From the NCBI GenBank assembly GCA_027078745.1, contig JALWWO010000002.1:1-64000 (forward strand): a DNA stretch of 64,000 nt, given 5' to 3'. Position numbers and translations under genes: made by a program. Numbering within the stretch: position 1 is the first letter of the stretch; every line of letters begins with the position of its first letter. The stretch is from Chromatiaceae bacterium (lineage in GTDB: Bacteria; Pseudomonadota; Gammaproteobacteria; Chromatiales; Chromatiaceae). Positions 1-64,000 of this stretch are shown here, in pieces. The notes beneath the pieces were generated by a model. That model did not search any database, was not told the DNA's origin, and saw nothing but the letters and a program-made list of their open reading frames with translations.

Positions 1-592
<592 letters not shown>

Positions 593-626
593 AAAAAGGC
601 ACTGATTCAGCCAGCCCCTGCAAGGA

Positions 627-1493
627 ATGATGATGAAGATCCTATCCAGCCTAATCGCTGCCTTCTTCGTGCTCACAACTTTGATGGTTATCGATGCGGA
701 AGCCAAACGTTTCGGTGCGGGAAGAAGTCTCGGCAAGCAGTACAGTATGCCCCGGTCCACCCCATCACAAATCCCTTCCAGCGGTTATGGAAGGCCTGCA
801 CCGAGCATTGCCCCTGCTGCGGCACCGCAAAAAAAGAGCGGTATCAGCCGGTGGCTTGGGCCGCTCGCAGGTCTCGCAGCCGGTGGGCTCTTGGCTTCTC
901 TCTTCTTCGGGGATGCCTTTGAAGGCTTCCAGGCTATGGATTTTCTCCTGATCGCGGCTTTGGCGATCGGTGGATTCCTGCTGTTTCGGGCCATGCGGCG
1001 CAAACAAGCTCCCGCACCGGCGAGCGCCGTATCCTACCCGAGCAGCGCGCCATCCGTTGAGGAAGACATTCACGGCGCACCGGCTTCCCCACCCCCTTCC
1101 GGTGTAGAGGAAGTCCCCGATTGGTTTGATGGTCCTGCCTTCCTGGAGGCGGCGAAAACCCATTTCCTCCGGCTCCAAGCCGCTTGGGATCAGGGGGACT
1201 TCCGAGACATTCGGGAGTACACTACGCCCCAGCTCTTTGCGGAGCTACAACAGGAGTATCAGCGTCTGGGCGGTACAAGCCAGTTTACAGAAGTTGTTCG
1301 TTTGGATGCCCAAGTGCTCTGGGTGCGGCGAGAAGGAGATCTAGTGGTGGTGAGCGTCGATTTCTCCGGACTGATTCGGGAAGAAGAACAGGGCACGGCG
1401 AAGCGCTTTCATGAGATCTGGCATGTGCAACACCCTTGGGACACCAGCCAAGGGGATTGGCTGATCTCTGGTATCCAACAGGTGGAAGAATAA
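627..1493 (+). CDS. Tim44-like domain membrane protein
   Basis: Protein of 288 residues with an N-terminal signal or anchor (about 4-25), a low-complexity Gly/Pro/Ser/Ala stretch, two closely spaced hydrophobic segments (about 78-92 and 104-121), a second Pro/Ser-rich linker, and a C-terminal Tim44-like domain (about 165-288). The C-terminal part carries the typical 'FLEAAKTHFLRLQAAWDQGD' start of that fold. In bacteria such proteins are anchored in the inner membrane and their role is poorly defined. The gene starts with three near-tandem ATG codons. It is convergent with the DUF4340 gene, with a perfect inverted repeat between them. Confidence 0.85.
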   Translation: MMMKILSSLIAAFFVLTTLMVIDAEAKRFGAGRSLGKQYSMPRSTPSQIPSSGYGRPAPSIAPAAAPQKKSGISRWLGPLAGLAAGGLLASLFFGDAFEGFQAMDFLLIAALAIGGFLLFRAMRRKQAPAPASAVSYPSSAPSVEEDIHGAPASPPPSGVEEVPDWFDGPAFLEAAKTHFLRLQAAWDQGDFRDIREYTTPQLFAELQQEYQRLGGTSQFTEVVRLDAQVLWVRREGDLVVVSVDFSGLIREEEQGTAKRFHEIWHVQHPWDTSQGDWLISGIQQVEE

Positions 1494-1498
1494 CGAAC

Positions 1499-1527
1499 TA
1501 GCCCAAGAGGTTCTGCATCTTGGGCTA
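1499..1527. terminator. Convergent-gene inverted repeat
   Basis: Perfect 10-bp stem (TAGCCCAAGA / TCTTGGGCTA) with a 9-nt loop, between the stop of the Tim44-domain gene and overlapping the stop codon of the convergent DUF4340 gene. There is no long T tract on either side, so it could be a weak bidirectional terminator or an mRNA 3'-end stabiliser. Confidence 0.6.
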
Positions 1528-2292
1528 TTGAATCTCTTCCCAATCACGCATCCAAAGGGGCGGCTCCGCCACCGAGTAAATCAGACGCAGATCCAAACGA
1601 ATCCAATGCATACCATCCGGAGAGATGAGAAAGCGCAGAGATTTTTGTTGATCGTCTCTCAGTTCCAAAAGCTGCCCGCGGATCGGTGCTTTGCCGAGGG
1701 CAAGCACCTCTTCCGCCTTCAGCGCCTTCAATTCTTCTAGGGCACCCTGCGTCAGTCTTTCTCCTGCAAAAGTGCCTTGTATCGGGTGAAAGTCCAGAGG
1801 AACAAGTTGTCGAGAAACATAGGTTTCTGCCGGCGCGATGAGGTGGGGATAGAACCCATCCCCGATGAGAAAAGCTCGCCCCTCCCGCGCTACATATCGA
1901 TTACCCTCCGTGGGCTCGTTGTCGCCGAAGAGAATCGGAAGATTCTCTAGGGTTAGCGTGATCGCAGCAGGCGCTAATCCCAAGGTGTCCAAGGAAACCG
2001 TTTCTGGCATCGCCCGCAGAACCGGCGTGGCAGCGATGCGCACCAATTGTCGGATGCGTTCCTCATTTGCTTGGACTCGATAAGGTGCTTCCATGCGCCA
2101 GTGATCCCCCTTCCGAATCAGTGCAATCTCGGGTTGTCCCCTCCGCTCCAGTCGAATGCGCTCGATGGATTCCGGATGCAGTGCGGTGAGCTGAGGTACC
2201 CGTTGATCCCGTTCTAGTGCTTGTTGCACGGCCCAGCTGAGGAACAGGGCGATGGAGAGCAAAAGGAGATTGAGGAGCCAGCGGCAGGTCAT
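1525..2292 (-). CDS. DUF4340 domain protein of a Gld-type ABC locus
   Basis: 255-residue protein with one N-terminal membrane anchor (about 6-24) followed by a periplasmic DUF4340 region; 'GDHWRMEAPYRVQANEER' at about 54-71 is the family-like 'W.m..P....a....i' motif. The upstream extension of the frame was rejected because ATG at 2292 overlaps the GldG-like stop by 4 nt (ATGA), which suggests translational coupling. DUF4340 proteins commonly follow GldA/GldF/GldG-type ABC transporter genes. The molecular function is not established. It is the last gene of the operon. Confidence 0.88.
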   Translation of the reverse strand: MTCRWLLNLLLLSIALFLSWAVQQALERDQRVPQLTALHPESIERIRLERRGQPEIALIRKGDHWRMEAPYRVQANEERIRQLVRIAATPVLRAMPETVSLDTLGLAPAAITLTLENLPILFGDNEPTEGNRYVAREGRAFLIGDGFYPHLIAPAETYVSRQLVPLDFHPIQGTFAGERLTQGALEELKALKAEEVLALGKAPIRGQLLELRDDQQKSLRFLISPDGMHWIRLDLRLIYSVAEPPLWMRDWEEIQ

Positions 2293-3629
2293 GGGATTCT
2301 CCTCCGACGCCATCGGATCAGGAGCCCCAGGGAAGCGAAGAGCAGGGGAAGCACCACCAGGGCACCGATGCCGAGGAAGATACGAGCTGTATCGGTGAGT
2401 TGCAATGCCCGATCCTCTACCGCTTTCCGCGGTGCGATCTCCGCCCCTTCCGGAGTGGTGAGCCATCGCACCAGGCGCAAACCCAACGTCCCGTTCCCCC
2501 CTTGAGAAAGGGAAGCATTGCTGAGGAAATCCCCATCGCCTAAGAGTACTAACCGCTGCTCACCTCGGTCGCGCGGGCGGTGCAGGAACAGGGCCACCGC
2601 CAAGGGCCCGGGCTCCTCTCCCTTTTCCGCATCCCGCCGCACCACCCCTTGAATGGGGCCTGTTTCATTCCAGCTGTTTTCCAGGGTCTTCAAGGGAGTT
2701 TCCACTTCCCATCGGGGATCGGCTAAGGGACGATAGGCCCGAGTGCCTGGCAGGAGCACCGGGCCAAGGCCTTGGGTCCAATGCGGATCGCTGTCCGCTG
2801 GGATCAGGGCGATGCTGGGATCCTCGATATTGAGGCGACGCACATTGGCATCCACCAGAATGCCCGGCAGCGGGTGGATTCCGAGGAAATCCGCCAAAGG
2901 TTCCAAGCCGTTGAGGGGGCCCGGGTCCATGAACCACAGCAGATTCCCCCCCGCCTTCACGTATTCGATGAGCTGTTCCGCCTCCCCAGGGAACAGGGAA
3001 ATGAAGGGCATGGAGAGCACTAGGAGATCTGTATTATCGGGAATCTGTTGCTGCTCCAGGAGGTCCAGGGTTTGCAGGCGATACCCCTGTTCCCGAAGGT
3101 GCTGGGCGAAGCGGCTGAGATCTCCCGGGGCTGCTCCCTCCAATCGTCGCTCCCCATGTCCTTCTAAGAAAACGATCCAGGGCTTTCGCCTGCGGGAGAG
3201 GCGGGCGAGGGCGGCGGTCAAACTAGATTCGTTCAGCTGATTCAAGACTTCTCGGCGGTTTCCATAGGCGATCAGCGCCTGCCCAGGCTGAGAAATCCCC
3301 GCCGCTCTAGCCTGATCGGGAGCGATCTGGGGATCTACATATCGGCTCACCAGCCTGAGCCCCGCCGCCCGATAGCGCGCGAGCAGGGATTCTATCCATC
3401 GCGCCTGGGATTGATGCCGGTTCATAAACAAGGTGATTTGAACCGGTTGATCCAAGGTGGCGATGAGATCCAAGGTGGCGGGATGCAGAGTGTTGCGAGC
3501 GCTGGTCGTCCAGTCCCAAACCCGTTCCCAACGGGCGCTGAGCCAGCCTGCGAGCAACAGAATGATGGTCAACAGGAGGAAGAAAACGCCATCCGCGAGA
3601 CGGCGATTCAGTCGAGCATAGGTTCCCAT
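2289..3629 (-). CDS. GldG-like ABC transporter auxiliary protein
   Basis: 446 residues: N-terminal membrane helix (about 14-31), a long periplasmic part with the GldG/ABC_transp_aux fold (thioredoxin-like segment with 'ITLFMNRHQSQARWIESLL' near 65-83, then 'GNLLWFMDPGP' near 229-239), and a C-terminal membrane helix (about 416-438) ending in an Arg-rich tail. It belongs with the permease just upstream (7-nt gap) and the DUF4340 gene just downstream (4-nt overlap). Homologues work with an ABC-2 permease and ATPase in gliding bacteria and, more widely, in export or envelope processes with unknown substrates. No gliding function is implied here. Confidence 0.88.
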   Translation of the reverse strand: MGTYARLNRRLADGVFFLLLTIILLLAGWLSARWERVWDWTTSARNTLHPATLDLIATLDQPVQITLFMNRHQSQARWIESLLARYRAAGLRLVSRYVDPQIAPDQARAAGISQPGQALIAYGNRREVLNQLNESSLTAALARLSRRRKPWIVFLEGHGERRLEGAAPGDLSRFAQHLREQGYRLQTLDLLEQQQIPDNTDLLVLSMPFISLFPGEAEQLIEYVKAGGNLLWFMDPGPLNGLEPLADFLGIHPLPGILVDANVRRLNIEDPSIALIPADSDPHWTQGLGPVLLPGTRAYRPLADPRWEVETPLKTLENSWNETGPIQGVVRRDAEKGEEPGPLAVALFLHRPRDRGEQRLVLLGDGDFLSNASLSQGGNGTLGLRLVRWLTTPEGAEIAPRKAVEDRALQLTDTARIFLGIGALVVLPLLFASLGLLIRWRRRRIP

Positions 3630-3636
3630 AATGGGG

Positions 3637-4368
3637 CTAGGGCAGCTGTTGGTTGGCGAGTTGCCGATGGCTGAGGGCGAGGAAAAAAACGGTGAAGAGG
3701 AAAAAATACAGGAGATCCGACCCGCGCACCATGCCCATCAAAAAGCTGAACAGATGTTCGTTCCAGGATAGCCAGGCGAACAGGGTGCCGGTTGCTTCCC
3801 CGCCGGTATTGCCGATCACCGATAGCAGGATCAAGATGCCGTAGGCGAGCACCGCCGCAACTCCGGGTTGCTCCGTGCAGCTAGAGGCGAACAGCCCTAC
3901 GGCAGCGAACAAGCAGGCGCAGAGACCAAGCCCCAGGGTTGCCGCCGCCAGTAGCCCAAGATCCAGGGGAGCGAACTGAGCGAGCAGCACGCCCAGCAGC
4001 AGGGGCAAGCAGGCCAGGGGAATGAGCACCGCCACCAACCCCAAAAACTTACCCAACAGGATTTCCAGCAGGCTGAGGGGCGCCGCATTCAACAGGGCGA
4101 AAGTCCCTTCCCGCCGCTCTCCGCTGATCAGCCCCATGGCGAGAGGGGGCGCGGAGAGCAGGAGCAGCACGGCGCCGAACCCGAAGAGATGGAAGCTCAA
4201 CGTCAGGGTCAAACCCATGCCCCGCTGGGCTGCTTCCAGGGCAGAGAACCGTTCCAACACCCCCAGGAAAATCCAGCCTAGAATCCCCTGATTGGCAGCC
4301 AGTAACCCCCAAGCCAGGGGGGAGAAAAAAGTCCGCTGCCATTCCCTGCGGGCGAGGGTGAGGATCAT
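3637..4368 (-). CDS. ABC-2 family permease, GldF-like
   Basis: 243-residue polytopic membrane protein with about six hydrophobic segments. It has the ABC-2 permease N-terminus 'ARREWQRTFFSPLAWG' (about 6-21) and the conserved 'LISGERREGTFALLNAAPLS' stretch (about 80-99). It is the membrane channel partner of the ATPase at 7790-8704 and the GldG-like gene that follows. The gene begins 27 nt after the Argonaute stop codon. Just upstream of its ATG is a short copy of the ATPase 3' end (4364-4391), suggesting that the ATPase and permease genes once overlapped as ATGA. Confidence 0.9.
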   Translation of the reverse strand: MILTLARREWQRTFFSPLAWGLLAANQGILGWIFLGVLERFSALEAAQRGMGLTLTLSFHLFGFGAVLLLLSAPPLAMGLISGERREGTFALLNAAPLSLLEILLGKFLGLVAVLIPLACLPLLLGVLLAQFAPLDLGLLAAATLGLGLCACLFAAVGLFASSCTEQPGVAAVLAYGILILLSVIGNTGGEATGTLFAWLSWNEHLFSFLMGMVRGSDLLYFFLFTVFFLALSHRQLANQQLP

Positions 4369-4391
4369 AAAATTTCTCCCGCGAGCGCTCG
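4364..4391 (-). repeat. Insert-flanking imperfect direct repeat, permease copy
   Basis: Twenty-two of 28 positions match 7789-7816. Read in the ATPase frame on the minus strand, it encodes RALAGEIL and stop, against RAIAGEIS and stop at the true ATPase end. It lies between the Argonaute stop codon and the permease start, so it looks like the residue of a former ATPase-permease junction or a regenerated gene 3' end. Confidence 0.75.
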
Positions 4392-4395
4392 GCAG

Positions 4396-6594
4396 TCAGA
4401 GCCAAAAGGGAATGTTCCCCTCTAAATCCTTCGGCTTAATCCCATGCAAGGCTAAATAACCTATTCTATCACTGTAATGAACGGTAACCGGTAATTTAGG
4501 TTGTATCTGAGAACCATAATGCAGCAGCGTCAAGGAAAGAACGGAATGGATTGCTTGTTCTATCGTAAAGGGTGCTTCCGTTCTTATGTATAGAGGTTGC
4601 GGCGTTGCTGTTCTAAATGGAGGAAGCGACGAAACCAATAAGGCTTCCCGTGCATTGAGCTTAAACGCCGTTCCTTTCTCTGGCTGTTGGATGTCTATCT
4701 TGCTACCTTTCTCTGGCTGTTGGATGTCCATCTTGCTACCTTTCTCTGGCTGTTGGATGTCCATCTCGCTACCTTTTTGCTGTTGCTCATGATAAATTGC
4801 ACGATAAATTCTTGGCGCGCCTGATTTGCGGATTTCAACGAGATAGAAGGTAGCCCCGAGTTCTTCCGCCAAGCGATGCAACGCCTGTTTTTCGTTGCCT
4901 CGAAAGGGTCCGTCGCGGTGAATCACAACACGCTTCCCTGCGAAGGTATCAGCCGGGAATAAGCTATGCAACACAGTGTCCGGGATGGTCTCTCCTTCCA
5001 AGGGTGCATCGTGGATAGCATACTGCAGGAGTTCACCGTTGTTGAAATAGATTCTTGCCGTGGCTGCTACATTCATCGAACCGGCTAAGTTTTGTTTTCT
5101 CTCCCTAGCGATGTCGATGCCGACGACCAGATCCGCATAGGGCAAGGGATCTGCCAGCACAAAGGGAATGTTTCCGGTCTTTCCGAGTATACCCAACGCG
5201 ACATTCCAGAGAGCATATTGCGTGTTCAGTGTCGAATGATCAATGACCTGACCGGCTATATTACGCCCTATGGTTAAGGATTTGAAATGACCATAGAACC
5301 AATCATCGCCTTCTTCATCGTTTTCTTTAAAATCAGGGAAGATCGCTACAATAACATCCGGTTTTTTCTCCTGAAGTCGGTTGATCGATTTTTCAATGCT
5401 GACCCTTGACAGGGTCATAACCTGCTCTTGACCGACAAATTTCAGACGGACCCCAAGCGTTGATAGAATCTCTCTAATTTGTTTACCAAAATTCGTTTCT
5501 GGAATGGGTGGCCGTCGGGCATCGATTACGCCCATCGAGATGGTTTCCGTACGCCGTTTGTACAGGCCATATTTCTGAAGATACTGGAAAACCTCCTTAT
5601 CTGAACAGGTCTGATTGTTCCCAACCTGGATCTTTGGGGTAAACTCGACATCTTCGCCGCGCAGAAATCGTTCTGGGTAGTGCCGAGAGCTATAAAACTT
5701 ACCCTCAATTCCGTGCAATTCACACAGCCGAGTCCGAAGCTCACGGATCATTTCAAACCGATGCTTAGGCGCGATCCGAAACGCATTGAGCGCTTTCTTC
5801 GAATCCACGCCAAATTTAGAAAGATAACCGGTCATCAAGACCACCTTCAGGGCACTGACAGGATAATCATAATAATTCTGTCCGTGTCGAATTTTGACAA
5901 CCCATTCATTCTCTGGTGCATTTTGAAGGAATAGCTGCATCCTTTTATCGGATGAGGTGGCGAGCAGTCGTTGGCGGTGGTCCTTCATGAGTCCAACAAC
6001 ATTCACAATCTCCCCTTTGAAGTCCTGTTCTTTGACGAGCACCCAAATGCCCAACAATTCTTGAGGATCTTGCAGGGTAGCTGCATAGGCTTTCAGATCC
6101 TTCTTGTAAATTAGATTCGACGAAATGGAAAGAGAAATTGCGGGTTCATCCCCCACCGCCCATCCTCGGAGATCACAGTTCCGTTCCACATAGGCGGGAC
6201 CAAGATCTTTTTCCTCTGTTTGTAAAATAGCTTGGGTTTGCTTTCGGAAATCGGCTAAGATTCCGTTGCTAAAAAAATCTGCAATCTCTTTTGGTGTACT
6301 TTGCCAAGCCGGGTACGGCGTGATCTTGTAGAGATGGGTAAACGGATCGGGTTCTCTTCGCCACAAGCTTTCCAATGCCTTCTGAAATGCCTCTTCAGAT
6401 TGTTCAGCATCGGAGATGAGCTTAGAATTACTCCAAACCCAGTTTCCAGGGAAATGTTGCCGCAGGCGATAGGACAGTTTTCCACCGATCTTTTTGGCGC
6501 TGTTATTTTCTCCGATGATTAAATGATATGCAAACAGCTTAGGTAAGCTATCCGTATCCACAGGTATCAATTCTGTAAAGATTATATCCTGCAT
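4396..6594 (-). CDS. ago: Long prokaryotic Argonaute, predicted active nuclease
   Basis: 732-residue Argonaute: N and L1 region (about 1-125), PAZ-like and L2 region (about 126-330), MID (about 335-485), PIWI (about 486-732), ending in the hydrophobic PFWL typical of Argonaute C-termini. The MID motif Y434, K438, Q449, K472 has the +4, +11, +23 spacing of the set that binds the 5'-phosphate end of guides in TtAgo-type proteins. The catalytic DEDX tetrad appears complete: D494 (VGIDIAR), E535 (EGETI), D561 (IHRDG), D709 (HYSDR). Guide-directed cleavage of DNA or RNA and a role in defence against plasmids or phage are inferred from the family. An 11-residue unit occurs three times at 608-640, between D561 and D709. 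GC content is clearly lower than in the flanking genes, and no strong Shine-Dalgarno site is seen. Transfer is likely. Confidence 0.93.
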   Translation of the reverse strand: MQDIIFTELIPVDTDSLPKLFAYHLIIGENNSAKKIGGKLSYRLRQHFPGNWVWSNSKLISDAEQSEEAFQKALESLWRREPDPFTHLYKITPYPAWQSTPKEIADFFSNGILADFRKQTQAILQTEEKDLGPAYVERNCDLRGWAVGDEPAISLSISSNLIYKKDLKAYAATLQDPQELLGIWVLVKEQDFKGEIVNVVGLMKDHRQRLLATSSDKRMQLFLQNAPENEWVVKIRHGQNYYDYPVSALKVVLMTGYLSKFGVDSKKALNAFRIAPKHRFEMIRELRTRLCELHGIEGKFYSSRHYPERFLRGEDVEFTPKIQVGNNQTCSDKEVFQYLQKYGLYKRRTETISMGVIDARRPPIPETNFGKQIREILSTLGVRLKFVGQEQVMTLSRVSIEKSINRLQEKKPDVIVAIFPDFKENDEEGDDWFYGHFKSLTIGRNIAGQVIDHSTLNTQYALWNVALGILGKTGNIPFVLADPLPYADLVVGIDIARERKQNLAGSMNVAATARIYFNNGELLQYAIHDAPLEGETIPDTVLHSLFPADTFAGKRVVIHRDGPFRGNEKQALHRLAEELGATFYLVEIRKSGAPRIYRAIYHEQQQKGSEMDIQQPEKGSKMDIQQPEKGSKIDIQQPEKGTAFKLNAREALLVSSLPPFRTATPQPLYIRTEAPFTIEQAIHSVLSLTLLHYGSQIQPKLPVTVHYSDRIGYLALHGIKPKDLEGNIPFWL
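4675..4773 (-). repeat. Three 33-bp tandem repeats inside the Argonaute PIWI domain
   Basis: Three head-to-tail 33-bp units (4675-4707, 4708-4740, 4741-4773) that keep the reading frame and encode GSEMDIQQPEK, GSKMDIQQPEK and GSKIDIQQPEK (residues 608-640). The units differ by only one or two bases, so the expansion is recent or maintained. They lie in a loop after the conserved 'RKSGAPRIYR' strand of PIWI and before the fourth catalytic residue. Confidence 0.95.
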
Positions 6595-6689
6595 GATACA
6601 TGCGGCCCTAATGTCGTATGGAAAACTATTTAGACAAGCTGAAAGCGGCTGGTCGCAGCTCGACGGAATTTTTCAATTGTTCCGAGCGT

Positions 6690-7664
6690 TTAAGCAGAAC
6701 GGATTCGATCTGTAATACTTGCCTCTTCAACCCCAATCGAAAACAGACTTGTGCCGGTGTGGACTAATGCATTGCTTCTCAGCTGAATCAATCTACCGTC
6801 CAACGGCGCGACCACGTTCGTTTGTTTCAGGAGATCCAGGGCGACCAGTTCGCCGATCTTATCCCCCTTTTGTACTTCACTCATCAGGGGTGCAGTAGGT
6901 ATCCAGATACCCGCGCTGTCCGAATAAATCGGTGTACGGTGAAAAGCAGGAGGAGAAGCGTTGGCTGGCATCGCATCGATCACGCCGACGCATTTGGCGA
7001 CTTCGATCAATCCTTCCGCTGCTTTCTGAATTTCCTGGGGAGATAAAACAACGAGTTGGGAAGTTTCCACAGCGAACCCGGGCACGCCTTTTTTTGCCAG
7101 AGCTGCTAACAGGGTACCGGAATATTGTATCTCATTCGGGACAGAAAAATTCAGCGCCCAGACGATCGCAGGGGAAAAGGCACGGATTCCTTTCAGGCTC
7201 CTCCGATCAATCGCCCTATCTTCATGAGGCAAGTATATTGCCATGATGGGTGTGTTCATCTTAAATTCGTGGAGATCTACCACGAAAGATACTTGAGACA
7301 GGTATTCACATAATTGATACGCTAACCGCTCGGTAAACGTGCCTTTGGGCTTCCCCAAGCCGCTGCGATTCAGATCGTAGAAATCCATCAGTCCCACCCG
7401 AGTGCCGGTAGACTGAGCAAATGGATTGGCCGCTGTAATGATGCTAACCGATCCCTTCAGAGATCTGCCGAGCATCTCCCGCACGAAGATCCGGCTGATT
7501 GCTAAACTAGCCGTCTCATCCCCATGAACGCCACACAATACGGCTAATCGGGGCTCGCCGGTTCCTATCGTTACAACGGGCACACGGATATCCAAACTCC
7601 CGATCTGTCCAATTTCGAGATATGAAGTCGCAATCAGGCCGGTTGTCATTATCCTTTTCCCCAC
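6690..7664 (-). CDS. Succinylglutamate desuccinylase/aspartoacylase family deacylase
   Basis: 324-residue M14-type zinc deacylase. Zinc-ligand motif H47-x2-E50 (CGVHGDE) and H132 (DLHE) are present, as are the substrate-site elements NPFAQ (80-84) and DLNR (97-100). The C-terminal quarter has the barrel-sandwich-like domain usual for the AstE/AspA family (KGDKIGELV... near 266-300). Members cleave N-acyl groups from amino acids or related amides; the substrate here is unknown. It precedes the Argonaute gene by 95 nt in the same orientation, and both lie inside the insert that splits the ABC operon. An alternative ATG lies at 7649. GC content is intermediate (one hand-counted line gave 50%). 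Confidence 0.85.
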   Translation of the reverse strand: MGKRIMTTGLIATSYLEIGQIGSLDIRVPVVTIGTGEPRLAVLCGVHGDETASLAISRIFVREMLGRSLKGSVSIITAANPFAQSTGTRVGLMDFYDLNRSGLGKPKGTFTERLAYQLCEYLSQVSFVVDLHEFKMNTPIMAIYLPHEDRAIDRRSLKGIRAFSPAIVWALNFSVPNEIQYSGTLLAALAKKGVPGFAVETSQLVVLSPQEIQKAAEGLIEVAKCVGVIDAMPANASPPAFHRTPIYSDSAGIWIPTAPLMSEVQKGDKIGELVALDLLKQTNVVAPLDGRLIQLRSNALVHTGTSLFSIGVEEASITDRIRSA

Positions 7665-7788
7665 TTGACTAGAGTTTTCGTACCATTAACCCAATAACAT
7701 TGGACTGCGAAACATTCAGAGGTAACTTGCCCCCTGAGCGAATCAACCCGAGTTTTCATGGATCCCTCACGAGAAGAGCATGAGGCGA

Positions 7789-7816
7789 ATCATGAAATTT
7801 CCCCCGCAATTGCCCG
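7789..7816 (-). repeat. Insert-flanking imperfect direct repeat, ATPase copy
   Basis: This is the 3' end of the ABC ATPase gene, including its TGA embedded in ATGAT. It matches 4364-4391 at 22 of 28 positions in the same orientation. Together the two copies bracket about 3.4 kb that contains only the deacylase and Argonaute genes. Confidence 0.75.
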
Positions 7817-8704
7817 AAAGAATAGTTGCTCTAGATCCGTGCGCGCTGGGCTGAGTTCACAGAGCCCCCAGCCCTGTTCCACGATCTGTTTCGCCAGTGC
7901 GGAAATCGGCTGTTCGGACCGGTATTCCAGGGAGAAGAAGCCCGCTTCCTGACAGGGCTGGATCTGTTGAACACCGGGCAGTTGCGCGAGCACGGAAAGA
8001 TCGGGGGGATTTTCCAAACCCAAGCGATAGCGATGTTCCGATGCAGTGGAAAGCCGACTTTCATGCAGTACCCGCCCATTTTGCAGGATCAACACCCGCT
8101 GACAGACCGCTTGGACTTCGGACAGCACATGACTGGAAAAGAGAATTCCGCAATCGCAGGCGAGTTCCCCGATGAGCTGGGCGATCTCTTGTCGTTGCAG
8201 GGGATCCAAGCCTTCCGTAGGTTCATCCAGAATCACCAGGGCGGGTTCGTGCACGATGGCTTGGGCGATCCCCACCCGCTGCCGATAGCCTTTGGATAGC
8301 TTCCAGATGGGATAGCGGGCCACCTCCGTCAGCTGACAGCGCAGCAGCACCCGATCCAAAGCTTCCCGCTGCTCGGCTCTACTGAGCCCGCGGAGGCGGG
8401 CGCAATAGGTTAGATATTCCTGAACCCGCATGTTGCGGTAGAGAGGCGGACGCTCCGGCAGATAGCCCAGATGCCGCTTGGCCCGTCGCGGAGATCGCAC
8501 CAGATCCAAACCCAGAATCCGAATGCGGCCCTGGGTCGGGCGCAAGGTGCCGCTGAGCAGCCGCAAGCAGGTGCTCTTTCCCGCTCCGTTGGGTCCTAGC
8601 AAACCCAGCACATCCCCGGTTTCCAGCTTCAGGTTGAGGGGATGGAGCGCAGGGAAATCCCCATACGAGCAGGATAGGTTTTCCGCGATCAGCAGGCTAT
8701 CCAT
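7790..8704 (-). CDS. ABC transporter ATP-binding protein, GldA-like
   Basis: 304-residue ABC ATPase. Walker A GPNGAGKST (about 37-45), a signature of the LSKGYRQR type (about 138-145), Walker B with LVILDEPTEGLDP (about 158-170), and a C-terminal extension of about 90 residues as in GldA/CcmA-like exporters. It starts 6 nt after the ClpV stop codon, so the two are probably co-transcribed. Its natural partners, the permease and GldG-like protein, lie 3.4 kb downstream beyond the Argonaute insert. The stop codon is part of an ATGA that would have overlapped the next start in the uninterrupted operon. Confidence 0.92.
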   Translation of the reverse strand: MDSLLIAENLSCSYGDFPALHPLNLKLETGDVLGLLGPNGAGKSTCLRLLSGTLRPTQGRIRILGLDLVRSPRRAKRHLGYLPERPPLYRNMRVQEYLTYCARLRGLSRAEQREALDRVLLRCQLTEVARYPIWKLSKGYRQRVGIAQAIVHEPALVILDEPTEGLDPLQRQEIAQLIGELACDCGILFSSHVLSEVQAVCQRVLILQNGRVLHESRLSTASEHRYRLGLENPPDLSVLAQLPGVQQIQPCQEAGFFSLEYRSEQPISALAKQIVEQGWGLCELSPARTDLEQLFFRAIAGEIS

Positions 8705-8710
8705 CTGGGC

Positions 8711-11434
8711 TCATGCGGCTGCTTCGTTTTCGTCATAATCGAACTGGAATTCACCCCCGGCAACTTGGATCTGAATCCGACGCAGGGGGCGTTCCTCCGA
8801 GAGACGGGATAGGATTTCCCGACTGATCTGGGGGAGCAAGGTATTGGTGAGGATGGCATCCACCACCCGCGCGCCGCTCTCCACCTCCCGGCAGCGCTCA
8901 GCGATCCGATCCACCACCGCATCTTCATAGTTCAAAGTGATCTGATGATTCTCCGCAATGCGCTGCCGGATGCGATCCAGTTGCAGCCGAATGATGTCGT
9001 TGAGCACCGCATCGCTGAGGGGATAGTAAGGCACCACCACCAGCCGCCCGAGCAGGGCCGGCGGGAAGACCTTGCGCAGGGGTTCCCGCAGGGCTTGGGC
9101 GATGCCCTCCGGTTCGGGCATCAGCTCGGGATCTTTGCACAGGCTCAGGATGAGATCCGTGCCCACATTGGTGGTGAGCAAGATCAGGGTGTTGCGGAAA
9201 TCGATATAGCGGCCTTCTGCATCTTCCATCCAACCCTTGTCGAACACCTGGAAGAAGATTTCATGCACATCGGGATGGGCTTTCTCCACCTCATCCAGCA
9301 AGATCACGCTGTAGGGGCGCCGGCGCACTGCTTCCGTGAGGAGGCCCCCTTCTCCATAGCCCACATAGCCAGGCGGTGCGCCCTTGAGGGTGGAAACCGT
9401 ATGGGCTTCTTGGAACTCGCTCATGTTGATGGTGATGATGTTCTGCTCACCCCCGTAGAGGGCTTCCGCTAGGGCGAGGCCGGTTTCCGTCTTGCCCACG
9501 CCGGAGCTGCCCGCCAGCAGGAAGACACCGATGGGTTTGTTGGGATCGTCCAACCTGGCTCGGGAGGTCTGAATTCGACGGGCGATCATCTCCAAGGCAT
9601 GGCGCTGACCCAGCACCCGTTTTTCCAGGGTATCCGCCAAGCTGAGCACCGCGCCGATTTCGTCTTTCATCATGCGGCCTACCGGAATACCCGTCCAATC
9701 GGCCACCACCGAGGCCACGGCCTGCGCGTCCACGCTGGGCAGGATCAGGGGGGTTTCTCCCTGCAAATCGGCCAGCTGGGCTTGCAAGGCTTCCAGTTCC
9801 TGGAGCAGGGCCGCCCGATCCTCTTCTTCGGGATTCGCGCCTTCTTCCTGGGCTTCCGTAGCTTGCGCTTCGGGAGCAGCTTCCACGGTGCCGAAGGCCG
9901 CCCGCAGCCGCTTCCGAAGTTTCAGAATCTGTTCCACCAGGGCCAATTCTTCCTGCCAACGGGATTCCAGCGCTTCCAAGGTTTCGGCAGTTTCCGCCAG
10001 GGCCTTCTGCACGCGGCCTTCCCGTTCGCCAACCTCCACCCCCTGGGCTTTTTCCCGCTGAATGATGGCGAGCTCTGTTTCCAGCGCTTCCCGCCACCGC
10101 CGCGCGTCTTCCACCGCCGCCGGCACCGCCTGTTGACTGACCGCAACCCGAGCGCAGGCGGTATCCAGCAGGCTCACCGCTTTATCTGGCAGTTGCCGAG
10201 CGGGAATGTACCGGTGAGAGAGCTTGACCGCCGCTTCCACCGCCTCATCCAGCAGCTGCACCCGATGATGATTTTCCAGGGTGCTCACAATGCCCCGCAT
10301 CATGCGGATGGCGCTGGGCTCATCGGGTTCCTGGACCTGCACCACCTGAAAGCGGCGGGTCAAGGCGGGATCCTTCTCGATATACTTTTTATATTCCGAC
10401 CAGGTGGTCGCGGCGATGGTGCGCAGGGTGCCCCGCGCCAAGGCGGGTTTCAGTAGATTCGCCGCATCTCCGGTGCCCGCCGCTCCTCCAGCGCCGATGA
10501 GGGTATGGGCCTCATCGATGAACAGGATGACGGGCTTGGGGGAGGCTTGCACTTCTTCAATGACCTGCCGGAGCCGCTGTTCAAACTCTCCCTTCACGCT
10601 GGCACCCGCCTGCAACAGCCCCACATCCAACACCCGCAGGGAAACTTCCTGGAGGGGTGGGGGCACTTCCTTCGCAGCGATGCGGGCGGCGAATCCTTCC
10701 ACCACCGCCGTCTTGCCCACCCCTGCTTCCCCGGTGAGGATGGGATTGTTCTGGCGGCGGCGCATGAGGATATCTACGATCTGCCGGATTTCCTCCTCCC
10801 GTCCGATCACCGGATCCAATTCCCCCTTGGCAGCCCGTTCCGTGAGATCCACGGAGAAGCGCGCCAGGGCTTCCCCTTTCCCCCCGAGTGCCGGCGCAGC
10901 GGCGGCTTCCCCCGCTGAAGCAGGCAACTGAGTTCCGTCGGTAGCGCGCAGGGCTGTTTCCGGCGAATCTTCGACGATCTTTCCGAAGCGCTCGCAAAGG
11001 TCATCCAGCTGGATCTTATCGAACTCTCGGGACATGGCAGGCAGGGCATTGCGCAACCCGGGGGTTTTGAGAATGCCTACTACCAGATGACCGGTGCGCA
11101 CCTGAGAATCTTGAAACAGCAAGGTGCTGTAGACCCAGCCCCGTTCTACCGCCTCTTCCACATGGGAAGAGAGATCGGAAATAGAGGTGGCCCCTCGGGG
11201 CAGGCGATCCAGGGCAGCGGTGAGGTCCTTAGCCAATCGTGCCGGGTTCAAGTCATAGGCGGCGATGATCCGGTGGAGATCCGAGTTCGGGAGCTGGAGG
11301 ATCTGATGGAACCAATGCACCAACTCCACATAGGGATTCCCCCGCATCTTGCAGAACAGGGTAGCGCTTTCGATGGCCTTGAAGCCCAAGGGATTGAGCT
11401 TGGAAAACAGCGCGGCACGGCTGATGTCTTTCAT
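8711..11434 (-). CDS. clpV: ClpV/TssH-type AAA+ unfoldase
   Basis: 907-residue Hsp100 protein with two AAA+ modules: first Walker A GEAGVGKTAVVEGFA, second Walker A GSSGVGKTETGLALAEALYG. A middle coiled-coil with Glu/Gln/Ala-rich heptads lies between them. The N-domain begins with 'LNPLGFKAIESATLFCKMRG', the TssH/ClpV form rather than ClpB, so the family role would be disassembly of contracted type VI secretion sheaths. No other type VI gene is present in the window. Instead it is followed after 6 nt by the GldA-like ABC ATPase. ClpV assignment is firm; whether it serves a secretion system here is unknown. Confidence 0.88.
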   Translation of the reverse strand: MKDISRAALFSKLNPLGFKAIESATLFCKMRGNPYVELVHWFHQILQLPNSDLHRIIAAYDLNPARLAKDLTAALDRLPRGATSISDLSSHVEEAVERGWVYSTLLFQDSQVRTGHLVVGILKTPGLRNALPAMSREFDKIQLDDLCERFGKIVEDSPETALRATDGTQLPASAGEAAAAPALGGKGEALARFSVDLTERAAKGELDPVIGREEEIRQIVDILMRRRQNNPILTGEAGVGKTAVVEGFAARIAAKEVPPPLQEVSLRVLDVGLLQAGASVKGEFEQRLRQVIEEVQASPKPVILFIDEAHTLIGAGGAAGTGDAANLLKPALARGTLRTIAATTWSEYKKYIEKDPALTRRFQVVQVQEPDEPSAIRMMRGIVSTLENHHRVQLLDEAVEAAVKLSHRYIPARQLPDKAVSLLDTACARVAVSQQAVPAAVEDARRWREALETELAIIQREKAQGVEVGEREGRVQKALAETAETLEALESRWQEELALVEQILKLRKRLRAAFGTVEAAPEAQATEAQEEGANPEEEDRAALLQELEALQAQLADLQGETPLILPSVDAQAVASVVADWTGIPVGRMMKDEIGAVLSLADTLEKRVLGQRHALEMIARRIQTSRARLDDPNKPIGVFLLAGSSGVGKTETGLALAEALYGGEQNIITINMSEFQEAHTVSTLKGAPPGYVGYGEGGLLTEAVRRRPYSVILLDEVEKAHPDVHEIFFQVFDKGWMEDAEGRYIDFRNTLILLTTNVGTDLILSLCKDPELMPEPEGIAQALREPLRKVFPPALLGRLVVVPYYPLSDAVLNDIIRLQLDRIRQRIAENHQITLNYEDAVVDRIAERCREVESGARVVDAILTNTLLPQISREILSRLSEERPLRRIQIQVAGGEFQFDYDENEAAA

Positions 11435-11760
11435 GGCGATGGAATACAGGCTAACCGAGAAGAGCGGTGTAGTACCTTAACGGAATAGTAGAGAATTTTC
11501 CTGTTAAAGACAAAGCATCAGGATAAGATGGTATTTCTTATAGGTAGATTTAGGCAACTTTCTGGAAGCCTAGAATTAGGCTTAAGAAAGCACTGTATTC
11601 GATTGAATCGCATTTTAAATTTTAAGATGAAGTAGTATACTTCATTGTTCGGGTCAATCCCTATTCTATGAATTCTTCCTTGACAGATCTTCTACCGTGT
11701 CTTACCCTTGAAATTAATCCGTATTATACCCTCGTTATACAACGAGGAAGGGGAGCGACC
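11435..11760. other. AT-rich intergenic region between clpV and a secreted-protein gene
   Basis: Divergent promoter region, visibly richer in A and T than its surroundings. A TTGACA-like hexamer occurs at 11680-11685 but no well-spaced -10 was found. It contains the ribosome binding site AAGGGGAG just before 11761. A frame open from 11668 is regarded as untranslated leader. No gene or RNA recognised. Confidence 0.5.
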
Positions 11761-12201
11761 ATGGGGCTGAAGAAAGTTTTTCATCTGGGCATTTTGATTT
11801 CTAGTGTATTGACACCTGGGTTAACGTTAGGGGGAGAATATACAGATCAAGTGAAGGTGCAGCTAGGTTTGATCAAGCTCGTTGGGCTGGCAGAAGGATG
11901 GGAAGAAACGCACAACGATAAATTTGATCGATTAGACGAAGGCGATTCCGATCTGTTCAGTTTTACGTTGCGCAAGGGGAAATCTTATAAGATCATCACT
12001 GCATGCGATAATGATTGCTCAGATATTGATCTCATTTTATACGATGAGAACGATAACGAGATAAGTCGGGATACGAGTACGGATAGCTTGCCGATCGTAG
12101 ATGTTCGTCCAAAGTGGACCGGGAAATTTAAGCTCAAGGTGAGAATGTATTCCTGCAGCAATAACCCCTGTTACTATGGAATCGCTATCTTAGGCCGGTA
12201 A
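11761..12201 (+). CDS. Secreted PPC-domain-like protein
   Basis: 146 residues with a signal peptide (about 1-22, hydrophobic core LGILISSVLTPGLTL). The mature part has the order typical of bacterial prepeptidase C-terminal (PPC) domains: 'GDSDLFSFTLRKGKSYKI', then 'DIDLILYDENDNEIS', ending in beta strands. Four cysteines (two pairs, ACDNDC and CSNNPC) suggest disulfides in the periplasm or outside the cell. PPC domains usually sit at protease C-termini; here the domain stands alone. The start was chosen for its strong AAGGGGAG site and signal peptide. Base composition is lower in GC than the neighbours. No specific function can be given. Confidence 0.65.
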   Translation: MGLKKVFHLGILISSVLTPGLTLGGEYTDQVKVQLGLIKLVGLAEGWEETHNDKFDRLDEGDSDLFSFTLRKGKSYKIITACDNDCSDIDLILYDENDNEISRDTSTDSLPIVDVRPKWTGKFKLKVRMYSCSNNPCYYGIAILGR

Positions 12202-12275
12202 GTGCCCGAAACTTGGGCTCATTTAAAGTTTTTTGGACCGGATAAAGCCTGTCTGACTAGATTCTAGAATAGTGC

Positions 12276-12983
12276 CTACCCCTCCGCAATCCGTCGGAGG
12301 TTAGGAATATCCAGCAGAAATCGGTTGGCACTGCGCTCTATGATTAGGCCTTGCCGCTTGAATTCAGCGATGGTCCGGCTGGTGGTTTCCGTGGTGATGC
12401 CCAGCATGGCCCCCATGTTCTCTCGGCTGAATAGCTCGCATTCCCTGCTGTTTTGATCGCGCATCAGGCGCAGGAGCAATCGGGCGACCCGCTGGCGGGC
12501 GGAGCCGGTGGAAAGCTCTGTGAGCCAGGCTTCCGCCTCGGATAACGCCCGCTGCCAGCGGGACATGAGTTCCCGATGGAGGGCAGGATTTTCTTCGCTG
12601 AGGGCACGCACTACCCGCGTGGGAAAGCGGCAGATCTCTGTGGTCTGTAACACGATGGCATCGTGTTCATAAGTACCGCCGAGGAGGGCTTCCAGTCCGA
12701 GCACATCCGTATCTCGGGCGAGCCGCACGATGCGTTGATTGCCATCGGGTAGATATTGCACGAGCTTGAGGGCGCCTCGGCGCACGGTGAACATATAGTC
12801 CCCCTGTTCTCCGAAATGATAGAGATAGGCGCCGGGCTGGAGGAGATACTGATCGATGGGATCGTGGATCTTCTCGAAATCCTCTTCTTTGAGACCGGCG
12901 AACAGCACCGATTCCCGTAGGGAACAGCTGAGACAGTCCGCATGCCCAGACCAGGCTTCCCGTAGGGTGACGTTCTTAGCCAT
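12276..12983 (-). CDS. FNR/CRP family transcription regulator
   Basis: 235 residues: cyclic-nucleotide-binding-like sensor domain (about 30-150) and a C-terminal winged helix with recognition helix 'TTETTSRTIAEF'. The E-x-x-S-R pattern is the one FNR and DNR use to read TTGAT-N4-ATCAA. The N-terminus has C17 and C20 (CLSC) and C118 matches the distal FNR cysteine, but the third N-terminal cysteine of FNR (C29 in E. coli) has no counterpart; V26 lies there. It may therefore be an altered oxygen sensor or a DNR-like regulator. A matching operator exists upstream of nirS at 48845. The start at 12983 removes an unlikely upstream extension. A terminator separates it from pckG. Confidence 0.88.
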   Translation of the reverse strand: MAKNVTLREAWSGHADCLSCSLRESVLFAGLKEEDFEKIHDPIDQYLLQPGAYLYHFGEQGDYMFTVRRGALKLVQYLPDGNQRIVRLARDTDVLGLEALLGGTYEHDAIVLQTTEICRFPTRVVRALSEENPALHRELMSRWQRALSEAEAWLTELSTGSARQRVARLLLRLMRDQNSRECELFSRENMGAMLGITTETTSRTIAEFKRQGLIIERSANRFLLDIPNLRRIAEG

Positions 12984-13014
12984 GCTGATCTGAAATGAGT
13001 TGAATGAGCTGGAG

Positions 13015-13044
13015 AAAAGGCCCATCCCTGAACGGGATGGACCT
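13015..13044 (-). terminator. Terminator after pckG
   Basis: GC-rich stem (GGCCCATCCC paired with GGGATGGACC, 5-nt loop) flanked by AAAA on the left, read as a U tract on the minus strand, 10 nt beyond the pckG stop. A TTTT also follows on the plus strand, so it may work in both directions. Confidence 0.8.
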
Positions 13045-13054
13045 TTTGCCATGC

Positions 13055-14926
13055 CTATTTGCGCGTCGGCTCCACAGCAGCGGAAAGATCCCAGAGCTTC
13101 GGAGAGTGGAACAGGCGGGAGAGCTGCAATTCCCGCTCAATTTCCAGCTCTCGGGGGAGACGGTCGCCGAAGCGGGTGAACAACTCTTCCTGATCGTTGG
13201 TTTCCTTGCGGGCTACTTCTCGGTCGATGTTCATGATCTGGAAGTAGCGTTCTCGGGGAAAGTCCAGCCCTTCCCAGATCAATGAGTTGTAGAAAGGCAC
13301 CCATCCCAAGGGGCTCTCCACCGCAGAACCGCAGCCATCACAACGATCCAGCACCCATTTGAGCACCCGCATGTTTTCCCCGAATCCCGGCCAGATGAAT
13401 CGGCCATGCTGATCCTTGCGGAACCAATTGACCCGGAAAATAGGCGGCGGCGTGGCCACGTTCCGGCGACCGATGCGCAGCCAGTGCCGCCAGTAGTCCG
13501 CCATGTTGTAGCCGCAGAAGGGCAGCATGGCCATGGGATCCCGCCGGATAGCTGCTTGACCGATGGCAGCAGCGGTAGCTTCGGAACCCATGGTGGCTGC
13601 CATATAGACCCCGTGTTCCCAATTGTAGCTTTGGAAGACCAAGGGAAAATTCTTGCTCACCCGCCCGCCGAACAGGAAGGCGCTGATGGGCACGCCCTTG
13701 GGATTTTCCCAATCGGGATCGATGGAAGGGCACTGGCTCGCCGGCGCGGTGAAGCGGGCGTTGGGATGGGCAGCGGGGCGGCCGCAACCCGGCGTCCAGT
13801 CCTCTCCCTTCCAGTCGATGAGGTGTTCCGGCAGCTCTTCTGTCAACCCTTCCCACCAGACATCCCCGTCATCCGTGAGGGCGCAGTTCGTGAAGATGCA
13901 GTTCGCCCGCAGGGTGGCGAGGGCATTGGGATTAGAGGTGGCATTGGTGCCCGGCGCTACACCGAAGAACCCGTATTCCGGATTGATGGCATAGAATTTC
14001 CCGTCTTTGGGATTAGGTTTGATCCAGGCGATGTCGTCCCCGATGGTCGTGACCTTCCAACCCTCGAAGCCCTTGGGGGGAATGAGCATGGCGAAGTTGG
14101 TCTTGCCGCAGGCGCTGGGGAAGGCGCCGGCCACATATTTCTTCGTGCCATCTGGGGCCTCAACGCCGACGATGAGCATGTGTTCTGCCAGCCAGCCATC
14201 ATCCCGCGCCATCACCGAGGCGATGCGCAGGGCCAAGCACTTCTTCCCCAACAGGGCGTTGCCGCCGTAACCGCTGCCATAGGACCAGATCTCCCGCGTT
14301 TCCGGGAAATGGGTGATGTATTTTTCTTCAATGCTCTCCGCGCAGGGCCAGGGAGAATCCTCTTCCCCGGGTTGCAGGGGTGCACCGACAGAGTGCACGC
14401 AGGGCACGAATTCCCCATCTTCCCCCAGCACTTCCAACGCAGCGGAACCCATGCGGGTCATGATGCGCTGATTGACCACCACATAGGGGGAGTCCGTGAT
14501 TTCTACGCCGATATGGGCGATGTCCGAACCCAGGGGGCCCATACTGAAGGGGATCACATACATGGTGCGCCCCCGCATGCAATCTCGGAAGCGTTCTCGG
14601 AGAATGGCCCGCATCTTATCGGGCGCCATCCAATTGTTGGTGGGCCCCGCATCCTCTTCCCGCTCGGAACAGATGAAGGTTCGCTCCTCTACCCGCGCCA
14701 CATCGCTGGGATGGGAACGGGCGAGGAAGCTGTTGGGCCGCTTCTCTGGGTTCAGGCGGATGAACATGCCCTTTTCCACCATCTCATCGCAGAGGCGGTC
14801 GTATTCTTCTTGGGAACCGTCGCACCAGTAGATGCGATCTGGATTGCAAAGACGGGCGATCTCGTCCACCCAAGCTAAGAGTTTCCGATGTTTGGTACGG
14901 GAAGCCCCATCGTGGGTCGTGGTCAT
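13055..14926 (-). CDS. pckG: Phosphoenolpyruvate carboxykinase (GTP)
   Basis: 623-residue GTP-dependent PEPCK converting oxaloacetate and GTP to phosphoenolpyruvate, CO2 and GDP. The kinase loop '[13 protein letters not shown]' (about 279-291) and the family's '[15 protein letters not shown]' region are intact and the length is normal. It is cytosolic and links the C4-acid pool to gluconeogenesis, or works in the reverse anaplerotic direction. The GTP form is less common in gammaproteobacteria than the ATP form. The gene is monocistronic by appearance: a terminator follows and the DHH protein gene upstream ends 75 nt before its start. Confidence 0.97.
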
Positions 14927-15001
14927 AAAACAGCTTCTCCTAAAGCACTGGATGAAAGATCACGATATACGATTTCGTTTCGTTAGGCGATATGTGCTTC
15001 C

Positions 15002-15955
15002 TTAGAAAGCCGCTTGGAAGGCTTGTAGAAATTCTTCGTAAGCGCTTTTGGGCAGCCGGTTGATGCCCGCCGCTGCCTGCCGCCCCCCACCGGTGGGGAA
15101 CTGTCGGCAGAGCAGATCCGCGCCTTGGGGCTCGCTTAAAGGAGCCCGCACGCTGACCACATAATCCCCGGTGCTGGACGGGGTGAGCACAGCATGGGCG
15201 GATGCAGGCGCTTGCCGGGCCAAACGATTGGCGAACACGCCGCTCACCCGTCTCGCCCAAGGAGCATCGGGCAGCACATAGAGCCGATGGCGCTCATCTT
15301 CCCAAGCGGGTTGCATTGCTTCCGCACAGCGCAAGTCTTCATGGAATCCCGCCCGCAGCAGGGCGAAGCTGTCTTCTTCCGCGATGAAGTCCAAGGGATT
15401 TTCATAAGGTTGTAGTTGGCGGAAAAGCACATCCGGCGGGATGTGCAGATCGGAAACTTGCTCCCCATAGCTATTGTAATTGAGATAGATACCCAGTGCC
15501 CGAAGCTCTGCCAACTGCTGTTCGTCCAAGCCCAGCGGTTGGGCAGCTTGTTCGGCGGTCTCGTCGAAATTATCCCCAAAGGTGCCCACCACCGCCCAAG
15601 CCCGATAGCGTCCGTTCAAAAAGGCATCCACGAGCAGGCTGGTCCCCCGCCGGCTATGGCCTTCCAGATACAGTTGGAGGTTCGGATGCTGGGGAAGGGT
15701 GCCCGCGTGATGATGATCGAAATAGCGCACCTGCACCCCCAGTTCCAAAAGATCCAACAGGGCTTCCCGATTCTTATCTAAGGAGAGATCCAGAACATCC
15801 ACTCGATCCCCGGCCCGCGCTTGCACCCGAGCGAGCAGGGCGATGTCCCGCTTGACCCCGGTGATCAACTGGCTTTCTCGGGGTTCCGCCAAGCGCAGCT
15901 GTTGCAGGGCGCAGAGCCCGTCTGCATCCCCGTTGAACACGTCGAAATCCGGCAT
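15002..15955 (-). CDS. DHH-superfamily phosphoesterase-like protein
   Basis: 317 residues with the DHH metal-binding motifs: NGDADG (about 5-10), a conserved Asp in DVLDLSLD (about 59-66) and RYFDHHHAG (about 83-91), and a C-terminal DHHA1-like region with PTGGGRQAA (about 289-297). Such proteins hydrolyse phosphodiester or phosphoanhydride bonds in nucleotides or short oligonucleotides. The exact substrate cannot be read here. The start at 15955 was chosen because upstream residues lie in the argG promoter region. The gene is divergent from argG with 52 nt between the starts. Confidence 0.85.
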
Positions 15956-16007
15956 GATCGCTTTTCCTAGTACAATAGGCTCTATTTTGAACAATCAGGA
16001 AAACAAT

Positions 16008-17227
<1,220 letters not shown>

Positions 17228-17231
<4 letters not shown>

Positions 17232-18208
17232 GCGCGGCTCAGGGGAAAGGCGAGCACCGCATCGAGGTGGGAGCAGCCCAGCTTGCAGAGGAGCAGCCGA
17301 TCCAAGCCCAGGGCCACCCCGGAAGCTTCCGGCATAGCGGGCAGAGCGGCCAGAAAGGCTTCATCCAAGGGGGGGGTAGTTCGCCCTGCCGCTCGCCGCT
17401 CTTCTAACTCCGCCTGAAAGCGGCGGCGCTGCTCTTCCGCATCCGTCAGTTCCCAGAAGCCGTTGGCGAGTTCCTTGCCCTGGAAGTACAGCTCGAACCG
17501 CTCGGCGACCGGCGGTGTGCTCGGGCGAATCCGCGCCAAGGCCGCCTGGCTGGGGGGATAATCCCGCACGAAGGTCAAGCAGTCCCGACCGAGGTCCGGC
17601 GCGATGCAATGGCTGAGCAAGAGATCCAACCAGCCATCCCGATCCAGCTCCAAGCGTTCCGCATCCAGGATGCCCTGCCGATGCGCGCAGGCGGCCAGGT
17701 CTTCCGCGCTCACCTCGAAAGGATCGAGGCCCAATCCCTTCTGAAAGAGTTCCCTATAGGTGCGGATCTCCTGAGGTAGGGATCGCCCAAGGACTACTCG
17801 CACTAAGTCCGCGACCTCCTCCATCAGGGTTTCCAGGGACCAGCCCGGTCGATACCATTCCAGCAGGCTGAATTCCGGATGATGGAGCGAACCCCGCTCT
17901 CCGTCCCGAAAGACTTTGCAAATCTGATAGATGGGCCCGCTGCCCGCCGCCAGCAGGCGCTTCATGGCGAATTCGGGAGAACTGTGCAACCAGCAAGTGC
18001 CAAAACCCTGCACCGAAGTGCGGAGACTCTCGATAGCAGGGTCTGGCGTAGCCGCTCGGGAGAGGATCGGGGTTTCCACTTCCAACACGCCTGCGCGGGC
18101 AAAGAACTGCCGGATCTGACCGTACAGTACGGCACGAGCGCGCAGGGCGGAGAGATCGGCGCGGGGCCGCCAATCGAGCTCTGCATCGGACATCAAGCGC
18201 TCAGGCAT
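17228..18208 (-). CDS. epmA: EF-P--(R)-beta-lysine ligase
   Basis: 326 residues, related to the catalytic core of class II lysyl-tRNA synthetase but lacking the anticodon-binding domain. Motif 2-like '[20 protein letters not shown]' (about 122-141) and the C-terminal '[15 protein letters not shown]' motif 3 are visible. It ligates (R)-beta-lysine to K34 of EF-P. It overlaps the efp stop by 8 nt, so efp and epmA are translated as a pair. An alternative ATG is at 18193. Confidence 0.96.
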
Positions 18209-18773
18209 CCTTCACCCGAGACACATATTCCCCGGAACGGGTGTCCACTTTGATTCGCTCACCGGTCTGGACGAACAGGGGCACCCGCACCACCGCACCG
18301 GTTTCCAGCGTCGCCGGTTTACTGCCTCCACCTGAGGTATCTCCCTTCAGTCCGGGATCGGTTTCCACCACTTCCAAAACCACGAAATTGGGGGCGGTGA
18401 CGCTGAGGGGCACCCCATTGTACAGGGTGACTTCACAGAGATCCTCTTCCTTGATCCACTTGGCGGCTTCCCTCATGGCGGTTTCGTCCGCGCTCAGCTG
18501 TTCATAAGTCTCAGGATCCATGAAGTACCAGAGCTCCCCATCGTTATAGAGGTATTGCATCTGGGTCTCGTGTACATCCGCCGCTTCCACGGATTCGCCG
18601 GATTTGAAGGTTTTTTCGATCACTCGGCCCGTTCTAAGGTTGCGCACCTTGACCCGATTGAAGGCCTGCCCTTTTCCGGGCTTTACGAATTCGTTTTCCA
18701 GGATCACATAGGGATCGCCATCCAGTAGAATCTTAAGACCGCTGCGGAATTCATTGGTATTGTAATGGGCCAT
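18201..18773 (-). CDS. efp: Translation elongation factor P
   Basis: 190 residues. Rescues ribosomes stalled on polyproline. The modification-site loop KPGKGQAF places K34 exactly at the lysine that is beta-lysylated in E. coli. Both modifying enzymes are next to it: epmA downstream in the same operon, epmB divergent upstream. Start chosen at 18773, the normal [10 protein letters not shown]-terminus. Confidence 0.98.
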
Positions 18774-18788
18774 GTTGCCTCCCGTTGT

Positions 18789-19790
18789 ATGCACAGAAAA
18801 CAAAACATCATAACCCAAAAGCCTCGCTGGAAACGGGAGTTGGCAAGCGCATATCGACAGCCCAACGCCCTGCTGGCGGATCTACAGCTTTCCCCCAAAG
18901 CCTTTGCCCTTTCTGCCGCCAAGACATTTCCCTTCCTGGTACCTAAGAGCTATGCCGCCCTGATGAACGCGGGAGATCCCGCAGATCCGCTGCTGCTTCA
19001 GATCTTGCCTCGGGCAGAAGAAGCGGTGTGCGCGCCTGGCGATCGGAAGGATCCGGTGGGAGATTTGGCGGCGCGCCGAGCACCCGGATTGCTGCAAAAA
19101 TATGCAGGGCGCGCCCTGCTGCTCTTAACCGGCGCCTGCGCTCTGCACTGCCGTTATTGTTTTCGCCGCCATTTCCCCTACGGGGAAGAAACGCTGATTC
19201 ACGATCTACAGGATCAGGCGATACAACAAATCGCTGCAGATCCAGGACTTTCCGAGATCATCCTCAGCGGTGGGGATCCCCTGCTCTATGAAGATCAAGC
19301 GCTCTCAGCACTCCTGGAGCGGCTCGGGCAGATTCCCCATGTGCGAAGGATACGCATTCACAGCCGATTGCCCATCGCTCTGCCCGCCCGCATCACCGAG
19401 GCGTTTGCGGATCAATTGGCAGAAGCCCCGCTGCCAGTGGTGCTGGTAATCCATGCCAACCATCCCCAAGAAATCGGAGAAGCGGCACGGGAGGCCATCG
19501 AGCGGCTCGTGAGACGGGGGATCCTCATCTTCAATCAGAGCGTGTTGTTGCGACAGGTGAACGACCGTGTGGAGGTCCTGGCAGCGCTGAGCGAACGACT
19601 TTTTGAAAATCGGGTCATTCCCTACTACCTGCATCGCTTAGATCCCGTGCAGGGTGCTGCCCATTTTCAAGTGCCCGAACACCGCGCCAAAGCGCTGATG
19701 AAAGGGCTGCTCAGCCGGCTACCAGGCTATCTGGTGCCCCGAATGGTGCGGGAGCAACCCGGGCTGCGCTACAAGCAGCCCATTTGTTGA
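18789..19790 (+). CDS. epmB: EF-P beta-lysylation protein (lysine 2,3-aminomutase family)
   Basis: 333 residues. Radical SAM and PLP enzyme that isomerises (S)-alpha-lysine to (R)-beta-lysine for EF-P. The [4Fe-4S] motif CALHCRYC (C-x3-C-x2-C) and the following '[10 protein letters not shown]' are typical. An earlier ATG at 18765 would overlap the divergent efp start codon, so ATG at 18789 is preferred, leaving only 15 bp between the two divergent start codons. Promoters for both genes must therefore lie inside each other's coding sequence or be reached from further away. Confidence 0.93.
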
Positions 19791-19906
19791 CCGGAGGTAG
19801 TTCCGTGTAAAAAAGCACTAAATCCGCTACTCTCTTTCCCCTGGACAATGGATAATCTCAGGGTTTCCCTGCTACTTTTCGAAACCGACATCAGCCATCT
19901 GGAACT

Positions 19907-21985
19907 ATGGACGCCATCACCGCACCGGTCTCTCTCCTGATTCTCACTTCCAAAGAGGAAGAAGCGGAACGCATCATCACTACCTTGCGCAACGGAGGGC
20001 TGAGCGTTCACGGCGTCCATGCGGATGAGCTGCTGGAAGATTTCATCGTTGAGCAGGACATCGCTCTGATCCTCTGCTGCGAATACGACCCCAAGATCGA
20101 CTTGGAAGCTTGCATCGAGTCCTACCAATCCTTTGAAACCGATGTACCCCTGGTGGTCATCGCGGACATGGCCATGAGTCCGGAAACCCTGATCCATGCG
20201 ATGCGGCGAGGGGTGCGGGATGTGGTCAGGCAGGATGAAAAGGAACTCTTGCAGTTGGTCGTTGCGCGGGAACTGTCTGATCTGAAAAACAAGCAGACCA
20301 TACAAGAACTGCAAGATCGTCTGGAGGAATGCGAACAACGATCCCAACAGGCGATGAATGCCTCTGGAGAAGCGGTGGCTTTCATCCATGAGGGGATGCA
20401 TGTGCAGGCGAATCCCGCCTATTGCGAGCTCTTCGGCTTCGAGACAGAAGATGATCTCATCGGCTATACCTTGTTGGATCTAGTAGCAGATGAGTCCCAG
20501 CAGGAAATGCGAAAGACGATTCGTTCTCTCAATGCTCGCCAAGATGAGAGTCCGCTAACGCTGAACGTGGTCTGCGTGCGAACGGATGATACCCAATTCA
20601 ACGCCCGCATGGTGCTCTCTAAGTCCAGTTTGGATGGGGAACCCTGCATCCGCGCGGTGGTGCAGCAAATAGGAGACAGCGAGGCTGAACACTGTAAGGA
20701 TCAGGCTACTGGGTTAGCCAATTATCCAGCGCTCATTCGGGAATTGGCCAAGCTGTTGCAACAGGATGCGGCCACTGCGGACCGGGTGGGCATCATCTAT
20801 GTGGGTGTGCAAGTCTTCGATCGGATCGTGCAGAACGAAGGCTTTACCCAGGGACTTAAGGCCATGGGACAGTTCGGCACGGCATTGCAGAAATTGATCC
20901 CAGCCGGCACTTTTGCAGCACGGGTCTGCGACGATGGCTTTGTGATACTCCTTAAAAACGCAAGGGATCGGCAGCTGCTGCAACTTTCCTCGCTGATCGT
21001 GGAAAAAATCCGACTTCCTGCGGGTCGGACGGTCAAAGGCGATCAGAAGATCTGCAACACGGGGGCTGTGCTGGCCGAACCCGGGCATGATACGCCGGAA
21101 GAAGCTCTGAACACTGCTTATCGAGACTATCTCTTCGGCAGTCTGGAGGAACAGATGGGTGCTTCCCCCTCTTCTCAGATGCCCGCTTCCAAGCAGCCGG
21201 AAAGCGGTTATTCCTCAGAGATGAGCGACGAAGACAAGCTCTTCGCTGCCATGATCAACCGCGCCTTGACCGGCGATGGCTTCCAACTCGTCTATCAACC
21301 TATTGTCAGCCTCAAGGGGGATGCTCAAGAAAATTACAACGTATTCATTCGGCTGCGAGACGATCAGAAGCGCTTGCGGGAAGCCAAGGATTTTCTCTCG
21401 GTGGCTGTACGAGCTGGACGCATGGTCGCTGTGGATCGCTGGGTCATCGAGCATGCGATCGAGGAGGTGGCCAAGCAGCGTGCTCAGGGCAGAAAGGTGA
21501 ACTTCTTCATCAATTTGGCGCAGGAAACCCTGCAAGAAGAAAAATTATTGATTTGGATCTGTGATCAACTCCGCCGCTCGGAGGCCCGAGGTAACTGGTT
21601 CACTTTCCAAGTCATGGAGGATCACGCCCGCCGCCATTCCGTGGCCTTTTCCAAACTACAGGAAGGATTGAAGCGGGTGAAATGCAATGTGGCGCTCAAC
21701 CGCTTTGGTCAGGGACCCAGCCCCGAAGTATTGCTGCGCAACATTCGCACGGATTTTGTGAAGTTCATGCCGGAGCTCGGCAATGGGCTTGCAGATGATG
21801 AAGAAAAGCAGCAGCGCCTGATAAAGCTGATCGAAGTGGCCCAGGAGTTGGAGGTGCGCACAGTCGTCACCGGCGTGGAGGATGCCCGCACCCTCACGGT
21901 GCTCTGGCAGGTTGGTGTGGATTATGTGCAGGGAAATTTCCTCGGTCCTCCTGCACCCACCTTGGAGACCCCTGCTAACACTTAG
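19907..21985 (+). CDS. FimX-like degenerate GGDEF-EAL c-di-GMP receptor
   Basis: 692 residues in the FimX order: receiver-like N-domain (about 8-120), short coiled-coil (125-150), PAS (about 150-255), degenerate GGDEF (about 268-410), acidic/Ser-rich linker, EAL (about 440-690). The GGDEF signature is replaced by CDDGF (341-345), and the catalytic EAL triplet by NVF (478-480, YNVFIRL), so neither cyclase nor phosphodiesterase activity is expected. The closing part keeps the EAL-domain shape ('TGVEDARTLTVLWQVGVDYV'). FimX proteins bind c-di-GMP through the dead EAL domain and control type IV pilus assembly and twitching. That function is inferred by architecture. Confidence 0.85.
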   Translation: MDAITAPVSLLILTSKEEEAERIITTLRNGGLSVHGVHADELLEDFIVEQDIALILCCEYDPKIDLEACIESYQSFETDVPLVVIADMAMSPETLIHAMRRGVRDVVRQDEKELLQLVVARELSDLKNKQTIQELQDRLEECEQRSQQAMNASGEAVAFIHEGMHVQANPAYCELFGFETEDDLIGYTLLDLVADESQQEMRKTIRSLNARQDESPLTLNVVCVRTDDTQFNARMVLSKSSLDGEPCIRAVVQQIGDSEAEHCKDQATGLANYPALIRELAKLLQQDAATADRVGIIYVGVQVFDRIVQNEGFTQGLKAMGQFGTALQKLIPAGTFAARVCDDGFVILLKNARDRQLLQLSSLIVEKIRLPAGRTVKGDQKICNTGAVLAEPGHDTPEEALNTAYRDYLFGSLEEQMGASPSSQMPASKQPESGYSSEMSDEDKLFAAMINRALTGDGFQLVYQPIVSLKGDAQENYNVFIRLRDDQKRLREAKDFLSVAVRAGRMVAVDRWVIEHAIEEVAKQRAQGRKVNFFINLAQETLQEEKLLIWICDQLRRSEARGNWFTFQVMEDHARRHSVAFSKLQEGLKRVKCNVALNRFGQGPSPEVLLRNIRTDFVKFMPELGNGLADDEEKQQRLIKLIEVAQELEVRTVVTGVEDARTLTVLWQVGVDYVQGNFLGPPAPTLETPANT

Positions 21986-21986
21986 C

Positions 21987-22499
21987 TCACCAGGGCATAA
22001 ACCAGTTTATGAAATGGATGGGACGGCTGATGGTCCGGTTCATCACCGCCATATCACCGCTCATATGACGGGTGGTGCGGGTCATATCTCGGACCGAGCG
22101 GTCCAGCGTTTGAATGCTGATAAGCATGGGCTTGAGGGCGCTCACATCCCGCGACATGGATTCCATGCTGACTGCCATGGTGCGCACATTCGCGCTCATC
22201 TGGGCCACATTATCGGACATGGATTGCATGTTGCTGGCGAGCACCGTCATGTTGGAATCCACGCTGATGGCCATGTAATGCATGTCTTTGGCCAGGCTGA
22301 AAATGAGGTAAAACCCGTAGGCAGCGAGGATGATGAACGCGAACAGGGAGGGATAGACGATCAGTTCCCAGCGCTTCGCACTGCTCTCAAAGGCCTGAGA
22401 AAGGCGTTCGATAGCATAAGCATTGAGTTGATCGGTGCGGGGATGATTGTGATCCGGCAGGCGTTCGGAAGAAGGATTGTGCAGTTCTGCCATGGGCAT
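21987..22499 (-). CDS. Inner-membrane protein with long coiled-coil
   Basis: 170 residues: hydrophilic N-terminus, one membrane helix (about 49-70, YPSLFAFIILAAYGFYLIF), then about 85 residues of heptad-like sequence rich in Met, Ser and Thr (SMQSMSDNVAQMSANVRTM), and a hydrophobic tail. No known domain recognised. It is convergent with the FimX-like gene, leaving one base between stop codons, and follows the ParA gene by 208 nt. A structural or polar-localisation role would fit the company of ParA and FimX but is only a guess. ATG at 22493 is an alternative start. Confidence 0.7.
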   Translation of the reverse strand: MPMAELHNPSSERLPDHNHPRTDQLNAYAIERLSQAFESSAKRWELIVYPSLFAFIILAAYGFYLIFSLAKDMHYMAISVDSNMTVLASNMQSMSDNVAQMSANVRTMAVSMESMSRDVSALKPMLISIQTLDRSVRDMTRTTRHMSGDMAVMNRTISRPIHFINWFMPW

Positions 22500-22707
22500 T
22501 CGGTCGCTGTCAAACCAAGAAGTTTCTTACGAATCTAGCATAACTACATGGAAATACAACCCATTTTACTGACCGAAAGCCTTAGGTCTGAGGATGAGGA
22601 CAGCACATAGCACCCGGGCCGGTTGCCAGAAGCCTCATGATCGCGATGACGGCAAGAAAACGGGCGCCGACCAAATGTTCCTTTTCCAACCCTCGCGAAT
22701 CCGGGAT

Positions 22708-23337
22708 TCAACTCACCAAAGTGGGATACAGGGTGGCCGCCAAGGAGAAGAATTCCTGAGAGCCTTTGCTCCGAGGGTCCAGTTCGAACACAGCGAGCCC
22801 TTCGCTGAAGGACCGGCGGAAGAGGGTGCGCGCACCGATGCGAGGGCGAAGGAATTTAATCCCGGGCAGGGAGACCAGGGCAGCGGCAGCCTCGTTGGTC
22901 TCCCGAATGGCGTGATGAGTATCTCCCCGATTGATAAAGCCCAGGATCTGCGGTGGATTCTCCCGCAGATGCTGTACCATTTGGATGAATCGCTGGGTGG
23001 ACCAAATATCTGCTTGGGAAGGTGGAACCGGCACCACTACCCGATCGCAGAGTTGCAAAGCGCGCCGCATGGCTTCCATGTCTGCTGTACCCACATCAAT
23101 TACTGTCTCATCTGATTCTGCAAGCTGGGTGCGACGCAGTGCTTCCTTGTGGGCGACCTGAAGGACGGGTTCAAAGCCCTCTTCTGTCCGCACATCCACC
23201 ACATCTGTCAGGGTCTGTTGGGGATCTAGGTCGATCAATTGCACCTGTACTTCTGCCATGGCGAGCCATACGGCGAGGTTGAAGGAAATGGTGCTCTTGC
23301 CCGATCCCCCTTTTAAGCTGCCAATTACTGTGATCAT
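22708..23337 (-). CDS. ParA/MinD family ATPase
   Basis: 209 residues. Deviant Walker A KGGSGKST (about 9-16) with the signature lysine, then 'LIDLDPQQT' (about 35-43), as in small orphan ParA proteins that place chromosomes, chemoreceptor arrays, pili or carboxysomes. No ParB or parS-like sequence is seen nearby, so it is unlikely to be the chromosomal partition ATPase. A membrane coiled-coil protein and a FimX-like protein follow. Start at 23337 (MITVIGSLKGG) is the family-like N-terminus. Confidence 0.88.
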   Translation of the reverse strand: MITVIGSLKGGSGKSTISFNLAVWLAMAEVQVQLIDLDPQQTLTDVVDVRTEEGFEPVLQVAHKEALRRTQLAESDETVIDVGTADMEAMRRALQLCDRVVVPVPPSQADIWSTQRFIQMVQHLRENPPQILGFINRGDTHHAIRETNEAAAALVSLPGIKFLRPRIGARTLFRRSFSEGLAVFELDPRSKGSQEFFSLAATLYPTLVS

Positions 23338-23369
23338 CCAAAAATCCTGTGATTGCGCTCTCTGATCAG

Positions 23370-23402
23370 AAAAAACTCCCTGCACCTGCGGGGTACAGGG
23401 AG
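23370..23402 (-). terminator. Terminator of the clpS-clpA-DUF4412 operon
   Basis: Stem CTCCCTG / CAGGGAG with a partly paired interior, preceded on the plus strand by six A residues that read as a U tract on the minus strand. It lies just past the DUF4412 stop codon. Confidence 0.85.
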
Positions 23403-23423
23403 CGCTTGCGCTGGAATCAAAAG

Positions 23424-24200
23424 CTACCGCTGGGGGCGGAACGCACCGGGCATTCCAGGGGGGGTGCTCATGCGCTCGAAGCCTGCGGGCACACTAAACA
23501 GCTGATCCGGCTGTGGTCCCACATGGATGTTGTGCAATACCATGCCCATGCCCTGGGGATATTCCTGTTTGAGCGCGGTTTCCAGCACGGGATCATACCA
23601 TTCGAAGCTCTGCATCTGCCGCCCGTCAGGGGTCTTTAGATCCACACGCCACTTCTCCACAGGACGACCAGCGAACGTTTCATTTCCCAGAAAAACCCGT
23701 TCCATCTGCTGCCCATTGGATAACTCCTGGCGCAGGATAAAACCAGGACCCCTGCTCTTATCGATCCATTGTTTAATCCGTTCTTCCTTGCCGTTCCGAA
23801 AGGCTCGTATTTCCCAGATCACCGCTGGACGACCAGCAATTTCGGTTTCACCGAGCTTTCGGCAACGCATCTGAGGAGCCCCCGCACAGGGATTTTCTCC
23901 ATCCCGCTGTGCTCGAGCAGGGAGTTTTCGCTCCATATACTTTCGCTGGGCGGGGAACAGCACCCATTCAACCCCTCGATTCTCATCTGTAATCCGCACG
24001 ATCTGTTGCCCCTGATGATTCATTTCCATGCGCACCCGATTTTCCCCGACGAACAGCTTCCCCTGGGTGTGCGTTCCCCTGGGGCCCGTTTGCTGCAGAT
24101 CCGCAGAGAACTGGACATTGGCCAAGGCGATCTGCCCGATGGCGAGTGCTGCACAGCCTAGGATCCAGGCTGAAATGGATGGGCGGGTCTTTTTCATCAT
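23424..24200 (-). CDS. Periplasmic DUF4412-like protein
   Basis: 258 residues with a signal peptide (about 1-27, cleavage near ALA-NV). The mature part is beta-rich with repeated short motifs such as 'GKLFVGENRVRMEM' and 'GRPAVIWEIRAF', resembling DUF4412 or outer-membrane lipoprotein-sorting-like folds. Two cysteines (CAGAPQMRC) probably form a disulfide. The start at 24200 overlaps the clpA stop by 4 nt (ATGA), so it is co-translated with clpA, an unusual partner. Function unknown. Confidence 0.75.
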   Translation of the reverse strand: MMKKTRPSISAWILGCAALAIGQIALANVQFSADLQQTGPRGTHTQGKLFVGENRVRMEMNHQGQQIVRITDENRGVEWVLFPAQRKYMERKLPARAQRDGENPCAGAPQMRCRKLGETEIAGRPAVIWEIRAFRNGKEERIKQWIDKSRGPGFILRQELSNGQQMERVFLGNETFAGRPVEKWRVDLKTPDGRQMQSFEWYDPVLETALKQEYPQGMGMVLHNIHVGPQPDQLFSVPAGFERMSTPPGMPGAFRPQR

Positions 24201-26458
24201 TTCCTCCTCATGGGCGAATGAAACTGAAAGCAAAGGCGATCCCCTTGGACAGAGATGCGCACAGTTCCCCCCTCGGCCAACTGACCGAACAACAATTCAT
24301 CGGCCAGGGGTCGTTTGATCTGCTCCTGAATGATCCGAGCCATGGGGCGTGCCCCCATCTGTGGATCGTAACCCCGTTCCGCGAGCCAAGTGCGGGCTTC
24401 CGGATCCAAGATCATCTGCACCTGCTTTTCCGCAAGCTGCTGCTCAAGCGCCTGGACAAACTTATCCACTACGCGGGTGATGGTCTCCGGAGAGAGGGGG
24501 CGGAACTGTACGATGGCATCCAGGCGGTTGCGGAATTCCGGCGAAAAGTAGCGCTTTAGGACTTCCAAACCATCGGTGCCATGATCCTGTTCCAAGAACC
24601 CCATGGATCGCCGGCTGATCTCCGTGGCCCCCGCGTTGGTGGTCATCACCAGGACCACGTTGCGAAAATCCGTTTTGCGGCCGTTAGTATCTGTGAGGGT
24701 GCCGTGATCCATGACCTGCAACAGCAGATTGAAGACATCGGGATGGCCCTTTTCCACCTCGTCCAGCAGCAGCACTGCATGGGGATGCTGGTTGACGGCC
24801 TCGGTGAGCAGGCCTCCTTGATCGAAGCCCACATAGCCAGGCGGCGCGCCGATGAGGCGGGAAACTGTATGAGCTTCCATGTACTCCGACATGTCGAAGC
24901 GAATCAACGCCATGCCTAGGATCTGCGCTAACTGACGGGTTACCTCCGTCTTTCCTACGCCGGTGGGCCCAGCGAACAAGAAGGAACCGATCGGTTTTTC
25001 CGCAGCCCCCAATCCTGCGCGGTTCATGCGGATAGCAGCGGTCAGCACGTCGATAGCTTCGTCCTGCCCGAAGACCACCTGCTTGAGCTCCCGATCCAAA
25101 TGCTTCAGGGCTTCCCGATCCGAGTGGGACACCTGTTTCGGGGGAACACGGGCGATCTTGGCTACGATGGCCTCGATCTCTTCCACATCGATGGGTTTCT
25201 GCCGCTCTGCGGCTGGGCGAAGCTGCATTTGCGCACCGGCTTCATCGATCACATCGATTGCTTTGTCCGGTAGATGGCGGTCATGGATATATTTCTCAGC
25301 GAGTTCCGCCGCCGCTCGCAGGGCGGGTTGCGTGTACTGGACCGCATGATGCGCTTCAAAACGTGTCCGCAGGCCGAGCAGGATGTCGTAGGTTTCTTCC
25401 ACACTGGGTTCCAGAATATCGATCTTTTGAAAGCGCCGTGCGAGAGCGTGATCCTTTTCAAAGATCCCTCGGAATTCCTGATAGGTGGTGGAACCGATAC
25501 AACGCAATTCCCCGGAAGCCAGCATGGGCTTGATGAGATTCGAGGCGTCCATCGTTCCTCCGGAGGCGGAACCCGCACCGATGATGGTATGGATTTCATC
25601 GATGAACAGAATCGCTTGGGATTGCCGTTTCAGAGCAGACAGCAGGGCTTTCAGCCGCTTTTCAAAATCTCCTCGGTACTTGGTGCCTGCCACAAGCGCA
25701 CCGAGGTCTAAGGCGTAGATGGTGGTTTTCGCCAGGATCTCGGGTACCTCACCATCCACGATCTTCTTAGCTAGTCCCTCGGCGATAGCCGTTTTCCCCA
25801 CCCCAGCTTCTCCCACGAGCAAGGGATTGTTCTTGCGGCGACGACAGAGGATTTGCATCGTGCGCTCGATCTCTTCCCGACGACCGATGAGGGGATCGAT
25901 ACGTCCCTGCCGTGCCATCTCGTTGAGGTCGGTCGCAAAGCTTTCCAGGGGATCTGCCGTTTCCTTGGATTCCTCTTGGGACTGCTCTTCTGCGGTCTGT
26001 TCCTCTTCTCCTCGATCTTCTTCCGGCACTTTGGGAATGCCGTGGGAGATCACATTGACTACATCCAAACGGGTGATGGCCTGTTGGTTGAGGAAATAGA
26101 CCGCCTGAGAATCCTGTTCGCTGAAGAGAGCGACCAGTACATTGGCACCGTTCACCTCCTTTTTTCCGGCGGACTGCACCTGAAAAGCCGCTCTCTGCAA
26201 CACGCGCTTGAAGCCCAAAGTGGGTTGCGTCTCTCCTATCCCAGGGTCAGGAAGTTTGGGCGTGTTTTCCTCGATAAACCTGGAAATCTTACTGCGCAAT
26301 TCTTCCCGATCTGCACCGCAGGCGCGCAACACCCGGGCTGCTGTGGGATTATCCAGCAGAGAAAGCAGCAAATGTTCTACGGTGATGAATTCATGATGCC
26401 TTGCCCGTGCCCATTGGAAGGCTAGGTTAAGTGTGGACTCGAGTTCTTTATTGAACAT
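24197..26458 (-). CDS. clpA: ATP-dependent Clp protease ATP-binding subunit ClpA
   Basis: 753-residue Hsp100 unfoldase with Clp-N repeats, first Walker A GEAGVGKTAIAEGLA, second Walker A GPTGVGKTEVTRQLAQ, and no long middle coiled-coil, as expected for ClpA rather than ClpB. It feeds substrates to ClpP and takes N-degron clients from ClpS. It lies 16 nt after clpS, the standard arrangement. Confidence 0.97.
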   Translation of the reverse strand: MFNKELESTLNLAFQWARARHHEFITVEHLLLSLLDNPTAARVLRACGADREELRSKISRFIEENTPKLPDPGIGETQPTLGFKRVLQRAAFQVQSAGKKEVNGANVLVALFSEQDSQAVYFLNQQAITRLDVVNVISHGIPKVPEEDRGEEEQTAEEQSQEESKETADPLESFATDLNEMARQGRIDPLIGRREEIERTMQILCRRRKNNPLLVGEAGVGKTAIAEGLAKKIVDGEVPEILAKTTIYALDLGALVAGTKYRGDFEKRLKALLSALKRQSQAILFIDEIHTIIGAGSASGGTMDASNLIKPMLASGELRCIGSTTYQEFRGIFEKDHALARRFQKIDILEPSVEETYDILLGLRTRFEAHHAVQYTQPALRAAAELAEKYIHDRHLPDKAIDVIDEAGAQMQLRPAAERQKPIDVEEIEAIVAKIARVPPKQVSHSDREALKHLDRELKQVVFGQDEAIDVLTAAIRMNRAGLGAAEKPIGSFLFAGPTGVGKTEVTRQLAQILGMALIRFDMSEYMEAHTVSRLIGAPPGYVGFDQGGLLTEAVNQHPHAVLLLDEVEKGHPDVFNLLLQVMDHGTLTDTNGRKTDFRNVVLVMTTNAGATEISRRSMGFLEQDHGTDGLEVLKRYFSPEFRNRLDAIVQFRPLSPETITRVVDKFVQALEQQLAEKQVQMILDPEARTWLAERGYDPQMGARPMARIIQEQIKRPLADELLFGQLAEGGTVRISVQGDRLCFQFHSPMRRK

Positions 26459-26474
26459 GGCGGCGTTGATCGGC

Positions 26475-26798
26475 TTAGAGTGCTTCCATCGTACACAGCA
26501 AGGGATGCTGATGGCTGCGGGAGAAATCGTTTACCTGAGCAACCTTGGTTTCCGCTACATCTCGCGTGAAGATCCCACACAGACCGACACCTCGGGTGTG
26601 CACATGCAACATGACCTGAGTGGCCCTCGCCCGATCCATGTGAAAGAAGATTTCCAGTACTTGAACGACGAAATCCATGGGCGTGTAGTCATCGTTGTGC
26701 AGGAGCACCCGATACTTCGGCGGCTCTTTAGACTGAGGCTTTTGGGCTTGGACTGAAAGCGCCTCGTCTTCTGTTCCCGTTTGTGGATGCTTTCCCAT
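26475..26798 (-). CDS. clpS: ClpS adaptor protein
   Basis: 107 residues. N-end-rule adaptor for ClpA. The signature '[17 protein letters not shown]' and '[17 protein letters not shown]' are intact, including the Asp-Asp pair that helps bind the N-degron. It is first gene of the clpS-clpA-DUF4412 operon and divergent from the cold-shock gene, as commonly seen in gammaproteobacteria (cspD-clpS-clpA). Confidence 0.97.
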
Positions 26799-26947
26799 GA
26801 ATCTTAAGAAGATCGCTCCTGTGATTTGACCGGTGCCATCGAATTATTATACTTTGTTCTCGAGGTGCGTCCTGAGCTTATGAAGGCGCACCCCCTATAG
26901 ACAAGCACAATCAGAGAAATTCTTGAAACCTTGGAGGAGTGCGCACG

Positions 26948-27154
26948 ATGATGACCGGTGTTGTCAAGTGGTTCAACAATGCCAAAGGATACGGATTTGT
27001 CAAACCGGATGGGCAAGATGAAGACGTATTCGTTCACTTTTCCGCCATCGATATGGACGGATACAAGACCTTGAAGGAGGGGCAAAAGGTTCAGTTCGAG
27101 ATCAGCCGCGGACCCAAGGGGCTGCACGCGGCCCGGGTGCACCGGCTGAGCTGA
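26948..27154 (+). CDS. cspD: Cold-shock domain protein, CspD-like
   Basis: 68 residues. A single OB-fold cold-shock domain with RNP1 KGYGFVKP and RNP2 VFVHFSA. It binds single-stranded nucleic acid. Position next to clpS argues for CspD, which in E. coli is a stationary-phase replication inhibitor, though the sequence alone does not separate CspD from other Csp proteins. GGAGGAG at 26933-26939 supports ATG at 26948; a second ATG follows directly at 26951. Confidence 0.93.
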
Positions 27155-27176
27155 TTCCCTTCGTCAATCTCGCTGG

Positions 27177-27206
27177 AGGGGCGGCAATCGAGCCGCCCCT
27201 TTTTTC
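27177..27206 (+). terminator. Terminator after cspD
   Basis: Perfect stem GGGGCGGC / GCCGCCCC with a 6-nt loop followed by seven T residues, between cspD and the convergent icd gene. Confidence 0.93.
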
Positions 27207-27208
27207 CC

Positions 27209-28465
<1,257 letters not shown>

Positions 28466-28509
28466 GATTTCATCCTGCTGAGAAAAGACGCAGTGTAGCA
28501 AATTGCCCG

Positions 28510-29286
28510 TTACAGCAGATGGATGCGAGGGCGGCCGGTGCGGGGGTGCAGATCCACTTGCACCGGACAGCCAAAGGCCGTTCGCAGGTGCGCAGCGGTC
28601 AGAACCTGAGCCGGCTTACCGAGAGCGAGAATCTTCCCTCCGTGCAGCAGGAGCACCCGGCTGCTGTACTGAGCGACCAGATCTAGATCATGGGAGACCA
28701 GAGCCACCGCCAACCCCTTGCGCGTTGCCAGCTGAACCAGGAGCCGGAAGAGCTCTCCCTTATGTCGCAGATCCAGAAAGGCGGTGGGCTCATCTAAAAG
28801 GAGCACCTGGGGTTCTTGCGCCAAAGCCCGCGCGAGGAGCACCCGTTGACGTTCCCCGCCGGAAAGAGTCTGAATGGATCGATGGACGAGATCCGCACAA
28901 TGGGTTAGATCCAGGGCTTCCCGCGCGATGCGCAGATCTGCTTCCCCGTCGAATGAAAAGAAGCGCTGATGGGGAAAGCGACCCATGAGCACCACTTGCA
29001 GCGCAGAAAAGGCAAAGGAAAAGGAACTTTCCTGAGGCACCATGGCCACTTGCCGCGCGATGGCTGAACGGTTCAGCACAGACAGGGGCACCCCCCGCAG
29101 GCGGATTTCCCCCCGACTGGGCTGCAAAACCCCATCCATCAGATTGAGCAAGGTGCTCTTTCCGGAACCGTTCTGCCCCAGGATGGCGAGGATCTCCCCG
29201 GGATACAGTTCAAAATCGATGGCTTGCAAACAGGCTGTGGCACCGTACTGGAACCACAGATCCCGCACGCTCAGGACGGCCGCCAC
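28510..29286 (-). CDS. btuD: ABC importer ATP-binding protein, BtuD-like
   Basis: 258 residues of the FecCD-type importer ATPase family: Walker [12 protein letters not shown] (about 37-47), signature [15 protein letters not shown], Walker [14 protein letters not shown]. Powers uptake through the BtuC-like permease. It overlaps btuC by 16 nt and is the last of three genes. Substrate assignment to vitamin B12 rests on the binding protein; haem or an iron chelate remains possible. Confidence 0.88.
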
Positions 29287-30254
29287 TGGCTCCCCTGCCT
29301 TTTCAACAGATAGAGGAAGAAGGGGGCGCCGAAGCCGGCGGAGATCACGCCTACCGGCAATTCCTGAGGGGCGAGCAGACTGCGGGCCAAGCTATCCGCA
29401 AGCACCAAGAAGAGGGCACCCCCCAGGGCAGCGGCGGGCAGCAATACTCGATGATCGGGACCAAAGGCCATGCGCGCCAGATGAGGCGCGAGGAGTCCCA
29501 CAAAGCCGATGAGTCCGGAGAAGGCCACCACCAGCCCGACGAGAAGAGCGCTGAGCAAAATCAAGAACACTTGGGCGCGCACCACCGACAGTCCCAGACG
29601 CATCGCCATGTCCGCTCCCAGGGTGAGCAAGTTCAGGGGGCGGGCCAAGGCATAGATGCCTGCGCTAGCCAGCAGCACCCAGGGTGCGATCAGGACGACT
29701 TGTCCATAGGTCGCCTGAGAAAGATCCCCATAAAGCCAGGCGAACAAAGCATAGTGCTGATCGGGGGCAACCACGGAAAGCAGGAACAAGATGAGGGCGC
29801 TGAACAAGGTGTTCAGGATCACCCCGCTGAGCAGCAGCGCATGGCGATCCAAAAAAGCCCAGCGGCCCGCGATGACAAAGAGCAGGAGCAGACTGCCCAG
29901 GGCCCCCCCGAAGGAAAACAGGGGCAGGGGCAAGGCGTCTTCTGCGAAGACGATTCCCAACACTGCGCCCAGGGCGGAGCCGCTGGAAAGGCCGAGCACA
30001 AAGGGATCGGCCAGTGGATTGCGCAGGATCGCCTGAAACACAACGCCCCCCAAGGCCAGCCCAAAGCCCACCAGGGCTGCCAACAGGATCCTGGGCAAGC
30101 GCACTTCCAGCAGGATCGACCACATGATTTCCGAGCCCGCGAGCAACCCCGACAAATCGACCGCCGCCGTGCCCAGGAAGAGGGCGGCGAACATCAGGAG
30201 AAACAACAGAAGGCTCAGCCCGAAGAGGTGCCGCCAGAAATCCTTAGGGTTCAA
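29271..30254 (-). CDS. btuC: FecCD-family permease, BtuC-like
   Basis: 327-residue inner-membrane permease with about ten hydrophobic helices. The FecCD motifs 'LRLPRILLAALVGFGLALGG' and 'FVLGLSSGSALGAVLG' and the final 'DSLARSLLAPQELPVGVISA' are present. It forms the channel for a corrinoid or iron-chelate substrate. It overlaps btuF by 11 nt and btuD by 16 nt, so the three genes form one tight operon. Confidence 0.9.
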   Translation of the reverse strand: MNPKDFWRHLFGLSLLLFLLMFAALFLGTAAVDLSGLLAGSEIMWSILLEVRLPRILLAALVGFGLALGGVVFQAILRNPLADPFVLGLSSGSALGAVLGIVFAEDALPLPLFSFGGALGSLLLLFVIAGRWAFLDRHALLLSGVILNTLFSALILFLLSVVAPDQHYALFAWLYGDLSQATYGQVVLIAPWVLLASAGIYALARPLNLLTLGADMAMRLGLSVVRAQVFLILLSALLVGLVVAFSGLIGFVGLLAPHLARMAFGPDHRVLLPAAALGGALFLVLADSLARSLLAPQELPVGVISAGFGAPFFLYLLKRQGSQWRPS

Positions 30255-31113
30255 GATCGGACAGTTCAGGATGAAAAAGGGGAATCAGTCGTTCGAGGGC
30301 TTCCGGTGCTCTGGGGCCGGGCCGAGTCAACAAGTCCGCGTCCAGGGCATAAACCCGCCCGTCTCGCACGGCGGGAATCCTTCGCCATCTGGGCCAGAAA
30401 ATGCGAGCGGCCTTCTCCGCCCTGGGACTCTGGGCCAGGATCAAGAGGATCTCCGGTTTCCCCGTCAGGACGGTTTCCAAGCTGACTCGGGGATAGGGAC
30501 TGGGCAGATCTCGGGTCAGGTTGCGCCCCCCCGCCCGTTCGATCAGATCGTTGAGATAAGTATTCTTGTTTGCGGAAATCAGGGGCTTCAGGCTCAGTTG
30601 CAGGAAGACCAGGGGTTTAGGCAGATCCCGCACCCGGGCAGTCAGCGCCTCGATCCGTTCCCTCAGTGCCCGGGCGCGGGCCCTCGCCTCATCGGGAACG
30701 CCCGTGCGCACTCCGATGCGCACCAAGGATTCGAGCATTTGGGGAAGGGTTCTGGGATCGATGCGCAGCACCGGAATGCCCAGCTCCTGCAATCGGGCGA
30801 TCTGGGGGGCGGGATTGCCGTCCGCCGTGCCGATGGCCAGATCCGGTTTCAGGCTCAGAATCCGTTCCAGATTGAGCCGTACAAAACTGCCCACCTTGGG
30901 TTTCCGCCGCGCTTCCGGTGGATAGTCGCTGAACTGGGTCACGCCTACTACCCGATCCCCCAACCCCAGAAAATAGAGCATCTCGGTCACATTGGGTGCC
31001 AAGCTGAGAATTCTTTGTGGGGGGGAGTCAGACAGCTCCGCCGGGCGACCGGCGGAGACCGCCAAGAGCAAGCTGCAGAAGAACAGGAATCGGGGCAATC
31101 GCATCATCCGCAC
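30244..31113 (-). CDS. btuF: Periplasmic binding protein, BtuF-like
   Basis: 289 residues with a signal peptide (about 1-25). The BtuF-like 'ILSLAPNVTEMLYFLGLGD' opening and 'VGSFVRLNLERILSLKPDL' motif favour vitamin B12 over siderophores. First gene of the three-gene importer operon. The gap to the upstream pstB-type gene is only 44 bp, too short for a cobalamin riboswitch, so expression may depend on read-through from pst or on a short promoter. No TonB receptor is in the window to confirm the substrate. Confidence 0.85.
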   Translation of the reverse strand: MRMMRLPRFLFFCSLLLAVSAGRPAELSDSPPQRILSLAPNVTEMLYFLGLGDRVVGVTQFSDYPPEARRKPKVGSFVRLNLERILSLKPDLAIGTADGNPAPQIARLQELGIPVLRIDPRTLPQMLESLVRIGVRTGVPDEARARARALRERIEALTARVRDLPKPLVFLQLSLKPLISANKNTYLNDLIERAGGRNLTRDLPSPYPRVSLETVLTGKPEILLILAQSPRAEKAARIFWPRWRRIPAVRDGRVYALDADLLTRPGPRAPEALERLIPLFHPELSDLEP

Positions 31114-31157
31114 CGAAATGCAAAGGCTATAGCTTAGCGCAGCCCCGCGAGCGAAGT

Positions 31158-31988
31158 TTAGCCGTAGCGCCCTTCGATATAGTCCGCCGTTTCCTTATAT
31201 CGGGGGGTGACGAACAGGGTTTGCGTCTCCGCATGTTCGACCACTTTCCCCATGAGCATAAAGACGCATTCCTCGCTGGCGCGGCGGGCCTGAGCCATGT
31301 TGTGGGTCACGATGAGGATCGTATATCGGCCCCGCAGCTCCCAGATCAGTTCTTCCACTGCTTCCGTACCCTTGGGATCCAGCGCAGAACAGGGTTCATC
31401 CATGAGCAACACGCTGGGTTTCACCGGCAGCAACCGCGCGATGCAGAGCTTCTGTTGCTCTTCTAGGGAAAGCTCCGTAGCCTTGCGGTGGAGGCGGTCT
31501 TTCACCTGATCCCAGAGCAACACGGTGCGCAGGGATTCTTCCACCAATTCCTCGGCCTGCTGCCTACGGATTTTCCGATGGTGCAACCGATGGCCGAACA
31601 GGATGTTTTCCCGAATCGATAGAGGCAGGGGATTGGGGCGCTGAAACACCATGCCCACCTGCTTGCGCACCTGGATCAGTTCCACTGCCGGATCATAGAT
31701 ATTCTGCTCCATGACCCGAATGCGACCCTGGATGCGCACATAGCCCAGCCGCTCATTGATCCGGTTGATGCTGCGCAGATAGGTGGATTTCCCGCAGCCG
31801 GAAGGCCCGATGAGGGCAGTGATCCGCCCCTTCCGGATGTTTAAATTCACATCGAACAGGGCCTGAAAGGTGCCGTACCAGAGGTTCAACTGCTCGGTAC
31901 GAATCGCGTACTCCGCATCCTGGGTTTCCATTTGGGCGCTAGCGTTCCTATCGTTCGATTTCATGGGATCCGGCGGGGCAGCGATCAA
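31158..31988 (-). CDS. pstB: PstB-type ATPase 2, with degenerate ABC signature
   Basis: 276-residue phosphate-importer ATPase. It keeps the classical PstB Walker A GPSGCGKST (61-69), Q-loop Q116 (MVFQRPNP), Walker B VLLMDEPCSALDP and switch His H229 (VTHN), but its ABC signature reads LSLEEQ (173-178) instead of LSGGQ. It therefore can bind ATP in its own pocket but offers a poor signature to its partner. The adjacent ATPase gene has the opposite defects. It overlaps that gene by 4 nt and ends the pst operon. Confidence 0.92.
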   Translation of the reverse strand: MIAAPPDPMKSNDRNASAQMETQDAEYAIRTEQLNLWYGTFQALFDVNLNIRKGRITALIGPSGCGKSTYLRSINRINERLGYVRIQGRIRVMEQNIYDPAVELIQVRKQVGMVFQRPNPLPLSIRENILFGHRLHHRKIRRQQAEELVEESLRTVLLWDQVKDRLHRKATELSLEEQQKLCIARLLPVKPSVLLMDEPCSALDPKGTEAVEELIWELRGRYTILIVTHNMAQARRASEECVFMLMGKVVEHAETQTLFVTPRYKETADYIEGRYG

Positions 31989-32743
31989 CCGAACCGGCCC
32001 TCTATATAATCTCGGGTTCTCTGATCCTGCACGGTTCCAGTGAAGAGCGCTTCCGTCTCAGCGATTTCCACGCATTTTCCTTCCAGAAAAAAGGCGGTGC
32101 GATCCGCCAGGCGGCGGGCCTGCTGCACCAGATTGGTCACCAGAATGATGGTGATCTCTCGCTTCAATTCCTTGAGCACATCTTCGATGCGCATGGTGGT
32201 CACCGGATCCACGGCGATGGAAAATTCATCCAGCATCAGCAGCTCCGGTTCCTGGGAGAGGGCCCGGGCGATGGTGAGCCGCTGTTGCTGACCGCCGGAG
32301 AGCAGGGAACCCAGGACGTGGAGACGATCCTTGACTTCCTCCCAGAGGGCCGCCCGCTTCAGGCAGCGCTCTACCATCTCATCCAGCTCATCCCTGTGCT
32401 TCACTCCGCGCAGCCGAGGGGCGAGCGCCACGTTTTCATAGATGGTCAGAGGCAAGCCCACCGGCAGGGGGAACACCACGCCGATCCGGCTGCGGTAGGC
32501 GTACAGATTGCGGAGCGTTCGGATATCCCGACCGTTGAACCGAATCGTCCCAGAAACCTGCATGTCCGATTCGAAATCGCTCATGCGGTTGATGGCCTTG
32601 AGAAAAGAGGTCTTTCCCGCATTGGCCGGGCCGATGATGCCGAAGATCTCGTTCTCCTGCACTTCCAGGTTGATATCGTGCAGGACCGTCTTGCCCCCAT
32701 AGCTGATGGAAAGCCCTTCCACGACCAGTTTCGGGGCTACCAT
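31985..32743 (-). CDS. PstB-type ATPase 1, lacking Q-loop Gln and switch His
   Basis: 252-residue PstB relative. The ABC signature LSGGQQQRL (145-153) and Walker B LLMLDEF (165-171) are intact and Walker A is GPANAGKTS (38-46). The Q-loop glutamine is replaced by proline (P89, VVFPLP) and the switch histidine by asparagine (N201, VTNLV). Paired with the next gene, it would make one consensus ATP site (PstB-2 pocket with this LSGGQ) and one degenerate site. Start at 32743 overlaps the pstA stop by 7 nt. Confidence 0.9.
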   Translation of the reverse strand: MVAPKLVVEGLSISYGGKTVLHDINLEVQENEIFGIIGPANAGKTSFLKAINRMSDFESDMQVSGTIRFNGRDIRTLRNLYAYRSRIGVVFPLPVGLPLTIYENVALAPRLRGVKHRDELDEMVERCLKRAALWEEVKDRLHVLGSLLSGGQQQRLTIARALSQEPELLMLDEFSIAVDPVTTMRIEDVLKELKREITIILVTNLVQQARRLADRTAFFLEGKCVEIAETEALFTGTVQDQRTRDYIEGRFG

Positions 32744-33606
32744 TTCTTTTTCCCTCGCAGATACATGCGAAAGCCGATGGAGAGGCTATTCATGAGCAGC
32801 ACCAGGAAGATGAGCACCAGGGCCACCCCGTAGGGCAGGGCTTCCGGCACCTCGGGCACTTGGGTAGTCACCACGAAGAGATGAAGGGAAAGGGCCATGG
32901 TCTGATCGAAGATGCCCTGGGGGAGATAGGGGGAGAAGAACACGGCACCGGTGAACATGATGGGGGCGGTCTCCCCCGTGGTGCGGGAGACCTCCAGGAT
33001 GATACCGGTGAGAATGCCGCTCACCGCATTGGGCAGCACCACCCGCCGGATGGTCTGCCAGCGGGTGGCCCCCATGTTCCAGCAGGCAACCCGAAAGGCT
33101 TGGGGCACGGCTTGCAAGGATTCCTTGGTGGAGACGATGACCACCGGCAGGGTCATGATGGCTAGGGTCAAGCTCGCGGCCAGAATGCTGGTGCCGAAGC
33201 CAAAGAAGATGACGAAGGCCCCCACGCCGAAGAGGGCATGCACGATGGAGGGCACCCCGGCCAGATTGATGATGGCCAGATTGATGGCGCGGGTCAGCCA
33301 ATTGTCCGGCGCATACTCACTCAGATAGATGGCAGCGGCCACCCCCAAGGGAACAGACGCCAGGAGGGCGACGCTGACCAACCAGACAGTGCCCAGCAGA
33401 GCGGGGAAGATCCCCCCTTCGGTCATGCCGTTGGTGGGCTCGGTGAAGAGAAAATCGATGGAAATCATCGACCCGCCCTTGTAGATCAGTGTGCCCAAGA
33501 TGATCAGCACCGGCAGAATCAACAGGGCGGTCATGAGACCGAAAAGGATTGCGTACAGCTTTTGGACGCGCTGCGCCCTGCGGTTTCGCGCTGTGGCTTC
33601 AAACAT
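32737..33606 (-). CDS. pstA: Phosphate ABC transporter permease PstA
   Basis: 289-residue inner-membrane permease with six hydrophobic segments, including 'SVPLGVAAAIYLSEYAPDNW' and the EAA-loop region 'AFRVACWNMGATRWQTIRRV'. Forms the high-affinity phosphate channel with PstC. It follows pstC after 15 nt and overlaps the first ATPase gene by 7 nt. Confidence 0.95.
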   Translation of the reverse strand: MFEATARNRRAQRVQKLYAILFGLMTALLILPVLIILGTLIYKGGSMISIDFLFTEPTNGMTEGGIFPALLGTVWLVSVALLASVPLGVAAAIYLSEYAPDNWLTRAINLAIINLAGVPSIVHALFGVGAFVIFFGFGTSILAASLTLAIMTLPVVIVSTKESLQAVPQAFRVACWNMGATRWQTIRRVVLPNAVSGILTGIILEVSRTTGETAPIMFTGAVFFSPYLPQGIFDQTMALSLHLFVVTTQVPEVPEALPYGVALVLIFLVLLMNSLSIGFRMYLRGKKKW

Positions 33607-33621
33607 GATTCCGAACCCGAC

Positions 33622-34542
33622 TTATTGTTTTCTCACGCCTCGCACGATGAGATCGGCCATGAGGTTGATGAGGAAGGTGATGAGGAAGAGGAAGATGCCG
33701 ATGGTGAAGAGGGCGCCGTAATGGTCGGAGCCCTGGGCCGTTTCCCCGAGCTCGGCGGCGATGGTGGCGGTGAGGGCCCGCACGGAATCGAAGATGCTGG
33801 TGGGAATGTTGATCGCGTGGCCGGTGGCCATGAGCACCGCCATGGTTTCCCCAAAGCCTCGGCCCACGCCCAGGAGCACCGCCCCCAGCAGGCCATTCTT
33901 TGCGGCGGGCAACACCACCTTATAGACCACTTGCCAACGGGTAGCCCCCAAGGCTTCCGCCGCCTCTCGATACCGATCCGGCACCGCTTTCAGGGCATCT
34001 TCTGCGATGGAGGTCATGATGGGCGCCGCCATGAGGCCTAGGATGATGCCCGCGTTGAGCACATTGAGCCCCACGGGTACATCGAACAGTTCGATGATGA
34101 GGGGATTCATGATCGAAAGACCGATGAAGCCCCAGACCACAGAGGGAATGGCCGCCAGCAGCTCCACCAATACCTTGAGGAATTCCCGGGTCTTTCCGGT
34201 GGCGAACTCCCCGATGAAGATGGCCGCGCCTAGGGAGAAGGGGATGGCCACGAGCATGGCCAGGCCGGTGACGCTGGCAGTGCCCGCGATCAAGGCGAGA
34301 ATACCATAGGTGGGTTCGTCCTCATCTGTGGGTTCCCACCAAGGAGAGGTGAAGAACTCCACGAAATCGAAGCGTCCCATGAGGAAATCGAACCCTTCGA
34401 CGGTGATGAAGACGAAGATCCCGATGATAAAAAGGATGGCGGAGATGCCGCCGAGAAAGACCAGGGCTTGGACGAACTTATCGATATACCAGTCCAGGTT
34501 GCGCCGGTCGAAATCCGGTTGCTGGGCAGCAGAAGCGTTCAT
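33622..34542 (-). CDS. pstC: Phosphate ABC transporter permease PstC
   Basis: 306-residue permease with a cytoplasmic N-terminus and six membrane segments. The EAA loop 'YREAAEALGATRWQVVYKV' and 'GVGRGFGETMAVLMATGH' are typical of PstC. Start at 34542, two bases beyond the phoU stop, is preferred over 34554, which would overlap. It pairs with PstA. Confidence 0.95.
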   Translation of the reverse strand: MNASAAQQPDFDRRNLDWYIDKFVQALVFLGGISAILFIIGIFVFITVEGFDFLMGRFDFVEFFTSPWWEPTDEDEPTYGILALIAGTASVTGLAMLVAIPFSLGAAIFIGEFATGKTREFLKVLVELLAAIPSVVWGFIGLSIMNPLIIELFDVPVGLNVLNAGIILGLMAAPIMTSIAEDALKAVPDRYREAAEALGATRWQVVYKVVLPAAKNGLLGAVLLGVGRGFGETMAVLMATGHAINIPTSIFDSVRALTATIAAELGETAQGSDHYGALFTIGIFLFLITFLINLMADLIVRGVRKQ

Positions 34543-34543
34543 C

Positions 34544-35602
34544 TCACTGAGCACCCTCCCCGCGCAACAGTTCCATCACATCCTTGATGCGGGCGGCCAA
34601 CGCCCGATAGAGGGTTTCCATGTCCTCGGCTTCGCCCAGCGCCCATTCCTGCACCGAAGTGTGGAAGGGGATCTGATCTAAATAATCCTCGATCGTCCCT
34701 TCCAAGCAGACGATCAGATGCTTTTCCTGAAGCTCCGGATGGGTGAGTTCTGCCAGGGATCTCGGGCCCCGTTCTGCGATGGAAAGCCCGCGGGCCTCCA
34801 GAAATTCCACGAGCCGGGCATCTAACTCGGCAGCGGGGGTCTTTCCTGCCGTGCTGTAGCGGCCGCTTTCGGGAAAGCTGTTGCTTGCGATGGCGACGGC
34901 GAGGGGTCCCAACCGGTTGTTCTCCCGATCCAGGAAAAGCAGCTGGTAGACCTTGGGGGGTTTCTGCTCGCCGGTGACGGCGAAGATCGTGTGCTCGCAG
35001 AGATTTTTGGCCTGATCCGCCACCCGCTTGAGCTGAGTGAAGACCACGAAAATCGCCAGATTGTCCTTGATCTGAGCGCGGTCGCTGTTGGCCATCAACT
35101 CCTCATACACCATGTCCATATCGTGTTCCAGATGATCCGCGATGGCCCGAGTGCCTCGGGCCAGCTCGGCGTTCCCGTCCTTGAAAGCTCGCACCGATTG
35201 GCGCAGCATGAGCAGGGTTTCCCCGGAAACCCGTTCCAGCTCCCGTTCCAGCGGGCCTTGCGGCGGCCCGGACATCTGCACCGCCTCCCGACAAATGGTC
35301 ACGGCATAGTCCCCGATGCGCTCCAATTCCAGATTGGCCCGGATGATGGAAGAGAGCATCCGCAGGGGGCCCGCGCTGGGCAGATGCACGGCGATGAAGC
35401 TGTGGCACAGCCGGTCGATCTGGCGCATGTGCCGGTTGATGGGATGATCCCCCAACACCGTATCCCAGGCCAGCCGCTTGTTATGGGTCTGTACCGCCCG
35501 CACCGCATTTTCCACCGCCTTGGCCACGGCTTCGGCCTGCTGGATCATGTGGTCGCGGATTTCGTTGAGATCCTTTTCCTGCCGGATTTCGAGATGGGAC
35601 AT
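34544..35602 (-). CDS. phoU: PhoU fused to a dead low-molecular-weight phosphatase/ArsC-like domain
   Basis: 352 residues, about 120 longer than ordinary PhoU. Residues 1-212 carry two PhoU three-helix units, with the metal-site signatures ELERIGDYA (92-100) and LKRVADQAKN (191-200). Residues 218-345 match the order of LMW phosphotyrosine phosphatases and ArsC arsenate reductases: a P-loop-like 'FLDRENNRLGPLAVAIA' (223-239), then 'SGRYSTAGKTPAAELD' and 'EARGLSIAERGPRSLAEL'. The catalytic cysteine of CX5R is Asp225, and the loop is one residue short, so it should be inactive but might still bind an oxyanion. PhoU couples Pst transport to PhoR signalling; here it sits second in the pst operon, after pstS. 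Confidence 0.88.
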   Translation of the reverse strand: MSHLEIRQEKDLNEIRDHMIQQAEAVAKAVENAVRAVQTHNKRLAWDTVLGDHPINRHMRQIDRLCHSFIAVHLPSAGPLRMLSSIIRANLELERIGDYAVTICREAVQMSGPPQGPLERELERVSGETLLMLRQSVRAFKDGNAELARGTRAIADHLEHDMDMVYEELMANSDRAQIKDNLAIFVVFTQLKRVADQAKNLCEHTIFAVTGEQKPPKVYQLLFLDRENNRLGPLAVAIASNSFPESGRYSTAGKTPAAELDARLVEFLEARGLSIAERGPRSLAELTHPELQEKHLIVCLEGTIEDYLDQIPFHTSVQEWALGEAEDMETLYRALAARIKDVMELLRGEGAQ

Positions 35603-35625
35603 GGGACCTTCCGAGCCTAGAAACG

Positions 35626-35646
35626 GGGAGAGCTAAGCGCTCTCCC
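35626..35646 (-). terminator. Intercistronic hairpin between pstS and phoU
   Basis: Perfect 8-bp stem GGGAGAGC / GCTCTCCC with a 5-nt loop. No strong U tract follows on the minus strand, so it is more likely an mRNA stabiliser or partial attenuator that raises pstS over the downstream genes. Confidence 0.6.
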
Positions 35647-35657
35647 GCTGGAGAACG

Positions 35658-36557
35658 CTAATCGCAGTGCACTTCGCGGACGGGGGCATAGCCTTTCTTC
35701 AGCAAGATGCACTGGCCCGCATCGCTGAGAATCCAATCCATGTAGGCCTTGATGGCCCCCTTGGGCTCCCCGTTGGTGTACATGAACAGGGGGCGGGCGA
35801 TGGGATAGCTTTTGTCACTGGCGGTCTTTACGCTGGGCTTGACGCAGGGCCCGCCGGTTTCCTGGGCCACGCAGACCATCTTCACATGATCCGTGGCATA
35901 GGCGAGACCGCTGTAACCGATGGCGCAGGGGGTCTTTTCCACCAGATCCACCACATCCTTGGAACCGTGCATATCTCGGGTGCCCTGGCGATAGGTACCC
36001 TTGGCGATCAAACCCTTCTTCGCTGCCGGCTTGAGCACAGCCTTCTTGAAATAGGCATAGGTGCCGGAATTGTTCTGACGGCTCACCACCACGATCTCAT
36101 CGCTAGGACAGCCGGGCACCTTCACCCCCAGATCGGACCATTTGGTGAACTTCCCGCCCCGCCCGAAGATCTGGGCCAGCTGATCTAAGCTCAGGCTATC
36201 GATGGGGTTTTTCTGGTTGATGAACACAGCCAAGGCATCATAGCCGACCACATGTTCTTTGGGGTTGATCCCATGCGCTTTCGCCCGCTGGATCTCCCTT
36301 TTCTTCATGGATCGGCTCGCGTTGGCAATGTCCACGGTGCCGTTGATCATGGCGGCGATGCCGGTGCCCGATCCCCCGCCGGACACCGCCACCGCCACCG
36401 ACGGATTGACCTTTTTATAGGCTTCCGCCCAGGCTTGGGCCACGTTGACCAGAGTGTCAGAACCCTTGTTCTGGATCAGGACTCGATTCGCTGCGGAAAG
36501 ACTGAGGGAAGCAGAGAAGAGGGAAGCACCGAGAAGGGCGATGAGAGACTTTCGCAT
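35658..36557 (-). CDS. pstS: Phosphate-binding periplasmic protein PstS
   Basis: 299 residues with signal peptide (about 1-22). The phosphate-binding segments 'IQNKGSDTL', 'SGGGSGTGIAAMINGTVDIA' and 'SRQNNSGTYAYFKK' are recognisable, in the SphX/PstS family. Five cysteines lie in the C-terminal two thirds, which is more than usual for PstS. Start at 36557 is preferred over 36572. It heads the pstS-phoU-pstC-pstA-pstB-pstB operon and has a Pho-box-like element 64-93 nt upstream. Confidence 0.95.
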   Translation of the reverse strand: MRKSLIALLGASLFSASLSLSAANRVLIQNKGSDTLVNVAQAWAEAYKKVNPSVAVAVSGGGSGTGIAAMINGTVDIANASRSMKKREIQRAKAHGINPKEHVVGYDALAVFINQKNPIDSLSLDQLAQIFGRGGKFTKWSDLGVKVPGCPSDEIVVVSRQNNSGTYAYFKKAVLKPAAKKGLIAKGTYRQGTRDMHGSKDVVDLVEKTPCAIGYSGLAYATDHVKMVCVAQETGGPCVKPSVKTASDKSYPIARPLFMYTNGEPKGAIKAYMDWILSDAGQCILLKKGYAPVREVHCD

Positions 36558-36620
36558 AGCATTATCCTGCAATCGAAATACCAGTGCGACGCTATGCTAC
36601 TGTGGCACTGTTTCTTACCG

Positions 36621-36650
36621 ATGAAGACGAGATGACCGCTTTGTGAACCA
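36621..36650 (-). promoter_or_regulatory. Pho-box-like element upstream of pstS
   Basis: On the minus strand, three half-sites containing TTCA/GTCA/TTCA (GGTTCAC, CGGTCAT, TCTTCAT) follow one another at exactly 11-bp intervals, the geometry of PhoB sites (CTGTCAT repeats). The middle half-site matches 6 of 7 positions, the others are weaker. Position upstream of pstS supports it. Confidence 0.5.
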
Positions 36651-36786
36651 TTTTTAAGCGCACTTTTATCGGGTACCGCCCTGGATTCGACAGACTTCTA
36701 GCCGGCTGCGCAAACAGCTTGGGCAGGCGATCGGTACACCCAGACTCGCTGCTGCGCAATGTTAGGGAAACAGATCCCCGTCAAGT

Positions 36787-37743
36787 TCAGCGCATCCCCT
36801 GACAGCGACCCGCCAGGCAGCGCACCGAGAGATGGCGACCGTCCGCGCAATCCACGCGATATAGTTCCGCAGAATTGGGTTCCCGACGGCGGAGCACCGC
36901 CCCCGCATCGGTCAGCACACAGCCCTGAGCCCGAGCATAGGATTCTGCATAATAGACCCAAGTGCCCAGTTCCGGTGGGGCACCGGGATGGTTCTTTTCC
37001 TCGGCGGTGGGCACAAGGATTCTTTCTACCGGACTGGCCGTTTCCCCCTCCGCAGCAATGCTCCACGAAGTCGTTGGTTCCGCCGGTGCGCTTTCCGAAG
37101 TCGCTGGGACGGCTGGGTCAATCCGCTGTTCCTCCTTGAGCAACCGATTGGATTCCGTGTTCGTCTGTGGGGCGGAATCCGACTGTTCCGAAAGGACTGC
37201 CTCGGAAGAAGCCAAAGGTTCCACCGGCTTGGCCTCCGGCAGCGGTGGCACCGCAGCCGCTACGCGCCAGCCGTACTGCTCCCAAGCGCGGCGCAGATCC
37301 CGAAGGGAAGCCATGAGTTCTGGCCGGAAGACCTCTGTGAAATCCGCCCGCTTTTCCCCTTCCCCAGAACCATGGCGCACCCGAGCATCCAGCAGCACCG
37401 CGACGCCCTGCGCCCTGGGGAAAAAGCTGATCTGCACCTGAATCCAAGCGCCGCCCGATTTGGGAAAAAGCTGCTGGGCAGTGGTCGGATTCAGGGTTCT
37501 TTGGGCCAGAAAAGTCCGATCGTTCAACTCCCGCACCTGCCAACCCTTGCTCACCGCCAGGCCCATGGCGATGCCCCGAAGGGGGGCTAACTGGGCGTTG
37601 GGCAGAAAGAGTTGGGGCTTGGTTTCGTCATAGTGCGGTCCATCTGAGGGCACCGAAGCACAGCCCACCAGGAACAAGAGGAGGAACGCAATTCCACCGC
37701 GGCTTCCAGGATGCAAATCTGGGTTCCCCCTAGAATTCGCCAT
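36787..37743 (-). CDS. Outer-membrane lipoprotein of unknown function
   Basis: 318 residues with a lipoprotein signal ending LVGC (lipobox about 25-28). The first half (about 45-155) is an ordered domain resembling envelope-stress type lipoproteins with 'KGWQVRELNDRTFLAQRTL'; then comes a Pro/Glu/Ser/Ala-rich low-complexity linker (about 165-245) and a C-terminal Cys-containing tail (CVLTDAG, VDCADGR, RCLAGRC). It overlaps the trpS stop by 14 nt, so it is probably co-transcribed with trpS. No family assigned with confidence. Confidence 0.7.
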   Translation of the reverse strand: MANSRGNPDLHPGSRGGIAFLLLFLVGCASVPSDGPHYDETKPQLFLPNAQLAPLRGIAMGLAVSKGWQVRELNDRTFLAQRTLNPTTAQQLFPKSGGAWIQVQISFFPRAQGVAVLLDARVRHGSGEGEKRADFTEVFRPELMASLRDLRRAWEQYGWRVAAAVPPLPEAKPVEPLASSEAVLSEQSDSAPQTNTESNRLLKEEQRIDPAVPATSESAPAEPTTSWSIAAEGETASPVERILVPTAEEKNHPGAPPELGTWVYYAESYARAQGCVLTDAGAVLRRREPNSAELYRVDCADGRHLSVRCLAGRCQGMR

Positions 37744-38947
37744 ATTCCAAAGATAGGGCTTGGCGCACCATCTTCAGGGTTTCTTCCGCTGTTTTTCGGG
37801 CGGCTTCGCAGCCCGCTGCAATCCAAGCCTTTATCTGCTCCGGTTGGGCCTCCAGTTCCCGAATGCGTTCCTGAATCGGGTTCAGCTCCGCCAACACCGA
37901 TTCAATCACCGGCTGCTTGCAGTCGAGGCAGCCGATGCCCGCGCTCGTGCAGCCTTCCCGCACCCAGGTGCGGGTTTCCTCCGAGGAATACACCTGGTGC
38001 AGTTGGTACACCGGGCAGCGGTCTGGATTGCCTGGATCGCGGCGGCGGACGCGGGCGGGATCCGTGGGCATGGTGCGCAGGGCCTGTTCGATGCGGGCGG
38101 GTTCCTCCCGCAGGGCGATGGTATTGCCGTAGGATTTGGACATCTTTTGCCCGTCCAAGCCGGGCATCTTGGCGGCGCGGGTCAACAGAGGCTGAGGCTC
38201 CGGCAACAGGGTCTGACCGCTCCCTTCCAGGTAGCCCAGCAATCGTTCTCGCGCCTCCGCATTGAGGTTGCCTTGGTGCTCAACCAGGGTTTGGGCCTCT
38301 TGCAGGGCTTGCCGGTCGCCCTGTTCTCTGTAGGCCCGCCGCAGGGCGTCGAAGCGACGGGCCAGTTTCTTGCCCATCTTTTTCTTATCCGCTTCCGCCT
38401 GAGCTTCGAAGTCCGGCGCACGCCCATAGAGATGATTGAAGCGGCGGGCGATCTCCCGTGTCAGCTCCACATGGGCTACCTGATCTTCTCCCACGGGCAC
38501 CAGATTCGCCCGATAGATCAGAATGTCCGCGCTCTGGAGCAGGGGATAGCCCAGGAAGCCATAGGTGGTCAGATCCCGATCCCGCAGCTTCTCCTGCTGA
38601 TCCTTGAAGCTGGGCACTCGGGTCAGCCAGCCCAGGGGCGTGAGCATGGAGAGCAACAGATGGAGTTCCGCATGGGCGGGCACCCGGGATTGAATGAAGA
38701 GCACGGCGGATTCGGGATCGATGCCCACGGCGAGCCAGTCCACCACTATTTCCCAGACGCTCTGGGGGATGATTCGGGGATCTTCGTAATGGGTGGTGAG
38801 GGCGTGCCAGTCCGCCACGAAGAAAAAGCAATCATAGCGTTCCTGGAGCTTGACCCAGTTCTTCAACACGCCGTGATAATGGCCCAGATGAAGCCGACCG
38901 GTGGGACGCATGCCGGAGAGCACCCGGCCCTTAGCAGGAGAAGACAC
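37730..38947 (-). CDS. trpS: Tryptophanyl-tRNA synthetase
   Basis: 405 residues. Class I synthetase charging tRNA-Trp. HIGH-type motif HLGHYHG and KMSKS-type motif QKMSKSYGN are both present. The frame extends to a TTG at 38983, which overlaps the M50 protease gene; GTG at 38947 has GAGGATC at the right distance and leaves 10 nt to the upstream stop. The C-terminal half is longer than in the E. coli enzyme, as in the long TrpRS form of several proteobacteria. Confidence 0.95.
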   Translation of the reverse strand: MSSPAKGRVLSGMRPTGRLHLGHYHGVLKNWVKLQERYDCFFFVADWHALTTHYEDPRIIPQSVWEIVVDWLAVGIDPESAVLFIQSRVPAHAELHLLLSMLTPLGWLTRVPSFKDQQEKLRDRDLTTYGFLGYPLLQSADILIYRANLVPVGEDQVAHVELTREIARRFNHLYGRAPDFEAQAEADKKKMGKKLARRFDALRRAYREQGDRQALQEAQTLVEHQGNLNAEARERLLGYLEGSGQTLLPEPQPLLTRAAKMPGLDGQKMSKSYGNTIALREEPARIEQALRTMPTDPARVRRRDPGNPDRCPVYQLHQVYSSEETRTWVREGCTSAGIGCLDCKQPVIESVLAELNPIQERIRELEAQPEQIKAWIAAGCEAARKTAEETLKMVRQALSLEYGEF

Positions 38948-38957
38948 GATAGGATCC

Positions 38958-39629
38958 TCAGACGGAAAAGAGTTCTTGGACAATGGTTGCGCCAGGCATC
39001 CAACGGATGATCTCGTGCAGGAGGGGTCGCAGGATCAGCGACCAAAGGCCGCTGATGAGGAGCAGCACCAGCAGGATCAGCCCATAGGGTTCCAGCTTGC
39101 CATAGGGGGCTGCCAGCTTCGGCGGCAGAAGGGCTTGGAGCACGCGGCCCCCATCCAAGGGCAACAGGGGAAACAGGTTGAGCACCATCAGAATACCGTT
39201 GATCAAAACGCCTGATGCGCCCATGTATACCAGGGGCAGGGCTGCCCATTGCCAGAGATTCCAGAGCAGCAACCCCAGATGAATGACCCAACCCCAGAGC
39301 ACCGCCATGACCAGATTGGCTGCGGGTCCCGCCAGGGCCACCCAAGCCATATCTCGGCGGGGATTCCGCAGGTTGCGGGCATCGATGGGCACGGGCTTGG
39401 CCCAGCCGAAGAGAAAGCCCGTGAGTAGAAAGGTGGCTAGGGGTACGACCAGGGTGCCGATGGGATCGATATGCTTGAGGGGATTGAGGCTGACCCGCCC
39501 GAGCTGGCGGGCAGTGGGATCGCCGAGCTGACCGGCCACCCAACCGTGGGCGGCCTCGTGTACAGTGATTGCGAAGAGCATCGGCAGGACGATGACTGCG
39601 AGGAGTTGCAAGCTGTTTACGCTGTCCAT
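38958..39629 (-). CDS. Site-2-protease-like M50 metalloprotease
   Basis: 223-residue integral membrane metalloprotease. HEAAH (HExxH) zinc motif lies in the first membrane segment and the third zinc ligand in 'NLFPLLPLDGGRVLQ'; several further hydrophobic helices follow. This short, PDZ-less subtype cleaves unknown membrane substrates. An upstream ATG at 39680 would add 17 residues, but a TATACT hexamer on the minus strand at 39663-39668 would be a -10 element just upstream, favouring 39629. Upstream of trpS in the same operon and divergent from glnS. Confidence 0.9.
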   Translation of the reverse strand: MDSVNSLQLLAVIVLPMLFAITVHEAAHGWVAGQLGDPTARQLGRVSLNPLKHIDPIGTLVVPLATFLLTGFLFGWAKPVPIDARNLRNPRRDMAWVALAGPAANLVMAVLWGWVIHLGLLLWNLWQWAALPLVYMGASGVLINGILMVLNLFPLLPLDGGRVLQALLPPKLAAPYGKLEPYGLILLVLLLISGLWSLILRPLLHEIIRWMPGATIVQELFSV

Positions 39630-39749
39630 GGGCTGGGGCGGTACTTTCCTAAAGAAAAAAGCTAGTATAGCCTCATCCATCGGGGCGGGGCTCGTCGCCC
39701 TGGGTGACAGCCGCTAAACTAATCCGCTTTTCTCCAACCCTCATTCCCT

Positions 39750-41423
39750 ATGTCTCAGACTGCACCCTCTCCGAACCGCCACTTCATCTATCAGATCATC
39801 GAAGCAGATCTGGCTTCCGGCAAGCACGAGCGGATTCACACCCGTTTCCCACCGGAGCCCAACGGCTATCTGCACATCGGTCATGCCAAATCCATCGTCC
39901 TGAACTTCGGACTCGCCCAAGAATTTCGGGGGCTGTGCAACCTGCGCTTCGACGACACCAACCCGCACAAGGAGAATCGGGAATACGTGGAAGCCATTCA
40001 GCGGGATGTGCGCTGGCTGGGCTACGATTGGGGAGACCGGCTGTATTTCGCTTCGGATTATTTCGAACAGCTCTATGGGTTTGCGGTGGAACTGATCCGA
40101 AAGGAGTTGGCCTATGTGTGCGATCTCAGCCCGGAAGAGATCCGCGCCTATCGGGGCACCCTGACGGAGCCGGGGAAGAACAGCCCTTACCGGAACCGTA
40201 GCCCCGAGGAAAACCTAAGGCTCTTCCAGCAGATGCGGGCGGGTGCCTTTCCCGACGGTAGCCGCACCCTGCGGGCGAAAATCGACATGGCTTCCCCCAA
40301 CATGAATCTGCGGGATCCGGTGCTGTATCGGATCAAGCGCGGGGTGGTGCACCATCAGACAGGCACGGAATGGTGCCTCTATCCCATGTATGATTTCACC
40401 CATCCCCTGAGCGATGCCCTGGAAGGCATCACTCATTCTCTCTGTACCCTGGAATTCGAGGACCATCGCCCCCTCTACGATTGGGTCATCGAGCAAGTTT
40501 CCGCGCCCAGCCGCCCCCGTCAGATCGAGTTCTCTCGGCTCAACCTTCAATACAGCGTCATGAGCAAGCGCCTGCTCACCCGTCTGGTGGAGGAAGGCCA
40601 TGTGCAGGGCTGGGATGATCCAAGATTGCCCACCATCGCCGGCATGCGACGGCGGGGCTACACGCCCGAAGCGATCCGCAACTTCTGCCAGCGCATCGGC
40701 ATTACGAAATCCGATAATCTGGTAGAAATGTCCCTGTTGGAAAACACGGTGCGGGAAGACCTGGATGCGCGCGCTCCTCGGCGCATGGCAGTGCTGCGCC
40801 CCCTGCGGGTCCTGATCGAGGACTATCCCGAGGATCGGGAAGAATGGTTGCAGGTACCCAACCATCCCAAGGATGCCCGCATGGGGCATCGCGCTGTGCC
40901 CTTTTCCCGCTGCCTCTACATCGACCGGAAGGACTTCAGCGAGCAACCCCCGCCGGGGTTCAAGCGGTTGGTCCCCGGGGGCGAGGTACGGCTCCGCCAT
41001 GCCTATGTGATCCGGTGCGAGCAGGTCATCCGAGATGAAACGGGCCAGCTCGTGGAACTGCGGTGCAGCCATGATCCAGATACCCTGGGCAAGAAGCCTC
41101 AGGGGCGCAAGGTCAAGGGCGTGATCCATTGGGTATCCGCCGCCCATGCCCAACCCGCGACGGTGCGCCTCTACGACCGTTTGTTCCGGGCCCCGATCCC
41201 GGGTGCAGACGGGGATTTGCTGGCGGATCTGAATCCCGATTCCCTGGAAGTGCTCCAGGGCTGTCAGGTGGAAGCGGCCCTAGCTCAGGCGACCCCGGGC
41301 AGCCGCTTTCAGTTCGAGCGGGAAGGCTATTTCATCCTAGATGAAAGGACAGAAGGGGGAACGCTCTGCTTCAATCGCACGGTTTCCCTGCGGGATACCT
41401 GGGAGAAACGGCAGCAGTCCTAA
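39750..41423 (+). CDS. glnS: Glutaminyl-tRNA synthetase
   Basis: 557 residues. Charges tRNA-Gln directly, as in gammaproteobacteria. '[15 protein letters not shown]' contains the HIGH motif, and VMSKRLL replaces KMSKS exactly as in E. coli GlnRS. The C-terminal anticodon-binding barrel region is complete. The gene heads a plus-strand run with sseB-like, glycosyltransferase-like and zwf genes. Confidence 0.98.
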
Positions 41424-41434
41424 AAGGTAAATTC

Positions 41435-41839
41435 ATGAGCGAGTTCATTCCCAAAAATGACTTAGAACGCCAGTTGCTCGCCGCCCAGAACGGGGAGATC
41501 TCACCGGAGACCTTCTTCCAAACCCTCTGGGAAGCCGAGGTCTTTTTGCCCGTCTATGAGCGGCATCAGATCGGCGGCTTTCAGAGCGATCTGCGGGCGA
41601 AACCCCTGAAGCTAGAGACCGAGAACGGGGAGATGCTGGCCCTCTTCACCCATCCCGGACGCGCCCGATCCTTCGTGCAGAACTTTCCGGGCTATGAAGG
41701 AGGGCTGGTGGTGGCTTTCTCCTGGATTCTGGAAAAGCTAGGCGTTGGGTTCGGCATCAGCCTGAATCCCGGGGAAGCGGTGGGATTGGACCTGCAACCG
41801 CAAGCGGTGGCTCAGCTCGCCGCCCAGCGAAAGAAATAG
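41435..41839 (+). CDS. SseB-family protein
   Basis: 134 residues with the N-terminal SseB fold: 'NDLERQLLAAQNGEISPETF', 'EVFLPVYE' and 'LALFTHPGRA'. E. coli SseB is linked to serine sensitivity; the biochemical role is unknown. The gene starts 11 nt after glnS and ends 4 nt before the glycosyltransferase-like gene, so all are one transcription unit. Confidence 0.75.
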   Translation: MSEFIPKNDLERQLLAAQNGEISPETFFQTLWEAEVFLPVYERHQIGGFQSDLRAKPLKLETENGEMLALFTHPGRARSFVQNFPGYEGGLVVAFSWILEKLGVGFGISLNPGEAVGLDLQPQAVAQLAAQRKK

Positions 41840-41843
41840 CCGG

Positions 41844-42755
41844 ATGCTCTCGATACTCGTCCCCGTCTATAACCAAGATCGGGCGCTGATCGGCTTTTTC
41901 GACCGGCTCTATGCAGCTCTCGACGGGCTGGCCAGTCCCTACGAGGTCATCTTTGTGGACGGAGGCAGCCAGGACCGTTCCGCCACCCTGCTGCGCCAGC
42001 AACATCAGCTCCGACCGGCGGAAACGCGGGTGATCTTGCTCTATCCCAGCGCCGGGCTGTCCGCCGCCCATCAGGTGGGCTTGGGTCAGTGTCGGGGGGA
42101 ACGCATCCTTCGGATCGGACCGGAAGCCGCGCCGGAGATCATTCCCCAGGTGATCGCAGCCTTGGATCAGGGGCGGGACTGGGTGGGGGTCGTGGCACCG
42201 GAAACCCAGATGCCCCGCTGGTTGCAGGGCCTGAACTGGCTCTTGGCCCAGTTCAGCAACCGGTTGTTCCCGGGGGCTATGCCGCCGGATTGCCAATATT
42301 ACGCCTGCGAGCGGGCGCTTGCGGAAGCGGCGATGCAGTCGGGCAAGGGGGCGGATCTCTTGCCCGTGCTACTCTTTCAATATGCCCAAAGCCCGAGCAC
42401 GCTGCCCCTGGACAGGGGCAGCGCGCCGGATTTCTCTTCCGTCATACAGCGCCATCTACAGCGCATCACCGGACTTTCTCCCGCACCCCTGCAAGCGTTT
42501 TCCACAGCGAGCTTCCTGCTTGGTCTGTCCTCCCTGTTCCTCACAGTGCTGCTCGTGCTCTATCAGGTGCTGGCCGCCGCAGCCCTGGATGGGGTCTCCA
42601 TCCTCTTAGACTTCTTCTTTTTCTTCCTGGGCTTCCTGCTCCTGGGTATCAGCCTGCTGAGCCAATATCTGAGCCACTGCTGTGAATCCCAAGGGCAACC
42701 ACCCATCGCCTATCAGCTCGCGCCGAGAAATGCCCATGAATCCAAGCACCCATAA
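41844..42755 (+). CDS. Family 2 glycosyltransferase-like membrane protein, probably inactive
   Basis: 303 residues. The N-terminal GT-A fold resembles DPM1/GtrB-type polyprenyl-phosphate glycosyltransferases ('SILVPVYNQDRALIGFFDRL', 'YEVIFVDGGSQDRS'), and the C-terminus has two membrane helices (about 219-245 and 251-273), as in GtrB. The metal-binding segment normally reading D-A-D-x-Q-x-P-P-E is here RIGPEAAPEIIP (about 92-103), so the essential aspartates are missing. It may be a non-catalytic carrier-binding protein. It ends 26 nt inside the zwf gene. Confidence 0.78.
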   Translation: MLSILVPVYNQDRALIGFFDRLYAALDGLASPYEVIFVDGGSQDRSATLLRQQHQLRPAETRVILLYPSAGLSAAHQVGLGQCRGERILRIGPEAAPEIIPQVIAALDQGRDWVGVVAPETQMPRWLQGLNWLLAQFSNRLFPGAMPPDCQYYACERALAEAAMQSGKGADLLPVLLFQYAQSPSTLPLDRGSAPDFSSVIQRHLQRITGLSPAPLQAFSTASFLLGLSSLFLTVLLVLYQVLAAAALDGVSILLDFFFFFLGFLLLGISLLSQYLSHCCESQGQPPIAYQLAPRNAHESKHP

Positions 42756-44214
42756 GCCAGAACCTTGCGCCCTCGTCATCTTCGGTGCTACCGGCAATCT
42801 CGCTCGAAACAAGCTGCTGCCCGCCCTGTACCAGTTGGAACGTGCGGCCCAGTTCGCGCCGAACACCCGCATTCTGGGCTTCGGTCGGCGGGATTGGTCG
42901 GATGAGGATTGGCGGCGAGAGGTGCGGGAAGGCTTGCAACAGCGCTTGGGCGATCAATTAGAAGCGACCTGCCTGGAACGGTTTCTGGAACGGCTCCGGT
43001 TCCTGCAAGGCGATCTTCGGGAACCGACTGCCTATGAACAGCTGCGCAAGCGTCTGATGGAAGCCGATTTTCCCGAGAATCGGATCTTTTATCTGTCCCT
43101 GTCGCCAGATTATTACGGCACGGTAGCGGATCAACTGGCCCAGCAGGGGTTGAACTTACAGGAAAAGGGCTGGGCGCGGCTGGTGGTGGAAAAGCCCTTC
43201 GGTTTCGATCTGGAAAGCGCGTTAGTCCTGGAAAAGCGCTTGCATCGCCATTTTGCCGAGGAACAGATCTATCGCATCGATCATTATCTGGGGAAGAGCA
43301 CGGTGCAAAATGTGCTCGTGTTTCGCTTCGCCAACCTGATCTTGGAACCCCTCTGGAATCGGAACTATATCGATCACGTGCAGATCTCCCACAGCGAAGC
43401 CCAGGGCATCGAGGGGCGGGCGGGTTTCTACGACGGCGTCGGGGCGCTGCGGGACATGATCCAGAGCCATCTGTTGCAGATGCTCACCCTGGTGGCCATG
43501 GAGCCGCCCCCCTGCTTGGATGCAGAGGCGCTGCGGGATGAAAAGGTCAAGGTGCTGCGGTCGATCCGGCCCATCGCCCGCCAAGCGGTTCATGCCCAAG
43601 CCCTGCGGGCCCAGTATCGGGCAGGCGCGGGCAAAGCGGGGTATCTGGAGGAATCCGGCGTGGCCCCGAACAGCACCACGGAAACCTATGCCGCCCTGAA
43701 GCTCTACATCGACAACTGGCGGTGGCGCAACGTGCCCTTCTACCTGCGCACCGGCAAGCGCCTGGCGGAAACCCGCTCCCTCATCAGCATCCGGTTCAAA
43801 CATCCCCCCCAGCAGCTCTTCCGGCACACGGCCATCGAGCAGTTGCAGCCCAATTGGATTCTCATCCACATCCAGCCCAACGAATGCCTGCGCATCGAGC
43901 TACAGACCAAGCAGCCCGGGCTGGAGATGCGCACCCAGACGGAATCTTTAGATGCCAAGAGCTGCACCCTGGGCCCCAGCCGCATCGATGCCTATGAAGC
44001 CCTGATTTTGGATGTGATCGAGGGGGATCGGTCCCTGTTCCTGCGGGCGGATGAAGTGCGCTGGGCTTGGAAGGTGGTGGATCCCGTCCTCAAGGTCTGG
44101 GTGACGGAGCGGGATTTTATCCACACCTATCCCGCCGGCAGCTGGGGGCCCAGCGAATCCACGCGCCTGTTCGATCGGGAAGATCAGGACTGGCGCAATG
44201 GGTTAGAGCGCTAA
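42730..44214 (+). CDS. zwf: Glucose-6-phosphate 1-dehydrogenase
   Basis: 494 residues. Oxidises glucose-6-phosphate to 6-phosphogluconolactone with NADP, the entry to the oxidative pentose phosphate or Entner-Doudoroff route. The nucleotide motif FGATGNLARNK and the active-site 'RIDHYLGKSTVQN' are intact. The start at 42730 (or 42736) overlaps the preceding gene; the frame upstream to 42682 lies in that gene and is rejected. No pgl or edd gene is adjacent. It is convergent with the carbonic anhydrase gene, with a 4-nt overlap. Confidence 0.97.
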   Translation: MPMNPSTHKPEPCALVIFGATGNLARNKLLPALYQLERAAQFAPNTRILGFGRRDWSDEDWRREVREGLQQRLGDQLEATCLERFLERLRFLQGDLREPTAYEQLRKRLMEADFPENRIFYLSLSPDYYGTVADQLAQQGLNLQEKGWARLVVEKPFGFDLESALVLEKRLHRHFAEEQIYRIDHYLGKSTVQNVLVFRFANLILEPLWNRNYIDHVQISHSEAQGIEGRAGFYDGVGALRDMIQSHLLQMLTLVAMEPPPCLDAEALRDEKVKVLRSIRPIARQAVHAQALRAQYRAGAGKAGYLEESGVAPNSTTETYAALKLYIDNWRWRNVPFYLRTGKRLAETRSLISIRFKHPPQQLFRHTAIEQLQPNWILIHIQPNECLRIELQTKQPGLEMRTQTESLDAKSCTLGPSRIDAYEALILDVIEGDRSLFLRADEVRWAWKVVDPVLKVWVTERDFIHTYPAGSWGPSESTRLFDREDQDWRNGLER

Positions 44215-45008
44215 TCTTTAATGGGCGCGAGCAAGGCGGGATCTTTCACCAAGCGGCGGACGCCGTGGGCATGGTTCTCGTGGAAGGGGTTGTGATCCGT
44301 CTCGCACCAGAATTGCACACTGCTGATCTCCAAGGGGGTGCAAGCACTGCTCACCTGCCAAGTGACCTGATAGGGGGAGCAGGTGCCATCATTGTAGCCA
44401 GGACCGGTAGTGGAACCGAGGTACTCCACCGGATCTGAGGCTTCAGGCAGCTTGCCTGTGCCCGCCCGATAATCCAGGAAATTTTCCCCAGAACCATCAT
44501 CCGTGAGCAGGAAGACCCGCGCTTCCACCCGCAATTCGGGATTGCGGCAAGCTTCGGAAAAACAACTGCCCAAACTAGGGGCGGGCGCGACATCGCAGGT
44601 CGTGAACACCCAGTGCACTTCGATAGTATCTCCTGGAGCGATCCCAGGGCAGCCATTGGCTTGATGACTATGCCCCTCCCCATGTCCTTGGGAAGTATTG
44701 ACGACCGGATGGCTCCCGTTGCAGATGTAGCCCCGATGATCTCCTTTGCCTGCAAGTTCAGTGTAACCGCTGGCCCGGTGCTCGGCGTACTTGTGGAAAT
44801 GGATGTCGCACAGGTGCATTTCCGATGCGGGAGGCGCCTTGGAAAATCGAATGGCATTGGTGCCTGCGGGGTTCTGGATGTCTCTGGGCGCTTGGGGGCC
44901 GGCCTGGTCGCAGGCGATCTTGTCGCCCGCCCAGCCGACAGGGCCCCAGAAAAGCAATCCGATCAGGCTGTAATGGGATAGGGTGCGGATTTTGGGAAAT
45001 GGTTGCAT
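44211..45008 (-). CDS. Delta-class carbonic anhydrase
   Basis: 265 residues with signal peptide (about 1-27), hence periplasmic. The family signature 'CDQAGPQAPRDIQNPAGTN' (33-51) and probable zinc motif H70-x-H72-x3-E76-H77 ('LCDIHFHKYAEH') are clear, and 'GDTIEVHWVFTTCDV' and 'HENHAHGVR' follow. Delta carbonic anhydrases were first known from marine diatoms and later found in chemolithoautotrophic gammaproteobacteria, where they interconvert CO2 and bicarbonate. At least ten cysteines suggest several disulfides. A short lipoprotein gene and cysM lie upstream. Confidence 0.87.
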   Translation of the reverse strand: MQPFPKIRTLSHYSLIGLLFWGPVGWAGDKIACDQAGPQAPRDIQNPAGTNAIRFSKAPPASEMHLCDIHFHKYAEHRASGYTELAGKGDHRGYICNGSHPVVNTSQGHGEGHSHQANGCPGIAPGDTIEVHWVFTTCDVAPAPSLGSCFSEACRNPELRVEARVFLLTDDGSGENFLDYRAGTGKLPEASDPVEYLGSTTGPGYNDGTCSPYQVTWQVSSACTPLEISSVQFWCETDHNPFHENHAHGVRRLVKDPALLAPIKD

Positions 45009-45041
45009 ACTGTTCTTTCCTGTTTCTCAGGTTGAAAGAAC

Positions 45042-45449
45042 TCAGGGCAGGAATTTGGGCAGGCCGGAATAGAGCCACCAGGTTTTGGTCTCGGGATCGT
45101 AGCGCCAGTCCTGCTGATCTGAGAGCTTGTGCACCACCTGTTCATCCCGTAGCACATATTCAATCTGCACTCGTTGTTCCACCCGCGTTTGGTCTTCGCT
45201 GTAGATCGCCGGCGGCTGAATGACTTCATAGGTGGTTATGCGCACATTGTCCAGTGCCTTGGGATAGGCATCCGCATGCCGCAAGCTCGGATGCACATAG
45301 CTATAGGCGGAATCATAATAACCCCAGCGCAAGGCATCGCCGTATCCCTCAGTGGTGGTGATCAAACCCTGATAGCGCTTTTCCTTCTCGATCTTGGCAC
45401 AGCTCGCAGCAGCCATCAGGACGAGGAAGCACAGAAGGAGCCTGTTCAT
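45042..45449 (-). CDS. Small lipoprotein of unknown function
   Basis: 135 residues with a lipoprotein signal ending AASC (lipobox Cys about 17). The mature part contains 'ALRWGYYDSAYSYVHPS' and ends in a Trp/Tyr-rich strand pair (DWRYDPETKTWWLYSGLP), an arrangement found in small envelope lipoproteins with an NTF2-like or SnoaL-like fold; I cannot assign a family. It lies between cysM (4-nt gap) and the carbonic anhydrase gene. Confidence 0.7.
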   Translation of the reverse strand: MNRLLLCFLVLMAAASCAKIEKEKRYQGLITTTEGYGDALRWGYYDSAYSYVHPSLRHADAYPKALDNVRITTYEVIQPPAIYSEDQTRVEQRVQIEYVLRDEQVVHKLSDQQDWRYDPETKTWWLYSGLPKFLP

Positions 45450-45453
45450 AGGA

Positions 45454-46344
45454 TCAGGCGGGAAACACGCCGGTGGAAAGGTAGCGATCCCCTCGATCGC
45501 AGATGATCGCCACGATCACTGCGCCGGTCAGTTTTTCCGAGAGGGAGAGCGCCGCCGCTACTGCACCGCCGGAGGAGATGCCGCAGAAAATGCCCTCTTC
45601 TCGGGCCAGGGCGCGGGCCGTTTCTTCCGCTTCTTCTTGGGAGAGATCCAGGATGCGATCCACGCGGCTGGGATCGTAGATCTTGGGCAGATAGGCTTCG
45701 GGCCAGCGCCGGATGCCCGGGATCTTAGCCCCTTCCTTTGGCTGCACGCCTACGATCTGCACCGCTGGATTTTGCTCCTTGAGATAGCGCCCCGTGCCCA
45801 TGATGGTGCCCGTGGTGCCCATGGCGCTGACGAAATGGGTGATCGTGCCCTGGGTGTCCCGCCAGATCTCCGGTCCCGTGGTCTCGTAATGGGCACGGGG
45901 ATTATCCGGGTTGGAGAACTGATCCAGGATGCGCCCTTTCCCTTGGGCTTCCAGCTCCCTGGCTAGATCGATGGCGGCTTCCATGCTGCCTGCTTCCGGG
46001 GTGAGTCGAATTTCCGCCCCGAAGCTGCGCATGAGGGCCCGCCGCTCCAGACTCATGTTCTCGGGCATGACGAGGATCATGCGGTAGCCTTTGATGGCGG
46101 CGGCCATGGCCAAAGCGATGCCCGTGTTACCGCTGGTGGCCTCGATGAGGGTGTCTCCCGGCCGAATTTCCCCGCGCGCCTCGGCATGTCGGATCATGGA
46201 GAGGGCGGGGCGATCCTTTACCGAACCCGCCGGATTGTTCCCCTCCAGCTTCACGAGGATGCGGTTGTTCTGGCCCCTAGGCAGCCGTTGCAGAGCTACC
46301 AACGGCGTGTTCCCGATACAGCTTTCGATGCTGCGTCCAATCAT
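45454..46344 (-). CDS. cysM: Cysteine synthase B
   Basis: 296 residues. PLP enzyme making cysteine (or S-sulfocysteine from thiosulfate) from O-acetylserine. The PLP-lysine motif NNPAGSVKDRPAL and substrate loop EATSGNTGIALA are intact. CysM rather than CysK is suggested by the N-terminus 'SIESCIGNTPLVALQRLP' and the short length. It heads a minus-strand unit with the lipoprotein and probably the carbonic anhydrase. Confidence 0.93.
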   Translation of the reverse strand: MIGRSIESCIGNTPLVALQRLPRGQNNRILVKLEGNNPAGSVKDRPALSMIRHAEARGEIRPGDTLIEATSGNTGIALAMAAAIKGYRMILVMPENMSLERRALMRSFGAEIRLTPEAGSMEAAIDLARELEAQGKGRILDQFSNPDNPRAHYETTGPEIWRDTQGTITHFVSAMGTTGTIMGTGRYLKEQNPAVQIVGVQPKEGAKIPGIRRWPEAYLPKIYDPSRVDRILDLSQEEAEETARALAREEGIFCGISSGGAVAAALSLSEKLTGAVIVAIICDRGDRYLSTGVFPA

Positions 46345-46390
46345 CTCGGTTCTGCTCCCCGCACTCCCTCTCAGGGAGGCGAGAATCTCC

Positions 46391-47044
46391 TCAATCCTTC
46401 AAGCGATGGGGTTCATCTTGTTTGAGGTAGGCGAGTTCCACATCCGTGAGCTCTACTTCGTCGTAACCGGTGAGCATGGGCGCTACATGATGCCGGAAGC
46501 TCCCCCCCGTGGTGAGCAAATAGAGGTGAATGATGAGGAACGCCAGGATAGCAAAGGCGGTGGCCACATGCACGGTGGCAACCCAACTCAGGGCAGGATG
46601 ACTGATGCCCTGCTGCCAAAAATTATAGGTGAGATAGGCCAACCCCGAGAACCAGATCAGGGGGAAAAGCACCAGCTTCAAGCCCAGATAGGAAGCTGCC
46701 TGCAAGGGGTTGTGCTTGCGCCAGAAGTGCTTCCGGTAGGGATGGGGTTTTCCCCGAAAGATGTCCCAGGCATAGAAGCGCACCACTGGCCACAGCCCTT
46801 GGGTGGTGGGTAAATAGTGCCGCCAAGTGCCTGTGGTCAGATGCCAGAAGATCGCGAAGATCCAGAGTACTATAAGACCGATGGCAGCTATTGTATGAAC
46901 GGACACTGCTCGATCGAAGGAGATGCCTCCGTAGTATCCGTGAATCCGAAAACCCGTGAAGGCCAGGATGAGGATGAGCAAGGCTTGGCTCCAATGCCAA
47001 AACCGCTCGAACCCATTGAAGATGCGTACTGTACGGACGGGCAT
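46391..47044 (-). CDS. Membrane cytochrome b (Ni/Fe-hydrogenase type b)
   Basis: 217 residues. About four membrane helices with histidines typical of haem b ligation: 'FWHWSQALLILILAF' (first helix), 'SVHTIAAIGLIVLWIFAIFW', 'ATVHVATAFAILAFLIIHLY'. It would take electrons from the quinol pool to the multihaem partner. ATG overlaps the stop of the octahaem gene upstream (TAATG), indicating translational coupling and a shared complex. Confidence 0.87.
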   Translation of the reverse strand: MPVRTVRIFNGFERFWHWSQALLILILAFTGFRIHGYYGGISFDRAVSVHTIAAIGLIVLWIFAIFWHLTTGTWRHYLPTTQGLWPVVRFYAWDIFRGKPHPYRKHFWRKHNPLQAASYLGLKLVLFPLIWFSGLAYLTYNFWQQGISHPALSWVATVHVATAFAILAFLIIHLYLLTTGGSFRHHVAPMLTGYDEVELTDVELAYLKQDEPHRLKD

Positions 47045-48720
47045 TAGCGTTTCCTCCGATGCAGGAACAGGCGCAGAAGACCATGAGCACCGACCCCCAC
47101 CAAGGTGCCGCCGATGAGAAACAAGCCGAACCCATCGAGCCAGGGAAGGCGGTCTCTTCCGGGTAGATAAAAGCCTTTGAGTTCCGCTAACCGACCCGAT
47201 TTGCTGTGGCATTCTCCACAGCGCAGGGCCTGTTCTTTAGGAGCCACCATGTGATTCTGAGGCCACCAAGAATAGGTATCGATGAAGCCGTATTCCCCGC
47301 TGTAGGGCACGCCCAGTTCCTCCATGCCATAGGCGATGGCTTTGGCGAAATCATAGTTTCCCCAGAACGCAGCATCGTCCGCCCCCCAGAGGTGCATATA
47401 GACCAAGGTGTTGTTCCCCTTATCGTAGGGTTGCACCGTGTGCATGCGCTTGAAGGGCCAGATCCGGGAATTGGGATCCTGGGGAGAACCCTGGAAGAAA
47501 TTGATTTCCACCGGTTTCGTCGGATCAAAAACTGTATCGATGGTGGTGTAGTACATGGTGCCGTCGAACCAGCGATAGACCGGCGGGAAGTTCTCGTCGT
47601 ACTGGAAGCTGCCCTTGATGGATTTATAGGTATGGCGGGCTTCGCCGTTTCCCTGGATATAGCCTTCTTCCCGATAGCCTTCCCCGTTCTTGAGGCGGCC
47701 CGCCGTGCGCCAATCCCAATCCACCTTGGTGGCGACGCCGCCCCGCGCGATGGCGGGAATGTGGCAGGTTTCACAAGCGATCCGGTCTATATGATCGTTG
47801 AGCTTAAGGCCGCGAAGGCTCGCCGGATGGGGCCGGTCCCCGTGGCAGCTTTCACAAGTCGCGGTTTCCCGTTCCATGCCGGGCTTGGGGAGCGCCTGTT
47901 CCCTTTCATCTTTGGCAATCATCTGATAGCGGCTGCCCGCCCATTGATGGCCCTCGCCCACATGGCAGATGATGCAGGCGAAGTTCTCCCCTTCTTCCGA
48001 CATGTGTACATCCACGGATCTGGGGGGGTGGAAGAGCACCGAGGAGAGATCCCCATGCTTCACATTGTCCCCGCCGCCCCCGTAGAAATGACAGCTTCCG
48101 CAGTTGGCACGGCTGGGCAGGCGCACGCTCTGGGCCACTTTGGCCCAATCGATGGGCGGCTTACCCTCGAAGAGAATGGCACAGGCTTTGTTCCCTCGAG
48201 TGGGGGGCAATTTGTAATAGGTGCCTGTGGACTCATGGCACACGAGACAATCGATGTTTTCCTGATTGCTCAGGTCGTAATCGGGTCCGGTTCGGTTGAA
48301 ACCCGCATGACATTGGGCGCACATCCCTTCGTTACCGCGGGCATTGGTGCAGAAATTATTGATGAGGTAATCCTTACCCAGCTGTTGGCCGGTGACCGGA
48401 TGGCGATAGCGCCAGGTCCAATGCTTGTTCGTAATGAACTGATCGCCCGCCTGATTATGGCAGCTCAAGCAAGCGCGAGTTACTTCCGGTCCGCTGGCAA
48501 AGGGGCCTTGCAATTCCTTGAGCTTTGCATGATCCGTGGTGGATGTCTTGGTTTGATCTGCATCCAAGGCGGTGACGGGATTGTCCACAGGGCCTTTCAG
48601 GCCGATGTCACTATACTCATCGATCCCCAACTCCACTTGGCCTTGCGCAAGGAGGGGAGGATGCAGGAGCCCCAATAGGATGAACAGCAGCCAGTTCGGG
48701 CTGCTCGATTGTTGCAACAT
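47044..48720 (-). CDS. Octahaem tetrathionate reductase-type cytochrome c
   Basis: 558 residues with signal peptide (about 1-26). Eight CXXCH sites: 84-88, 134-138, 158-162, 207-211, 249-253, 289-293, 316-320 and one near 515-519 (RCGECH). The order and the 'GDNVKHGDLSS' region match the OTR family first described in Shewanella, which reduces tetrathionate, nitrite and hydroxylamine in vitro; the natural substrate is unsettled. A C-terminal membrane helix (about 530-550) anchors it beside the cytochrome b encoded next. An FNR-type box lies 125 bp upstream. Confidence 0.92.
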   Translation of the reverse strand: MLQQSSSPNWLLFILLGLLHPPLLAQGQVELGIDEYSDIGLKGPVDNPVTALDADQTKTSTTDHAKLKELQGPFASGPEVTRACLSCHNQAGDQFITNKHWTWRYRHPVTGQQLGKDYLINNFCTNARGNEGMCAQCHAGFNRTGPDYDLSNQENIDCLVCHESTGTYYKLPPTRGNKACAILFEGKPPIDWAKVAQSVRLPSRANCGSCHFYGGGGDNVKHGDLSSVLFHPPRSVDVHMSEEGENFACIICHVGEGHQWAGSRYQMIAKDEREQALPKPGMERETATCESCHGDRPHPASLRGLKLNDHIDRIACETCHIPAIARGGVATKVDWDWRTAGRLKNGEGYREEGYIQGNGEARHTYKSIKGSFQYDENFPPVYRWFDGTMYYTTIDTVFDPTKPVEINFFQGSPQDPNSRIWPFKRMHTVQPYDKGNNTLVYMHLWGADDAAFWGNYDFAKAIAYGMEELGVPYSGEYGFIDTYSWWPQNHMVAPKEQALRCGECHSKSGRLAELKGFYLPGRDRLPWLDGFGLFLIGGTLVGVGAHGLLRLFLHRRKR

Positions 48721-48844
48721 GATCGCGTACTCCTCCAGCAATGATCCTGCTGAGCCTTGTAGGATAGTCCAATCGGATTCAGCCTATACCGTTTCGCGAA
48801 GGAAATCTCCTTGAGAACTCGCACGGATTGCTCTGAAAAAACCT

Positions 48845-48858
48845 TTGACTTATATCAA
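48845..48858. promoter_or_regulatory. FNR/DNR box in the octahaem cytochrome-nirS divergent promoter
   Basis: TTGAC-TTAT-ATCAA, matching TTGAT-N4-ATCAA at 9 of 10 conserved positions. It is 84 bp upstream of the nirS ATG and 125 bp upstream of the octahaem cytochrome ATG, so it could serve one or both under low oxygen or nitric oxide. Confidence 0.85.
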
Positions 48859-48867
48859 AGCTGGTGA

Positions 48868-50676
<1,809 letters not shown>

Positions 50677-50703
50677 TCTGAGGGCTTAATCACCTAGGAT
50701 CCA

Positions 50704-50737
50704 GACCGCTGACGGGTTTCCCGTCAGCGGTTTTTTT
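50704..50737 (+). terminator. Terminator after nirS
   Basis: Perfect 12-bp stem ACCGCTGACGGG / CCCGTCAGCGGT with a 3-nt loop and eight T residues. Confidence 0.96.
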
Positions 50738-51210
50738 ATGGACTCAGTTTGGCTGCTTTCCGGTCTCCACACGGAATCCCGTTTAGGATAGGACGGCAGT
50801 ATCGAATCATTAGCACCCTAGATTTCTGCGGTCCAACGGCACCCTAAAGGGGTCGTCCGGTGCGATAAGCACTGTTCTCAGCACTAGGTCCACTGCTCTC
50901 AGAATGGCGAATTCTCTGCTTGATCTGTTCAGATCTTTTAATTCGCTTTCGATGGCGCTTAGCCATCATGAACTCACCGCACGGGTAAAACTCCTGTTCC
51001 CAATGCGATCCTGATAGATGCTCCAAAGTAATCCAATGCAATCGATAAGATCTTGCCTACGATGAACCGAATCCGATCGGGTTACCTGAAATCGTCCCAA
51101 ATCCCGTCGAACATAAGTGACAGAAGAACAACCAGATAGCCCGCCAAGGCATCCTTTATTTCTCAGTCGTGTACATGCACGGGTTACGCGCTGCGGCAGC
51201 ATTCAGGCAC
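50738..51210. other. Non-coding stretch between two terminators
   Basis: No convincing gene. Short basic frames occur on the minus strand (50844-51041 and 50966-51202), without ribosome sites or recognisable domains. A near-identical 12-mer pair (CACTGTTCTCAG at about 50870, CACTGCTCTCAG at about 50892) is the only repeat seen. It may be decayed sequence. Confidence 0.5.
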
Positions 51211-51242
51211 AAAAAAACCGTCTCCCCGAATCGGGGAGACGG
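51211..51242 (-). terminator. Terminator of the HAO-like gene
   Basis: Perfect stem CCGTCTCCCC(G) / (C)GGGGAGACGG preceded on the plus strand by seven A residues, giving a U tract on the minus strand, 18 nt beyond the stop codon. Confidence 0.95.
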
Positions 51243-51260
51243 CTTCTCCCTTAGCTAGGG

Positions 51261-52718
51261 TTACTTCCCGGCGTGCTCCGCGCGCAACCGCTTCTCTTCC
51301 TCCAGGATGGTGTTGACCGCTGTCTTCAAAGGTGCCCAGCCGTACCAATGCATGTAATCATTGCTGACATGGAAGGCACCCTGGAAGGTGCGCTGGCGGT
51401 ACTCCAACATGATGAGATAGAGTTCCTGTTCAATCTTGGTCTTGGCCTCGTAGTACTGCAAGAGATCCGGTGCATAACGCCAGCCCTCCGGTACCTGTAA
51501 AATCCCATCCCGATAGAGTCCCTGAACCGCCGCGATGGCCTTGGCGAACTCGTGATCTGCCGCCTTGACGATCTCATCTGAGGCCTTGAAGTGGGCATCT
51601 ACAAAGCCCTTGGCATGGCATTGATTGCACTTCGCTTTCATCTGCTTGCGCAGCTCGTTGAATTCCTCCGGACCGCGAGCGGCCTGAGCCTGCACGACGA
51701 TTTCCACAAAGCGCTCGGTAGGTTGAAAGTTCGCATCTAGAATCCCCGCTGCTTGCAGAATCAAAGCCCGATCCAGGGTCCACTGGGGATCATCATCCAG
51801 ATCTATATAATGTCCTTCGGGCAACAGAGCGGCCAGCTTAGTCAGAGGTTCTTTCAGGGCAGGAGCTGCATCGATCAGTGCCAGCACATTCGACTTGGTG
51901 GGCAAGCGCAGCGCCAGGAAGCCCCAAGAAGTCTTGACCGCATGATCCCCTTCCATCATGTGGCAGTTCTGGCAAGTGGGCGCCCGCGCATCTTCCTCAT
52001 GCCCTTCGATGGCCCAGATGATGCCGTGCTTTGCCGAGCTGTACATCTCCCATTGGGGATGGTCGAACCCCATGTGGCAGTTCGAGCAGGCGCGAGGATC
52101 CTTAGCCTCCGATTTCTTAAAGGTGTGGCGGGTGTGGCAGGCATCGCACTGGGCATTCCCATAGCGGTATTTGGCGAGCTCTTTGCCGCCATCGTACTTC
52201 ACCGCTCCCATATTGCCATCGGTCACGCCCATCAAGCCCTTTTCACCGATCTTATGGCAGCCGGAGCAGCCTCGATAGCCCTCTTGCGCAATGGCTCCCG
52301 GTTGACCATGCCAAGCGATCTGGGATTTCATCACCATCCAGCCCAGATTGTGCTTCCCTTCCTTCATCTGTCTGGCCTGCTTTCGATGGCATTCTCCGCA
52401 GGTGTCTGCGGTGGGCATCTCCGCTTTAGCATAGTCCGTCATGCTAGTGTGGGTTTCGCCGTGGCAATCGTGGCACCGCACCCGATCCTCTTCCTGCTTA
52501 GGATTCGCATGGGGACTGTCCATGTATTGCTTGACGATGCCCGGCGTCACTTCCACATGGCATCCGAGGCATTCCTTTTGGACCTGTTGGTCCTCATCCA
52601 AAACCTTATTGCCCATCCCAGGCATGCCCGCCATGCCTGCCATCTGCGCGCTCGCACCGCCGAATGCGAAGTAGAGTACACAGGCCCCTAGGGCCGACCA
52701 AAGTTGTCGTTTTCTCAC
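51261..52718 (-). CDS. hao: Octahaem hydroxylamine oxidoreductase-family cytochrome c
   Basis: 485 residues with signal peptide (about 1-24) followed by a Met/Gly-rich segment MAGMAGMPGMG. Eight CXXCH motifs: 50-54, 82-86, 107-111, 151-155, 191-195, 211-215, 249-253 and one near 363-367 (KCNQCH). The pair 'CDACHTRHTF' and 'CSNCHMGFDH' is characteristic of the HAO family. A C-terminal 'FHVSNDYMHWYGWAPLK' is conserved in the family and contains two tyrosines; whether one cross-links to the catalytic haem, which separates hydroxylamine oxidation from nitrite-reducing homologues, cannot be settled here. No haoB or cycA gene is adjacent. Confidence 0.9.
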   Translation of the reverse strand: MRKRQLWSALGACVLYFAFGGASAQMAGMAGMPGMGNKVLDEDQQVQKECLGCHVEVTPGIVKQYMDSPHANPKQEEDRVRCHDCHGETHTSMTDYAKAEMPTADTCGECHRKQARQMKEGKHNLGWMVMKSQIAWHGQPGAIAQEGYRGCSGCHKIGEKGLMGVTDGNMGAVKYDGGKELAKYRYGNAQCDACHTRHTFKKSEAKDPRACSNCHMGFDHPQWEMYSSAKHGIIWAIEGHEEDARAPTCQNCHMMEGDHAVKTSWGFLALRLPTKSNVLALIDAAPALKEPLTKLAALLPEGHYIDLDDDPQWTLDRALILQAAGILDANFQPTERFVEIVVQAQAARGPEEFNELRKQMKAKCNQCHAKGFVDAHFKASDEIVKAADHEFAKAIAAVQGLYRDGILQVPEGWRYAPDLLQYYEAKTKIEQELYLIMLEYRQRTFQGAFHVSNDYMHWYGWAPLKTAVNTILEEEKRLRAEHAGK

Positions 52719-53442
52719 TTCTCCTCTCCTCGGTTAAAACTTCCCAGGGCGATACCCGGGAACAGAACAGGTGCACGAGGCACCGATCACAGCCTGATGA
52801 ACAAGGAACAAACAGATAGCGGGGTGGTACGGCAGACCCCCTGGTTCTTCTTATAGTGCATAGCCGTATCATTGATCTAAGGCATTGTATTTGATAATCC
52901 GCAATGAATAAAAGTCTATTGTAAATTCTCTCCTGGATCTTCCGAAGATCAGCAGTGCGATTGGGCGAGAACTTTCCCAGATCCCTGACTCCCTAGGGGC
53001 TTGGGATCACTCCCAAGACGAGCACTAGCGATGGCTGCCAATGGGTTAATGGGTTCTTCCGCGCGTGCATCGCAGGCCACCGATTACTAGGGGAAACGCC
53101 GGATTGGCCATGGCTGCAGAAGGGGACGAAACACCTATCTTGCCGGCGCATTCCCGAGATGGTGCCGAAGTAGTCGGATGGAGTGGGGCTTATTTAGGCA
53201 ACCCGTCTGAAACAGGCGGCAACCCAGGAGGATCTGTCCGGGTTGCAGTGCACCTTCACCGAATCCAAGGCATCTGAACTTGCCAGCGGGAACAATCGCG
53301 CGCTGGTAACCGCTCAGTTCCGCAGTCCGGGTTTCTCTCAGCAGAAGGCGCCGGATGGCCCGGGGGGAGGACAAAATGAGGGAACCACCATGAAAGCCTT
53401 TTCCCAAAGCCTCAACGGCATCAAGACTGCCAGGGAGGATGA
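52719..53442. other. Upstream region of the HAO-like gene, largely non-coding
   Basis: Contains the AT-rich promoter zone of the HAO-like gene (about 52850-52930) with an FNR-like site, then GC-rich sequence in which several short frames run on both strands with no recognised product. The right part (about 53065-53442) may include decayed 5' sequence of the cytochrome fragment that follows. Confidence 0.5.
52891..52904 (-). promoter_or_regulatory. Weak FNR-like site upstream of the HAO-like gene
   Basis: TTGCG-GATT-ATCAA on the minus strand matches 8 of 10 conserved FNR/DNR positions. It lies 173 bp upstream of the start codon, rather far, so the assignment is tentative. Confidence 0.35.
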
Positions 53443-53706
53443 CCGCTGGCCGGATGCAGAAAAGTCAGAAGCAGTGCTGCGCGACCCACTCCAACAGCTC
53501 AGTGCTGCAGTGTTTGTCATCGGAATGGCACAGCCCAAAGGCCGCTATTGGGGGAATCCTCCCAAGCCCTGCTCAGGGAATTGGAACAGGCAATTCATGT
53601 GCGAGATGCGCAGAGGCAGCTTGGTATGATCGCCGTCCGGGTCTGTGCCCGCTGCCATGGCATTCATCGGATTCTTTCAGATCTGCAGCGCGCACATTTT
53701 TCCTAG
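53443..53706 (+). pseudogene. Cytochrome c (c553/NirC-like) gene fragment
   Basis: A plus-strand frame without a good start codon encodes about 87 residues with haem-binding CSVCH at 53506-53520, followed by 'NGTAQRPLLGESSQALLREL', a Met-containing 'QLGMIAV' and 'LSDLQRAHFS' before the stop. That order (CxxCH, P-x-L-x-G, L-x-x-x-L, M, L-S-D) is that of small class I cytochromes c. A second CXXCH (CARCH) lies at 53644-53658. There is no signal peptide in frame; an upstream stop at 53440 and other-frame coding suggest decay or a frameshift. It ends 4 nt from dnaJ. Confidence 0.5.
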
Positions 53707-53709
53707 CGT

Positions 53710-54828
53710 TCAAAAGCCCATCTTTTCGAAGAACTTTTTGACCCCATCCAGCCAAGAACCGCAGTGGGGATTGTGCTTGTTCCCCCCTTCGGAAACGGAT
53801 CGGTCGAACTCCCGCAGCAGTTCTTTCTGGCGCTCGGTGAGGTTGACCGGCGTTTCCACCACCACCCGGCAGATGAGATCCCCCACAGGCCCCCCCCGCA
53901 CTGGTTTCACGCCTTTGCCGCGGATGCGGAACATCTTTCCTGTTTGGGTACCTGGGGGAATGCGCAACATTACTTTGCCGTCCAAAGTGGGTACAGGGAG
54001 CTCTCCTCCTAGCGCAGCGGTTGCAAAGCTGATGGGCACTTCGCAAAAGAGATGGTTCTCTTCGCGGGTGAAGATAGGATGGGGTTCTACCTGAACTTGC
54101 ACATAGAGATCTCCCGCCGGCCCACCCCGTTCCCCGGGCGCGCCCTCGCCGGGAATTCGGATGCGATCCCCCGTATCCACGCCGGCGGGAATGCGCACGG
54201 ATAGGGTCTTCCGGTCTTCTAGCTTCCCTCGGCCTCGACAGCGGGGGCAAGGATCTTCAATGAGTTGTCCGGAACCTTGGCATCGGGGGCAAGTCTGCTG
54301 AATAGAGAAGAATCCTTGCTGGACCCGAACTTGCCCAATCCCCCCACAAGTAGTGCAAGTTCTGGGGCGGCTGCCCGCCCGAGCGCCGGAGCCCGCGCAA
54401 TGATGACAGTCCACCAGGGTGGGAATACGAATTTTGACTTCTGTGCCTGCTACCGCTTCTTCCAGAGTCAGGGAGAGATCATAGCGAAGATCCGCCCCCC
54501 GATGGGCACGACTGCCCCCAGCCCGCCCGAAGATATCTCCGAAGACATCGTTGAAGATATCGCTGAACCCCCCAGCTCCTGGCCCAGTTCCAAAACCCCC
54601 GGCACCCTCCACTCCCGCATGGCCGAATTGGTCATAGGCGGAGCGCTTTTTGGGATCGCTGAGCACCTCATAGGCTTCCTTAACTTCCTTGAAACGCTGT
54701 TCTGCCTCCTTACCTGGGTTGCGGTCCGGATGATATTTCATGGCCAAGCGGCGGTAAGCCTTTTTGATATCAGCCTCGCTCGCGTTACGGCTCAGGCCGA
54801 GGACCTCGTAGTAATCGCGTTTAGACAT
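53710..54828 (-). CDS. dnaJ: Chaperone DnaJ
   Basis: 372 residues: J domain (about 1-70, HPD at YHPDRNPG), Gly/Phe-rich region, and zinc-finger domain with four CxxCxGxG repeats ([32 protein letters not shown]), then the substrate-binding C-domain. Stimulates DnaK ATPase. Last gene of hrcA-grpE-dnaK-dnaJ, separated from dnaK by an internal terminator-like hairpin. Confidence 0.98.
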
Positions 54829-54867
54829 GACTCCGGTTCAACGTAGAGGCGAAGCAATTCCCAAAAC

Positions 54868-54902
54868 AAAAAATGGCGCATGGGCTTCTCACCCATACGC
54901 CA
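54868..54902 (-). terminator. Intercistronic terminator/attenuator between dnaK and dnaJ
   Basis: On the minus strand: stem TGGCGTATGGG / CCCATGCGCCA (one G-T pair), 7-nt loop, then six U residues. It should reduce dnaJ transcripts relative to dnaK. Confidence 0.85.
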
Positions 54903-54917
54903 GCCGATTGAAGCAGC

Positions 54918-56867
54918 CTAGCGTTTGTCGTCCTTGACCTCTTCGAATTCTGCGTCCACCACATCATCGCTGCCTGCGCTGGACGATCCGCCGGCACCGG
55001 TTCCCGCAGTATGGCCAGCTGCTCCTGTGCTAGCACTCTGACCCGCCTGTTGTTGTCCATAAAGCCGTTCGGCCATCTTCGCGGAGGCTTCGCTCAAGGC
55101 CTTGGTAGCGGACTCGATGCGCCCCTTGTCATCGCCCTTCATAGCTTCTTCCAACTGCTTGATGGCGGACTCAATGCGTTCCTTCTCATTGGCATCCAAC
55201 TTGTCGCCCAGCTGTTCCATGGATTTGCGGGTGCTGTGGATGAGGGTATCCGCCTGGTTCCGTGCGGCCACCAATTCTTGGAACCGGCGGTCTTCCTCAG
55301 CATGGGCTTCCGCGTCCTTGATCATGCGCTCGATCTCTTCCTCAGAGAGGCCGGAGGACGCTTTGATGACGATGGATTGTTCCTTTCCGGTGGCCTTGTC
55401 CTTAGCGGAAACGTTCAGGATGCCGTTCGCATCGATGTCGAACTTCACCTCGATCTGCGGCACACCGCGGGGCGCGGGGGGAATATCTGTGAGATCGAAC
55501 CGACCCAAGGATTTGTTGGCAGAAGCCTGTTCCCGTTCTCCCTGCAGCACGTGAACGGTCACCGCTGTCTGGTTGTCCTCTGCCGTGGAGAAGATTTGGC
55601 TGGCTGAAGTGGGAATGGTGGTGTTCTTCTCGATGAGCTTGGTCATCACGCCGCCCAGGGTCTCGATGCCCAGGGACAGGGGCGTCACGTCCAGCAACAG
55701 CACGTCTTTGACCTGACCGCCGAGCACACCGCCTTGGATAGCAGCACCGATGGCCACCGCCTCATCGGGGTTCACATCCTTGCGCGGTGCCTTGCCGAAG
55801 AATTCCTCCACCTTGGCTTGGACCATAGGCATGCGGGTCTGACCCCCCACCAAGATCACTTCGCTGATTTCGCCTGCACCGATGCCCGCATCCTTGAGGG
55901 CGGTGCGGCAGGGATCGATGGTTCGTTCCACCAGATCTTCCACCAGGGATTCCAGCTTAGCCCGCGTCAGCTTCATATTGAGATGCTTGGGCCCGCTGGC
56001 ATCTGCGGTGATATAGGGCAGATTGATGTCTGTCTGCTGGCTAGAGCTCAATTCGATCTTCGCTTTTTCCGCCGCTTCCTTGAGGCGCTGCAGGGCCAGG
56101 GGATCATTGTGCAAATCCACCCCCTGTTCCTTTTTGAACTCGCTGGCGAGCCAATCGATGATCCGCAGATCGAAATCTTCCCCACCTAGAAAGGTATCCC
56201 CGTTGGTGGACAGCACTTCGAATTGATGTTCCCCCTCGATCTCTGTGATCTCGATGATAGAGATATCGAAGGTACCCCCGCCCAGATCGTAGACCGCAAC
56301 TTTCTGGTCCCCCCGCTTCTTGTCCATGCCATAGGCCAGGGCGGCGGCGGTAGGCTCATTGATGATGCGCTTCACCTCAAGGCCAGCGATGCGCCCGGCA
56401 TCCTTAGTGGCCTGGCGCTGGGAATCGTTGAAATAGGCAGGCACCGTGATGACCGCTTCCTTGACCTCTTCCCCTAGGTAGTCCTCAGCGGTCTTCTTCA
56501 TCTTTTGCAAGACTTTGGCCGAAATCTCTGGCGGCGCCATCTTCCGGCCGTTGACCTCCACCCAGGCATCTCCGTTGTCTGCGGGCACGATCTTATAGGG
56601 CACCATGTCCATGTCCCGCTTGACCACCGGATCATCATAGCGGCGGCCGATCAAACGCTTGATGGCGAACAGCGTATTTTTGGGATTCGTGACCGCCTGG
56701 CGCTTGGCGGACTGACCCACCAGGATTTCCCCATCGCTGGTATAGGCGATGATAGAAGGGGTGGTCCGATCTCCCTCTGCGTTCTCGATCACTCGGGCCT
56801 GCTTGCCTTCCATAACGGCGACGCAGGAATTGGTCGTACCCAGATCGATACCGATGATTTTTCCCAT
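54918..56867 (-). CDS. dnaK: Chaperone DnaK
   Basis: 649 residues: Hsp70 ATPase domain starting [20 protein letters not shown], with [14 protein letters not shown] and the EEVD-less bacterial C-tail rich in Gly/Ala/Ser, ending [12 protein letters not shown]. Central cytosolic folding chaperone with DnaJ and GrpE. A sigma32-like promoter lies 57 bp upstream, so it may be transcribed on its own as well as from the hrcA promoter. Confidence 0.98.
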
Positions 56868-56923
56868 GATATTTGCTCTCCAAAGTGAATTTTTCAGCGC
56901 CGGCAGCGCTTTGCTAGCGACTC

Positions 56924-56952
56924 AGTTGGGGTAAAACCCTGTATTTTTCAAG
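56924..56952 (-). promoter_or_regulatory. Sigma32-like heat-shock promoter upstream of dnaK
   Basis: Minus strand CTTGAAA-N14-CCCCAACT, close to the E. coli sigma32 consensus (CTTGAAA, 11-16 nt, CCCCATNT). Located in the 97-bp grpE-dnaK gap. Confidence 0.78.
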
Positions 56953-56964
56953 CCTGTCTCCTGT

Positions 56965-57576
56965 CTAGCCGGCGCTCGACACGACGACCATAGCCGGACG
57001 CACCAGACGACCGTTGAGGAGATAGCCCTTCTGGATGACCTCGACCACGGTGTTCGGCGGCACATCGGAACGGGGTTGCAGGGTCATCGCCTGATGATAT
57101 TCCGGGTCGAAGGGTTGTCCCTGAGGATCAATGGCTTCCACCCCGAACTTACCCATGACATCCTTCAGCAGCTTCAGGGTCAGTTCTGTACCTTCTCGGA
57201 GCTTTTGCACATCAGCTTTCTCATCCTGAGCCGCCTGATGACCGAGTTCCAAGCTATCCCAAACTGGAAGCAACTCCTTGACAAAGTTATCCAAGGCGAA
57301 TTTGTGGGCTTTTTCCAATTCGCCCGCATGGCGCCGTCGCAGGTTCTCCATCTCCGCTTGAGCGCGCAACAGCTGTTCCCAATGGGCATTCGCCTTGGCC
57401 TGTACCGCTTCCAGCTGGGATTGCAGAGAGGCTTCTGAGGATTCCGATGAAGCTCCCGCCTGCGTCTCCGGAGATTCCGGCGGGATCTGGGGTTCCGCTT
57501 GCTTTTCTTCCTTCAGCTCGGTTTCCGCACCCTGCGCCGAAGGCGCAGTACGGTCCAACTCTTGTTCTGTGCTCAT
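56965..57576 (-). CDS. grpE: Nucleotide exchange factor GrpE
   Basis: 203 residues: acidic, Glu/Ala/Ser-rich N-terminus, long coiled-coil (about 50-120), C-terminal beta domain with 'PNTVVEVIQKGYLLNGRLVRPAMVVVS'-type end. Releases ADP from DnaK. ATG at 57576 has a strong GGAGGT site five bases away, better than ATG at 57603. It lies directly after hrcA. Confidence 0.97.
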   Translation of the reverse strand: MSTEQELDRTAPSAQGAETELKEEKQAEPQIPPESPETQAGASSESSEASLQSQLEAVQAKANAHWEQLLRAQAEMENLRRRHAGELEKAHKFALDNFVKELLPVWDSLELGHQAAQDEKADVQKLREGTELTLKLLKDVMGKFGVEAIDPQGQPFDPEYHQAMTLQPRSDVPPNTVVEVIQKGYLLNGRLVRPAMVVVSSAG

Positions 57577-57619
57577 ACGCACCTCCAAACTCTTCGTTTG
57601 CAAAAAAGGCTGATGCCGA

Positions 57620-58684
57620 TCATCGCTCGTATTCCTTTAGGGCGGCCCCCAGGAGCTTGGCTGTCACATCAACGATGGGAATAACACGAGGATAGTTCAT
57701 TCGGGCCGGACCGATGACGCCGAGCACACCGACCACCTGATCGCCGGCTTGATAGGGTGCGGTGACCAGACTACAGGGTTCTAGCAACTCGTAGCCAGAT
57801 TCCTCCCCGATAAAGATCTGCACGCCCTCCGCTGCGATGCAGCGATCCAAGAGGTGGAGAATCTGCCGCTTCTCCGTGAAAGCATCGAAAAGCTGTTTGA
57901 GCTTTTCTAGATCTCCCAACTCCCGATATTCCATCAAGTTGGTCTGGCCGGCGATATAGCAATCGTCTTGGGGATCTGCTGCAGCGAGAACCTGCTTGGC
58001 CATCTGCAGGGCACGCCTCATCAATCGGTCCATGCGATCTTGGGCTGAGCGCAGCTCTTCCCACAATTGTTTGCGCACAGCGTGCAGTTCCTGCCCTAAA
58101 AACTGTTCGTTGAGATAGTTTGCCGCCTGTTCCAGCTGAGCGGGGCTATAGGGTTCATCTGTGTGCAGGATCCGATTGTGCACCTCCCCCTCATCGGTCA
58201 CCAGGATCGCCAACACCTTGGTGCCCGAGAGGGATAGAAATTCGATCTGCCGAAAGGCATTGTGCGTTCGTCTGGGCAGCATAACCACCCCCACCAGATG
58301 GGTGACTCGAGAGAGCCATTGGCTGGCGGATTCCACGAGGGCCATGGGGTCTTCCAGATGGGCGAAGCGATGCCGAATGGCTTCGATTTCCGCGGGTTCC
58401 AAGGGACGCACGGTCAGCAGGGAATCGAGGAAAAGGCGGTAGCCAGAAACCGTAGGCACGCGACCAGCCGAAGTGTGAGGGGAAGACACCAGGCCCATTT
58501 CCTCCAGATCCGCCATCACATTGCGCACGGTGGCAGGGCTGAGATCCAGGCCCGCATCGCGTGCCAGGGTTCGGGAACCCACCGGCTGCCCATCCCGCAG
58601 ATAGCGTTCGATGAGCACCTTGAGAAAATACAAGGCGCGCTCGCTGATCTGGGTATTGCCGATCTTCCGATGACGGGTGCTCAC
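57620..58684 (-). CDS. hrcA: Heat-inducible repressor HrcA
   Basis: 354 residues: N-terminal winged helix (about 10-75, 'RTLARDAGLDLSPATVRNVM'), GAF-like middle, C-terminal HrcA region with 'GVLGVIGPARMNYPRVIPIV'. Represses heat-shock genes by binding CIRCE. Its own operon carries a perfect CIRCE 33 nt upstream, so it is autoregulated. Confidence 0.97.
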   Translation of the reverse strand: MSTRHRKIGNTQISERALYFLKVLIERYLRDGQPVGSRTLARDAGLDLSPATVRNVMADLEEMGLVSSPHTSAGRVPTVSGYRLFLDSLLTVRPLEPAEIEAIRHRFAHLEDPMALVESASQWLSRVTHLVGVVMLPRRTHNAFRQIEFLSLSGTKVLAILVTDEGEVHNRILHTDEPYSPAQLEQAANYLNEQFLGQELHAVRKQLWEELRSAQDRMDRLMRRALQMAKQVLAAADPQDDCYIAGQTNLMEYRELGDLEKLKQLFDAFTEKRQILHLLDRCIAAEGVQIFIGEESGYELLEPCSLVTAPYQAGDQVVGVLGVIGPARMNYPRVIPIVDVTAKLLGAALKEYER

Positions 58685-58717
58685 GGTATTCCCGGAATAT
58701 CTGGGTTGCAGTTCATG

Positions 58718-58744
58718 TTAGCACTCTAGCTTAGAGAGTGCTAA
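58718..58744. promoter_or_regulatory. CIRCE operator
   Basis: TTAGCACTC-N9-GAGTGCTAA, a perfect match to the consensus, downstream of the -10 element of the hrcA promoter and so placed to block transcription start. nadK is divergent, with its start 105 bp away, and could also feel the repressor. Confidence 0.98.
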
Positions 58745-58749
58745 TCCGC

Positions 58750-58778
58750 AATATAGGTATTCCCCAAATCGGGGTCAA
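58750..58778 (-). promoter_or_regulatory. Sigma70-type promoter of hrcA-grpE-dnaK-dnaJ
   Basis: Minus strand TTGACC (58773-58778), 17-bp spacer, TATATT (58750-58755). CIRCE begins 5 bp after the -10 element. Confidence 0.85.
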
Positions 58779-58849
58779 GATTGGCCCTCAGTTGGCGGGC
58801 ACGACGGGACGTGCTAATTTTCCGCTCCGTCCGGGAGTCAGGATTCGAT

Positions 58850-59734
58850 ATGGCAAACTTTCACACAGTTGCGCTTTTGGGCAAGCGGGGCGAGACAGAA
58901 CGAGTGCGGGACACCATCATCCGGCTTACAGATTTCCTGCGCCGGCAGCGGATTCAAATCTACTATGACCCAGTGGCGGCTGCGCTGCTCGATCTCTCAG
59001 AAGGGCAAGTAGTGGATTATGCGGAGATGGGTTCTCGCTGCGATCTGGCCATCGTAGTGGGCGGGGACGGCACTTTGCTCGGGGCTGCCCGAGCGCTAGC
59101 CAGTTCTGCGTTGCCTCTGCTGGGCATTAACCTGGGCCATTTGGGCTTTCTCACCGATATTTCCCCGGATGGCATGGAAGTTCTATTGGAACGCATTCTG
59201 CTTGGAGAAGCGGACACGGAAGAACGCTTCTTGCTGTCCGCTCGAATCGATGGGGGGGAACCCTTGCTCGCCCTCAACGATGTGGTGATCCATCGGTGGA
59301 ACACAGCCCGAATGATCGCCTTGGAGACGATCATCGACGGGCGCTTCGTCAACCTACAGCATTCCGACGGTCTGATCATCGCCACCCCCACGGGTTCCAC
59401 CGCCTATGCCCTTTCCGGCGGCGGTCCTCTGTTGCATCCTACCCTGGAAGCCATCGCCCTGGTGCCCATCTGTCCCCACACCCTCAGCAACCGGCCCCTA
59501 GTGGTCCGCAGCAGCAGCCGGATCGAGATCCGCGTCTGCAATCATCAGGAAGATCAGGTGCACATCACTTGCGACGGTCAGATGGATTTCGCCCTCTCCC
59601 CCGGAGCAAGCCTGCGCATCGAACGCTATCCTTATCCCATCCGCCTGTTGCATCCCAAGGGACACGATTATTACGAAATCCTTCGGGCCAAGCTCGGATG
59701 GGGCGGTCATCTGCCCGGCCGTCCCTCATGCTAA
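58850..59734 (+). CDS. nadK: NAD kinase
   Basis: 294 residues. Phosphorylates NAD to NADP. GGDGTLLGAARA (active-site GGDG) and 'TPTGSTAYALSGGGPLLHP' are intact. The frame upstream to 58781 crosses the promoter region; ATG at 58850 gives the usual length and N-terminus 'FHTVALLGKRG'. It is followed by an overlapping (ATGCTAA) recN start, as in many gammaproteobacteria, but recN is truncated. Confidence 0.97.
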   Translation: MANFHTVALLGKRGETERVRDTIIRLTDFLRRQRIQIYYDPVAAALLDLSEGQVVDYAEMGSRCDLAIVVGGDGTLLGAARALASSALPLLGINLGHLGFLTDISPDGMEVLLERILLGEADTEERFLLSARIDGGEPLLALNDVVIHRWNTARMIALETIIDGRFVNLQHSDGLIIATPTGSTAYALSGGGPLLHPTLEAIALVPICPHTLSNRPLVVRSSSRIEIRVCNHQEDQVHITCDGQMDFALSPGASLRIERYPYPIRLLHPKGHDYYEILRAKLGWGGHLPGRPSC

Positions 59735-59847
59735 GTCATCTCTTCCTCCGAGATCTCGCCATCCATCGCCTGGCACTCTGCTTTTCCCCTGGGCTCACCG
59801 TCCTCACCGGTGAGACAGCGGTACGAAGAGGACTCCAAAAACGCTAG
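59728..59847 (+). pseudogene. recN: Truncated recN (5' remnant)
   Basis: 39 codons. The first 31 residues have the RecN N-terminal pattern: MLSHLFLRDLAIHRL, then FSPGLTVLTGET, which is where RecN continues GAGKS (Walker A). After GET the sequence is unrelated (AVRRGLQKR) and stops. The ATG overlaps the nadK stop in the expected place, and fur follows 35 bp on. So nearly the whole of recN (about 550 codons in a normal gene) is missing at its usual locus. Confidence 0.82.
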
Positions 59848-59881
59848 CCCATGTCCAGGGGATGATCGCGAGAATCCTAGC

Positions 59882-60304
59882 TCAGTGAGATTCTTCTCGG
59901 CGGCAGCGGGCACAGCGGCCGTAAATCACCAAGGCATGATCTTCGATGCTGAACTGATACCGCTTTGCAACCGCCCGTTGCCGCGCTTCGATCTGAGGAT
60001 CGAAGAATTCCACCACCTGACCGCACTGCACGCAGATCAGATGGTCATGGTGCTCTCCCCGATTCAGCTCGAAGACGGATTGCCCCCCCTCGAAATGATG
60101 GCGGCAGACCAGACCAGCTACTTCGAATTGAGTGAGCACTCGATACACCGTGGCTAACCCGATCTCTTCCCCTCGCCGAAGCAATTCTTTATAGATATCT
60201 TCAGCACTTAGGTGACGCTGCTCACTGGACTCCAGGATAGCGAGAATCTTCACACGGGGATGGGTGATCTTGAGTCCCGCTTGCTTGATCTGTTGATGTG
60301 CCAT
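59882..60304 (-). CDS. fur: Ferric uptake regulator Fur
   Basis: 140 residues: winged-helix DNA-binding domain (about 1-82) and dimer/metal domain with HHDHLICVQCG (about 86-96) and the second CxxC (CARC). Iron-responsive repressor. Divergent from bamE, the classical gammaproteobacterial arrangement. Confidence 0.97.
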   Translation of the reverse strand: MAHQQIKQAGLKITHPRVKILAILESSEQRHLSAEDIYKELLRRGEEIGLATVYRVLTQFEVAGLVCRHHFEGGQSVFELNRGEHHDHLICVQCGQVVEFFDPQIEARQRAVAKRYQFSIEDHALVIYGRCARCRREESH

Positions 60305-60539
60305 CGGCCCTCGCGTCCTGACTGATTGTAGGTCGGTCTAGAGACCCGCTCAGCCCTTTTTTGCTTCACTGCGATCCCAGGCGATACTGGCTGGATCGAT
60401 TGGGCTCATTGTATCGCTAAATGCAGGTCTATGAATTATTTGGAACCAATTGAATCCGTGGACGGGCTGCTTCAGAGCGAGGATTCCGGGAAAGGGGTAC
60501 GATATGATGCGAACGGATCGCTTTCAAGAACGGCAGCCC

Positions 60540-61022
60540 ATGCAGAAACTCTTCGCCTTGATCACCTTGGGCGGTGCTTTAGTCCTGGTTGGATGCGCCC
60601 ATCGGGAACCCGATCCTCGCTATCGGGAATCGATCCTATCCGATTTGCCCTTCGTGTACCGGATGACCGTGCAGCAGGGCAATCTGGTCACAGAGGAGAT
60701 GATCGACCAGCTCCAGCCGGGCATGACCAAAATGCAGGTACGCTATCTATTGGGCACGCCGATGTTGGTGGACCTCTTCCACACGAACCGTTGGTACTAC
60801 ACGTACACGATCCAGCGCGGGCATGCCCCTATGGAAAAACGACCTCTCGTTGTTTACTTCGAGGGGGATGCACTCGCCCGCATAGCGGGCTATCTTCAGC
60901 CAGACCCTCAACGGGCTGCGATGCGGGAACCACAAGCGCTGATCGTCAGCGTGCCGGATTGGCAGGGGAAACCAGGTTTTCTCAAACGGGCCTTGGATTT
61001 TATAGGTTTGAGAGAAAAGTAA
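60540..61022 (+). CDS. bamE: Outer-membrane assembly lipoprotein BamE
   Basis: 160 residues with lipoprotein signal ending LVGC (Cys about 19). The SmpA/BamE fold is marked by 'VTEEMIDQLQPGMTKMQVRY', 'LLGTP' and 'RWYYTY'. Subunit of the BAM complex for outer-membrane protein insertion. A C-terminal tail beyond the core is longer than in E. coli BamE. An in-frame ATG at 60504 would give a longer pre-sequence; 60540 better fits a signal peptide. Confidence 0.93.
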   Translation: MQKLFALITLGGALVLVGCAHREPDPRYRESILSDLPFVYRMTVQQGNLVTEEMIDQLQPGMTKMQVRYLLGTPMLVDLFHTNRWYYTYTIQRGHAPMEKRPLVVYFEGDALARIAGYLQPDPQRAAMREPQALIVSVPDWQGKPGFLKRALDFIGLREK

Positions 61023-61029
61023 TTCGGAC

Positions 61030-61848
61030 ATGGTCATTTTCCCTAGCGATCCACCGGTATTGCGCGTCCTGCAACTGAGTGATCTGCACCTCTTCGGCAG
61101 CGCGGGTCAGCGCTTGCTGGGTCAGGATACCCGACTTACCTTCAGTGCCGTGCTTTCCTGGGCACAACAGACCCATTGGCCGGTGGATCTACTGTTGTTC
61201 ACGGGAGATCTGATCCAAGACGAAAATCCTGAGAGCTATAGCTATCTGGAGCAACAGCTCGTGAATCTGAGCATTCCTTGCTATGGGTTGCTGGGCAATC
61301 ATGATCTACCCGAACTCATGGAAATCGGTTTCACCCGATCTGTGCTGCGCATGGAAGACAGCTTGCAGATCGGCGGTTGGCAGTTCATTTTTCTCAACTC
61401 TCGGATCCCTGGGCGGGTGGGCGGCTATCTGAGCTCGGGCGAACTGACCAAGCTGCGACAAGCGTTACACGCGCATTCCCAATTGCCTACCCTAGTCTGT
61501 CTCCATCATCAGCCAGTATCCATTGGTAGCCAGTGGCTAGACGCCATCGGCTTGGGGAACCCTGAGGCCTTCTTCGCTTGTATCGACGAGCATCCCCAAG
61601 TGCGGGGCGTTCTCTGGGGGCATATCCATCAGGCGTTTCAGCGTTCACGCAAGGGAGTAGCTTTGCTAGGGACCCCCTCCACCTGCATTCAATTTCTGCC
61701 GGGCAGCCAGCAGTTCACCTTGGACGCCCGCACCCCGGGCTTTCGATGGCTGCACCTCTACCCGGACGGCCGCTTGGAAACCGGCATCGAGCGGATCCCT
61801 GCCTATCCGGATCCCCTGGAGCTGCATCCCCGAGCAGGGGGTTATTGA
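61030..61848 (+). CDS. cpdA: 3',5'-cyclic-AMP phosphodiesterase CpdA-type
   Basis: 272-residue calcineurin-like metallophosphoesterase with all metal motifs: 'QLSDLHLF', 'LLFTGDLIQDE', 'GLLGNHD', 'LHHQP' and 'GHIHQAF' (about 198-204). The close match to CpdA/Icc suggests cAMP hydrolysis. It follows bamE by 7 nt and its 3' end overlaps the convergent Kunitz gene by 7 nt. Confidence 0.88.
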   Translation: MVIFPSDPPVLRVLQLSDLHLFGSAGQRLLGQDTRLTFSAVLSWAQQTHWPVDLLLFTGDLIQDENPESYSYLEQQLVNLSIPCYGLLGNHDLPELMEIGFTRSVLRMEDSLQIGGWQFIFLNSRIPGRVGGYLSSGELTKLRQALHAHSQLPTLVCLHHQPVSIGSQWLDAIGLGNPEAFFACIDEHPQVRGVLWGHIHQAFQRSRKGVALLGTPSTCIQFLPGSQQFTLDARTPGFRWLHLYPDGRLETGIERIPAYPDPLELHPRAGGY

Positions 61849-62108
61849 TTCGGCGCGCCGGCCACGCAGGCGGCTTCACAGGCGGCCCGAGACCGGAAGG
61901 GCACCCGACCCTTGCAACCGCCGTAATAGAACCGTCGGCAACGATTGCTGGGATAATCGTAATAATATCGAGCTTCCCGACCGTCGCAGGGGCCAGGGTC
62001 CGGTTTGTCCAAACAGTGGACGGGTAGGACCTTCTCTTTATTGTAGGAGCTGCCACAGCCATTCAGCAGCACCACGAGCGCAAGGCCTGCTAGCACAGAT
62101 TTTCCCAT
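61842..62108 (-). CDS. Kunitz/BPTI-domain lipoprotein
   Basis: 88 residues: lipoprotein signal ending LNGC (Cys about 18), a short linker, then a single Kunitz domain (about 32-84). Six cysteines have the BPTI spacing x8, x15, x7, x11, x3 (BPTI itself: x8, x15, x7, x12, x3), with the conserved 'RYYYD', 'FYYGGCKG' and 'AACEAAC'. The residue after the second cysteine, which contacts the target protease S1 pocket, is Asp instead of Lys/Arg. This is a typically animal inhibitor fold that occurs only sporadically in bacteria. Cotranscribed with the P-loop gene upstream (11-nt gap). Target unknown. Confidence 0.9.
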   Translation of the reverse strand: MGKSVLAGLALVVLLNGCGSSYNKEKVLPVHCLDKPDPGPCDGREARYYYDYPSNRCRRFYYGGCKGRVPFRSRAACEAACVAGAPNQ

Positions 62109-62119
62109 GAAGTGCTCCC

Positions 62120-62965
62120 TTAGAGTTTGATTTCCACCCCCCCCAGATATAGGAGGATGGTATCCACTGCCTTTTCCAGGGGTTCTCTGAGCGACTCGGA
62201 GAACAGATGCTGGCGATCGATGCCCTCCACCCAACCGAAGAGGGAATGACGCAGTTCTTCCGCTGTGCGCACGCTCTGATGAATGTCAAAGAGCAAGCGT
62301 TCATATTCGCTGCGGGTGGGACTCGTCCCTAGGGCATCGAACACTTGATCCAGGGCTTCCATCATGGGGGCCGCCCGTTCCGCTAAACCGAAATCTGCCG
62401 GCCGATAGCTTATCTTTCGGCTGGAGATCGCGGGAACCCAGATGCGGAAGCTGTGCTTCTGCAAGGAATGGTAGAGGGGCTTTTCCGAAATCAGGAAAAC
62501 CAGCAGATATTTGAGGTTGGCATAGTGCGTCGTTCCCCGAAAGTGCCATTCTCCCGAGAGTAGGAAGCGATAGAGTCGGATGTGTTCCCGAAAATCCGCT
62601 TCCTGCAATTGATCCAAGATGATGACGGTATCTTCTCCCTCGCTCCGGGCACAAGCTTCGCTCATGCGGCAATCGAGGACATCAATAGGTGCCTCTTCCC
62701 GTCCCTGAGGATCTTTAGAAGGGGGTAGACGCACTTCCGGCGGCGGAGGCTTGCGCTCGGAATAATCATGGTAGATCACATGGGGATAGCCCAAAGCTTG
62801 GGCCAGCGCGGTGGCAAAGGCTGTTTTTCTGCGGCCAGCATCCCCCTGGATGTTGAGGGTGCGGATGCCAGCAAAGGGTCCCTGCAACAAGCATTGCACC
62901 TGATATTCATAGTCTTCGTTCGACTCAAAGCCACAATCTGCCATGCGTTCCCGTAGATTTTTCAT
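62120..62965 (-). CDS. P-loop ATPase-like protein of unknown function
   Basis: 281 residues. A Walker A-like GDAGRRKT (41-48) in which the glycine before the lysine is Arg, a possible Walker B 'TVIILDQLQEAD' (about 112-123), and a helical C-terminus. It may be an AAA-like or regulatory NTPase with an altered nucleotide site. It stands at the head of the Kunitz-lipoprotein pair and is divergent from the NapC-type gene. I do not recognise the family. Confidence 0.65.
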   Translation of the reverse strand: MKNLRERMADCGFESNEDYEYQVQCLLQGPFAGIRTLNIQGDAGRRKTAFATALAQALGYPHVIYHDYSERKPPPPEVRLPPSKDPQGREEAPIDVLDCRMSEACARSEGEDTVIILDQLQEADFREHIRLYRFLLSGEWHFRGTTHYANLKYLLVFLISEKPLYHSLQKHSFRIWVPAISSRKISYRPADFGLAERAAPMMEALDQVFDALGTSPTRSEYERLLFDIHQSVRTAEELRHSLFGWVEGIDRQHLFSESLREPLEKAVDTILLYLGGVEIKL

Positions 62966-63153
62966 GGCTTCTCTCCGCGCTGCTCAGTACCCTATTCCGG
63001 ATTTGACAAGGAGATCTGTTCTTGGCAAGAAGGGGTCAATATTCTAAAATTCCCCCCTCTATAATGCAGTGAATAACAACAGTCCGGTGGGATTTCTCAT
63101 CGGAGGCTCGGGCATGGATCCGGGCAGAAAATTATCATCAGGAGAGGAGTACG

Positions 63154-63705
63154 ATGGGGCAGACCAACGGTGCTTCCCGACGGAAATACTATGTCGTCGG
63201 GCTGATCATCTTCCTTGCTGGCATCGCCTTCGCCGGTCTTTTCAATCTGGGCATCGCCTACACGAATGAAATGGCGTTCTGCACGAGCTGCCATTCCATG
63301 AAGACCAATCTGGAGGAGTACAAGGAAACCGTCCACTATAAGAATGCTTCCGGTGTGCAGGCGACTTGTGCCGACTGCCACGTACCCAAGCAATTTCTGC
63401 CCAAGATGCTCGCCAAGATCATGGCAGCCAAGGATGTATACCATGAAATTCTAGGCACCATCGACACGCCGGAAAAATATGAAGCACGTCGCTGGGAGAT
63501 GGCCAATCGGGTCTGGGCAAAGATGAAGGCAACGGATTCTCGGGAATGCAGAAGTTGCCATCAGTTTGAAAACATGGATTTGACCGAACAGAGCCGAACT
63601 GCCCGCAGCCGCCACGGCAATGCGCCCGATGCCGGCAAGACCTGCATCGACTGCCACAAGGGCATCGCTCATGAAGAACCCGATGAGCCCGAAGAGGAGG
63701 AGTGA
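63154..63705 (+). CDS. NapC/NirT-type tetrahaem cytochrome c
   Basis: 183 residues: N-terminal membrane anchor (about 12-34) and four CXXCH sites at 43-47, 72-76, 132-136 and 164-168, with an acidic tail. NapC/NirT proteins accept electrons from quinol and pass them to periplasmic reductases; here they could serve NirS or one of the octahaem cytochromes 10-14 kb away, though linkage is not proven. Followed two bases later by an ankyrin protein gene, which suggests coupling. Confidence 0.93.
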
Positions 63706-63707
63706 GC

Positions 63708-64000
63708 GTGCAGAATCTTCCCCAGCGTCCATCAAGGTTTTTTCCCCAGATGCGCCTTTCCTGGATGCTCTCTTTGATCCTGCTTCTGGGTATCCATGCA
63801 TTGGCGGGAGAAAGCGAGCTGGAAAAGGAACTGCGCATGGCTGCCGCTATCGGGGATACGGAAACCATCGAACGACTGCTTGATCAGGGGGTACCCGTGG
63901 ACGCCGCCAATCGGTTTGGGAAAACCGCCCTCATGATGGCAGTGGAAGGAGACAACATGGAGGCGGTAGCCCTCTTGCTCGCTCGAGGGGCGGATGTGAA
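63708..64000 (+). CDS. Ankyrin-repeat periplasmic protein (partial)
   Basis: 97 codons present; the gene continues past the window end. GTG start at 63708, preceded by GAGGAGG in the end of the cytochrome gene. Signal peptide (about 15-34, [15 protein letters not shown]), then ankyrin repeats: '[19 protein letters not shown]', '[16 protein letters not shown]'. Likely a periplasmic protein-interaction module expressed with the NapC-type cytochrome. Confidence 0.88.

Follow-up and report, generated by a model that had tools for sequence, protein, structure and literature searches.

How did a prokaryotic Argonaute (pAgo) and a deacylase come to lie between the ATPase and permease genes of an ABC operon, and is one the partner of the other? 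The question is raised by a locus in the first 64,000 nucleotides of a 194-kb contig of a Chromatiaceae bacterium (C2:1-64000; the window, meaning the whole stretch analysed), from a 2.18-Mb assembly in 24 contigs that is 97% complete and 0.24% contaminated. Read along the minus strand, the genes follow one another in this order:

8711..11434, minus strand: TssH/ClpV1-type AAA+ ATPase gene, native in composition (NCBIfam TIGR03345, 1275 bits, above cut-off)
7790..8704, minus strand: GldA-like ABC ATPase (PF00005, E=1.2e-30; TIGR03522, 238 bits, below the equivalog cut-off)
6690..7649, minus strand: AstE/AspA-family zinc deacylase, 319 aa (PF24827, E=2.5e-17)
4396..6594, minus strand: long-A prokaryotic Argonaute, 732 aa (Pfam Piwi, E=4e-11; PADLOC PDLC02396; PDB CtAgo 9iad)
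3637..4368, minus strand: GldF-like ABC-2 permease (PF12679, E=2.1e-11; TIGR03518, 84 bits, below the equivalog cut-off)
2289..3629, minus strand: GldG-like ABC auxiliary protein (PF09822, E=4.4e-20)
1525..2466, minus strand: DUF4340-like protein (PF14238, E=8.5e-4, weak and below cut-off)

The genes from the ABC ATPase onward, their order and their single direction had been given in a preliminary description of this DNA, and they are borne out by the open reading frames (ORFs) and profile matches. The DUF4340-like ORF overlaps the GldG ORF, and its start is uncertain. At the other end, the TssH/ClpV1-type gene, also on the minus strand, ends 6 bp before the ABC ATPase gene starts and is probably the first gene of the transcription unit; the flanks of the relatives' ABC operon loci gave no match to it. 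This T6SS ATPase gene sits apart from the VipB/TssC match of the genome, which is on another contig (C10). The neighbouring genes examined around the locus are of the chromosomal housekeeping type, with nearby matches to isocitrate dehydrogenase, ClpA, DnaK-DnaJ-HrcA, NAD kinase and multihaem cytochromes, and with PEPCK read from the sequence.

A first search found the ATPase and permease genes adjacent in the 28 relatives where both could be placed, mostly with an ATGA overlap. In a larger family sample, which re-draws many genomes of the first search, 99 genomes besides the source matched both proteins, the two matches falling on separate contigs in one of them. As the preliminary description had supposed in calling the junction normally uninterrupted, empty sites are found throughout: in all 98 same-family genomes whose ATPase and permease genes share a contig, the two also share a strand and their matched regions are 5-290 bp apart (≤56 bp in 96 of the 98), and none carries a second insertion at the junction. 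The closest sampled relative, with an ATPase ~60% and a permease ~63% identical, is likewise uninterrupted. Given that the two genes are adjacent in relatives and 3.4 kb apart here, with the gap filled by the AstE/AspA gene and the Argonaute (both ORFs intact), the AstE-Argonaute segment is an insertion.

The base composition of the segment is in line with this reading. Whole-gene GC is 46.6% for the Argonaute and 50.9% for AstE, against 60.8% for GldG and 59.0 ± 2.3% for 34 other ORFs of the window. Codon usage, a comparison that had been suggested beforehand, is atypical in the Argonaute (z=-3.0) and AstE (z=-2.75) and not in the flanking ATPase, permease and GldG genes (z from -0.2 to +0.9). 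The composition of the two genes is foreign, then, and that of the flanks is native. The GC contrast drawn in the preliminary description holds in its direction, by whole-gene GC as well as codon usage, but not in its size, which the single-line values used there overstate. Elsewhere in the window, on the plus strand, a 177-aa ORF (11668-12201) with a GC content of 43%, a codon-usage z of -3.0 and an N-terminal signal-like sequence matches nothing in Pfam or NCBIfam at E<=0.001, and is possibly another acquired gene.

The insertion has left a visible trace, a short direct repeat at its two ends:

7789..7816, minus strand: left copy of a 28-bp imperfect direct repeat, made up of the last ATPase codons (RAIAGEIS*) and ATGAT
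4364..4391, minus strand: right copy, an ATPase-tail fossil that in the ATPase frame reads RALAGEIL* and overlaps the start codon of the permease

The outer coordinates of the repeat coincide with the ends of the interval 4364-7816 singled out in the preliminary description, in which the repeat itself does not appear. The two copies are ~76% identical and contain the last codons of the ATPase, its stop and the overlapping ATG of the permease. The ATPase ends in CGGGCAATTGCGGGGGAAATTTCATGAT, and the right copy, CGAGCGCTCGCGGGAGAAATTTTATGAT, lies upstream of the permease start, 4 bases after the Argonaute stop. Of the 23 bases before its ATGA, 17 match the ATPase tail, the best value among the 591 ATGA sites of the window on both strands (the next has 14). 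The ATPase tail and the fossil are identical at 17/24 positions, while against the junction of the closest relative the values are 8/24 and 5/24. Since neither copy resembles that junction, the two share a recent origin: either the insertion duplicated the sequence or a close donor supplied it. Owing to the duplication of the junction, the C-terminus of the ATPase is retained, as are the start codon and ribosome-binding region of the permease, and the doubling of the overlap between the two genes accounts for how the operon may have survived the insertion. Two other candidates were rejected: a permease N-terminal fossil in the left flank beyond ATGAT, where 15/30 bases from the ATG match with the shared ATGAT included, and a paralogous ABC operon (contig C18) as the source of the repeat, as its tail differs.

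Taken together, the empty sites, the atypical composition and the flanking 28-bp repeat support the earlier proposal of foreign cargo inside a conserved operon. The reading that we consider likely as a whole is that 3.4 kb of foreign DNA, with an AstE-family gene and a long-A Argonaute of the stand-alone kind, would have been acquired by horizontal transfer and integrated exactly where the ATPase and permease genes of a Gld-type ABC operon overlap, and there would have left the 28-bp imperfect duplication of the junction; it would probably be transcribed from the operon, the Argonaute serving as a lone DNA-targeting nuclease and the deacylase being a passenger. An assembly artefact, with a contaminant fragment joined into the operon, would also give an insert whose composition differs from that of its flanks. 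Its probability is nevertheless negligible, as the DNA on either side is part of a single conserved operon whose gene ends are intact, the locus is internal to a long contig of a nearly complete assembly with little contamination, and ATPase-tail codons are present in the repeat on both sides.

The favoured reading assumes one insertion event for both genes. That the Argonaute and AstE reached the junction separately, in two independent insertions, is suggested by their somewhat different GC contents, by the lack of AstE beside the Argonaute relatives, and by the 95-bp spacer between the two genes and the ~140 bp that precede AstE. We think this unlikely, because only one flanking repeat pair was found and no extra copy lies between AstE and the Argonaute.

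How a single segment might have entered is a further matter. The insert holds only two substantial sense ORFs, and no integrase, transposase or other mobility gene was found among its ORFs; of the marks of a mobile element, the flanking direct repeat and the empty sites are thus present, and an integrase or transposase of its own is missing. Incoming DNA can supply a replacement gene end, as in the case of prophage e14 at icd. By analogy, the 28-bp repeat could reflect site-specific integration into the 3' end of a protein-coding gene, with the incoming DNA giving the replacement end and the integrase lost or acting in trans. The repeat does restore the ATPase frame, and in its coding part 4/6 differences fall at third codon positions; moreover, GC3 in the last 100 ATPase codons is 0.574, against 0.701 for the rest of the gene, when the mean difference in relatives is 0.010 (sd 0.053). 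The GC3 drop and the third-position differences weakly hint that part of the ATPase end arrived with the insert. A drop of comparable size is seen in the ATPase of one relative, however, the insert is without an integrase, and no second insertion occurs at this site among the 98 genomes, so that site-specific integration of this kind is a doubtful, though conceivable, route.

Scans for terminators and promoters gave matches no more numerous than in shuffled sequences, and a comparison with Rfam brought up no RNA family. As all genes of the insert and of the operon share one direction, the cargo is probably co-transcribed with the operon, that is, the Argonaute and AstE would be read through from the host operon. 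If this is true, the locus illustrates how transferred defence genes that lack a promoter get expressed.

The Argonaute is full-length, with its catalytic residues intact, and a long-A pAgo by sequence, curated models and predicted fold. The PADLOC pAgo model PDLC02396 matches it with 815 bits over model positions 3-683 of 683, and its best sequence match in the PDB is CtAgo (9iad, E=5e-78). The catalytic tetrad of the PIWI domain (DEDX: D494, E535, D561 and D709) is invariant across 25 aligned sequences. By alignment position, the 5'-phosphate pocket of the MID domain (YK...Q...K type) consists of Y434, K438, Q449 and K472, of which the Q and K472 are invariant and the Y nearly so in the same alignment; the class of MID motif follows PMC6299218. 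An AlphaFold2 (AF2) model (pLDDT 86.2) aligns over the full N-PAZ-MID-PIWI length with CtAgo, AaAgo and CbAgo (TM 0.66-0.78), CtAgo being the best fold match in the PDB (TM 0.78). One part of the protein has no counterpart of such length in the other aligned homologues:

4673..4776, minus strand: 33-bp tandem repeat, 3.2 copies with 97% matches, in frame in the Argonaute ORF (KGSxMDIQQPE repeats)

It encodes an insertion in a PIWI loop of low AF2 confidence; the repeat looks recent, and its copy number could be variable.

Based on the catalytic tetrad, the MID residues and the fold, the Argonaute is most likely a stand-alone, DNA-guided nuclease of defence, which would act alone to limit foreign DNA by guide-directed DNA targeting, as characterised relatives do. 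Its closest well-described counterparts are the long-A pAgos CtAgo (9iad), SeAgo and AaAgo, with which it shares the four-domain full-length fold, the intact DEDX tetrad, the YK-type MID motif, a distribution that is patchy and horizontally spread and, in many cases, the lack of a conserved partner. Structure alignment gives ~27% identity with CtAgo, and identity with the aligned homologues is 29-48%; unlike that group, the Argonaute lies inside an ABC operon beside AstE and carries the tandem-repeat PIWI insertion. It is, in short, a long-A Argonaute of a known kind with modest novelty and an unusually clear insertion footprint, and the locus offers a well-resolved example of a stand-alone Argonaute captured within a conserved overlapping operon.

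The distribution of the gene is sparse. Among the 92 genomes searched (its own included), 90 are without it, the two carriers being the source and Thiospirillum jenense (G019), in which the Argonaute is at a different genomic site and without AstE. In the tree, the Argonaute of the window groups weakly with an Anaerolineaceae sequence (85/88), and that of Thiospirillum groups strongly with another Anaerolineae sequence (100/100). As the two Chromatiaceae proteins stand apart, each beside a Chloroflexota sequence, they look like separate acquisitions. That pAgos spread horizontally is well established (PMC6299218). A scan of genome contigs and viral contigs with the single Argonaute sequence returned nothing; an alignment query returned 71 related genome loci and, from viral contigs, 0 loci.

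The neighbour of the Argonaute is, by sequence and predicted fold, a member of the AstE/AspA family of zinc enzymes. Its AstE_AspA catalytic domain (PF24827) scores 63.5 bits against a cut-off of 25, the metal ligands and catalytic Glu (H42, E45, H127 and E195) are invariant in the AstE alignment, and the best Foldseek matches of a modest AF2 model (pLDDT 68.8) are AstE/AspA-family structures. DoeB (6twm) and the Rhodobacter protein 3cdx have in common with it the fold (Foldseek), the catalytic-domain Pfam match and the metal and catalytic residues, although identity is 20-30% and the scores are far under the NCBIfam equivalog cut-offs (DoeB, 42.9 vs 402.7; AstE, 12.2 vs 305.65). It is most likely a metabolic passenger that would hydrolyse some N-acyl amino acid or a substrate resembling a peptide. 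Searches of plasmids (best ~29% identity), 92 relatives (~31%) and 251 Chloroflexota genomes (~30%) turned up no close homologue, 274 genomes of the same class had none at E<=1e-20, and a scan of viral contigs gave nothing.

The notion that the deacylase is a partner enzyme of the Argonaute, put forward in the preliminary description, finds no support in a search for recurrent pairing. No AstE relative was detected near any of the 71 related Argonaute loci (up to ~6 kb on each side, less at contig ends), and none is detectable at the Argonaute locus of a Nostoc plasmid (L060), which makes 72 related loci without the pair in a screen of related Argonautes. In the 16 genomes with the closest Argonautes, 15 are without a detectable homologue and one has a weak match, 23% identical. 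The recurrent linkage to related Argonautes that characterises an Argonaute-partner defence operon is thus absent. The pAgo operon survey PMC6299218 mentions neither AstE nor an acylase in its main text, and the literature search found nothing relevant linking Argonaute to an aspartoacylase or desuccinylase. With AstE missing from related loci and most of the closest-Argonaute genomes, and from the main text of the survey, the partnership is unsupported.

A two-gene defence system, with the deacylase as effector or processing enzyme, would fit the adjacency of the genes, their common strand and their foreign composition, and the intact active-site residues of AstE argue that it is no decaying pseudogene. 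It is nonetheless very unlikely in view of this lack of recurrence, and the Argonaute keeps its own catalytic tetrad, which makes a separate effector unnecessary. Similarly improbable is a new kind of two-gene defence module that would couple a zinc deacylase to the recognition of targets by a cleavage-competent long-A Argonaute. The passenger role of the deacylase is the preferred reading, and the locus cautions that not every neighbour of a pAgo is its partner.

In known pAgo operons with nucleases and other effectors (Cas4/PD-(D/E)XK, PLD, SIR2, TIR), a gene on the same strand precedes the Argonaute, as it does here and in the Nostoc plasmid; unlike in those operons, a deacylase takes the place of a nuclease or NADase at the present locus, and this neighbour is non-recurrent. 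On that mobilizable plasmid, of Nostoc sp. CENA543 (L060 3147-6199), the relative position of AstE is occupied by another neighbour, a PD-(D/E)XK nuclease gene that precedes the related Argonaute and overlaps it. Downstream of two cyanobacterial relatives of the Argonaute lies one and the same pair of small genes (L061 8204-8828 and L062 8171-8801), which encode a 73-aa protein and a PIN-like protein of 138-139 aa and resemble a toxin-antitoxin pair.
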